Notes under the pieces: model-generated | Database searches by the model: none | What the model was told of the DNA's origin: nothing | The model's input: the letters and a program-made list of their open reading frames with translations, nothing else | Shown here: one piece after another, positions 1-37,430 of the stretch | How the letters are laid out: the number at the start of each line of letters is the position of its first letter | Position numbering within the stretch: position 1 is the first letter of the stretch | From: Candidatus Woesearchaeota archaeon | GTDB taxonomy: Archaea; Nanobdellota; Nanobdellia; Woesearchaeales; JASKKU01 | DNA length: 37,430 nucleotides | Direction of reading: 5' to 3' | Assembly: GCA_030154045.1 (NCBI GenBank) | Contig: JASKKU010000006.1 | Location: 1 to 37,430, forward strand | Program-made: the position numbers and the translations under genes

Positions 1-1242
1 GGTTATATTTTGTCAAGCGGTGCACAAACAAATTCTGTAGGTTATGCTTTGATTTGGAATAACGGGCAGTTCGCGTTTTACAGGAAAACTAGTACAAAGA
101 GTGTTTCATCAGGGTACTTTGGTTCATACGGCATAAATCAGTGGTATCATTTGGTAGGAGTTTATGATGATTCTTCTGGCACTTTGGATGTTTATGTTAA
201 CGGGAACCTTTACAACAGTTATTCTAGCAGTAGTGGTTCTTATAGCAATACTTATCCATTGTTAACAATTGGAAAACCTAACAATGTAAACAGCTATTAC
301 TTCCAAGGGATTATTGACGAGGTTAAGGTTTACGATGTTCCGTTGACTGCTGAGCAGGTTAAGAAGAATTATGAGGCGGGCTTGAACCATCACCAGCCTT
401 TTGTTTTGGATTATAGTATGACCTCTAAGCATCATAGCTATAAGTGTGAGATTACTGTTAATGACGGCTATGGTGATTCTGTAACAAAGAGCTCAAGCAC
501 ATTAACCGTGATTAATACTCCGCCTACAAAACCTAGTTTGGTAAGTCCTGCCAATGACGATGTTTTAACTGAAAGGAAACCAACGTTCCAATGGAGTCAG
601 GCGCAAGACGATGACGGTGATTCTTTAACATATAATCTAGATGTTTTGTTCAAACAATGCAATACTGTTAATTCAGAGTATTGTACTGGAACCAATGTTC
701 ACCAGACAGGCTTAACTTCTTTGAGTTATACGCCTTTATCAGAGTTGGATATTGCGCTTTACAGCTGGAATGTTAGCGCTTATGACGGAGAGAATTATAG
801 CGAGTCATCTGAGGTTAACAATTTCAGTATTGAGGCGTTGATAAACATAAGCTTGATTAATGATTTGGTTTCTTTTGGGAGCCTTGAACCTGGAAAAACT
901 TACAACACGACATCGGGGGATGCGCAACCGTTTTCAATAAGGAATAATGGAAATGTTAAGGTTGACATAAAAGTTAATGCCAGCCAACTGTTTGTGAGGG
1001 CTCCTCTTGATACTGATGCGTTTAGGATAAAGGCTCGGGATTTGGAGCCCGGGTCAATAAATATTTCAGGTTCTGCTATCAATTGGATAAATTTAGCAGA
1101 TTATTTGAAGAAAGTTATTGCTGACTTGGATTACCACGATAGCTCAGACGAGGCTTATTTAGATATCTTGGTTTCTGTGCCGCCTGACGAACCTCCTGGC
1201 ACTAAAAGTTCAAGTTTGTTGTTTCAAGGCGAGCTTAGCTAA
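1..1242 (+). CDS. LamG-domain surface protein, 5'-truncated by window edge
   Basis: The reading frame is open from base 1 and ends at TAA 1240-1242, so only the C-terminal part of a larger protein is visible. The first ~120 residues read as a LamG/concanavalin-like jelly roll, with the typical stretch WYHLVGVYDDSSGTLDVYVN and the end IDEVKVYDVPLTAEQVKKNY. Next comes an Ig-like segment (~130-170), then a fibronectin/cadherin-like module starting TPPTKPSLVSP (~172-275). The last ~130 residues form a beta-rich domain with the pattern SFGSLEPGKTYN and IRNNGNVKVDIKVN. No membrane segment is visible in this part. LamG plus Ig-like modules are typical of secreted or surface-displayed archaeal proteins, so an exported role is likely; the ligand cannot be told. 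A TTG at 10 is an in-frame start option but the gene clearly continues upstream. Confidence 0.8.
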   Translation, partial: GYILSSGAQTNSVGYALIWNNGQFAFYRKTSTKSVSSGYFGSYGINQWYHLVGVYDDSSGTLDVYVNGNLYNSYSSSSGSYSNTYPLLTIGKPNNVNSYYFQGIIDEVKVYDVPLTAEQVKKNYEAGLNHHQPFVLDYSMTSKHHSYKCEITVNDGYGDSVTKSSSTLTVINTPPTKPSLVSPANDDVLTERKPTFQWSQAQDDDGDSLTYNLDVLFKQCNTVNSEYCTGTNVHQTGLTSLSYTPLSELDIALYSWNVSAYDGENYSESSEVNNFSIEALINISLINDLVSFGSLEPGKTYNTTSGDAQPFSIRNNGNVKVDIKVNASQLFVRAPLDTDAFRIKARDLEPGSINISGSAINWINLADYLKKVIADLDYHDSSDEAYLDILVSVPPDEPPGTKSSSLLFQGELS

Positions 1243-1250
1243 TTAGCTAA
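1235..1250. repeat. 16-bp perfect palindrome over a stop codon
   Basis: TTAGCTAATTAGCTAA equals its own reverse complement and contains the TAA stop of the LamG gene. It may be chance in AT-rich DNA, a weak hairpin at the mRNA 3' end, or a dyad binding site. Confidence 0.4.
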
Positions 1251-1283
1251 ACATATGAGTTAATTTGTTAATTTGTTGTATAA

Positions 1284-1313
1284 AACTCCTTTAGTTGAAA
1301 CTTTTTAGGAGTT
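1284..1313 (+). terminator. Possible hairpin between LamG gene and propeller gene
   Basis: AACTCCT at 1284-1290 pairs perfectly with AGGAGTT at 1307-1313 across a 16-nt T-rich loop. It lies between the LamG stop and the TATA box of the next gene, so a 3'-end or terminator role is plausible but unproven. Confidence 0.3.
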
Positions 1314-1321
1314 AAAAAACC

Positions 1322-1330
1322 TTATATATT
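1322..1330 (+). promoter_or_regulatory. TATA box for propeller-KaiC unit
   Basis: TTATATATT is centred 25 nt before the ATG at 1351, the expected archaeal TATA-to-start-site distance, implying a nearly leaderless transcript. A GAGAGT directly before the ATG may also help initiation. Confidence 0.5.
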
Positions 1331-1350
1331 TTCTTAGAGGATTTGAGAGT

Positions 1351-2616
1351 ATGGCTCTTTTTGGATTAGGTCGTAAAAAGAAAAAAAAGCTTAATTTTGC
1401 GAAGGTATGGGAATTTACATCACCTTCAGATTTGTCAGCTGGCCCCGTTGTTGCAAGTTTGGACCCAAAATCCAATGAAATCGTCGTAGTTTTTGGTACG
1501 AAAGACGGAAAACTCTTTGTGATTGACGACCAGTCTAAGGTTAAATGGCTTTTTGATTTGAAAGAAAAGCTTGGGAAAATTGAATCCTTGTTTATGGACG
1601 AATCTTCATCATGTTCAATCTATACTCATCCCATAATTGAAGACTTAAACAAAGACGGTTCAAAAGAGATTATCTTTGGTTCTGAGAGCGGAACGGTTTT
1701 TGTGTTGAGTGCTGACGGCAAGGTTGTTTGGAAACTGAAGGTTGATGGAAAGATTCTTTCGGATTTCTTGATTACGGATATAAATAATGACGATTTTGAG
1801 GAGATCATCTTTGGCACAACAGCAGGCTATATCTATTGCGTGGATTATTCTGGGCAGGTCTTGTGGAGATACTATATGGAGTCGCCTGTTGAATCTTCAC
1901 CTTCTTTGCTGGAAAGTTTGGACGGCAATCTGATAGTGTTTGGCGCCAATGACGGCAGGTTGATTGCTATTGACAAAAACGGAGTTTTCAAATGGGAGTT
2001 TAAAACTGGAGATAAAATCGTGTGCAAACCCCTGATTGAGCACATAACCAATTCAAAAGAGAAGTATATCCTTTTTGGTTCATATGACAAGAACTTGTAC
2101 TGTTTGAATTCAAAAGGCGATTTGTTCTGGAAGTTTAGAACTAACGGCAGAATAGTTGCGTCGCCTACTGTCGGCGATATTAATAAGGATGGATATTTAG
2201 AAATCGTGTTTGGTTCTTGCGATAACAAGGTTTATGCCTTGGATTACAAAGGAAATTTATTGTGGGATTATGAAACAGATTTCTGGGTGGTTTCAACACC
2301 TATTATCACGGATTTGGATGATGATGGCAAGCCTGAAGTTGTTGTAGGCTCATTGGATTACTCGTTGTATGTTTTGGATTCCGAAGGGTCTTTTGTCGTG
2401 AATTATATTCCTGGCGTTTCTTCCATAGCGCCGCAGATGAGTGAGTCAGACATATCTCAAGCTTCTGGCAGAAGCAAGGGGAAGTTGTTGTACAAGTATT
2501 CTCTTGACGGCTTGATTATCGGGACTCATCTTTTTGTTGATAAGGACAATAAAAAATACCTGCTTATCGGAATAAAACAGGGCAAGGTTGATAATTTATC
2601 CTTAAACGGGGTGTAA
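1351..2616 (+). CDS. Cytoplasmic seven-bladed PQQ/FG-GAP-like beta-propeller
   Basis: This 421-residue protein consists of about seven ~40-residue repeats. Each repeat has a G-x-x-D-x-x-[VLI]-[YF] strand followed by D/N-x-x-G-x-[VL]-x-W, for example GSYDKNLYCLNSKGDLFWKF. Between blades lie D-[LI]-[ND]-x-D-G-x-x-E-[IV] loops such as DINKDGYLEIVFGS, which resemble calcium-binding FG-GAP loops. The N-terminus MALFGLGRKKKKKL is basic with no hydrophobic segment, so the protein is predicted cytoplasmic. That is unusual, since such propellers are mostly exported. Three bases separate its stop from the KaiC-like gene, so the two are probably cotranscribed and may function together. Propellers of this type are usually binding scaffolds; no enzymatic residues are evident. 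The ligand is unknown. Confidence 0.8.
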   Translation: MALFGLGRKKKKKLNFAKVWEFTSPSDLSAGPVVASLDPKSNEIVVVFGTKDGKLFVIDDQSKVKWLFDLKEKLGKIESLFMDESSSCSIYTHPIIEDLNKDGSKEIIFGSESGTVFVLSADGKVVWKLKVDGKILSDFLITDINNDDFEEIIFGTTAGYIYCVDYSGQVLWRYYMESPVESSPSLLESLDGNLIVFGANDGRLIAIDKNGVFKWEFKTGDKIVCKPLIEHITNSKEKYILFGSYDKNLYCLNSKGDLFWKFRTNGRIVASPTVGDINKDGYLEIVFGSCDNKVYALDYKGNLLWDYETDFWVVSTPIITDLDDDGKPEVVVGSLDYSLYVLDSEGSFVVNYIPGVSSIAPQMSESDISQASGRSKGKLLYKYSLDGLIIGTHLFVDKDNKKYLLIGIKQGKVDNLSLNGV

Positions 2617-2619
2617 AAA

Positions 2620-3435
2620 ATGGTCAATATCGTTTCAAATAAGGAACAGATTAAAAGAATCAGGACTTATGTTGAAGGTTTGGATGAAGTTATGCAAAAT
2701 GGTATTCCTGAAGGTAGTGTGATTTTAGTTGCAGGTACCTCAGGTACTATGAAATCGTCCCTGGCATTTAGCATAATGTACAATCAGGTTTTGCACGAGA
2801 ACAAGACCACGATTTATTTCTCATTGGAGCAGTCCTATTGGTCTTTGATAAACCACGCGGTCAACTTGGATTTTGACATGTCGCAGGTCAATACAGTGAT
2901 TATTCACGATATCAATAAATTGGATAACAAGATCAAGGAGATTAGAGCTTCGCAAACAGGAAACTTTGTTATTGTTGATTTGGGAGCGTTAAGGAAACAG
3001 ATTAAGGATACCAAGATAGGAGAACAGGGAGATTGGATTAACGTAATAAAGAACATCATAAGGCGGTTTAAAGAGGAAGCCACCCTTGATATTATAACAT
3101 TGGATTCCTTGTCAGCGTTGTATATCTTGAGCAGGTTTGAGAACCCGAGACTGGAATTGTTTCACATCTTTGAGTTTTTTAGGGACATAGGCGTTACTTC
3201 GTTTTTGATTTCCGAGATGCCTTTGGATAAATCTAGATTCAGCGAATATGGTGTAGAGGATTACTTGTCTGACGGCATAATCTATCTTGAGAGAACTGAC
3301 CAGTATAGAAAAGTGATTAGGTCTATACAAATAGTTAAAATGAGGGCAACGGATGTTGACTTGGACATGTACACGCTTTATTTCTCTAATGGAAAGTTCA
3401 AGGCGATGTATGGCGGAAAAGCGCCGTTAGTTTAA
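2620..3435 (+). CDS. KaiC-like RecA-fold ATPase, single domain
   Basis: The 271-residue protein is one KaiC/RadA-superfamily domain. It starts with the typical IRTYVEGLDEVMQNGIPEGS, has a Walker A at residues 39-47 (GTSGTMKSS), a FSLEQ strand with the presumed catalytic Glu at ~70, and a Walker B-type strand ending at D162 (TLDIITLDSLS). The Walker A is atypical: the residue before the invariant Lys is Met44 instead of Gly. Single-domain KaiC homologues are widespread in archaea, often as signalling or motility ATPases, but their roles vary. It follows the propeller gene after 3 nt and its 3' end overlaps the convergent RIO1 gene by 9 nt. A GGGGTG precedes the ATG. I infer an ATP-driven switch working with the propeller; no direct evidence. 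Confidence 0.85.
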   Translation: MVNIVSNKEQIKRIRTYVEGLDEVMQNGIPEGSVILVAGTSGTMKSSLAFSIMYNQVLHENKTTIYFSLEQSYWSLINHAVNLDFDMSQVNTVIIHDINKLDNKIKEIRASQTGNFVIVDLGALRKQIKDTKIGEQGDWINVIKNIIRRFKEEATLDIITLDSLSALYILSRFENPRLELFHIFEFFRDIGVTSFLISEMPLDKSRFSEYGVEDYLSDGIIYLERTDQYRKVIRSIQIVKMRATDVDLDMYTLYFSNGKFKAMYGGKAPLV

Positions 3436-4137
3436 GATTTGCTTGATTTTTTTGTTTACTTTTTCTTTTTCTATGCCCTGTTTTATGAAGAATTTTGCCA
3501 GGTTTTTTAGGTCTCGAGTTAGGAGTTCTATGCCCAAGGATGTGTTTAGCGGAGTTGCGTGAGAGAAGTCTATGAAGTAAGGTTCGGAATTTTTAACCAA
3601 GATATTGTATTCTGACAAGTCTCCGTGGACTAGGTTGTTTTCTTTGAGTTTTTTGACGAAATCAAAGGTTTTCAGGAAGATTTTTTCTAACTCGGTTTTT
3701 GATTCAAACGAGTAATCTTTTAGTTTTGGGGAAGGCCACTCGTTTCCTATGAAACTCATAACAAGTATATTGTTCTTTTGAGTAAGGGGAAGAGGCGCGT
3801 TGATGTTAAGCTCCTTGACCTTTTGCAGGTTCAGGAACTCGCGTTTTGCCCAGTAGAATATGATTTCCCGTCTTTTTTTGGTTTTTATTGAGATTCGGTT
3901 GTCGTTTCGTAAGTAAAAATCCATTTTGGTAAAATCGCAGGTTTCAAGTCTGTAAATCTTAAGCGCGAAAACATCTTCATTTTCTTGAAGTTTGAAAACA
4001 TTGGCTTCTTTTCCTATAGAAATCGGGACAACATCAGGTTCTCTGAGGTTTAGCGTTTCAAAGACCTTGTTTAATAACCTGATAGTAAAATTGTCAAATA
4101 CATCATTGTAAGTTTTGAACTTTTCTGGTGAAGCCAT
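3427..4137 (-). CDS. rio1: RIO1-type serine/threonine kinase
   Basis: The 236-residue protein has the RIO1 hallmarks in order: flexible P-loop IGKEANVF (41-48), ATP-binding Lys60 in ALKIY, the RIO1-type WAKREFLNLQK segment (~96-106), the hinge LVMSFIG (~125-131), catalytic loop HGDLSEYN (171-178, Asp173) and metal-binding FIDFSHA (Asp190). RIO1 kinases act in late 40S/30S subunit maturation in eukaryotes and archaea. The length matches archaeal RIO1, which lacks long tails. A TATA-like TTTAAAAA at 4161-4168 lies about 28 nt upstream of the ATG, implying an almost leaderless mRNA. The 3' end overlaps the KaiC-like gene convergently. Confidence 0.9.
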   Translation of the reverse strand: MASPEKFKTYNDVFDNFTIRLLNKVFETLNLREPDVVPISIGKEANVFKLQENEDVFALKIYRLETCDFTKMDFYLRNDNRISIKTKKRREIIFYWAKREFLNLQKVKELNINAPLPLTQKNNILVMSFIGNEWPSPKLKDYSFESKTELEKIFLKTFDFVKKLKENNLVHGDLSEYNILVKNSEPYFIDFSHATPLNTSLGIELLTRDLKNLAKFFIKQGIEKEKVNKKIKQILN

Positions 4138-4160
4138 TCATTTAAAGTTTGCTTGCATAG

Positions 4161-4168
4161 TTTTTAAA
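4161..4168 (-). promoter_or_regulatory. TATA box for RIO1 gene
   Basis: On the minus strand the site reads TTTTTAAA/TTTAAAAA, centred about 28 nt upstream of the ATG at 4137. Confidence 0.4.
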
Positions 4169-4182
4169 CTTCACGCTTTGAA

Positions 4183-4770
4183 TTAATCCTGCCTTTTTAT
4201 AGATATGTAGCCTTTTGCAGTATGTGTATCTGATGAAGGGTTTGAACCTTTGAAGAAGTAATTTACTTGAATCTCACCTTCAAAGTTTTTTACATTTTGC
4301 AAGGCATTAATATCATTAGGAAATAGTGTGATTTTAAACACAGAGTTTTTTGTGAGGTTTAAACTATAACCAGGATAAAACCCCCCGTCAAATTTATAAA
4401 TTAAACAGTATTCTTCTGTGTAAACATCATTGCAATTTTCATCATGCGCCGAACGCACCGCATGTGAATCAACCTGTGGTACCCAGCTAAAATCAAATCT
4501 GTTTAACTTATCCTTTATACTTATATTTCTTATTCCTAAGTCGGTTTGAGCATCGTTTGAAATGGATAATTCTAAAACATCTCCTTTCCAGACAGCACCC
4601 AGGCAGTTTATAGAAGAATAAATCTTGCAAACATCTGATTTGGTTGAAAGGATGTCCGTGCCAATAACATTGTATTTTGCCAATGCTGCAATAACCCCTA
4701 GAGTTAGGATTAGCATCCAGCCATAAGTTGCCAAAAATTCCACGCTTGCCTGGGACTTTTTTGAGTTCAT
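4183..4770 (-). CDS. Type IV pilin-like protein with class III signal peptide (downstream copy)
   Basis: The 195-residue protein begins MNSKKSQASVEFLATYGWML: a short basic leader followed by the QxSxEF motif and a hydrophobic helix (~residues 9-33). This is the class III signal peptide processed by EppA/FlaK-type prepilin peptidases in archaea. The rest is a soluble, beta-rich head with a Cys pair spaced as C-x8-CLG (CKIYSSINCLG) just after the helix. The 5' end overlaps the upstream paralogue by 4 nt, so the two are cotranscribed. Related proteins form pili or pseudopilus-like structures; whether this one is polymerised is unknown. No secretion ATPase or peptidase gene is in the window. Confidence 0.8.
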   Translation of the reverse strand: MNSKKSQASVEFLATYGWMLILTLGVIAALAKYNVIGTDILSTKSDVCKIYSSINCLGAVWKGDVLELSISNDAQTDLGIRNISIKDKLNRFDFSWVPQVDSHAVRSAHDENCNDVYTEEYCLIYKFDGGFYPGYSLNLTKNSVFKITLFPNDINALQNVKNFEGEIQVNYFFKGSNPSSDTHTAKGYISIKRQD

Positions 4771-5285
4771 TCTTGTCTTGAAACCGTGATTAAGCCTTTT
4801 GTGAAATGGACAGTATTGCTATTGTTGAAATAATAATTTACAAGGATTGAACCTTTTAAATTTTTTTCATAAACAGGGGTTGTGTTAAATAAAGTGAAAA
4901 TGAGTTTTGAACCTTGGGGTAAAACAACCTTATCATCTTGGGTAAGGCAAGATGAACCGTTGAGGGTTATGCAGGAACCAAGGCTTGAGTTGAAAACAAA
5001 AATCGGCTTATAATCGCTTGACTTGGTTATGGTGATGTTTGAAACTAAGATGTTAGCTTGGCCGATATTTCTTAATGAAATCCTTAGTTCGTTTTGGTCC
5101 ATCCAGGAACTGCCAAGACAGTCAAACTGGTCAAAGATGGAACATTCTTCGTTTAGTGAGTATAAGGAGAAGTTTTCGTTGTAATAAACTAACACAGCCA
5201 TAACAACCGTGGTTACCAAAACTATCCAAGCGTAGTTCATAAAGAATTCAAAACTTGCCTGTGCTTTGCGTTTTTTAGTATGCAT
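4767..5285 (-). CDS. Type IV pilin-like protein with class III signal peptide (upstream copy)
   Basis: The 172-residue protein starts MHTKKRKAQASFEFFMNYAW, again a basic leader plus QxSxEF and a ~22-residue hydrophobic helix. It is paralogous to the downstream gene: both have the order helix, Cys, CLG, a W three or four residues later, then ISL/ISN strand and NITI. The ATGA overlap with the downstream gene indicates translational coupling. The pair may be a major/minor pilin or a heteromeric pseudopilin. An A/T-rich element near 5310-5320 lies about 25 nt or more upstream and could be the promoter. Confidence 0.8.
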   Translation of the reverse strand: MHTKKRKAQASFEFFMNYAWIVLVTTVVMAVLVYYNENFSLYSLNEECSIFDQFDCLGSSWMDQNELRISLRNIGQANILVSNITITKSSDYKPIFVFNSSLGSCITLNGSSCLTQDDKVVLPQGSKLIFTLFNTTPVYEKNLKGSILVNYYFNNSNTVHFTKGLITVSRQE

Positions 5286-5387
5286 TTGTTTTTCTATAAA
5301 GAATGCAGGTTTTTTATTTTGTGGATTAACTTGAGAGTAGTTTCTATTAAAGAGTCATTCCTGTTTCCAAGAAATAAAACGGAAAAA

Positions 5388-6743
5388 TTACTCCCCAAAT
5401 ATTTCGTTTATATGCTGTTCAAACGCGTCTAATCCATCTATTACTCTACTTGCGGTTTCTGTTGGCATATCTGAGACTCTGTAATAATCGTTAGTTGGAG
5501 TCTTTATGACAAAAAGAAAGTCTCTAAGGTCTCCAAGTTCTTCATGTTGCATTGCAAAGCTGGGTGGTCCCCGTGGTTGGTAAAAGATTGATTGATAGAT
5601 TGTAACCCCCACGCCGTATGGTTCCCTAAAATATTCATTATCAGTACCAACTGTTACTGCAACAATGTTCCCTGTATCTTTGCTGTAAGCAAAGATGCTT
5701 TCAATGCTCTGATCATAAATTAATTGGACAGTTCCTAGAGGTTCTTCGCTCGCAGTATGGCCGTCAAAATAATAAACTCCTGTTTTGAAATAGAACTCAT
5801 CTTTATGATAAATTTTGAATTCTTCAAGAATACCGCTAGTGGATTGAGAAGTTTCATTTTTAAGTATTTCTAGGAGTGTTTCTGGTGAAGGAGCAAGTAT
5901 TCCTTTATCAGTTACTGTATATTCAATTCCTACAATATCCAAAAAGTCAGTCATGGTTTTTACTTCTGGAAAATCTGAGAAACGTGAGTATATTATAGAA
6001 GTGTCATAATAAACCATTGTACTTTGTTCACAATCCCAATCTATTAACTCTCCAGTTCCATAAACCGAATTTATCGCTATCGTATTAAACTTACCAGTAT
6101 CTTTCAATGAAACAAGACGCAGAATTCTACGATCATCTGGTGAATCAGATTCTCTTAAGTCAAAATATGCCATAAACCCTATATCAGCAAGGGTTCCATT
6201 ATTAACTATGTCATCTGTTAAGAGTTCTAACTTGTTAACTAAGTCAGGGTTATGCCTGCCAAAAATAGGAATAGGTTGTTCAGCACCTAACTCAGCGTCA
6301 TACTTTAATGTTACTGGATTTTTACCAGGGATCTCTGCTTCGATCCTAATTGGATATTTTTCTATATTGAATTCATATACATAGCTATCAACATAAATCT
6401 TATAATGCTTCTGAATTTGGTTTTCAGAGCCTTCTGCTTGAACATAATCTTCAAGCAATTTAGTATCATGTTTTCCATATACTGTTATGTTTGCTTGGGT
6501 CGCATTCTCTAGAATGAGACCAAAACTAACATAAGCATCTCCTACCTTAAGGTCAGTACTTTGTTCATCAACTTGAAGGTTTGAGATGATCATTGTAGGA
6601 TTGTTTTTAGAAATGACTGGCGGTTTGGTGCAAGAATTTGTAAAAAACATGCTAACGAAGGCAGCTGCTCCTATGAGCAAAGATTTTCCGAAACCTAATT
6701 TCTTTTTTGAATATTCTTTATCAACTTTTGTATCAAGACTCAT
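5388..6743 (-). CDS. Predicted lipoprotein, tandem paralogue A (family unrecognised)
   Basis: I do not recognise the family. The 451-residue protein starts MSLDTKVDKEYSKKKLGFGK, an unusually long charged leader, then a hydrophobic stretch ending FFTNSC (Cys38), a plausible though imperfect lipobox (-3 is Thr, not Leu). The mature part is mixed alpha/beta. It shares with the adjacent gene the motifs F-x-RHNP-[DE]-LV, NGTL, ILAPSPETL/LLPSAQMM, SIFAYSKDTGNI/SSFAFSKETGNI, the PRGPPS motif, and the terminus HINE[IL]FGE. It therefore arose by tandem duplication. An AGGTGG (6748-6753 on the minus strand) precedes the ATG by 4 nt and fixes the start. Likely anchored on the outer face of the membrane; ligand unknown. 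Confidence 0.75.
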   Translation of the reverse strand: MSLDTKVDKEYSKKKLGFGKSLLIGAAAFVSMFFTNSCTKPPVISKNNPTMIISNLQVDEQSTDLKVGDAYVSFGLILENATQANITVYGKHDTKLLEDYVQAEGSENQIQKHYKIYVDSYVYEFNIEKYPIRIEAEIPGKNPVTLKYDAELGAEQPIPIFGRHNPDLVNKLELLTDDIVNNGTLADIGFMAYFDLRESDSPDDRRILRLVSLKDTGKFNTIAINSVYGTGELIDWDCEQSTMVYYDTSIIYSRFSDFPEVKTMTDFLDIVGIEYTVTDKGILAPSPETLLEILKNETSQSTSGILEEFKIYHKDEFYFKTGVYYFDGHTASEEPLGTVQLIYDQSIESIFAYSKDTGNIVAVTVGTDNEYFREPYGVGVTIYQSIFYQPRGPPSFAMQHEELGDLRDFLFVIKTPTNDYYRVSDMPTETASRVIDGLDAFEQHINEIFGE

Positions 6744-6770
6744 ATTACCACCTTTGAGTGGGTATTTTTG

Positions 6771-6794
6771 TTAAGTTTAAATATTTTTCTAAAA
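6771..6794 (-). promoter_or_regulatory. Duplicated promoter element of lipoprotein A
   Basis: This 24-nt sequence recurs exactly at 8267-8290 upstream of the paralogue. On the minus strand it contains the TATA-like AATATTTAAACTTAA, about 36-38 nt before the ATG, leaving a ~12-nt leader that includes the AGGTGG ribosome-binding site. Confidence 0.6.
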
Positions 6795-6802
6795 TGCAAA
6801 TT

Positions 6803-8239
6803 TCACTCTCCGAATAACTCATTTATGTGCTCTTCAAATCCATCAAGAGCGTTGATTACTTTATTCTTTTCTTCTTCAGGCAACTCACCTACTCTAAAGA
6901 AAATCAACGAAGAGGCTGGTATTTTTATATATTCCCCTCCAGGAATAAATCCTAATTGTTTTGAAGGTGGTCCTCGTGGAAATCTAAGTCCTATTATGTC
7001 AAGGTAGAGATCAGAGTAAAGCGGTGATGACATCTCTTTATATCCATCAGGTACATTTATGAATATTGCCATGATGTTTCCTGTTTCTTTGCTGAATGCA
7101 AATGAACTATCTACTCTTGGGTCATCATCATGTAACAGATATACTATCTTAGGATTATCTTTATATATATAGTAAGTGTCATAATAAACTAGTCTTTTTT
7201 CTAGATGGAATGTACCATAGGCGTATCTTTTAATAAGGGTTTCAATTCCTCTGTATATAGATGTTTCTTCTGAAAACTGTTCTGCCATCATTTGTGCTGA
7301 AGGAAGTAGAAGACCTTTATCAGTTACTTGATAAGGTATGCCTGCAATATCAAGAAGCGACTCCCAGTCCACAGCTGTTGGAAAATCATCGAAGAATGGG
7401 ACATATATCTCACCTCGTTCATAGTAAATTTGTGTTGCATCCGGTGGTTGAGATTGGTCTTCATCAAACAACATTCCTATACCGCGATTTGAAGCAACAA
7501 CAAAATAATTTGTGTTCGCTTTTATATCTCTATTAGAAGTCATATCGAGAAACTTTCCTGGATATGTTTCGTCTGCGTCCCAATAACAAGTTACAATGAA
7601 ATTTGTTAAGGTTCCATTATCAAGAATCTCGTTTTTGAAGGTTTCTAACTTGTCAACTAATTCAGGATTATGCCTACAAAAAACAGGCGTTTCTGCCCTT
7701 AAATCTGTAGCAAATGTAAGAATAGTTGCCGGATTATCTTGTGATGGGATACTTACTTTAATCTCGAAATGATATGGCCAAATGGTATAATACATGGTAA
7801 TTGCAGCTAAATCAAGAAAATAGTGTTTGCTTATAGTTGTAGAACCCTCCTCAGCAAAAAGAGTTTCGTCAATGTATGGCCATTTTTTGCCATTTCCATA
7901 GAAAGCTATATATGCTTGTGTAGCATCTTTTATCTCTACATCAAAACTAACTTTTGTTTGTGTTAAAACATAATTTTCCTCCTTGCGAGTTTCTAGATTA
8001 TATATCTTAAGTTCCGGATTTAAACTTTGATTGGTGGCATCTGTAGAATCGCTTGTGGTGTCCGTAGAATTGTTTGTGGTTTCTGTTGAACTTGGGGTCG
8101 GGTTGTTGACGGGAATGTAATTATCAACACATGAAAGAGAAAATAATCCTGCCAAAGCCAGTCCAGTAACAAGCAAAGATTTTCCGAAACTCAACTTTTT
8201 TTCTGAATATTCTTCATCGATTTGTGTATCAAGACTCAT
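6803..8239 (-). CDS. Predicted lipoprotein, tandem paralogue B (family unrecognised)
   Basis: The 478-residue paralogue of the downstream gene starts MSLDTQIDEEYSEKKLSFGK, nearly the same leader, followed by a hydrophobic stretch ending LFSLSC (Cys37). After the Cys there is a Ser/Thr/Asn-rich linker of about 35 residues (SSTETTNNSTDTTSDSTDAT), typical of exported proteins and possibly glycosylated; paralogue A lacks it. The mature regions are much more divergent than the first 23 residues. The 3' end is 59 nt from the start of paralogue A. An AGGTGG (minus strand, 8244-8249) lies 4-5 nt before the ATG. Function unknown. Confidence 0.75.
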   Translation of the reverse strand: MSLDTQIDEEYSEKKLSFGKSLLVTGLALAGLFSLSCVDNYIPVNNPTPSSTETTNNSTDTTSDSTDATNQSLNPELKIYNLETRKEENYVLTQTKVSFDVEIKDATQAYIAFYGNGKKWPYIDETLFAEEGSTTISKHYFLDLAAITMYYTIWPYHFEIKVSIPSQDNPATILTFATDLRAETPVFCRHNPELVDKLETFKNEILDNGTLTNFIVTCYWDADETYPGKFLDMTSNRDIKANTNYFVVASNRGIGMLFDEDQSQPPDATQIYYERGEIYVPFFDDFPTAVDWESLLDIAGIPYQVTDKGLLLPSAQMMAEQFSEETSIYRGIETLIKRYAYGTFHLEKRLVYYDTYYIYKDNPKIVYLLHDDDPRVDSSFAFSKETGNIMAIFINVPDGYKEMSSPLYSDLYLDIIGLRFPRGPPSKQLGFIPGGEYIKIPASSLIFFRVGELPEEEKNKVINALDGFEEHINELFGE

Positions 8240-8266
8240 TATACCACCTTGTAGTGAGTATTTGAT

Positions 8267-8290
8267 TTAAGTTTAAATATTTTTCTAAAA
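8267..8290 (-). promoter_or_regulatory. Duplicated promoter element of lipoprotein B
   Basis: Exact 24-nt copy of 6771-6794, at nearly the same distance from its ATG (8239). The conservation of promoter sequence in otherwise diverged spacers suggests that the two genes are expressed together or by the same factor. Confidence 0.6.
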
Positions 8291-8421
8291 GCGTTTTTTG
8301 TTTTTTTTCTTTAAAATACTTTCTTTTACAAAACTAGGTTGAAAAATAAAACTGTTTAAAATAGAAGAAAACGTTTGTTTTGCAATCAAATTTAGCATTC
8401 GAGTTCATAGGAAACGAAAGA

Positions 8422-8453
8422 TTTATAAATACTTCTATCATCTTATTTATAAA
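8422..8453 (+). promoter_or_regulatory. Two TATA boxes for TFB-EndoQ unit
   Basis: TTTATAAAT (8422-8430) and TTTATAAAC (8445-8453) are strong archaeal TATA boxes. The second would start transcription near 8473-8476, just before the ATG at 8480; the first would give a ~30-nt leader containing GGGTGGT. The other part of the 8240-8479 gap, which is upstream of this point, is T/A-rich and I see no gene or RNA in it. Confidence 0.55.
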
Positions 8454-8479
8454 CTTTACTTTTTCACTGGGTGGTCTAT

Positions 8480-9427
8480 ATGGATGGTTTTATAAAAAGA
8501 TGCCCTGAATGTGGGAGCATTAATCTTTTCTATAATAAGGAAAAAGGAGAAATAATCTGCAAGGATTGCGGCTTGGTTATTGATGATAAGGTAATCGACT
8601 TGGGAAAGGAATGGAGAGATTTTGATGATGATTCTGTATCCAGAAGAAGAACTGGTGCACCAATGTCTTATTCTCAGTACGACCAGGGTTTAGGAACTTC
8701 TATTGGTTCAGCAGCAGACCTTAGCAGGCTTAAAGGTGATTCTAAGAACAAGTTCATAAGGCTTAGAAGATGGCAGAAGAGAATTACAACTGCCATTGAG
8801 AGAAACCTCAAACTTGCACTAGCAGAGCTTAAAAGGATAACTTCTTTCTTAAACCTGCCTGAATCTGTTCAGGAAGAGGCCTCAAGAATATATAGGTTGG
8901 CAGTTCAGAGAGGTTTGGTTAGAGGACGAAGCATGGAGTCTGTGGTTACAGGAGCGTTGTATGCTGCTTGCAGAGCACACGAGGTTCCAAGGACTTTAGA
9001 AGAGTTAAGCGAGGCAAGCGGAATAGATAAAAAGGAAATCGGCAGGACATATAGGTTTATTACAAGGGAATTGAACATTAGGATTATGCCTTCAAATCCA
9101 AGAGATTACTTGTCAAGGTTTGCTTCTGCATTGAAACTTTCTCCTGAAACTCAAACAAAAGCTTTAGAACTTTTAGCTAAGGCTCAAGATAAAGAATTGA
9201 CTTCTGGAAGAGGTCCTACGGGTATTGCCGCAGCAGCATTGTATGTGGCTGCTTTGCTCAATGGCGAGAAAAGGACTCAGAGAGAGGTTGCAGATGTTGC
9301 TGGCGTTACAGAGGTTACAATAAGGAACAGATATAAGGAATTGTTGAGGGAACTTGGGTTGGAGGAAGATGTTAAGAAAATAAAAGGCAAGAGACGGAAG
9401 AGGCAGGGCAGTTTTGAAGAAGAATAA
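8480..9427 (+). CDS. tfb: Transcription initiation factor TFB (TFIIB)
   Basis: The 315-residue protein has the full archaeal TFB layout: N-terminal zinc ribbon CPECG...CKDCG (Cys8, 11, 27, 30), the conserved B-reader/linker (LGKEWRDFDDDSVSRRRTGAP), and two cyclin repeats (~110-200 and ~205-300) with FNLP/LNLP-type and GPTGIAAAALYVAA signatures. It recruits RNA polymerase to TBP-bound promoters. I chose ATG 8480 over GTG 8471 because GGGTGGT (8470-8475) then acts as ribosome-binding site and the downstream TATA box would exclude the earlier start. The C-terminus is extended by a short basic/acidic tail (KGKRRKRQGSFEEE). Endonuclease Q follows after 3 nt. Confidence 0.95.
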   Translation: MDGFIKRCPECGSINLFYNKEKGEIICKDCGLVIDDKVIDLGKEWRDFDDDSVSRRRTGAPMSYSQYDQGLGTSIGSAADLSRLKGDSKNKFIRLRRWQKRITTAIERNLKLALAELKRITSFLNLPESVQEEASRIYRLAVQRGLVRGRSMESVVTGALYAACRAHEVPRTLEELSEASGIDKKEIGRTYRFITRELNIRIMPSNPRDYLSRFASALKLSPETQTKALELLAKAQDKELTSGRGPTGIAAAALYVAALLNGEKRTQREVADVAGVTEVTIRNRYKELLRELGLEEDVKKIKGKRRKRQGSFEEE

Positions 9428-9430
9428 ATT

Positions 9431-10717
9431 ATGATATTTTGTGATTTGCATATCCATTCAAGGTATTCTAGGGCGACTTCTAAAGATTTGAATTTAGAGA
9501 AACTTGAGAGATTTGCGCGTATAAAAGGGCTTGATGTGTTAGGCACCGGGGATTTTACGCATCCCCTATGGCTTGAAGAGCTTAAAAAAGGGCTTTTTGA
9601 AGACGGGACAGGTATTCTTAAGACTAAATCGGGTTTTAGATTTGTTCTACAAACAGAAGTGTCCTTGGTTTATTATGATAAAAATAAATTGAGAAAGGTT
9701 CATCTTGTTGTTTTGGCACCTGATTTTAAAACAGTAGAAGAAATTAACAGAAGGTTATCAAGATTTGGTTCCTTAGAGAGTGACGGCAGGCCCACTTTAA
9801 GTTTGGATGCTGTTTCTTTTGTAAGCCTGCTTAAAGATATTGATGATAAGATAGAGATCATCCCTGCGCATATATGGACGCCGTGGTTCGGTATGTTAGG
9901 TTCAAAAAGCGGTTTTGATTCCTTGGAAGAGGCTTTTAAGGATAAGGTAACTCAGATTTATGCTCTTGAAACAGGTTTGTCTTCAGACCCCTTGATGAAT
10001 TGGAGGCTCTCCTCTTTAGACAGGTTTACTTTGGTTTCTAACTCGGATGCGCACAGCGCCTGGCCTTGGAGATTAGGGAGGGAGGCCAATATGATTGATT
10101 TTGAGAGTGGTTTTACATATGATGATTTGATAAACGCAATCAGGACAGGAGAACATTTTATAGGCACTATTGAGGTTGACCCTTCTTATGGCAAGTACCA
10201 TTTTGACGGGCACAGAAATTGTAATATCTCTTTATCGCCTGAAGAATCAAAGAAGCATAATAATATTTGTCCTGTTTGTGGCAAGCCTTTAACCATTGGG
10301 GTTCTTAATAGGGTAGAGTCTTTGGCAGACAGGCCTGAAGGTTTTGTCCCTGAGAATGCAAAGGTTTTCAAAAGATTGCTGCCTTTGATGGAATTGATTT
10401 CTCATTTTTACAAGATTTCAATGGCTTCCAAAGGTTCGTGGAATATTTACTCAAGAATGATTAACAAGTTTGGGAATGAGTTTAAGATACTTTTAGATGT
10501 AGATATTAAGGATTTAGAACCTGAGTTAAAAGGGTTCGCTCATTTGATTAAGCTGAATAGGGAGCAAAGATTGGAAGTCAAGCCAGGGTTTGATGGTGTT
10601 TACGGCGAATTGATACTAAAATCAGAAGATGCAAATAATGAAAATACAGAGACCTCAAATGAAGAAAGCAAGCCAAAACTTAGAAAGAACCTGTCATTGA
10701 AAGATTTCTTTAATTAA
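9431..10717 (+). CDS. endoQ: Endonuclease Q (PHP-family DNA repair nuclease)
   Basis: The 428-residue protein matches EndoQ, which nicks DNA 5' of deaminated bases (uracil, hypoxanthine, xanthine) and abasic sites. It has the PHP metal-binding motifs DLHIHS (5-10), GTGDFTHP (38-45), the HIWTPWFGMLGSKSGFDS block (147-164) and SNSDAHSAWP (203-212). A zinc-finger region follows (H257/H261, Cys264, Cys280, Cys283), then the helical DNA-binding C-terminus. Its length equals that of Thermococcales EndoQ. It starts 3 nt after TFB, so it is probably cotranscribed with a general transcription factor. The tail after ~395 is Glu/Asn/Ser-rich and looks disordered except for the final LRKNLSLKDFFN, which resembles a short PCNA-binding (PIP-like) peptide. 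Confidence 0.9.
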   Translation: MIFCDLHIHSRYSRATSKDLNLEKLERFARIKGLDVLGTGDFTHPLWLEELKKGLFEDGTGILKTKSGFRFVLQTEVSLVYYDKNKLRKVHLVVLAPDFKTVEEINRRLSRFGSLESDGRPTLSLDAVSFVSLLKDIDDKIEIIPAHIWTPWFGMLGSKSGFDSLEEAFKDKVTQIYALETGLSSDPLMNWRLSSLDRFTLVSNSDAHSAWPWRLGREANMIDFESGFTYDDLINAIRTGEHFIGTIEVDPSYGKYHFDGHRNCNISLSPEESKKHNNICPVCGKPLTIGVLNRVESLADRPEGFVPENAKVFKRLLPLMELISHFYKISMASKGSWNIYSRMINKFGNEFKILLDVDIKDLEPELKGFAHLIKLNREQRLEVKPGFDGVYGELILKSEDANNENTETSNEESKPKLRKNLSLKDFFN

Positions 10718-10787
10718 GAATTTAAGAATTAAGATGATCTGTTTAAGATAATCTTAAGATACTCAGCCATATTTTGATAGTTTGTTT

Positions 10788-11504
10788 CTATTTTCTTATA
10801 ATAGTATTCAATTTCAGAACGATTGTAAAAAAGAGTGTATCTAAAGCTAATGCTTCTGTAATGCTTAATATTAAAAACTTCAAGAAAAAAGATTGCGGCA
10901 GGTTTAGAATTAATATTGAATTTCTGGGAAAAGTGTAATTCCCTTGCGGGAAAAAGATTCTATGGAAAGTCTCAAAAAACAAACTAAATCCTAAAGCAAC
11001 AGTTAGAATAAAAACAGCAAAGATAAGCAAGCTCACAACGAAACCTTTTTTGAAAGTCTCGTTTATTATTCTATTTGTTGTTATTCTATTTGTGAATACT
11101 AAGATTAAAACCAGTACCGCTAGAACTAAAAGCAATGAGCTTGAAAATAGCAATAGTTTGTTCATCAGGGTTTTTACATCAAGCATATGCAGTGCTTCTT
11201 TAACTGTCAATTGTTGAAGGTATTCGCTTTCATTAATATTTGTTACATTTGAAGAAAGAAACAAAGTCGTGCTTTTTACAAATTCTCTATTTATGTTTTT
11301 ATTACAAATTATGTAAGCATAAGGCAGTCTTGAATTAATTATAACAATTAAAGTAGATGTTAATAGAAAAAAACTAAGAAAGAATAAAATAAAAAAACCA
11401 AAACCAACGAATTCTGCGCGTTTGATTTTATAGACAATATGATTGAGATTCTTTATAAATGTTTCCTGGAACCTGTGCTTTGTCGAATGTTTTATTTTTC
11501 CCAA
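10788..11504 (-). CDS. Multi-span membrane protein of unknown function
   Basis: I do not recognise this 238-residue protein. It has about four hydrophobic segments: ~33-57, ~115-139, ~153-178 and ~204-228. A ~55-residue extracytoplasmic loop rich in Asn/Ser/Thr lies between the first two, and a basic cytoplasmic N-terminus precedes them. The longest frame starts at TTG 11504 with no clear ribosome-binding site; no in-frame ATG exists before the first membrane segment, so the start is uncertain. It lies 58 nt downstream of the membrane-anchored regulator on the same strand, and the two may be cotranscribed. A role as partner or target of that regulator is conjecture. Confidence 0.6.
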   Translation of the reverse strand: MGKIKHSTKHRFQETFIKNLNHIVYKIKRAEFVGFGFFILFFLSFFLLTSTLIVIINSRLPYAYIICNKNINREFVKSTTLFLSSNVTNINESEYLQQLTVKEALHMLDVKTLMNKLLLFSSSLLLVLAVLVLILVFTNRITTNRIINETFKKGFVVSLLIFAVFILTVALGFSLFFETFHRIFFPQGNYTFPRNSILILNLPQSFFLKFLILSITEALALDTLFFTIVLKLNTIIRK

Positions 11505-11562
11505 AGCAATATTTTGTTTTTATTTTTGTTCCAAATGGCTAGAAAAATATTATTTTTCGGTT

Positions 11563-12621
11563 TTAAATATATTCTGGGTTTATTTTTATTTTTACAGGTT
11601 TTGTCTGGTTCTCAATGAGAATTATGTTCTTGGATTCAAGACTTTTTAGAACTCTAGAGAAGGTTGTCTTAGATATTCTTAAGTCGTATCGTATCTTTGA
11701 ACTTTTAGACGAGAAGTTGCTGGCAAGAAGGTATTCAACAACTCTTTTTTCCTTCTCAGAAAGAGTTTTCATTACTTGATCGAGTTTTGCTGGGATTACA
11801 TTGGTTTGAGTTTCTTTTTCTTTTACTAACTCTTGTTCGGGATTGTGCTCCAATTTTATCTCTTGAGACACTTCAATAACTGCATTATCTTTTTGTTTGG
11901 CTTTCTTGGTTTTTTTGCGAAGCAGGTATGCAATGGTAAGTAGTGCTACTATAAGGGCAAATACGAGAACGTTGTTTTTTAAGAACATCGTGCTTGAGAC
12001 CACTTTTTTATCAAGAGTTACAATAACATTTTGCATCTTTCCTTTTTTTGTTGTAAAACTAGTGATGCCTGCAGCATCATTAAAAGATGCGAATGCTGAG
12101 CAGTTCCCTACAGGTATAAATTCATTTGAAAAGGTGCCAAAGAAATCTGTTTTGGAATTTATTTTAATGAACCTGTTTTCTAAACACTCTATTTTAACAT
12201 CAGCATTGCTGATTAGATTTCCGTTTATGTCCTCAACCCTGACATTAACTCCACCAACAGGAAACAGATATATTGATTGAGGTTTGTCAGGCCAGCCTTG
12301 TTCAACGTGGTGTTTTACATAATAATCGTAAGAGGGTGTTTTGTCGTCATCAATTGTTATGATAAAATCCCAAGTCCTGTTGTCTAAATCTAAATTTATT
12401 AAGCTATTGTTGTTCAGTTCGAGATGAAATTCTTTTCTTATAGAATCGCTTGTTGCAATAATGTCAACCAAACCGCTCTTGATATCCTTCCCAGTTTTGA
12501 ATTCTTTTACAATAAAAGTCAGTTCTTTAGCAAAGCCTATGTGTAAATTCAATGATATAATCAAAAATGTCGTGAGGATAAGTATAAGTATGTTTGAAAA
12601 CCGGTTTTTATTTAGTTCCAT
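11563..12621 (-). CDS. Membrane-anchored winged-helix regulator with extracytoplasmic sensor
   Basis: The 352-residue protein has an N-terminal hydrophobic signal/anchor (~10-33, ending IGFAKE) and an exported beta-rich region (~34-210). The second half of that region resembles a carboxypeptidase-regulatory/Cna-B-type domain (VNVRVEDINGNLISNADVKI). A membrane segment (~218-234, VLVFALIVALLTIAYLL), a basic charged linker and a C-terminal winged-helix domain (~285-350; LSEKEKRVVEYLLASN, then TTFSRVLKSLESKNIILIEN) follow. This is a one-component transmembrane transcription factor; similar layouts are known in archaea. ATG 12621 is preferred over GTG 12624; a TATA box at 12646-12653 sits 28 nt upstream. 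The signal sensed and the target genes are unknown; the downstream membrane gene is one candidate. Confidence 0.75.
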   Translation of the reverse strand: MELNKNRFSNILILILTTFLIISLNLHIGFAKELTFIVKEFKTGKDIKSGLVDIIATSDSIRKEFHLELNNNSLINLDLDNRTWDFIITIDDDKTPSYDYYVKHHVEQGWPDKPQSIYLFPVGGVNVRVEDINGNLISNADVKIECLENRFIKINSKTDFFGTFSNEFIPVGNCSAFASFNDAAGITSFTTKKGKMQNVIVTLDKKVVSSTMFLKNNVLVFALIVALLTIAYLLRKKTKKAKQKDNAVIEVSQEIKLEHNPEQELVKEKETQTNVIPAKLDQVMKTLSEKEKRVVEYLLASNFSSKSSKIRYDLRISKTTFSRVLKSLESKNIILIENQTKPVKIKINPEYI

Positions 12622-12645
12622 CACAAAGTATGTCTATTTCTAATA

Positions 12646-12653
12646 TTTTAAAA
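12646..12653 (-). promoter_or_regulatory. TATA box for membrane regulator
   Basis: TTTTAAAA, part of a longer A/T element, is centred about 28 nt upstream of ATG 12621; this predicts a near-leaderless mRNA. Confidence 0.4.
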
Positions 12654-12754
12654 CTTTTCCTAATTTTAGGATTTTTGTGTTTTAAAAAATAGTTTTATCT
12701 TAAAGAACTTTTTAAGAATAATTGTTTAAGAATTAATGAAGTATTCGGATGGCT

Positions 12755-13330
12755 TTACCCTTGTTTAATCTGTTCTACGGCTTTCTCCAGCTTGTCTATC
12801 TTTTGATGAGTTCTATCAAGTTTTTCGTTTGCCAAATCCAAACAAATCTTTAAGTATTCTTTATCAATTAGCATTTTTTTGTTCTGGGAGAAAGGCAGAG
12901 CAAGGCTTTCTGTTGATAAAATCTCAATCACGACCTTGTTAGGTTTGATTGAGATTATTCCTGAACGTTTGAATCCAGAGAGCCTAGCCAATTCAAGCAA
13001 GGTTTTTGCATCCTCTATAGACTTGCAGGCTACATGCAGGATTGCGCTTTCCATTTTGAGCAGTACTAATTCCTCAGGCAGTTCTAAATTCAATAATTCC
13101 TCTAACTGCACTTTCTCGTGTGATTTAAATATCCAAGCGTTTGGAGATTTTGTGTTGCTGTGCTTGGTTAAAGAAATCCTGCCAGAGCAAGAACTCGTTG
13201 TTACATAGTTTGGGAGAGCATTTATCTTGTCGCATAAAGGCTTGATTCTCTCATCAACACTCCCTTTGTTGGATTTATCCAAGTTATGCATCTTCCAAAG
13301 AATGTCCTTCTTGATTTCTTCAAAAGTCAT
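12755..13330 (-). CDS. taw3: tRNA wybutosine-synthesizing protein 3 (TYW3/Taw3)
   Basis: The 191-residue protein has the TYW3 hallmark TTSSCSGRISL (~45-55), the preceding LCDKINALPNYVTTSS, and the segment W-x-F-K-S-H (~66-71) followed by MESAILHVACKSIEDA (~93-108) and GFKRSGIISI (~120-129). TYW3 is the SAM-dependent N4-methylation step of wybutosine-type modification of G37 in tRNA-Phe. The last ~30 residues form a coiled coil. No other wybutosine gene is in the window. A TATA-like TTTTTAAAAA at 13351-13360 lies 25 nt upstream of the ATG, so the mRNA should be leaderless. Confidence 0.9.
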   Translation of the reverse strand: MTFEEIKKDILWKMHNLDKSNKGSVDERIKPLCDKINALPNYVTTSSCSGRISLTKHSNTKSPNAWIFKSHEKVQLEELLNLELPEELVLLKMESAILHVACKSIEDAKTLLELARLSGFKRSGIISIKPNKVVIEILSTESLALPFSQNKKMLIDKEYLKICLDLANEKLDRTHQKIDKLEKAVEQIKQG

Positions 13331-13350
13331 ATTTTTGTGATTTTATTAGG

Positions 13351-13360
13351 TTTTTAAAAA
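13351..13360 (-). promoter_or_regulatory. TATA box for taw3
   Basis: Symmetric TTTTTAAAAA centred 25 nt upstream of the taw3 ATG (13330). Confidence 0.45.
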
Positions 13361-13505
13361 CTTTGAGTTTTGGGTTTTAAGATGGATTTTTAATATCAGC
13401 TTACTTTTATTTCTTGGTTTTCTATATTCTCTTTTATTTTTTATTTAAAAAGAAGTTTGAAAAGCAATTTGGATGTTTTTGGCAAAATTTAAAAATGCTT
13501 AGTTC

Positions 13506-14990
13506 ATGAACCGTTCTAAAATGGCTTTAGGCGAAAACCTTATTGAGAGAGGAAAGAAAAGAATTAAAGAATTAAGAGAGAAAGGCATCAATCCTTATCC
13601 TTACAAGTTTGACAAGACGCATTCAAGTGTTGAAATTAAAGAGAAGTATAAAGATATTGCTAACGAAGAGTTTTCAAAAGAGGTTGTAAAGTTTGCTGGT
13701 AGAGTTCTTACTAGGAGGGTCCTTGGAAGAATCGCGTTCATCACTTTAAGAGACGAGTTTGGTGATATGCAAGTTGTTTTTAAGAGAGACACAACTAAAG
13801 ATTTTGAGTTAATAAAGATGATTGACTTAGGAGATTTTATTGGTGTTGAGGGCAAAGTTTCTAGAACAAGAGCTGGAGAGATAAGCATTTTTGTTGATAC
13901 TTTTGAGATTCTTGCTAAAACTCTAAGAGGCCTGCCAGAGAAGTATCACGGGATTACAGACCCTGACTTGAGACAAAGATACAGATACTTGGATTTAATC
14001 ATGAACCTTTCAACAAGAGAAGTTTTTAGGAAGAGACACGAAATCATAAAGTATATCAGGCAGTTCCTTTTCGAAAGAGGTTTTATTGAACTTGAAACTC
14101 CCGTACTTCAGGCGGTTTATGGGGGGGCGAATGCCAGACCTTTCATAACTCACCACAACGCTTTAGACAGAGATTTGTTCTTGAGGATTTCTTTGGAATT
14201 GTATTTGAAAAGATTGATTATTGGCGGCTACGAGAAAGTTTTTGAGATAGGCAAGAATTTTAGGAATGAAGGTATGGATACTATGCACAATCCAGAGTTT
14301 ACAATGATTGAGTTGTATCAAGCATATGCGGATTACAATGATATGATGGAGTTGACTGAAACATTAATCAAAGCCTTGGCAAAAGATGTTATCAAGAAAG
14401 ATAAAATTATGTTCAAGGGTCACGAGATTGATTTGACGAAACCTTTCGAGAAATTAACAATGTATGACGCGATTAAAAAGTATGCTAATTACGATGTTGA
14501 AAAGATGAGTCTTGAAGAGCTTAAAAGCATAGTAGATTCTTTGGATTTTGAATTGGTTGGCGAGATTAGCAAAGGTGCATTGATTAATCTAATCTTTGAG
14601 GAGTTGGTTCAAGACAAGTTAATACAACCAACATTTATTTTAGATTATCCAAAAGAGGTTTCGCCATTAACTAAAATACACAGAAGCAAGGAAGGATTAA
14701 CAGAGAGATTTGAGTTGTTTATTGCAGGTGAAGAGTTTGCAAATGCATATTCAGAATTGAATGATCCTATTGACCAAAGAGAAAGGTTTGAGGAACAAGA
14801 AAGAAACAGAAAACTTGGAGATGAAGAGGCTCCACCTACAGATAAGGATTTCTTAGTAGCATTAGAACATGGTATGCCTCCAACAGGTGGTTTAGGCATA
14901 GGAATTGATAGGCTTGTAATGTTTTTAACAGAACAGGATTCGATAAGAGATGTTATACCTTTCGTAGTTTTGAGAGAACTCGATGAATAA
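13506..14990 (+). CDS. lysS: Lysyl-tRNA synthetase, class II
   Basis: The 494-residue protein charges tRNA-Lys with lysine. It has the N-terminal anticodon-binding OB domain (~30-140, FAGRVLTRRVLGRIAFITLRD) and the class II catalytic core. Motif 1 region contains LDLIMN, motif 2 contains FRNEGMDTMHNPEFTMIE (~256-273), and motif 3 is GLGIGIDRLVMFLT (~465-478). The lysine-site segment GGANARPFITHHN is present. Most archaea use the unrelated class I enzyme, so the class II form is notable. The start is uncertain: ATG 13506 gives MNRSK, ATG 13521 gives MALGENLIERG. TATA-like boxes near 13440-13450 and 13487-13496 support the first and second start respectively. Confidence 0.95.
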   Translation: MNRSKMALGENLIERGKKRIKELREKGINPYPYKFDKTHSSVEIKEKYKDIANEEFSKEVVKFAGRVLTRRVLGRIAFITLRDEFGDMQVVFKRDTTKDFELIKMIDLGDFIGVEGKVSRTRAGEISIFVDTFEILAKTLRGLPEKYHGITDPDLRQRYRYLDLIMNLSTREVFRKRHEIIKYIRQFLFERGFIELETPVLQAVYGGANARPFITHHNALDRDLFLRISLELYLKRLIIGGYEKVFEIGKNFRNEGMDTMHNPEFTMIELYQAYADYNDMMELTETLIKALAKDVIKKDKIMFKGHEIDLTKPFEKLTMYDAIKKYANYDVEKMSLEELKSIVDSLDFELVGEISKGALINLIFEELVQDKLIQPTFILDYPKEVSPLTKIHRSKEGLTERFELFIAGEEFANAYSELNDPIDQRERFEEQERNRKLGDEEAPPTDKDFLVALEHGMPPTGGLGIGIDRLVMFLTEQDSIRDVIPFVVLRELDE

Positions 14991-15000
14991 TTTTAAAAAT
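14991..15000 (+). promoter_or_regulatory. TATA box for RimB/RimK-like pair
   Basis: TTTTAAAAAT lies directly after the lysS stop and is centred about 28 nt before ATG 15024, predicting a start site within a few nt of the ATG. Confidence 0.45.
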
Positions 15001-15023
15001 TAACTCCTTATGTTGTGGTCTAA

Positions 15024-15377
15024 ATGGATAATAAAATAATAATTGGGTTGGCTGAAAAGATTGAAGTTTTAGGCAAGGAGAAATCTAGGCGCGTGCTTGC
15101 AAGGATAGATACTGGCGCTGCTACCTCTTCAATAGATGTTACTCTTGCATCTTATCTTAATCTTGGACCAATAATAAAGGTTAAATCCGTCAGGTCAAGT
15201 TTAGGTAGAGATAAACGGCCTGTTGTTAGGGCTAAAATAAGGATTAAAGGTTTTGAAGTTTCTGGATACTTTACGGTCTCAGATAGGAGCCATATGAAAT
15301 ACCCTGTTTTGATAGGCAGAAACCTTCTCAAGAAAATTCCTGTTTTAATTGACCCAAGCATTAAGAGTGATAAATAA
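15024..15377 (+). CDS. RimB-like retropepsin-fold protease (PF05618 family)
   Basis: The 117-residue protein has the aspartic-protease motif DTGAATSSID (Asp29-Thr30-Gly31), and the partner signature PVLIGRNLL (~100-108) typical of the retropepsin fold. This family is often annotated as ATP-dependent zinc protease; bacterial RimB members act with RimK glutamate ligases on poly-glutamate tails. Here the RimK-like ligase starts 1 nt after this stop codon, the same pairing. I infer that the two control a reversible or trimmed amino-acid tail on a protein or cofactor, but the substrate is not shown. The length is close to the minimal protease domain. Confidence 0.8.
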   Translation: MDNKIIIGLAEKIEVLGKEKSRRVLARIDTGAATSSIDVTLASYLNLGPIIKVKSVRSSLGRDKRPVVRAKIRIKGFEVSGYFTVSDRSHMKYPVLIGRNLLKKIPVLIDPSIKSDK

Positions 15378-15378
15378 G

Positions 15379-16464
15379 ATGAGATGCGCTTTTTTTAGTT
15401 TAGGGAGTGTAAGTTCCAAATGGACTTATGAAGAGTTAAAAAAGTATTTTGTCGAAGTTGAGTTTTATAATATAAAAGAAATAGAGATTCTTTTAGACGG
15501 TAAAAATTCAAAAATATTGGCTGGTGGGAAACAAATTGATAAGAACTTTGATTGTGTTTATATAAAAGGTTCTTATAGATATGCAACTGCTTTGAGGGCT
15601 TTGTCAGAAGCTTTTTATGGTAGGGCATATCAGCCAATACACCCACAATCTTTTGATGTTGGGCACGATAAGATATTAACCCACCTTGTTCTGGATAAAG
15701 CGGACATCCCAATGCCGAAAACATTTCTTTTCTCAAATTACGCTTCTGTTAAATCCTTCCTGAAAAATGCTGAATATCCTCTAATTGTTAAATTGCCTAA
15801 GGGTACGCAAGGAAAAGGGGTTATTTTTGTAGAGAGTCACGCAGCAGCGTCTTCACTTTTAGATGTATTGTCTCATCTAAAGCAACCTTTTTTGATACAG
15901 GAGTATGTTGAAACTGGCGGAGTTGATTACAGATTACTAGTTATTGGCAACGAGGTGTTTGGTTATAAGAGAATGGCGCAGTCAGAAGAGAAAAGGGCGA
16001 ATGTTCATCTTGGCGGAAATGTCGAGAAAATCGAAATTACTGAAGAACTTAAGAGCATTGCATTACGAACTGCGAAAGCTATAAATGCAGACATTTGTGC
16101 AATAGATGTTCTACCTACTTACAAAGGGCCGAGAGTTATTGAAGTAAATTTGAGTCCTGGTTTACAAGGCGCTACAAAAGCAACGGGAGTAAACCTGGCA
16201 GGAGTTATTGCAAAACAACTTTATGAAAAAACAAAGAATTTCAAAGAGAGACTTACTAAACGAAACAACAATTTGTTCTCAGAATTAGGAATTAATTTAG
16301 ATAACCCAGAAAACAAAGTTGAGATTATCTCTGAATTTGAATTTAAAGGCAACAATATTATTTTACCAAGGTACATCAGTAAACTTTGCAAGTTTCAACC
16401 GGCAAAGAACTATAAGTTTGTCATTGAAAAGAATAAACTTATAATATCAGATGAGGAAGCATAA
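15379..16464 (+). CDS. RimK-like ATP-grasp ligase with AbrB-like C-terminal tail
   Basis: The 361-residue protein is a RimK-family ATP-grasp enzyme: it forms peptide or isopeptide bonds using an acyl-phosphate. ATP-grasp signatures include PLIVKLPKGTQGKGVIFV (~131-148), LIQEYVE (~173-179), DYRLLVIG (~184-191) and the metal-binding IEVNLSPGLQGATKATG (~256-272). I chose ATG 15379 (MRCAFFSLG) over the upstream 15349 start because it follows the protease stop by one base and begins at the family's usual first strand. After residue ~290 there is an extra ~70 residues whose end, GNNIILPRYISKL...KFVIEKNKLIIS, looks like an AbrB/SpoVT swapped-hairpin domain. That match is by pattern only. Confidence 0.8.
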   Translation: MRCAFFSLGSVSSKWTYEELKKYFVEVEFYNIKEIEILLDGKNSKILAGGKQIDKNFDCVYIKGSYRYATALRALSEAFYGRAYQPIHPQSFDVGHDKILTHLVLDKADIPMPKTFLFSNYASVKSFLKNAEYPLIVKLPKGTQGKGVIFVESHAAASSLLDVLSHLKQPFLIQEYVETGGVDYRLLVIGNEVFGYKRMAQSEEKRANVHLGGNVEKIEITEELKSIALRTAKAINADICAIDVLPTYKGPRVIEVNLSPGLQGATKATGVNLAGVIAKQLYEKTKNFKERLTKRNNNLFSELGINLDNPENKVEIISEFEFKGNNIILPRYISKLCKFQPAKNYKFVIEKNKLIISDEEA

Positions 16465-16518
16465 TTTCAAGAAGTATCATTTTGATTCGTTTTTAAGTTT
16501 TTAGCATATGCTAAAAAG

Positions 16519-16528
16519 GTATATAAAG
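16519..16528 (+). promoter_or_regulatory. TATA box for pgk
   Basis: GTATATAAAG is a strong archaeal TATA box. It lies inside the longest possible reading frame of pgk, so transcription should start near 16545-16550, downstream of the ATG at 16508; this argues for the internal start at 16592. Confidence 0.55.
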
Positions 16529-16591
16529 TTAAACGTTATATTAAACAGACAAAAAGAATCAAAAATTACTAAAAAAGTTTTGTTACAAAAA

Positions 16592-17743
16592 ATGAAACAA
16601 CTGCCTGTTTTACGAAGATGTAGGATTGAAAATAAAAGGGTTATTTTAAGGTGCGATTTTAATGTCGTTATTCAAAATGGTAAAATCTTAGATGACACGA
16701 GAATTAGAGCAGTGATTCCCACCATAAAATGTATACTGAGCAAGAAACCGAAAAAACTCATCATCATCTCGCATTTGGGAAGACCTTCTGGTTTTGATAA
16801 AAGTCTGTCATTAAAGCCAGTAGCAGAGCATTTATCCAAGTTGTTAAGGAGAAAAGTTGTTTTTAAGACTTTATCTGAAGAACTTGAAACTCCTGAAAGA
16901 AAAGGCATAGTGTTATTAGAGAATATAAGGTTTTACAAACAAGAAGTTCAGAATGATTCCAGGTTTGCTTACCTCTTATCAACTTTAGGAGATGTTTTTG
17001 TTAATGATGCTTTTGCAACAATGCATCGGAAGCACGCGTCAACTTATGGTTTGGCAAAATATCTGAAATCTTGCATAGGCCTTCTCGTGGAAGAGGAGAT
17101 AAAAAACCTAGATTTTTCAAACAAGAAAAAACCTATTGCAGTAGTCTTAGGAGGCTCGAAGTTATCAACTAAGTTGCCGGTTATAAAATCGTTGATAAAG
17201 AAAGTTGATTATGTTCTGCTTGGCGGAGCCATGATTTTTACTTTTTACAAAGCCCAAGGGTTTAATGTTGGAAAATCTTTGTATGAACCTGAAATGTTAA
17301 ATGAAGCGAAATCATTACTTAATTCAAAAAAGATAATTCTACCAGATGATGTTGTTATCTCAAGAAGTTTGGATAAAGCAGTAAGTTTGAAAACTGTGCC
17401 CGTATCAAAAATACCTTCTAACTTTTATGGTGTAGATGTTGGGCACAAATCTATTCTTAAGTTTGTAGATGTTCTTTTGAAGTCCAAAACCATTTTTTGG
17501 AATGGCCCTTTAGGAAAGTATGAGGTTGAAGATTTTAGGCAGGCTTCCGAGGAGTTAGCGAATTTTATCGCTTTAATGAGTAATGCTTACAAGATTGTTG
17601 GTGGCGGAGATACCTTGACTTTGTTGAATGAACTTAAACTTTTGGATAAGTTTGATTTTGTTTCAACAGGCGGCGGAGCTTCTCTAGAATACATTGCAAA
17701 AGGAACCCTGCCATTTTTGGAACTTCTAAAAAAGAAAAAATGA
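16592..17743 (+). CDS. pgk: Phosphoglycerate kinase, bacterial type
   Basis: The 383-residue enzyme interconverts 1,3-bisphosphoglycerate/ADP and 3-phosphoglycerate/ATP. Visible signatures are RVILRCDFNVVIQNGKILDD (~16-35), SHLGRPSG (~63-70), LLENIRFYKQE (~110-120), VNDAFATMHRKHAST (~140-154), LGGSKLSTKLPV, LLGGAMIFTFYKAQG, WNGPLGKYE, VGGGDT and STGGGASLEYI. These resemble bacterial PGKs more than archaeal ones. Odd points are Cys for Val in RVDFN and Thr-Met-His for GTAHR. An in-frame ATG at 16508 would add 28 Lys-rich residues, but the TATA box at 16519-16528 lies inside that extension, so I prefer 16592. Confidence 0.9.
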   Translation: MKQLPVLRRCRIENKRVILRCDFNVVIQNGKILDDTRIRAVIPTIKCILSKKPKKLIIISHLGRPSGFDKSLSLKPVAEHLSKLLRRKVVFKTLSEELETPERKGIVLLENIRFYKQEVQNDSRFAYLLSTLGDVFVNDAFATMHRKHASTYGLAKYLKSCIGLLVEEEIKNLDFSNKKKPIAVVLGGSKLSTKLPVIKSLIKKVDYVLLGGAMIFTFYKAQGFNVGKSLYEPEMLNEAKSLLNSKKIILPDDVVISRSLDKAVSLKTVPVSKIPSNFYGVDVGHKSILKFVDVLLKSKTIFWNGPLGKYEVEDFRQASEELANFIALMSNAYKIVGGGDTLTLLNELKLLDKFDFVSTGGGASLEYIAKGTLPFLELLKKKK

Positions 17744-17753
17744 ACTTAATAAC

Positions 17754-17969
17754 CTATTTTATTTCAATAATCTTTTTTTTAGAGGTTTTTCCTGATATGA
17801 TTTTTATTTCTTTTTTCCCAAAATGCTTTTTTAATAGAGAAATCAGTTCGTCATTAGCCTTTCCTTTGAGAGGGTTAGACTTGAGTTCGACTTCGTAAAT
17901 ATTTAGTTCTTTGTTGAACTTGATGTTCTGTGCGTTTTTGTTGGGTTTTACTTTTACGGTTATTCTCAT
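17754..17969 (-). CDS. DUF167 (YggU-family) protein
   Basis: A 71-residue protein starting MRITVKVKPNKNAQNI, with the DUF167 pattern KxNPLKGKANDELISLLKKHFG and the end VKIISGKTSKKKIIEI. DUF167 proteins are small alpha/beta proteins found in all domains, without an established function. The frame extends to 17999, but the internal ATG 17969 begins at the family's first strand and is preferred. The 3' end is 10 nt from the convergent pgk stop, and TFS ends 33 nt upstream, suggesting a possible signal peptidase-TFS-DUF167 unit. Confidence 0.8.
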   Translation of the reverse strand: MRITVKVKPNKNAQNIKFNKELNIYEVELKSNPLKGKANDELISLLKKHFGKKEIKIISGKTSKKKIIEIK

Positions 17970-18002
17970 TTTTATGAGATAAACTTTAAACACCAACAAT
18001 GT

Positions 18003-18332
18003 TTATTGATAATCTCTCCAAACATGTCCGCATTTTGTACATTTAAAGAATTTAGTTTCAGCTTCGTCAGCGGATCTAGTCTGCAATAGCCAAAAATATG
18101 CTTTATTGTTTCCGCATTTAGGACATTCAACGTCTGTAACAGGAAGGTTTTCATCATTTGATTTCTCAATGATTTCAATTTCTTTTTGTTGTTTGATTGA
18201 TTCAGAGATCTTAGCATTCTTGTTTTTATCAAGAGGTTCTTCGTATCCGCATTTCAAGCAAACTAACTTTTTCTTGTTTCCGACAGTTTTCGGTATTAAT
18301 AACCCGCCACATTTCTTGCAGAAATTACTCAT
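18003..18332 (-). CDS. tfs: Transcription cleavage factor TFS (TFIIS/RPB9-like)
   Basis: The 109-residue protein has an N-terminal zinc ribbon (Cys5, Cys8, Cys25, Cys28: FCKKCGG...LVCLKCGY), a charged linker, and a C-terminal zinc ribbon CPKCG...CTKCGHVW. The C-terminal ribbon carries the hairpin QTRSADEAET with the acidic Asp-Glu pair. That pair enters the polymerase secondary channel and stimulates cleavage of backtracked RNA, so this is an active TFS and not a mere RPB9-like subunit. The start at 18332 is fixed by GGTGA 4 nt before the ATG; the longer frame to 18368 is rejected. It begins 4 nt after the signal peptidase stop. Confidence 0.92.
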   Translation of the reverse strand: MSNFCKKCGGLLIPKTVGNKKKLVCLKCGYEEPLDKNKNAKISESIKQQKEIEIIEKSNDENLPVTDVECPKCGNNKAYFWLLQTRSADEAETKFFKCTKCGHVWRDYQ

Positions 18333-18336
18333 TTTT

Positions 18337-18984
18337 TCACCTATGCTTAATTTTTTGATAGATTTCAAACAACCAAATCTTTGGATAACCTAGATAAGGT
18401 ATGCGAAAAACCGCTTTTCCGTGAATCCTGCTAGGTGTTATCATGTGCTCGTCAAAGTTCTGTCCATTGTTGTGATCTCCTTTGGTGTCAAAAAAGAATG
18501 TTGAGTTGATGTAAGTTTTGTTTACAACCCTATGTATGACAGGATATTTTAAGAAAAGTGAGTCAAACACAATCACGTCTCCAACTTTGATGTTTTCTAT
18601 TCCAGGATTGTAGATTATCATGACATCTCCTTTATTAAAACCGTCTTTTAATGGAAAGTTCTCAAATTGTTCTTTTGTAATGTTTCTTTCTTCGTACCAT
18701 GAGCCGCAGGCATTCCAGAAGGAATCAAAATCATCTGAATAAGATAGCAACCTTTTCCCGCAGATGATGCCTTGGTCATTAAGTCTGTGTTCCATGCTAC
18801 CGGATACAACAGCAACTAAAGGCAAATCAGTATGTAGAGAAAATTCAATGATAGGGAAAAAGATGAACTTGATTATAAAGTATGAAACCAAAAAGGCTAG
18901 AATCCAACTAGTTAAAGAATCTCCTTTCCAGATGAAATCCCAAGACTTTTTTATAAGTCTTAAAGCTCTTTTTAGATTACTCAT
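18337..18984 (-). CDS. Signal peptidase I, archaeal Ser/His type
   Basis: The 215-residue membrane protease removes signal peptides from exported proteins. It has a membrane anchor (~26-46), then VVSGSMEHRL with nucleophile Ser63, the general-base His151 in PVIHRV, and the conserved TKGDHN region (~167-172). His replaces the bacterial Lys, as in archaeal/ER enzymes. Between SGSM and the conserved KGDVMI strand there are ~45 extra residues including CGSWYEERNITKEQFENFP, an insertion absent from typical minimal S26 peptidases. The C-terminus has one more hydrophobic stretch. TFS follows after 4 nt, so they are likely cotranscribed. Confidence 0.9.
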   Translation of the reverse strand: MSNLKRALRLIKKSWDFIWKGDSLTSWILAFLVSYFIIKFIFFPIIEFSLHTDLPLVAVVSGSMEHRLNDQGIICGKRLLSYSDDFDSFWNACGSWYEERNITKEQFENFPLKDGFNKGDVMIIYNPGIENIKVGDVIVFDSLFLKYPVIHRVVNKTYINSTFFFDTKGDHNNGQNFDEHMITPSRIHGKAVFRIPYLGYPKIWLFEIYQKIKHR

Positions 18985-19106
18985 TATTGCAAAGGGTATA
19001 ACTTTCAGTTAAAAATCTTTTGAATTTAATATTAAATATCAAAATATCAAATAATAAATGTCAAATCAAATTAAGATCTTTTTAGACTCTTTTAGATTTT
19101 GAAACT

Positions 19107-19571
19107 TCAGAACTTATCTCGGTTTAATAGCTTCTTTACTTCAAACTTGTTGGCAATCCTGTAACTTAAAAAATAAAATGGAAGATTTTTTACACTACCT
19201 TTAATATAGATGTTTCCAATAAAGTCTAGGAACAAGTGAAATAAGAATCCGAGAGATATTGCAAGGAGTATTTGGTTCTTTAATAAAATTGCAATAATAA
19301 ACAAAGCAATAACTAACTCTAAAGAATGTAAAATAACATAAGTCTTTTTCTTGTAATATTTGCAAGACATAAAGTATGAGAGCCTTTCTCTTAGAAAGAA
19401 TAAAGGTTTAAAGATTTCTTTTGGGTAAAATATGAAGTAATCCAAAAGATGATCCAAATCTATGAAAATTGCAGAAAGCCAGAATACAAGTGTAGTTAGA
19501 GGATTAAAAGTAATCAAGTACCAAATTAAAGCCATAATTGATGAAAAAATAAGGTGGTGAAGCGGTTTCAT
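19107..19571 (-). CDS. YdjM-like membrane metal-dependent hydrolase (PF04307-like)
   Basis: The 154-residue protein has about four membrane segments and the polar residues of the YdjM/LexA-regulated membrane hydrolase-like family: HH at residues 5-6 in the first helix, DLDHLLDY (~38-45), HSLE (~87-90) and HLFLDFIGN (~116-124). These His/Asp residues are thought to bind metal at the membrane. The substrate in archaea is unknown. The gene is alone on its strand; spacers of ~120 nt and ~246 nt lie on either side. The downstream 18985-19106 stretch is A/T-rich with no gene visible. Confidence 0.7.
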   Translation of the reverse strand: MKPLHHLIFSSIMALIWYLITFNPLTTLVFWLSAIFIDLDHLLDYFIFYPKEIFKPLFFLRERLSYFMSCKYYKKKTYVILHSLELVIALFIIAILLKNQILLAISLGFLFHLFLDFIGNIYIKGSVKNLPFYFLSYRIANKFEVKKLLNRDKF

Positions 19572-19791
19572 AAAATCTTTTGAAGAGATTTGTCTTTTTA
19601 AATTTTTTTTGAAATTCTTGCCGTTTTTGATGTTAAGAGATTGTTAATGAGATTAAAAAGTTTAGCGAACTGTTGTTTTTGAGTAGCTTGTTGATTTTTA
19701 ACTTCTAAGTGATAAGCAATGCTTAAATAAACTGTTTTTGAATTAGTCTTGAAAGTCTTGGTTTACTAAGGTATTTTTTATTTTTAGGTTA
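19572..19791. other. Intergenic spacer, no gene seen
   Basis: About 220 A/T-rich bases between the divergent YdjM-like gene and the glycogen cluster. I see no tRNA cloverleaf, no ORF of note and no clear repeat; it must hold the promoter of the minus-strand gene. Confidence 0.5.
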
Positions 19792-19800
19792 GTTATAAGT
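19792..19800 (+). promoter_or_regulatory. TATA box of the glycogen cluster
   Basis: GTTATAAGT lies 22-26 nt before ATG 19818, implying a nearly leaderless transcript for the first cluster gene. A GGGGG stands between it and the ATG. Confidence 0.5.
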
Positions 19801-19817
19801 AGGGGGTTTAGTAATTC

Positions 19818-21041
19818 ATGAGGGTGTTTATGCTTGGTTGGGAATTTCCGCCTTATAATGTTGGCGGATTGGGTACTGCGTGTTATGGATTAACCAAGGC
19901 ACTCTCAGCACTGGGTCTTAAAATTATTTTCGTGGTTCCTAAAGCTCCGGATGAGTTTGATTATGATTTTCTCAAGGTTGTTAATGCAGGCATAGACTTA
20001 GAACATCTCGAACAATATATCCCAATAAATTCAGGCATTGTTCCTTATTATGAATCGTTTCCGAGCACTAAAATTTTGAGGAATGATATTGTTAAAAGCA
20101 AGAACTTTCAGCTTTATGGTCCTCATATTTTTGAAGAGGTTAATCTGTTTTCAGACAAAGTTCTAAATGTAGCAAATAATTTTGATTTTGATTTGATTCA
20201 TGCTCACGATTGGATGACTTATCCTGCAGCAATAAAACTCAAGCATAAAACCGGAAAGCCGTTGATTTTGCATATCCACGCAACTAGTTTTGATAGGGGT
20301 GTAATAGGTATAGACCCCCGAGTTTATGATATTGAGAAAAGGGGTTTTGAAGAAGCTGATGTTATTGTTGCGGTGAGTGAATTTACCATGAGAACTGTTA
20401 TTGAAAAGTATGGTATTAATCCTGAGAAAGTCAAAGTTGTGCATAATGGTGTCTTGTTAGGAAATAAAGATAAGTTTTACGATGTTAAAATCTTCCCCAA
20501 TGATTATGTAGTTTCTTTTGTAGGCAGAATTACAATTCAGAAAGGGCCTTTGTATTTTGTGGAGGCTGCTAAGATTGTTAGCGATTTTATTCCGAATGTC
20601 AAATTCTTAGTAACTGGAAGCGGCGATATGTTGCCCCAGATGATTAATAGAGTTGCTGAGTTGGGTTTGTCTGATAAAGTTGTATTCACGGGTTTTCTTA
20701 GAGGAAAAGAGCTGGATAAGATATATGCAATGTCGGATGTTTATGTTATGCCTTCTGTCTCAGAACCTTTTGGCATAACTCCTTTGGAAGCCATAGCTAA
20801 CGGCACGCCAGTTATTATTTCAAAACAGTCAGGTGTTTCTGAAGTATTGCGAAATTGTTTGAAAGTGGATTACTGGGATGTTGAAAAGATGGCGAACTAT
20901 ATCATTGCAGTTTTGAAGTATAGTGAGCTTAGGGATACTTTAAAGACGCACGCTTTTATGGAAATTACTAACATTAACTGGGACAATGCTGCGAAAAAAC
21001 TTTTAGGAATTTATGAAGAGGTGTTAAATGGTAGAGGTTAA
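19818..21041 (+). CDS. GT4-type glycosyltransferase, glycogen-synthase-like
   Basis: The 407-residue enzyme has the GT-B fold. The N-terminal domain starts MRVFMLGWEFPPYNVGGLGT (nucleotide-sugar synthases have a similar GG-x-G loop) and contains DLIHAHDWMTYPAAI. The C-terminal domain has FVGRITIQKGPLYFVEA and the GT4/GT5 donor motif EPFGITPLEAIANGTPVI (E-x7-E). Such enzymes transfer glucose from ADP- or UDP-glucose in starch/glycogen or related alpha-glucan synthesis. As first gene of an alpha-glucan cluster it probably elongates or primes the polymer, or makes a related sugar. Its 3' end overlaps the GH57 gene by 14 nt, indicating translational coupling. Confidence 0.88.
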   Translation: MRVFMLGWEFPPYNVGGLGTACYGLTKALSALGLKIIFVVPKAPDEFDYDFLKVVNAGIDLEHLEQYIPINSGIVPYYESFPSTKILRNDIVKSKNFQLYGPHIFEEVNLFSDKVLNVANNFDFDLIHAHDWMTYPAAIKLKHKTGKPLILHIHATSFDRGVIGIDPRVYDIEKRGFEEADVIVAVSEFTMRTVIEKYGINPEKVKVVHNGVLLGNKDKFYDVKIFPNDYVVSFVGRITIQKGPLYFVEAAKIVSDFIPNVKFLVTGSGDMLPQMINRVAELGLSDKVVFTGFLRGKELDKIYAMSDVYVMPSVSEPFGITPLEAIANGTPVIISKQSGVSEVLRNCLKVDYWDVEKMANYIIAVLKYSELRDTLKTHAFMEITNINWDNAAKKLLGIYEEVLNGRG

Positions 21042-22608
21042 TTTTTACTTTCAGGTTCATCAACCTTACAGGGTAAGGGATTTTAGGGTATTTGAGATTG
21101 GAAAGAATATTGATTCTCTTAATCAGAACAATAAAACTGCTAAAATCAATAAAAAAATTGGCAAGAAGTTTTCCTCTTCTAGAAGTTCTCTGGTAAGGTA
21201 TTTATTAGATAAAGCTCCTACTAAACTTATGAGTAGATTATTTATACCTTTTTTCCAAGCACATCCTAAGTTAAAGGAATTTGTTAAGAAACACTACCTT
21301 AATTTCTATTTTCAGGTTCATCAACCTTACCGAATGAGGGATTACAGAGCTTTTGATATTGGAAAGAATCATGGCTATTTTGATGAGAAAAAGAATGCAG
21401 AAATTATCAAAAAAGTTAGTAAGAAATGTTATTTGCCAATGAATGCTTTATTGATGTCTTTGTTGGAGAAGTATCCTGAATTCAAAGTTACTTTTAGTTT
21501 TTCAGGCGTTTTTCTTGACCAGCTTGAACAATATGCTCCTCACACTTTGGAGAGTTTTAAAAAATTGGTTAAACACAAGAATGTAGAGATTTTAGGAGAG
21601 ACATATTATCATTCTTTAGCATATCTTTATTCTATTGAGGAGTTTGTTGAACAAGTTAAGCTTCACACAAAAAAGATTAAAGAAGTCTTTGGCAAAGAGC
21701 CTAAAGTTTTTAGGAACACTGAATTAATTTATGATAACAATTTAGCGAAGGTTGCTCAAAAGCTAGGTTTCAAGGCTGTTATAACAGAAGGCGCTGACCA
21801 CATTTTAGGCTGGAGAAGTCCTAACTATGTTTACTATGCAAAAGATTCAAAGATGCCTCTGTTGTTGAAGAACTATAGGCTTTCAGACGATATTGCGTTT
21901 AGGTTTTCTAATCGCGCTTGGAAAGAATGGCCTTTAACTGTGGACAAGTATGTTTCGTGGATTAATCAGATTGATGGAGTTATACTTAATCTGTTTATGG
22001 ATTATGAAACTTTTGGAGAACATCAATGGAAGGATACTGGAATTTTTGATTTTATGAAACATTTGCCTAAAAAGTTGCTTGAAGAAGGGCACGGTTTTAT
22101 CACGCCTTCAGAAGCGGTTGAGAAGTTTGAACCTGTTGGGGAAGTTGATGTGCCTCACTTGATATCGTGGGCTGATATAGAGAGAGATATATCTGCTTGG
22201 CGGAGCAACGCTATGCAGGATTCTGCCTTGGAAAAGATTTACTCCATTGAAAAAGATGTTAAAGAATTAGGCGATAAGAGTTTATTAGAGGACTGGCGAA
22301 AACTTCAAACTTCAGACCATTTTTATTACATGTGCACTAAGTACTTCTCAGACGGTGACGTTCATAAATACTTTAATCCCTATGAAAGTCCGTATGAGGC
22401 TTTTATCTTTTTTATGAACATTTTCCAAGATTTGAAAGAGCGAATTAATGCGTTAAAACGAGAAAAAGCTATACAAGAACTTGAACCTGAGGAGATGTTA
22501 GATAAAGACAAGTCTGATAAAAAGTCTGATAAAAAAATAACCAAGAAGGTTAAACGCTCTAAAAGCAAGAGAGGGACTAAGAAAATCAAATCAAAGGTTA
22601 AGGTTTAG
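21028..22608 (+). CDS. GH57 alpha-amylase-type enzyme with duplicated N-terminus and lysine-rich tail
   Basis: The 526-residue protein is a glycoside hydrolase family 57 member acting on alpha-1,4-glucans. Motifs are FQVHQPYR, GETYYHSLAYL (~190-200), FRNTELIYDN (Glu232, likely nucleophile), LFMDYETFGEHQW (Asp325, likely acid/base) and PHLISWADIERDISAW. The unusual feature is that the N-terminus is present twice: residues 4-27 (NFYFQVHQPYRVRDFRVF...) and 91-114 (NFYFQVHQPYRMRDYRAF...) share about 19 of 23 residues. Copy 2 continues into a complete enzyme, while copy 1 diverges after residue 28. The last ~35 residues are Lys/Ser-rich (SDKKITKKVKRSKSKRGTKK). Only copy 1 has a start codon. Confidence 0.9.
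   Translation: MVEVNFYFQVHQPYRVRDFRVFEIGKNIDSLNQNNKTAKINKKIGKKFSSSRSSLVRYLLDKAPTKLMSRLFIPFFQAHPKLKEFVKKHYLNFYFQVHQPYRMRDYRAFDIGKNHGYFDEKKNAEIIKKVSKKCYLPMNALLMSLLEKYPEFKVTFSFSGVFLDQLEQYAPHTLESFKKLVKHKNVEILGETYYHSLAYLYSIEEFVEQVKLHTKKIKEVFGKEPKVFRNTELIYDNNLAKVAQKLGFKAVITEGADHILGWRSPNYVYYAKDSKMPLLLKNYRLSDDIAFRFSNRAWKEWPLTVDKYVSWINQIDGVILNLFMDYETFGEHQWKDTGIFDFMKHLPKKLLEEGHGFITPSEAVEKFEPVGEVDVPHLISWADIERDISAWRSNAMQDSALEKIYSIEKDVKELGDKSLLEDWRKLQTSDHFYYMCTKYFSDGDVHKYFNPYESPYEAFIFFMNIFQDLKERINALKREKAIQELEPEEMLDKDKSDKKSDKKITKKVKRSKSKRGTKKIKSKVKV
21037..21297 (+). repeat. Extra copy of the GH57 N-terminal coding segment (copy 1)
   Basis: 87 codons (residues 4-90) that align with the following segment from 21298. 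The first 24 codons are closely similar, with 21 identical bases at 21049-21069; the rest has drifted and is more Lys/Ser-rich. Copies are 261 nt apart, in frame, so the reading frame is kept. Divergence shows that this is an old duplication and not an assembly fault. Confidence 0.75.
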
Positions 22609-22639
22609 TTTTTTGTTTTTGAATTTTTAAATAAAAAAA

Positions 22640-22648
22640 GGAGGGGGG
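22640..22648 (+). promoter_or_regulatory. Strong ribosome-binding site before DUF5752-like gene
   Basis: GGAGGGGGG lies 5 nt before ATG 22654, the most purine-rich initiation site in the cluster. The A/T-rich stretch just upstream (22613-22639) could also contain a TATA element (TTTTTAAATAAA) for a second promoter. Confidence 0.5.
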
Positions 22649-22653
22649 TAAAA

Positions 22654-23055
22654 ATGTTATTCAAAAAAGGTGCTGCCAAAACGAAATCTGCAAGCTCAAA
22701 ATTGCCAGATGTAGATAATTTGTTTAAGGAGATTAAGCCAGAGCATTTTTTTTTGGTTAAGGATGGTATTGTTTTGAAGAGTTTGTTGGAGTTGGTTGAT
22801 GCTTTAGAATTTATGGATGATGAGACTTTTAGGTACCATGTTAATGACTTGAGGAACGACTTCTATAATTGGATTAAGGATGTTTTTAATGAAGACGAAC
22901 TAGCAGTGAGGGTTCTTTCAGCTAATGACAAGCACGAGATGCAAGTTGTCTTATTGAGAGAGATGGTTCGCAGGTTGCTTCCATTATATGAAAAGAAAAA
23001 GGCTAGGAAGAAATCAACTAGCAAAAAAACAAAACAAAAATCCAAAACTGCTTAA
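22654..23055 (+). CDS. DUF5752-like protein with lysine-rich tail
   Basis: The 133-residue protein has a core (~25-105) with the pattern FFLVKDGIVLKSLLELVDAL, MDDETFRYHVNDLRNDFYNW, IKDVFNEDELAVRVL. This resembles the DUF5752 family of archaea and bacteria, often found near glycosyltransferases; I am moderately sure of the assignment. The core is probably an all-helical small domain. The C-terminal ~22 residues are Lys/Ser/Thr-rich (KKKARKKSTSKKTKQKSK). It sits between the GH57 enzyme and glycogen synthase, 16 nt before the latter, so a role as accessory, priming or regulatory factor in glucan metabolism is a reasonable inference but undemonstrated. Confidence 0.65.
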   Translation: MLFKKGAAKTKSASSKLPDVDNLFKEIKPEHFFLVKDGIVLKSLLELVDALEFMDDETFRYHVNDLRNDFYNWIKDVFNEDELAVRVLSANDKHEMQVVLLREMVRRLLPLYEKKKARKKSTSKKTKQKSKTA

Positions 23056-23071
23056 CTAAAATCGTGAGAGT

Positions 23072-24850
23072 ATGAAACTGTTTGAAGTATCCTGGGAAGT
23101 TTGTAATAAAGTAGGTGGAATAAATACTGTGCTTAGGTCCAAGGCTGAGTTTGTACAACATAAGTTTGGAGATGATTATTTTTTAATAGGCCCATTCTTT
23201 AAAGACAAGAGCAAAGGCGAGTTTTTGCAGAAACCTGTTCCGGTAATCTTTAAAGAAGTCTTTGAGAGACTTAAGGAAAAAGGAATCTTTTGTAGGTTTG
23301 GGACTTGGTTGATAAGAGGTAATCCAAGCGCAATACTTGTAGAACTTTCAGATTCTTTTCTGTCTAGAGGACCTGAGTTTAAGGGCAAGTATTGGGATAG
23401 TTTTAGGATAGATTCTCTGAATAGCGATTTTTATGATTACGATCAGCCTTTGCTTTGGTCAACTGCAGTTGGTATTTTAATAGAGGAATTCCTGAAAGCG
23501 AATCCGAAAGAACAAGTTTTAGTTCATCTGCACGAATGGTTGGCTGCAGGTACTGGACTTTATCTTAACTTGCCTGAAGTTAATCTAGGTTCAATAATCT
23601 CAATCGTTTTTACAACGCATGCTACAACATTAGGTAGAGCCATTTCAGGCGCTGGTGTTAATTTGTACGAGATTATAGAAAAAATCAATCCTGATGAAGA
23701 AGCTTACAGGCTTGGTGTGCATACAAAACATCAAACTGAAAAGGCAATTGCTAATACTGCTAAGGTTTTTTCAACAGTAAGTGATATTACTGGTTATGAA
23801 TCAAAGATTCTTTTAGGCAGAAGCCCTGATATTATTTTGCCTAACGGAATAAATCCCTTACCTAATTCAATTGAAGAGCTTTTGATGAAGCACAAGGAGT
23901 TTAGAGATAAGATGAGGTATTTTTTGACTTATATGTTCTTTCCGTATTATCCTATTGATTTAGAGCAGAGTCTTACTTTTTTCTTGGCAGCAAGGTATGA
24001 GTTTAAGGCTAAGGGCATAGATTTATACATTGATGCTTTAACCGAACTTGATAAAAAACTTAGAGAAACAAAGAGTAAAAAGACAATATTTGCTTTCATT
24101 TTTGTTCCTGCTGGAGGAAAAGCTATAAAAGAGGAAATCGTTGAGAATAGAGAGGTTGTTAATGATTTCTCGGATAAGTTGTTCTCAATAAGGAACCTAA
24201 TCTTGGACAGGCTTTTGAGAAGTATTCTTGCAGGAAAGGATGTCTCGTGTTCGAAGCTTTTACCTAAAGATATTATGACTGAGCTTAAGAAACTAAAAGT
24301 GGCTCTCCAGAGAGAAGGTTTGCCACCAGTTATAACTCATTATATTCCTTTCGAGGACAAGGATGCAATTTTGATTAAACTTAAGCAGAACGGTCTGCTA
24401 AATGACAAAGAATCAAAAGTCAAGGTGATTTTTTATCCAATATATCTTACAGGCAAAGACGGCTTGTTAAACTTGGATTATTCAGAAACCATTATTGGAT
24501 CGCATTTCGGAATATTTCCATCGATTTATGAACCTTGGGGATATACGCCTGTAGAGACTGCTATGAGGGCTGTGCCTGCTGTTACTTCGGATTTGTCTGG
24601 ATTTGGCAAGTATCTTATAGACAACAATCTGGATGGCAAAGGAATCTTTGTTTTGAGATTAGCTAACAAGAGTTATGAAGAGCAAGTGAAGGAATTATCT
24701 GAAGTTATGTTTAAGTTTTCAACCCTTAAGAGAGATGAAAGGATTGAACATAAGATTGAAGCGTATCAAATTGCGTTGAAATTCAGTTGGGCCTTGTTGA
24801 TTGAGAATTATTTTAAGGCATATGATTTAGCGTTAAATAATGTGGGTTAA
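23072..24850 (+). CDS. Glycogen synthase, GT3 (eukaryotic GYS-like) type
   Basis: The 592-residue enzyme begins FEVSWEVCNKVGGINTVL (residues 4-21), the GT3 signature that differs from bacterial GlgA. It also has VHLHEWLAAGTGLYL (~148-162), FTTHATTLGRAISG, LPNGI (~260-264), and the catalytic-domain signature YEPWGYTPVETAMRAVP (~486-502) followed by TSDLSGFGKYL. GT3 enzymes elongate glycogen, generally from UDP-glucose. The adjacent GalT-like gene could help to supply or recycle this donor. The C-terminal domain lacks the long regulatory phosphorylation tail of animal enzymes. GTGAGAG lies right before the ATG. The next gene starts one base after the TAA. Confidence 0.9.
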   Translation: MKLFEVSWEVCNKVGGINTVLRSKAEFVQHKFGDDYFLIGPFFKDKSKGEFLQKPVPVIFKEVFERLKEKGIFCRFGTWLIRGNPSAILVELSDSFLSRGPEFKGKYWDSFRIDSLNSDFYDYDQPLLWSTAVGILIEEFLKANPKEQVLVHLHEWLAAGTGLYLNLPEVNLGSIISIVFTTHATTLGRAISGAGVNLYEIIEKINPDEEAYRLGVHTKHQTEKAIANTAKVFSTVSDITGYESKILLGRSPDIILPNGINPLPNSIEELLMKHKEFRDKMRYFLTYMFFPYYPIDLEQSLTFFLAARYEFKAKGIDLYIDALTELDKKLRETKSKKTIFAFIFVPAGGKAIKEEIVENREVVNDFSDKLFSIRNLILDRLLRSILAGKDVSCSKLLPKDIMTELKKLKVALQREGLPPVITHYIPFEDKDAILIKLKQNGLLNDKESKVKVIFYPIYLTGKDGLLNLDYSETIIGSHFGIFPSIYEPWGYTPVETAMRAVPAVTSDLSGFGKYLIDNNLDGKGIFVLRLANKSYEEQVKELSEVMFKFSTLKRDERIEHKIEAYQIALKFSWALLIENYFKAYDLALNNVG

Positions 24851-24851
24851 A

Positions 24852-25814
24852 ATGGAGATTAGGAAAGATTATGTTTTGGACAGGTATGTTATAATTGCAA
24901 CCAATAGAGGTAAGAGGCCGTCCGATTTCAAAAAAAGTAATGAAGATTTAGCTGCTCTCCCAGAATTTGATCAAAAATGTCCTTTCTGTCCAGGTAATGA
25001 AGACAAAACACCTAAAGAAATTGGCAGGGTTAGCAATGAGGGTCATTGGCAGATTAGATGGTTTGAAAACAAGTTTAATGCTGTTGAATTAACTTCAGAT
25101 TATGTTGTTAGAACAGATAACGAGTTTTATACTTTTGGGAATGCATTTGGCAAGCACGAAGTTATTGTCGAGACGCCAAAACACAATCTTCAGTTATGGG
25201 ACCTTGATGAAAATCAACTCTCTGAATTGATTGGTGTTTATAATTTTAGAATTGAAGAACTTAGTAGAATTCCAGGAGTTAAGTATGTTGCTTTATTTAA
25301 GAATCACGGCAGCGAAGCAGGCACTTCTTTGGTTCATTCGCATTCGCAAGTTATTGCTTATAATATAGTGCCCTTTTGGGTTAGAGAAAAGATAAAAGCT
25401 GTTGGCAAGTTTGAAGGCTGTCCTTATTGCAAACTTTTGCATAGAGAAAGAAATTCTGAAAGGCATGTTCTTGAAACAGATAACTTTTTGACATTTACTC
25501 CTTACGCCTCGCAGTATCCTTTCGAGGTTGTTATCTTTCCAAAGAAACATGTAAGATTCTTAAATGAGTTAAGGAATGTTTTTTTGGAATTGGCGCAACA
25601 TTTAAAATTAGTCCTTAACAAGTTAAAAGAATTAAACTGTTCTTATAACATTACTTGGATTAATTCACCTTATGATAACGATTTGCATTTTCATATTAGA
25701 ATTATTCCTAGGATAACTAAACCTGGGGGTTTCGAGTTTTTTGGAACTCATATTAATGTTATGTCTCCCGAGGAGGCAGCTAATTTTTATAGAGGGGGTG
25801 TTTATCATGACTAA
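24852..25814 (+). CDS. galT: GalT-like hexose-1-phosphate uridylyltransferase
   Basis: The 320-residue HIT-superfamily enzyme has CPFCPGNEDKTP (~39-50, zinc ligands), WFENKFNAV, the GHHEVIVETPKHN-like segment (FGKHEVIVETPKHN) and the catalytic HSHSQ (~162-166), which forms the uridylyl-histidine intermediate. A second zinc site lies in GCPYCKLL. It interconverts UDP-glucose/galactose-1-P and glucose-1-P/UDP-galactose; relatives act as ADP-glucose phosphorylases. In a glycogen cluster it may equilibrate glucose-1-P with NDP-glucose. ATG 24852 is chosen over 24840: it follows the glycogen-synthase stop by 1 nt and starts at the family's usual MEIRKDYVLDRYVIIA. The end overlaps the next gene by 8 nt. 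Confidence 0.9.
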   Translation: MEIRKDYVLDRYVIIATNRGKRPSDFKKSNEDLAALPEFDQKCPFCPGNEDKTPKEIGRVSNEGHWQIRWFENKFNAVELTSDYVVRTDNEFYTFGNAFGKHEVIVETPKHNLQLWDLDENQLSELIGVYNFRIEELSRIPGVKYVALFKNHGSEAGTSLVHSHSQVIAYNIVPFWVREKIKAVGKFEGCPYCKLLHRERNSERHVLETDNFLTFTPYASQYPFEVVIFPKKHVRFLNELRNVFLELAQHLKLVLNKLKELNCSYNITWINSPYDNDLHFHIRIIPRITKPGGFEFFGTHINVMSPEEAANFYRGGVYHD

Positions 25815-27633
25815 AATTTATTATGCTGGGGAAGATAAAGTTATTAGTTCAGAGAAAATAGATAATGATTCAAGATTATCAATTTTCACAAACAAGGCTT
25901 ACTTCACAGTGCCTTTAGGCAAAGCAAGCAGGTTTGATGGTTATTTTGTCAGAGACAAAGGGGAGCTCTTTAAAATACTAGATAGCTTAGATTTTCAAAC
26001 AATTGATTTTCTTCATCCAGAGAAAGTTGTAAATGTTGGGAATTCCTTTACTTTGTATCACGGGTTCATTAGCAGCAGTTTCTATATTGATTCTGAGACT
26101 GGGGCTTTATTGTACGAATCGAATTCTTCTTTAACCTTTAGATTAAATTTTGATGTTAAAAGAATGTTTGATGAACGCGAGTGGGGAAGATTTTACGATT
26201 TGAAAAGAGTGAGGGACACTTTATGGGTTTTACATTTTGTTAAGAAAACCGATGAGCGAGAAGATAGCAGTTCAGGTATGAAAGAGTTTGAGAAGTTCGT
26301 GTTTATAAAAGTTCACGGAGAATCCAAGAGAGTTGATTCGTGGAAACTGAGAAAATATGATTATGACTTGGAAAGAAATTCGCCCAAGCATGAAAGGTAT
26401 GTCTTTTCGGCGCTTGAACTTAAGACAAACAGGTTTATGATTTTGGTTTCAAACAATTATGAAGAAGGATATAATCTCATAAATGCGAGGTTTAAGGTTT
26501 TTGACAAGATTACTAAAACTGAAAGCAGTTTTAATTTGAACAGGGTTTCAAGGTTTGAAGAGGTGAACTTTGCGTTTAGCAGAGCACAGCATTCTTTGTT
26601 AGCTTTGGCAACCGAAGATTATCTTATGGCGGGGTTGCCCTGGTTTTATCAGGAATGGAGTCGAGATGAAGCACTTTCTTTAAAAGCGCTAGTTATTAGT
26701 GGCGAACTTAATAAAACTAAGAAATACATGGAGAATCTGTTAAACAATATTTATTACAACGGTAAAATACATTCAAACCTTCACGAAAGGACAACGTTTT
26801 CAATTGATGCCTTGCCTTGGCTTTTCCACAGTATTTCGTATCTCGTAAGGTTTGCAGATAAAGAGAACATAAGCGCTTATTTGTTCTCTAACAAGTTTAT
26901 CAAGACTTTTGAGGATTCATTGATAAAAACTTTGGATTTCATAGAAAAGTATCATATTAAAGGAGATCTGGTTTATACTGAAGAGCACGAGAGTTGGATG
27001 GATTCCAGCTTTGGCAAGGATAAGAGGAAAGGTTTTCTGTTAGAGATTCAGGCTATGTATATGTACTTGTACAAGCTTGCTTATGCATTGACAGGTAATG
27101 AGCATTATAGGAATATGGAAAACAAGATCAGGATAGCCACTGTAAATAATTTTTATGATTCAAGGTTGCTTTACGATGATTTAGAAAACAGGTTCTTCAG
27201 ACCAAATATCTTTATAGCATATTACTTTTATCCAGAAATGTTGTCATATCTGCAGTGGAGGAATGTTTTTGACGAAGCAATCAGAAAACTATGGTTGCCT
27301 TGGGGCGGTTTTACTACCATTGAAAAGAGTTCAGAACTTTACTGTCCAAGACACACTGGTGAAGATATAAGGAGTTATCATAGAGGGGATTCTTGGTATT
27401 TCTTGAATAACTTGGCAGCGATTGCAATGTATAAGGTTGATAAAACCAGGTATGCAAACTATATTGCAGAGATTATTGCTGCGAGCACTAAGGATATTCT
27501 GTGGTTAAACGCTTTGGGTTCGGCAAGCGAGTTAAGTTCAGCAGAATTCCAGACAGGTCAAGGCGCGTTTAATCAAGCTTGGAGCAATGCTACTTTTATA
27601 GAATTAATACACGAATTGATGGGAGACCTGTAA
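25807..27633 (+). CDS. Glycogen debranching enzyme (amylo-alpha-1,6-glucosidase)
   Basis: The 608-residue protein has an N-terminal beta-sandwich (~1-250) and a C-terminal (alpha/alpha)6 barrel (~260-605) of the archaeal/bacterial GDE_C type. Signatures are GLPWFYQEWSRDEALSLKAL (Asp in the RDE), THE-like NLHERTTFSIDALPWLFH, EEHESWMDSSFGKDKRKG, LLEIQAMYMYLYKLAYAL, and RSYHRGDSWYFLNNLAAIAM. It hydrolyses alpha-1,6 branches (amylo-1,6-glucosidase). The start ATG 25807 overlaps the galT stop by 8 nt and is preceded by GGGGGTG; the longer frame from 25741 is rejected. It ends the cluster just before two T-tracts. Confidence 0.9.
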   Translation: MTKIYYAGEDKVISSEKIDNDSRLSIFTNKAYFTVPLGKASRFDGYFVRDKGELFKILDSLDFQTIDFLHPEKVVNVGNSFTLYHGFISSSFYIDSETGALLYESNSSLTFRLNFDVKRMFDEREWGRFYDLKRVRDTLWVLHFVKKTDEREDSSSGMKEFEKFVFIKVHGESKRVDSWKLRKYDYDLERNSPKHERYVFSALELKTNRFMILVSNNYEEGYNLINARFKVFDKITKTESSFNLNRVSRFEEVNFAFSRAQHSLLALATEDYLMAGLPWFYQEWSRDEALSLKALVISGELNKTKKYMENLLNNIYYNGKIHSNLHERTTFSIDALPWLFHSISYLVRFADKENISAYLFSNKFIKTFEDSLIKTLDFIEKYHIKGDLVYTEEHESWMDSSFGKDKRKGFLLEIQAMYMYLYKLAYALTGNEHYRNMENKIRIATVNNFYDSRLLYDDLENRFFRPNIFIAYYFYPEMLSYLQWRNVFDEAIRKLWLPWGGFTTIEKSSELYCPRHTGEDIRSYHRGDSWYFLNNLAAIAMYKVDKTRYANYIAEIIAASTKDILWLNALGSASELSSAEFQTGQGAFNQAWSNATFIELIHELMGDL

Positions 27634-27635
27634 GC

Positions 27636-27669
27636 TTTTTTTATTATCTGTTTATTTTGCTCTTTTTTT
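27636..27669 (+). terminator. T-tract terminator of the glycogen cluster
   Basis: Two runs of seven T (27636-27642 and 27663-27669) fill the short space between the debranching enzyme and the convergent PPDK-like gene. Archaeal RNA polymerase terminates at such T-runs on the coding strand. Confidence 0.55.
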
Positions 27670-27672
27670 AGA

Positions 27673-28887
27673 TTATTTCTTTAAACTGTTTAATTCTTTT
27701 ATCAAATCCTCTTTTAGCAGTTCAAGAGGAGCTTTTAATTCAGGGTTAATTATGCTGTATTTTTTAATCAACGAGTCTAAAATTGTTAATATCTCATTTG
27801 ATTCAAACTTTTTATTGTTGAGATAATTAACTAGACTCTCTGCTTCGATTTCTGCGGTTTTTATTTCTTCAAATATTTCCTTTACTTCATCGTTTGTGCT
27901 TTCTTTTTCAGAATTATCATCAAACTCAATGATTTCAATGTCCAATCCTGAAAGTTGCGATTCCTCTTTTTGTAGGTTCTGTGGTTCGTTGCTTTCATTA
28001 AACAAGTCGGTAGAGAGTAGATCTAGGAAATCATCTTCACTATTATCTTCATGTTCTGTTTTCTTTTCATTTATATATGTTTCAAGACCTTTTTTTATAG
28101 ACAGGATGTACATCTTATTGTCTGCAAGCGCGAACTCAAACCAGTTGAAACCTCTTGAGCTTAAGTATAAAGCATTTTGAATAATCTTTGTTATATTCTC
28201 ATCTGAGATAACAAATTCAGAACGTTTAGAATCAGGCACCTCTTTTTGTTCAATGTTGTTCGTTTCTTTATCAAAGATGTATGCTGTTTGTTTGTTTCCT
28301 ATTTCTTTGGTATAGTCTTTTGAAAGTCTGTCAAAAACAATTGTATCATAGTAACCTTCTTTTATGCTTTTGCTAAATCCAAAATTAGTTTTGATAGCGA
28401 TGTTTGTTTCAGAAATTGTAACAAAGCCTGAAACCAATGGTTTAATTAATTTCTGAATAATAATGCCGCCTTTGCAGTTCTCTGTTGAGAAAACGAAAAG
28501 CTCTTTGCTTATGAAACTTATTAGGTCTTCAAAACTGCTGATATTTATAACCGTTGGCACTTTCTCATTTAGTTCAGAAGGATAACAGCTGGGTCTTACG
28601 ACCAATTCTATCTTTTCAGGGTTGCTTGATAAGTCATTTAGGTTTGAGACTTTTAATGCAGAGAAAATTCCTTCAAGTTCATCAATAGTTTGTTTGTTTA
28701 TTTCAACTGTTTGTTCTTCATAATTGTATGTTGAATTTCTTAATGTTTCGTTTATGAAATCATAAGGCAAAACAAAAGCTTCTGGAACAGGAAAGTCTTC
28801 CGAAATTGAGGCTAAATTCTTTGCCTTCTCGCCAACAAGGCGTACATCAAATTCCGCACTTTTGTTTAGAGAAATAATATTTGCCAT
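27673..28887 (-). CDS. Orphan PPDK/PEP-synthase N-terminal (nucleotide-binding) domain protein
   Basis: The 404-residue protein resembles only the N-terminal ATP-grasp domain of pyruvate phosphate dikinase/PEP synthase. It has GEKAKNLASISEDFPVPEAF (~19-38), VVRPSCYPSEL (family VRSSA), GGIIIQKLIKPLVSGFVTIS, GYYDTIVFDR and a YILSIKKG end in place of the usual LQaRP. Both the phosphohistidine and PEP-binding domains are missing. After ~275 comes an acidic, low-complexity linker and a helical C-terminus. Some ATP-binding residues look degenerate, so it may bind but not transfer phosphate. ATG 28887, preceded by GTGAGAGT, is preferred over a frame extending to 29034. It converges on the glycogen cluster; function unknown. 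Confidence 0.7.
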   Translation of the reverse strand: MANIISLNKSAEFDVRLVGEKAKNLASISEDFPVPEAFVLPYDFINETLRNSTYNYEEQTVEINKQTIDELEGIFSALKVSNLNDLSSNPEKIELVVRPSCYPSELNEKVPTVINISSFEDLISFISKELFVFSTENCKGGIIIQKLIKPLVSGFVTISETNIAIKTNFGFSKSIKEGYYDTIVFDRLSKDYTKEIGNKQTAYIFDKETNNIEQKEVPDSKRSEFVISDENITKIIQNALYLSSRGFNWFEFALADNKMYILSIKKGLETYINEKKTEHEDNSEDDFLDLLSTDLFNESNEPQNLQKEESQLSGLDIEIIEFDDNSEKESTNDEVKEIFEEIKTAEIEAESLVNYLNNKKFESNEILTILDSLIKKYSIINPELKAPLELLKEDLIKELNSLKK

Positions 28888-29038
28888 ACTCTCACACTCT
28901 TTTTTTAAAATATAAAACTTTTTATTTTTGTTTTTATTTTTACAGTTGTTTTTTATTCTGTTTAGATTTTCATAGTTTAACTTCTCGTATCTAAATTTAA
29001 AGCAAGATATACAAGTATACTCTTTAGGTATCATAAGC

Positions 29039-29047
29039 TTTATAAAC
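29039..29047 (+). promoter_or_regulatory. TATA box for TFE gene
   Basis: TTTATAAAC is a textbook archaeal TATA box. It predicts transcription start near 29068-29070, giving a ~28-nt leader before ATG 29098. Being near-palindromic, it might also serve the divergent gene. Confidence 0.5.
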
Positions 29048-29097
29048 CTTACTGTGCTAGGAATAGGTTGTATCGTGTTTTGTTAGATTGTGTTAAA

Positions 29098-30003
29098 ATG
29101 GAGATTAATCAGGAGTTGGAAGATAAGGTAATTTCGCTGTTGTGTGGCGAGGATACTTTGCCAATAATGCATTTCCTTAAAGGCAAAGTGAATGTATCAG
29201 AGTTTGAGATAGCGGAAGCTCTAAAACTTGATTTAAATGTCATGAGGAATCAACTTTATAGGTTGCAGCAGTATAATCTGTTAAAGTTCAAGAGGAAGAA
29301 AGATAAACAAAAGGGCTGGTATATCTATTATTGGACTGCAGACTTTTCTAATATTCCTTATTTGTATCTCCAAATATTAAAGGATGAACTTGCAAGGGTT
29401 GAATCCAGGCTTGAAAGGGAAAAGAACAACTTCTTCTACTCTTGTGAAAATAGATGTATGCGTTTAAGTTTTGAGCAAGCAATGGATTTTAATTTTACTT
29501 GTCCAGAGTGCGGGCTTATTATGAATGAAATAAATAACGACGATATCATTAAAATGCTAGAAGAAAAAAGAGAGAAATTGATCAAAGAGATAGATGAGTT
29601 TGAAAACAAGGTAATCCCTGAATGGAAGCGGAAGCAAACCGTTGCTCCTGAAAAGGAATTGCCAAAGAAGAGACGGTCAAAACAATCCGATGAAGATAAT
29701 GAGCTTGATGAGGAAGGTGCTCAAAAAACAAAGGTTAAGACTTCTAAAAAAACAAAAGGAAAAGAAGAATCCAAGCGTAAACCAAAATCAAGTAAAAAAG
29801 AGAAAAGTGGAACTAAGGGAAAAGACAATTTGAAATCAGTTTCTAAGTCAAAGTCTTCCAAAGTAAAAAAAGTTTCAAAAACAAAAGATAAAAAACAGAA
29901 CAAAGTTAAAACTAAACCAAAACCTTCTAAGTCTAAAAACTCAAAATTGAAAACAAAAATTAAACCCAAAGCAAAGATTAAGAAAAAAGTTAAGAAAAAG
30001 TAA
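29098..30003 (+). CDS. tfe: Transcription factor TFE (TFIIE-alpha) with long lysine-rich tail
   Basis: The 301-residue protein has the TFE layout: an N-terminal winged helix (~1-85; FEIAEALKLDLNVMRNQLYRL and WYIYYWTAD), a coiled coil (~90-115), and a zinc ribbon (Cys116, Cys120, Cys135, Cys138: CENRCMRLSF...FTCPECG). TFE helps open promoters and stabilises the open complex. Archaeal TFE normally ends soon after the ribbon and a short coil (~160-200 residues). Here ~110 extra residues follow, made almost wholly of Lys, Ser, Thr and Pro (KSSKVKKVSKTKDKKQNK), likely disordered and nucleic-acid-binding. ATG 29098 is chosen over the TTG at 29068. The stop is 3 nt from the convergent R15P isomerase stop. 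Confidence 0.92.
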   Translation: MEINQELEDKVISLLCGEDTLPIMHFLKGKVNVSEFEIAEALKLDLNVMRNQLYRLQQYNLLKFKRKKDKQKGWYIYYWTADFSNIPYLYLQILKDELARVESRLEREKNNFFYSCENRCMRLSFEQAMDFNFTCPECGLIMNEINNDDIIKMLEEKREKLIKEIDEFENKVIPEWKRKQTVAPEKELPKKRRSKQSDEDNELDEEGAQKTKVKTSKKTKGKEESKRKPKSSKKEKSGTKGKDNLKSVSKSKSSKVKKVSKTKDKKQNKVKTKPKPSKSKNSKLKTKIKPKAKIKKKVKKK

Positions 30004-30006
30004 ATT

Positions 30007-30933
30007 TTAATACTTTTCAAAGAACCAGGAATATTTTCTTTTCACTTCTTCGATTAAAATCTCTGGAGGGTATATTCCTAATTCTGAAATGATTCCTGAA
30101 ATTAACTTGGCATCAACTTTGTCAAACAAATGAGTATTTATCTTAACTTTTTCAGGGGCATCTTTCCAAAAGTCTTCTCTTCTACCTTCTTCAATTGGCG
30201 TATCATAACCAAACCTGCTTTCAGGGTCGTATTTCCAAGAATTTGTGCAAGAGTAAACCGGCACATCATATTTGTTTGCAATAATCGCAAACATTTCAGA
30301 ACCAACTTTATTTATTACTTTTCCATCATTTGTTATTGCATCTGCTCCAATTAACATTATGTCTGCTTTTTTAATAGCAAATCTTGCAGCAGAATCCACA
30401 AAATAAGTTACAGGAATGCCGTACTCACTCAATTCTTTAGCACTTTTTCTTCCTTGATAATGCGGTCTTGTTTCTGTTAGGTAAACTTCAAATTTTGTTC
30501 CTTTGTCCCAAGCTCTTTTCAGAATTCGCATAACCGTTGACGAATGACAATGAATGTATACTATATAATTTTTCTTAATCTTTTTTGAACCGATTTCAGC
30601 GATAATTTCATCACTCTCTGAGAAATGTTTTATGATAAAGTTTGCGCGTTTTATGATTTCTTCGCTTAGCTTAACAGAATTCATCTTTTTGAAATCAGGA
30701 AAACTTTTGAAGTCTAATAAATAGTTTAGAGAATGCACCATTGCAGGTTCTGTTGGCCTGGTTTTTATCAGGGTCTCTTTGCACGAATTTAATTTCTTGA
30801 TGATTTTATCTTTTTCCCAGTCTTGAATCTCTTCTAGAACAGAAAGAATTGCATTTACACTCGCTTGGGCAATGACTTCAGCACCTTGAATCTCTAAGGT
30901 TTTTATTTTGTTAACAATCTCTTCGAATTTCAT
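30007..30933 (-). CDS. Ribose-1,5-bisphosphate isomerase (eIF2B-related)
   Basis: The 308-residue protein belongs to the eIF2B/IF2B-like fold and matches archaeal ribose-1,5-bisphosphate isomerase, which makes ribulose-1,5-bisphosphate in the AMP/NMP degradation pathway feeding type III Rubisco. Signatures are GAEVIAQASVNAI (N-terminal helix), KTRPTEPAMVHSLNYLL, IHCHSSTVMRILK with the catalytic-type Cys, ETRPHYQGR, LIGADAITNDGKVINKVGS with the catalytic-type Asp, and CTNSWKYDP. The GADA Asp and the HCHS Cys distinguish the isomerase from true translation-factor subunits. AMP phosphorylase and Rubisco are not in the window. A TATAAAT-like element near 30960-30967 lies ~30 nt upstream. Confidence 0.88.
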   Translation of the reverse strand: MKFEEIVNKIKTLEIQGAEVIAQASVNAILSVLEEIQDWEKDKIIKKLNSCKETLIKTRPTEPAMVHSLNYLLDFKSFPDFKKMNSVKLSEEIIKRANFIIKHFSESDEIIAEIGSKKIKKNYIVYIHCHSSTVMRILKRAWDKGTKFEVYLTETRPHYQGRKSAKELSEYGIPVTYFVDSAARFAIKKADIMLIGADAITNDGKVINKVGSEMFAIIANKYDVPVYSCTNSWKYDPESRFGYDTPIEEGRREDFWKDAPEKVKINTHLFDKVDAKLISGIISELGIYPPEILIEEVKRKYSWFFEKY

Positions 30934-31030
30934 AGTACTTACTCATTAAACGTTTTGGATTTATATTTTTTAGCAAAAAAAGTTAATAAAAATCGCTTTG
31001 TAAAAATAAAATAAAAGAAAATAGCTCTAT

Positions 31031-31414
31031 TTATTTCTTTTTAGATTTCTTTTTTGTTGCTTTCTTTGTACTTGCTGTTTTCTTTTTAGTTGTTTTGCTT
31101 GCTTTTTTTGCTGCAGAGTTTGTAGTCGTTTTCTTAGATTTGCTAGTTTTTTTCTTTTCTGGTTTTTTGCTGCTTGTTTTAGCTTTCTTAATTTTCTTGT
31201 TCAACATTTCTTCTATTTTCTTTTCTTCGGCTATTTCTGCTTCTTCTACTTTGTAAAGTTTGTTCACAATTCTTATTAAGTTAATATCCATCCTTGCAAT
31301 TTTTCTCTCCATTAAAACAATCACTCTTAAAGAATATACTACCGCAAGTAATACACCAACAATAATCCCTAAGATTATCTTTATTATGTTCATTTCAGTT
31401 CCGCTTGCGACCAT
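31031..31414 (-). CDS. Membrane-anchored protein with histone-H1-like lysine tail
   Basis: The 127-residue protein has one membrane helix (~9-33, IIKIILGIIVGVLLAVVYSL), a short amphipathic/coiled region (~38-75, EAEIAEEKKIEEMLNKK), and a ~52-residue C-terminal tail almost entirely of Lys, Thr, Ser and Ala (KKTSKSKKTTTNSAAKKASK) that resembles bacterial Hc1/AlgP or eukaryotic H1 tails. The positive-inside rule puts the tail in the cytoplasm. I do not recognise a family; the tail suggests binding to DNA, RNA or acidic lipids at the membrane. GGAGG (minus strand, 31423-31427) stands 8 nt before ATG 31414 and fixes the start. The gene is divergent to the exosome operon. Confidence 0.75.
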   Translation of the reverse strand: MVASGTEMNIIKIILGIIVGVLLAVVYSLRVIVLMERKIARMDINLIRIVNKLYKVEEAEIAEEKKIEEMLNKKIKKAKTSSKKPEKKKTSKSKKTTTNSAAKKASKTTKKKTASTKKATKKKSKKK

Positions 31415-31537
31415 CTTTATTTCCTCCTTTTATTTTTATTCGAGCCTTATAAGGGCAATATTCTCTATTCGGGAATTTTTCATATTTATTATTTTCTTTT
31501 AACTGGTGAATGGTTTATAAATGCGTTATACTCAAAA

Positions 31538-31548
31538 ATTATATAAAT
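31538..31548 (+). promoter_or_regulatory. TATA box of the rnp2-psmA-exosome operon
   Basis: ATTATATAAAT is centred about 26 nt before ATG 31570, so the first gene should be leaderless. A second TTTATAAAT lies at 31514-31522, and the perfect dyad CCTTATAAGG at 31445-31454 may serve the divergent gene. Confidence 0.55.
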
Positions 31549-31569
31549 TCTGTTGAGATTCTAATCTTG

Positions 31570-31917
31570 ATGAAGCTTCTTAAACCAACTTCAAGAGAGA
31601 AGAAAAGGTATGTTTTATTGAAGATAGATGGTTGTTCTTGGGAAGAGTGTAAACCTGAGATTTTAAGGCAAATTAAATCTTTCTTCGGCGAGTTTTTATA
31701 TGGAATTTCGGGATTTTTTGTAGTAGAGAACTTGAGTAAAGGAAGCTTTTATGTTATTAAGATTGAAAGGAAGTATGTTGATTTGTTAAGGGCATCCACA
31801 ATCTTTATAAATAAGGCAAATAACCAAAAGGTAAGAGTTAGGAGTTTACTTGTCTCAGGTACTCTTTTAAAAATAAAACAGAAGATTAAAGAGGTGAATC
31901 TAAATGGATCTAAATGA
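31570..31917 (+). CDS. rnp2: RNase P protein component 2 (Pop5 homologue)
   Basis: The 115-residue protein reads as archaeal Rnp2: MKLLKPTSREKKRYVLLKID at the start (family pattern LP-x-LRE-K-x-RY), FFGEFLYGISGFFVVE in the middle, YVDLLRASTIFIN, and the conserved LLVSGTLLKIKQKIKE near the end. With the RNA and other proteins it forms RNase P, which trims tRNA 5' leaders. Gene order Rnp2-PsmA-SBDS-exosome is the usual archaeal superoperon, which supports the call. The start was set at ATG 31570 from the TATA distance; the longer frame from 31510 overlaps the promoter. The 3' end overlaps psmA by 14 nt. Confidence 0.88.
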   Translation: MKLLKPTSREKKRYVLLKIDGCSWEECKPEILRQIKSFFGEFLYGISGFFVVENLSKGSFYVIKIERKYVDLLRASTIFINKANNQKVRVRSLLVSGTLLKIKQKIKEVNLNGSK

Positions 31918-32617
31918 TCATCAAATGATGGGTTATGATAGAGCAATAACTTTGTTTAGTCCTGATGGCCGATTGCTTCAGGTAGAATATGCTAAGAAAA
32001 CCGTTATGCAAGGTTCTACTGCTCTCGGTATAGTTTACAAAGATGGTGTTGCATTACTAGCAGATAAGAGAATTATGAATGAATTGATTATCCCTGAATC
32101 TGTTGAGAAGATTTTTGTAGTTGCAGACCATATTTTAGCTACAGGTTCTGGAATCATTTCTGATGCAAGAGTTTTAATATCAAGAGCGCAAGTGTTTGCT
32201 CAACAACATCAACTTTACTATGGAAATCCTGCGGATGTTTCCTTGGTTGTGAGAGATTTATGTGATTTGATGCAGTATTACACTCAATCAGGTGCTGCAA
32301 GGCCTTTTGGTGTATCTTTGCTTGTTGCTGGTTATGACTTTGGACCTCAACTTTTTGAGACTGACCCTACAGGTATTTATTTTAAGTATTATGCAAAAGC
32401 TGTTGGCGAGTTTAGTGAAGAAGCAGACAAGATGCTTCAAAAGGAGTATAAGGAAGGCATGTCTTTTGAACAAGCAGTATCTTTAGGCTTAAGTATCCTT
32501 CAAAGGTTGCTTAAGGATAAATTTAATTTAACAAGAATTGATGTTGGTTTTGTCGATAAAACTAAGAAGTATACTCTACTTACAAAGGAACAAATAAAAT
32601 CCTATATCAAGAAATAA
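31904..32617 (+). CDS. psmA: Proteasome alpha subunit
   Basis: The 237-residue protein has the alpha-type N-terminus GYDRAITLFSPDGRLLQVEYA (gate region and H0 helix), then the Ntn-fold strands (STALGIVYKDGVALLADKR), RPFGVSLLVAGYD and DPTGIYFKYYAKAVGEFSEEA. Alpha subunits form the outer rings of the 20S proteasome and gate substrate entry; they lack the catalytic Thr. The beta subunit is not in the window. GAGGTGA lies 6 nt before ATG 31904. It is the second gene of the exosome superoperon, coupled to rnp2 by overlap. Confidence 0.95.
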   Translation: MDLNDHQMMGYDRAITLFSPDGRLLQVEYAKKTVMQGSTALGIVYKDGVALLADKRIMNELIIPESVEKIFVVADHILATGSGIISDARVLISRAQVFAQQHQLYYGNPADVSLVVRDLCDLMQYYTQSGAARPFGVSLLVAGYDFGPQLFETDPTGIYFKYYAKAVGEFSEEADKMLQKEYKEGMSFEQAVSLGLSILQRLLKDKFNLTRIDVGFVDKTKKYTLLTKEQIKSYIKK

Positions 32618-32649
32618 GGTATGTCATTTTGTTTTATGATTGTATCTCC

Positions 32650-32681
32650 ACACTGCTTTTTAGATTTATTATGAGCAGTGT
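32650..32681 (+). repeat. Perfect 8-bp inverted repeat (hairpin) between psmA and SBDS
   Basis: ACACTGCT (32650-32657) pairs exactly with AGCAGTGT (32674-32681) across a 16-nt A/T-rich loop. The hairpin ends 5-6 nt before the GTGA ribosome-binding site of the SBDS gene, in the largest spacer within the operon (78 nt). Confidence 0.5.
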
Positions 32682-32695
32682 AAGAGCGTGAGAAT

Positions 32696-33412
32696 ATGAG
32701 TTTTGATCCCGAAAAGGGTTCCGTAAGTTTTAATTTAGCAAGGCTAAAAAAAGGCAAACATACTTTTGAGGTTGTTATTGACCCTGAAATGGCTATAAAG
32801 CTAAAACATGGCGAGAACATTGATGTTTCTGATGCAGTTAAGAGTTTGCACATCTTTTATGATGCGCACAAGGGTCTCTTGGCGTCTGAACATGTTTTAG
32901 AAGAGGTCTTTGGAACTTCAGACCCTGAAGAAGTAGCAAGGAAAATTATTGAAGAAGGGGAGATTCATTTAACGACAAAACAAAGAGAAGAGATAAGAGA
33001 GCGCAAGCTCAGGCAGATTATAGATTATATTCATACAAATGCAATAGACCCAAGGACAGGTTTACCAATTCCGCCTGCCAGAATTGAAGCTGCCATAAAA
33101 GAGGCTAAAGTTCATATAGACCCAACCAAGAGAGTTGACAGGCTAGTCAAAGAAGTTGTTGAAAAGATTAAGTTAATTATGCCTTTACGGTTTGAACAGA
33201 AAATCTTGCAGATAACTTTGAATTCTCAGTATGCTGCGAAAGTTTATGGAATCTTAAAAGAATTGGGAGAACTCAGCAAAGAACAATGGCTTTCAGATGG
33301 TTCTTTTATGTGTGAACTTACGATTCCCGCAGGCAGGTTGAGCGATGTTATTGATAAACTGAATGATTTAACACACGGTTCTGTTGAAATAAATGTTCTT
33401 GGAGCTAAGTAA
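32696..33412 (+). CDS. sdo1: Ribosome maturation protein SBDS homologue
   Basis: The 238-residue protein has the three SBDS domains: N-terminal FYSH (~1-90; FEVVIDPEMAIKLKHGE and ILH-like SLHIFYDAHKGLLAS), a central helical domain (~95-165; LTTKQREEIRERKLRQIIDYIHTNAIDPRTGLPIPP) and a C-terminal ferredoxin-like domain (~170-235). It releases aIF6 from nascent large subunits together with an EF2-like GTPase. It is the third gene of the superoperon. GTGAGAAT precedes the ATG, and a hairpin at 32650-32681 lies just upstream. Confidence 0.95.
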   Translation: MSFDPEKGSVSFNLARLKKGKHTFEVVIDPEMAIKLKHGENIDVSDAVKSLHIFYDAHKGLLASEHVLEEVFGTSDPEEVARKIIEEGEIHLTTKQREEIRERKLRQIIDYIHTNAIDPRTGLPIPPARIEAAIKEAKVHIDPTKRVDRLVKEVVEKIKLIMPLRFEQKILQITLNSQYAAKVYGILKELGELSKEQWLSDGSFMCELTIPAGRLSDVIDKLNDLTHGSVEINVLGAK

Positions 33413-33448
33413 TTTCATATTTTATGTTTATGAAAAAGAGGTGAAGAT

Positions 33449-34147
33449 ATGGGTGTAGTAAAAGTAAAAGACAAAGAGATAGTGATTCCTGGTCAGCTTC
33501 TTGCTGAAGGAATGGATTTTGTACCTACAGGCGAAGCATATCGAGAAGATGATAAGATATATTCTAAAAGAATAGGCCTTGTAGAAATAAATAAGAGAGT
33601 TATTAAAGTGATTCCTTTGAGCGGGTCATATAGCCCAAAGGAAGGTGATACTGTAATCGGAGTTGTAACAGATGTTTTGGTGTCTGGTTGGAGAATAGAC
33701 TTGGGTTGCGCGTATGATGCAGTTCTACCTATAAAAGATGCTGTGAACGAGTTTGTTAAGAGAGGCGATGATTTAACAAAATATTTGGATATAGGTGATG
33801 TAATCTTTGCAAAGATTTCAAGAGTAACTTCTCAAATGCTTGTGGACTTGACTTTAAAGGATAAAGGCCTTACTAGATTGGTTGGAGGTAGAATTGTTAA
33901 GTTCCCGTCAGTAAAAGTTCCGAGGATTATAGGAAAGAACGCTTCGATGATAACTATGTTAAAGAAGGCTACAGGTTGTAAAATTTACGTTGGCAGGAAT
34001 GGCTACATCTGGATAGATGGCAAGCCAAACCAGGAATTGCTTCTCATGAAAGCAATTAAGATGATTGATGAATTAGCTCACACATCTGGATTGACAGATA
34101 GAGTTAAAGCTTTTTTAGAGAAAGAAACAGGTCAGAAGTTGGGGTGA
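33449..34147 (+). CDS. rrp4: Exosome RNA-binding subunit Rrp4
   Basis: The 232-residue protein has an N-terminal domain with VIPGQLLAEGMDFVPTGEAYR (residues ~11-31), an S1 domain (~62-140, GDTVIGVVTDVLVSGWRIDLG) and a C-terminal KH domain (~150-220, VPRIIGKNASMITMLKKATG and the GRNGYIWI loop). It caps the archaeal exosome and feeds RNA into the Rrp41/Rrp42 ring. GAGGTGA lies 4 nt before ATG 33449. rrp41 follows after 4 nt. Confidence 0.95.
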   Translation: MGVVKVKDKEIVIPGQLLAEGMDFVPTGEAYREDDKIYSKRIGLVEINKRVIKVIPLSGSYSPKEGDTVIGVVTDVLVSGWRIDLGCAYDAVLPIKDAVNEFVKRGDDLTKYLDIGDVIFAKISRVTSQMLVDLTLKDKGLTRLVGGRIVKFPSVKVPRIIGKNASMITMLKKATGCKIYVGRNGYIWIDGKPNQELLLMKAIKMIDELAHTSGLTDRVKAFLEKETGQKLG

Positions 34148-34151
34148 TCAT

Positions 34152-34874
34152 ATGAGTTTTGATAAAAGAATTGATGGAAGAGGTTTTTTAGACCTTAGGC
34201 CTATGGAGGCCAAAGTTGGTGTTATTGAAAAAGCGGATGGAAGCGCTTATTTTAGAATGGGAGATACTGTTGCTTATGCTGCAGTTTATGGTCCAAGGGA
34301 ATTGGTTCCCAGATTTAAACAGAATCCTAAGACGGGCATTCTAAGATGCAACTATAATATGTTGCCTTTCTCAGGAGTTGGTGAAAGGATTAGACCTGGC
34401 GGCAATAGAAGGTCCAAAGAAATTTCAATGGTAACTGAGAAGGCTTTGTTGCCAGTAGTTTTGCTGGACCATTTCCCAAATTCTGTTGTGGATGTGTTTA
34501 TAGAACTTCCTCAGACCGATGCAGGTTCAAGATGTGCAGGAATTACAGCAGCAGCTTTAGCATTGGCTGATGCAGGTATTCCTATGAAAGATCTGGTTAG
34601 TGCTGTTGCTGTTGGTAAAGTAGATGACAAGTTGCTTGTTGATTTAAGGTATGAGGAAGAGGCTTTTGAAGGCGAGGTTTCTGATATACCTTTTGCATTC
34701 ATCCACAATACTGGAGAGATTTCATTATTGCAGATGGATGGCATTATTGATGATGAGAGTCTTATTAAGTTGGTTGACCTTGCAAGAGATGCTGCTGAAA
34801 AAGTGTACGAAGTACAAAAGAAAGCTTTGCTTGAGAAATTCAAAAAAGTAGGTGATGGAAATGAGAGGAAATGA
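34152..34874 (+). CDS. rrp41: Exosome catalytic subunit Rrp41
   Basis: The 240-residue RNase PH-fold protein contains RIDGRGFLDLRPMEAKVGVI, the RNA- and phosphate-binding segments MLPFSGVGERIRPGGNRRSKE (Arg-rich) and the active-site region IELPQTDAGSRCAGITAAA with its Asp. It carries the phosphorolytic 3'-5' activity in the hexameric ring with Rrp42. GGGGTGA stands 4 nt before the ATG. The 3' end overlaps rrp42 by 14 nt and contains its ribosome-binding site. Confidence 0.95.
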   Translation: MSFDKRIDGRGFLDLRPMEAKVGVIEKADGSAYFRMGDTVAYAAVYGPRELVPRFKQNPKTGILRCNYNMLPFSGVGERIRPGGNRRSKEISMVTEKALLPVVLLDHFPNSVVDVFIELPQTDAGSRCAGITAAALALADAGIPMKDLVSAVAVGKVDDKLLVDLRYEEEAFEGEVSDIPFAFIHNTGEISLLQMDGIIDDESLIKLVDLARDAAEKVYEVQKKALLEKFKKVGDGNERK

Positions 34875-35649
34875 TGAAGTTAATCATATGCTCAAATATT
34901 TTGAAAACAATTTGCGTTATGATGGGCGAGGTTTGAAAGATTTTAGAGATATAACTTATGAGTTGGGTGTAGTTAAAACTGCTGAAGGTTCTGCTTCAGT
35001 TAGATTTGGCGGAACTCATGTTATTGCAGGAGTTAAACTATCCATAGATCAGCCTTATCCAGATACACCTAATAAAGGAAATCTCATGGTAGAAGTTTCG
35101 CTTTCTCCATTGGCTTCAGAGAATTATATGCCTGGTCCGCCAGATATTGATTCTGTTGAATTCTCTAGGGTTGTGGATAGAGGTTTGAGAGAAGCTCCTG
35201 CTCTGGATTTTGAGAAATTGTGCATAAAGGAGGGCGAAGCTGTTTGGAATGTCAGCGTTGATATCGTAGTTATTAACGATGACGGCAACTTGATTGATGT
35301 ATCAGGTTTTGCGGCAATGCTTGCTTTGCTTAATGCGAGATTCCCAAAAGTTGTAGATGGCAAAGTTGATTATCACGAATTAACTGATGAGAAACTGCCA
35401 ATAAAACATATAGTAGTACCGACAACGATATTTAAGATTGACAAGTATTTCTTTGTGGATCCAATCTTAGAGGAGTTCCAACTTTCAGAAGCAAGACTTA
35501 CTTTAACTAGGAGAGATGATGGAAAGATATGCGCGATTCAAAAAGGTGGAGATTATCCTTTAAAGAAAGAAGACATTACTGAAATGTTGGCTCTCTCTAA
35601 AGAAAAGTTTGATGAATTAATTAAAATTATTAAGGAGGTGAGCCAATGA
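34861..35649 (+). CDS. rrp42: Exosome structural subunit Rrp42
   Basis: The 262-residue RNase PH-fold protein starts MRGNDEVNHMLKYFENNLRY and has RYDGRGLKDFRDITYELGVV, GTHVIAGVKLSIDQPYPDTP and VDIVVINDDGNLIDVSGFAA. Rrp42 is catalytically inactive but completes the exosome ring and helps bind RNA. The start is set at ATG 34861 because GGTGAT (34851-34856) precedes it; GTG 34852 and ATG 34855 would lie inside that site. It overlaps rpoK by 4 nt (ATGA). Confidence 0.95.
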   Translation: MRGNDEVNHMLKYFENNLRYDGRGLKDFRDITYELGVVKTAEGSASVRFGGTHVIAGVKLSIDQPYPDTPNKGNLMVEVSLSPLASENYMPGPPDIDSVEFSRVVDRGLREAPALDFEKLCIKEGEAVWNVSVDIVVINDDGNLIDVSGFAAMLALLNARFPKVVDGKVDYHELTDEKLPIKHIVVPTTIFKIDKYFFVDPILEEFQLSEARLTLTRRDDGKICAIQKGGDYPLKKEDITEMLALSKEKFDELIKIIKEVSQ

Positions 35650-35840
35650 GAAAGTATACAAGATTTGAGATTGCGAGAATCTTAGGAGCGAGAACTTTAC
35701 AACTATCTATGGGCGCACCGATGTTGATTAAGCTTTCAGAAGAGCAATTGAGAGAGATTAACTACGACCCAGCAAGAATCGCTAGAATGGAGTTTGAGAA
35801 AGGGCTATTGCCTTTTAAAGTAAAGTCAAATGCGGTCTAG
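35646..35840 (+). CDS. rpoK: RNA polymerase subunit K (omega/Rpb6 homologue)
   Basis: The 64-residue protein reads YTRFEIARILGARTLQLSMG (residues 4-23), with APMLIKL, then the basic/aliphatic end IARMEFEKGLLPFKV. These are the conserved helices of Rpb6/omega, which help assemble RNA polymerase. AAGGAGGTGA gives a very strong ribosome-binding site 4 nt before the ATG, and the ATG overlaps the rrp42 stop. The place in the exosome superoperon is unusual: many archaea have the ribosomal protein L37Ae gene there. Confidence 0.95.
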   Translation: MRKYTRFEIARILGARTLQLSMGAPMLIKLSEEQLREINYDPARIARMEFEKGLLPFKVKSNAV

Positions 35841-36354
35841 AAAGAACAAAAAAAACAAGAATATAATTTTACAGATTATTTTTTTATCTAGTTTATCCAT
35901 TTTTGTCTTGTTTATTCTTATAGTAGGTTTTTCAATACATCAAGAGGCTCAATTGCCTGAAAATCTGCCAGAAGTAATTGTTGAGGAAGGCATTCCAAAA
36001 TTTGATTTGAGTCATATTGAGTTTTTTCTAAAAGGGTTGAAGTTGTATAAGCTTCATGGAAACCTTTTTGATTTGGAACCTGCAAAAGTTAAAGTTGTAG
36101 TTGCTGGTTCTAACCAAATTTTTTATGTAACAATTACTTCCAACCTCTTTAAGGTTTCTGATGTAGAACTGTTTGATGACCCGGATTTGATAATCTATTT
36201 AGAAGGGGATACTTTACTCAAGGTAATTAAGTCTATAGATAATTATGCGTTGATAGAAAAGTTGATTGACCAGGGCGATATTAGATTGAATTATAATTCT
36301 AACAAATTTACTCTGTTTATGAAAGGGTTCTATGCAACTTATTTAAGGCCTTAA
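35830..36354 (+). CDS. Membrane-anchored protein with possible SCP2-like domain
   Basis: I do not firmly recognise this 174-residue protein. It has a very basic N-terminus (MRSRKNKKNKN), one membrane helix (~12-35) and a soluble, probably extracytoplasmic, domain of ~130 residues. The second half of that domain (VKVVVAGSNQIFYVTI...DPDLIIYLEGDTLLKVI...LIDQGDIRLNYN) follows the strand-helix-GxI order of SCP2-type lipid-binding domains; this is a pattern-level guess. Its start overlaps rpoK by 11 nt, so it is cotranslated with the superoperon, and its end overlaps the convergent ftsY by 4 nt. The role is unknown; there is no evidence that it works with the exosome. Confidence 0.6.
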   Translation: MRSRKNKKNKNIILQIIFLSSLSIFVLFILIVGFSIHQEAQLPENLPEVIVEEGIPKFDLSHIEFFLKGLKLYKLHGNLFDLEPAKVKVVVAGSNQIFYVTITSNLFKVSDVELFDDPDLIIYLEGDTLLKVIKSIDNYALIEKLIDQGDIRLNYNSNKFTLFMKGFYATYLRP

Positions 36355-37400
36355 GCAAAGATTGAGGTGATAATCTCTTCTTTGTTGAATTCTTTTAAGT
36401 CGTTGTAGGATTGGCCTGTGCCCAAAAACAAGATTGGTTTTTTTGTAACATAAGCTACAGAAATGGCTGTGCCTCCTTTCTCATCAACATCGCTTTTTGT
36501 TAAGATGATTCCATCGATTGTAATGGCTTCATCAAATTTTTTTACTTGTTCTATGCAATCATTGCCTGTTATGCTTTCCCCAACAAAGATGTTCAAGTCA
36601 GGTTGTATTACCCTTTTTAGTTTCTTTAGTTCATCCATTAGGTTTGTGTTTGAATGAAGTCTACCAGCTGTGTCTATTAATACAACATCAATGTTCTTGG
36701 ATTTAGCATAATTTACTGCATCAAAAGCTACAGCTGTAGGGTCAGAACCGTATTGATGTTTTATGACTTTAACGCCTAGTTTTTTGGCGTGTTCTTCTAA
36801 TTGATCAATAGCCGCAGCTCTAAAAGTGTCAGAGGCAGCAATTACACAAGAGAAACCTTTTTGTTTTAGTAAATATGCCAATTTTGCGATTGTTGTTGTT
36901 TTTCCTGAACCGTTAACTCCAAAGAACGCAATCTTAAACGGCTTATCTTGTTTTTCAATTAATTCAAAGAGGTCTATTTTTTCAAAGGTCAATATTTTAT
37001 CGATTGTCTCTTTTAGTGTTTGTTCAATGATTGCGTTTATCTTTTTTCTTTCAATGGGTGTATCGACTAATTTTTCTTTAAGATCGTTTTTAATCTTTTC
37101 AACAACTTCTAAAGCAACATTATTCTCAAGAAGGATTAGTTCCAAATCAAAGAACAAGTCTTCAAACCTATCTTCAGAAATTTTTGTTTTCTTAAAAGAA
37201 TCCTTTACTTTTGAAAAGAATCCTTTTGACTTTTCTTCGTTATATTCTTTAATTTCAGTTTTGGTTTCAACACTTTCTTTAAGTTCTTCTTTTTTTTCCT
37301 CTTCTTCAATAAAGTCCTGTTCTTCTTCTATTTCTTCTTCAACTTTTTTTGAGAATGCTTTTATTCCTTGCTTGATTTTATCTTTGAAAAATTTGAACAT
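36351..37400 (-). CDS. ftsY: Signal recognition particle receptor FtsY
   Basis: The 349-residue GTPase is the membrane receptor for SRP in cotranslational targeting. It has an acidic Glu/Lys-rich N-terminal region (~1-65), a helical N domain, and a G domain with G1 GVNGSGKTTT, DTFRAAAIDQLEEHAKKLGV (insertion box), G3 DTAGR, G4 TKSD and the closing GTGQSYNDLKEF. FtsY rather than Ffh is indicated by the absence of a C-terminal Met-rich M domain. The start is set at ATG 37400 because GGTGA lies 5 nt upstream; the longer frame (TTG 37412) runs through that site. It converges with a 4-nt overlap on the exosome operon. Confidence 0.93.
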   Translation of the reverse strand: MFKFFKDKIKQGIKAFSKKVEEEIEEEQDFIEEEEKKEELKESVETKTEIKEYNEEKSKGFFSKVKDSFKKTKISEDRFEDLFFDLELILLENNVALEVVEKIKNDLKEKLVDTPIERKKINAIIEQTLKETIDKILTFEKIDLFELIEKQDKPFKIAFFGVNGSGKTTTIAKLAYLLKQKGFSCVIAASDTFRAAAIDQLEEHAKKLGVKVIKHQYGSDPTAVAFDAVNYAKSKNIDVVLIDTAGRLHSNTNLMDELKKLKRVIQPDLNIFVGESITGNDCIEQVKKFDEAITIDGIILTKSDVDEKGGTAISVAYVTKKPILFLGTGQSYNDLKEFNKEEIITSIFA

Positions 37401-37430
37401 GTTATTCACCAACTCTCTTAAATTATGTTT

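Follow-up and report, generated by a model that had tools for sequence, protein, structure and literature searches.

The extended signal peptide region (ESPR) of autotransporters is an N-terminal extension ahead of a normal signal peptide. Two papers on autotransporters concern this region (PMC2805444, PMC8151025), and the parts of two further papers drawn on here describe, for Gram-positive bacteria, signal peptides of the YSIRK/GXXS type, whose motif directs the precursor (PMC12004944, PMC11841062). On the archaeal side, a section of a 2025 review reports that homologues of the bacterial components of lipoprotein biogenesis have not been identified in archaea (PMC12186497). Here, we used a computational approach to study a window of 37,430 nt, which makes up contig C9 in an archaeal genome of 805 kb (29 contigs, 95% complete) and which carries genes for TFB, a RIO kinase, TYW3, and a class II tRNA synthetase. 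Within it lie two tandem genes, A and B, whose products share a long leader ahead of the hydrophobic core with two further proteins of the same genome, C and D.

The A/B pair and its genomic site

The original prediction described A and B (Table 1) as paralogues that share the first ~23 residues and diverge widely thereafter, a description borne out by 18 identical residues out of 23 in the leader (86% of nucleotides) and by 37% residue and 51% nucleotide identity outside the n-region. The exact 24-nt element, the GGTGG ribosome-binding site, and the C-terminal HINE[IL]FGE were each confirmed as common to both genes. The 24-nt element starts 51 nt ahead of the ATG in A and in B, where an archaeal BRE/TATA box would be expected to sit, and because its next-best ungapped match in 383,680 genome bases reaches only 19 of 24 positions (n = 4), close to one Markov control (n = 3), the identical pair is not due to chance. 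Nineteen of the 27 nt between element and ATG are identical as well, and in the 60 nt upstream of the element identity falls to background (17 of 60), so the duplicated unit consists of promoter plus gene. The element and its flanking identity thus support the tandem duplication with promoter that had been proposed.

Table 1. Positions of genes A and B and of their parts in the window
Feature	Position	Strand	Basis or remark
Gene A, exported protein, 451 aa	5388..6743	-	ORF; homology to B, C, D
Gene B, exported protein, 478 aa	6803..8239	-	ORF; linker after signal is Asn/Ser/Thr-rich
A leader n-region, residues 1-23, MSLDTKVDKEYSKKKLGFGKSLL	6675..6743	-	
B leader n-region, residues 1-23, MSLDTQIDEEYSEKKLSFGKSLL	8171..8239	-	
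A Cys38, lipobox-like TNSC	6630..6632	-	Does not fit the lipobox pattern used, owing to Asn at -2
B Cys37, lipobox SLSC	8129..8131	-	
A 24-nt promoter element, BRE/TATA-like position	6771..6794	-	Putative TATA role
B 24-nt promoter element, identical to A's	8267..8290	-	
A ribosome-binding site GGTGG	6748..6752	-	
B ribosome-binding site GGTGG	8244..8248	-	
A residues 46-155, predicted Ig-like beta-sandwich	6279..6608	-	pLDDT and VIA Z
A Thr357-Gly-Asn359, core of the [DE]TGN[IL] motif kept in 4/4 paralogues	5667..5675	-	
A PRGPPS	5559..5576	-	Present in A and B only
A C-terminus HINEIFGE	5391..5414	-	
B C-terminus HINELFGE	6806..6829	-	

The nearest relative, G001, is the only other genome of the same taxonomic family in our searches, and its gene order is that of the window: TYW3, Lit-like, PHP-like, TFB, two pilin-like, RIO, KaiC, and propeller genes (TFB being 87% identical, Lit assigned by Pfam, and the others named by reading their translations). 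A and B are absent from G001, where 11 nt lie between the listed TFB and first pilin-like ORFs at the same site. Given that the searches of the taxonomic order gave no convincing relatives of the pair, we favor a gain of A/B here rather than a loss in G001. For C and D, the neighbors in G001 are not syntenic or the contig is too short.

Two further features of the neighborhood were noted. Downstream of A, two pilin-like proteins (window 4183-5285, minus strand), without a significant Pfam match, bear class III-like signal sequences of the form QAS.EF by reading. About 2.5 kb from gene B, the window encodes a membrane protein of Pfam family Lit, the lipoprotein intramolecular transacylase (10788-11504, minus strand; PF07314, 8.9e-12), which scores under the cut-off of NCBIfam TIGR01906 and has a syntenic homologue in G001 (3.1e-11).

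Family members and predicted domains

Searching the genome with A recovers B and C (466 aa, on contig C21) and gives a weak match (E 0.057) to a leader lying at one end of contig C10; the same leader scores E 0.002 when A's leader alone is the query. At their starts, contigs C10 and C14 share an identical stretch of exactly 90 bases that falls within one gene; through it, the C10 leader continues into an open frame of 476 residues on C14, and together these make up D. The overlap marks an assembly break at which the two contigs could be joined. With composition adjustment off, blastp gives E values of 4e-69 for A/B, 7e-26 for A/C, 1e-13 for A/D, 1e-22 for B/C, 6e-9 for B/D, and 2e-17 for C/D. 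After removal of the leaders, and with default settings, the values are 6e-57, 5e-13, 3e-4, 6e-14, 0.003, and 2e-12 for the same pairs. C is homologous to A and B across most of its length; D's three matches span just 127 to 171 residues once the leaders are removed; if the leader is kept and composition adjustment is switched off, D matches A and B along most of its length. At E 0.01, a profile built from A to D, and therefore matched by all four, detects no additional member in the genome. Just downstream of D, we observed a run of small exported proteins whose N-termini look pseudopilin-like by reading (L039:1600-8750, plus strand, contig C14), and on the other side a divergent gene for the STT3 oligosaccharyl transferase.

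In agreement with the original prediction, the family is not a recognized one: Pfam, NCBIfam, and PHROGs give no match near cut-off, and PDB sequences give none up to E 10. Matches below threshold are 15.8 bits for full-length B against DUF402 in Pfam (cut-off 23.9), a family that reaches E 0.006 in one of the four second domains, and 15.8 bits for A against S2_P23 in NCBIfam (cut-off 150). The proposed family signature did not hold, as PRGPPS and RHNP are both restricted to A/B and missing in C and D; a [DE]TGN[IL] motif is present in all four. A proviral origin was also considered and rejected, the best PHROG reaching E 0.024 in one of the four members.

Beyond this genome, no convincing relative was found in the 351 other genomes of the taxonomic order. 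A alone, against 99 genomes, matches only its own at E 0.01. The A-D profile matches its own genome, G339 (E 0.0018), and G086 (E 0.005 and 0.009) among 352 genomes of the order, and its own genome, the same G086 places, and G385 (E 0.008) among 371 genomes of the phylum. The matches that were read, L045 (G339), L048 (G086), and L069 (G385), are two methyltransferase-like ORFs and a differently built Cys/Asp-rich protein, and we regard them as chance; the second G086 place, L046, is a frame of 90 residues and lies outside this reading. Pattern scans, run twice on genome contigs and once on viral contigs, gave 133, 31, and 122 matches, none of which was confirmed.

AlphaFold2, run on the four-sequence alignment, gives good confidence only in the first domain (approximately A 46-155), apart from short helices, with ten-residue pLDDT means there mostly at 72 to 87 and dips to 38 to 48. 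VIA aligns this domain with Ig-like sandwiches at Z up to 9.4 (rmsd 4.2, ~100 aligned residues), a score that barely exceeds VIA's stated background, is shared by many tied rows, and concerns a common fold in a four-sequence model. The predicted fold resembles the Ig-like domains of GH2 glycosidases and similar beta-sandwiches, yet the match is limited to the first domain, and from so common a fold no function follows. The second domain, modeled alone, reaches a pLDDT of 50 and a pTM of 0.52; its best Foldseek E is 0.011, and its VIA matches reach Z 4.5 at most. Two ideas about this domain gained no support: a LolA-like fold, suggested by strand order, for which no LolA stands among the Foldseek or VIA rows listed for a weak model, and the Mediator Med18/20 and triphosphate-tunnel rows, with Z up to 4.5, below background.

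Export signal and lipid anchoring

The four proteins are exported and probably located on the cell surface. K/R precedes the core in each, without RR in the first 45 residues, and the hydrophobic stretch, as read from the sequence, covers roughly 12 to 16 residues. The net charge of the n-region is +3 in A, -2 in B, +6 in C, and +1 in D, B's value being unusual for a Sec signal, and the first ten leader residues carry a net charge of -1 to -4 in all four. Compared with the other lipobox proteins of the genome, the n-region is long, as had been noted from A and B: the lipobox Cys is at position 37 in B, 38 in A, and 47 in C, and at 20 to 28 in six other proteins, all of which lack the SLD..[VI]D..Y motif found in the leaders of A to D. 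Two more lipobox candidates have a late Cys (39 and 42), and their starts may be over-long. Among 46 ORFs with a single N-terminal hydrophobic segment in the 383,680 bases surveyed, several have n-regions longer than 20 residues, and a long n-region by itself is therefore not unique.

The designation of the pair as lipoproteins fared unevenly. Judged by a PS51257-like lipobox pattern, it is fair for B and C, which fit the pattern and are plausibly lipid-anchored, doubtful for A, which fails with Asn at -2, and unlikely for D, which has no lipobox Cys and for which a lipid anchor is not expected. N-glycosylation sequons are not enriched, and the idea of a glycoprotein on this basis was dropped.

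A signal peptidase II of bacterial type is encoded in the genome as well (LspA; L063:8822-9301, minus strand, contig C7), whereas the 2025 review cited above reports no such homologues for archaea. The protein matches PF01252 at 2.4e-27 and TIGR00077 at 83.2 bits, above the NCBIfam equivalog cut-off of 73.95. It contains the stretches NPGAAFGLL, GNLIDR, and FNLAD, and its contig also carries RadA, archaeal-type IF-2, and SecY. No Lgt was seen in motif scans of the ORFs, which are weak evidence, and archaea may use another transferase in its place. The presence of LspA beside short-leader lipobox proteins bears on the processing of archaeal lipoproteins.

Conservation of the leader and its explanation

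Upstream of the hydrophobic core, all four paralogues carry SLD..[VI]D..Y, with S-L-D, the Asp, and the Tyr invariant. Identity in the n-region is 78% for A/B and 38 to 61% for the other five pairs, with bodies at 24 to 37%, and within the A/B alignment the leader scores highest of all 23-column windows (18 identical columns; 14 in the best window elsewhere). The original claim of stronger conservation in the leader than in the mature part therefore stands on average, in six of six pairs, but not as a unique property: over the 16 residues from SLD, body windows equal the leader's score in five of the six pairs (15/377, 0/366, 26/364, 7/389, 12/373, and 10/371 windows reaching it). The possibility that the leader might occur on other exported proteins was not borne out, since A's leader finds only A to D in the genome, up to E 10; being confined in this genome to four homologues, it is not a general address tag. 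That search is the independent test, as the four leaders match their own profile by construction, at 61 to 82 bits. Across 287 genomes of the order, this profile matched 129, its own included, at E <= 1, and among the matches listed nothing foreign fell below E 0.001, the foreign ones reaching at most 19.6 bits and a best E of 0.0014 over part of the model; in its own genome it also matched D's second contig piece and, at E 0.25, a place with two stops. An ATG-anchored degenerate DNA pattern occurs at three places in the genome (A, B, and D, C having no ATG there); it is absent from the remaining 351 genomes of the order, in which two places match its backward control.

Several explanations can be weighed against these data. 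The body patches that equal the leader, and the long n-regions of other single-segment proteins in the genome, favor the reading that this is an orphan exported family whose leader is an ordinary conserved patch kept by generic signal-peptide and start-region constraints. We consider this rather unlikely, as generic constraint is not expected to keep S-L-D, a spaced Asp, and a Tyr at 24 to 28% body identity, and the motif is missing from the six short-leader lipobox proteins. The A/B likeness might also stem mainly from recent gene conversion at the 5' end (promoter, ribosome-binding site, and first codons), an alternative that the original prediction had itself raised, or from a young partial duplication, so that no leader function would be needed. 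The same codons are used in 13 of 17 cases in the A/B n-region against 6.7 expected (binomial p 0.002), an excess that may reflect a young 5' end, and the noncoding identities (24/24 nt in the element, 19/27 nt in the spacer, then 17/60 nt just upstream) fit as well. However, the A/B bodies likewise share codons in excess (84/149 against 62.3 expected), the difference between n-region and body is not significant (Fisher p 0.13), and the A/B n-regions differ in five residues and silently in four more codons, which indicates that the stretch was not freshly copied. C and D, moreover, hold the same motif without a clear same-codon excess: the five non-A/B pairs, pooled, use the same codons in 28 of 54 cases against 23.4 expected, so that amino acids rather than DNA appear to be kept, with the reservation that these codon numbers are small and the leader comparison covers paralogues only, not species. 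Since C and D keep the motif in other codons, gene conversion is not the sole explanation, and as the main source of the A/B likeness we regard it as unlikely.

Equally unlikely, in our judgment, is an N-terminus that serves as an uncleaved membrane anchor, with SLD..[VI]D..Y as a cytoplasmic tail binding a cytosolic partner and the Cys incidental; the leader that D keeps without a lipobox Cys, A's poor lipobox, and the charge of the segment in all four (net -1 to -4 over the first ten residues) would suit it, but the good lipoboxes of C and B, the presence in the genome of LspA and of lipobox proteins with short leaders, and a hydrophobic stretch of only some 12 to 16 residues argue against it. 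More doubtful still is the reading of SLD..[VI]D..Y as an archaeal extended signal-peptide code, read by a cytosolic factor or a defined Sec/SRP patch and steering these surface proteins, whether or not they bear a lipid anchor, to a single place or export route; if true, its role would be comparable to that of YSIRK in Gram-positives.

On balance, we lean toward a family restricted to this lineage, whose members are surface proteins exported by Sec, in part lipid-anchored, with an Ig-like first domain and an n-region kept by selection. Within this four-member family of surface proteins, A and B would be a tandem duplicate, promoter included. Export would proceed by Sec via a signal peptide in which the long n-region with SLD..[VI]D..Y leads into a lysine-containing stretch, followed by the hydrophobic core. 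A lipid on the lipobox Cys would hold B, C, and perhaps A, and D, without Cys, would be cleaved by signal peptidase I or remain N-anchored. Outside the membrane would lie the Ig-like domain and the second domain, roughly 290 residues, both free to diverge, as in many ligand- or partner-binding surfaces, a role that these domains may share. The pattern of residues and codons points to selection on the n-region at the amino-acid level; in the simplest case, the n-region would help to present the family's signal peptides to the export route. It is possible that the leader has a function of its own, and that it serves retention or targeting is a guess. Counted against the preferred explanation are the weak lipobox of A, the Cys-less D, the net charge of -2 in B's n-region, the body patches that match the leader, the limitation of the leader comparison to paralogues, the lack of sequon enrichment, the Ig-like Z close to background, the poor model of the second domain, and the fact that no Lgt was seen.

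Orphan surface proteins whose role is unknown are numerous in small archaeal genomes, and such families are common; the leader and the LspA observation add some testable edge to this one. It makes a clean, small case: the paralogues number four, G001 has the site without A and B, and the leader lends itself to mutation independently of the body. Among known systems, the autotransporter ESPR is alike in being an N-terminal extension, a comparison by description and not by sequence, and differs in that no outer membrane or autotransporter is known in the present case. The likeness to YSIRK/GXXS lies in a conserved signal-peptide motif on a subset of surface proteins, whereas here the proteins are archaeal, the motif is unrelated by reading, and it marks one four-member family and no unrelated proteins. 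Also comparable are the lipobox proteins of Haloferax, which, in the parts of the literature drawn on here (PMC2945643, PMC12186497), are likewise exported with a Cys after the hydrophobic core; unlike them, A to D lack RR in the first 45 residues and show LSSC, SLSC, or TNSC instead of LAGC, and the present genome carries a bacterial-type LspA.
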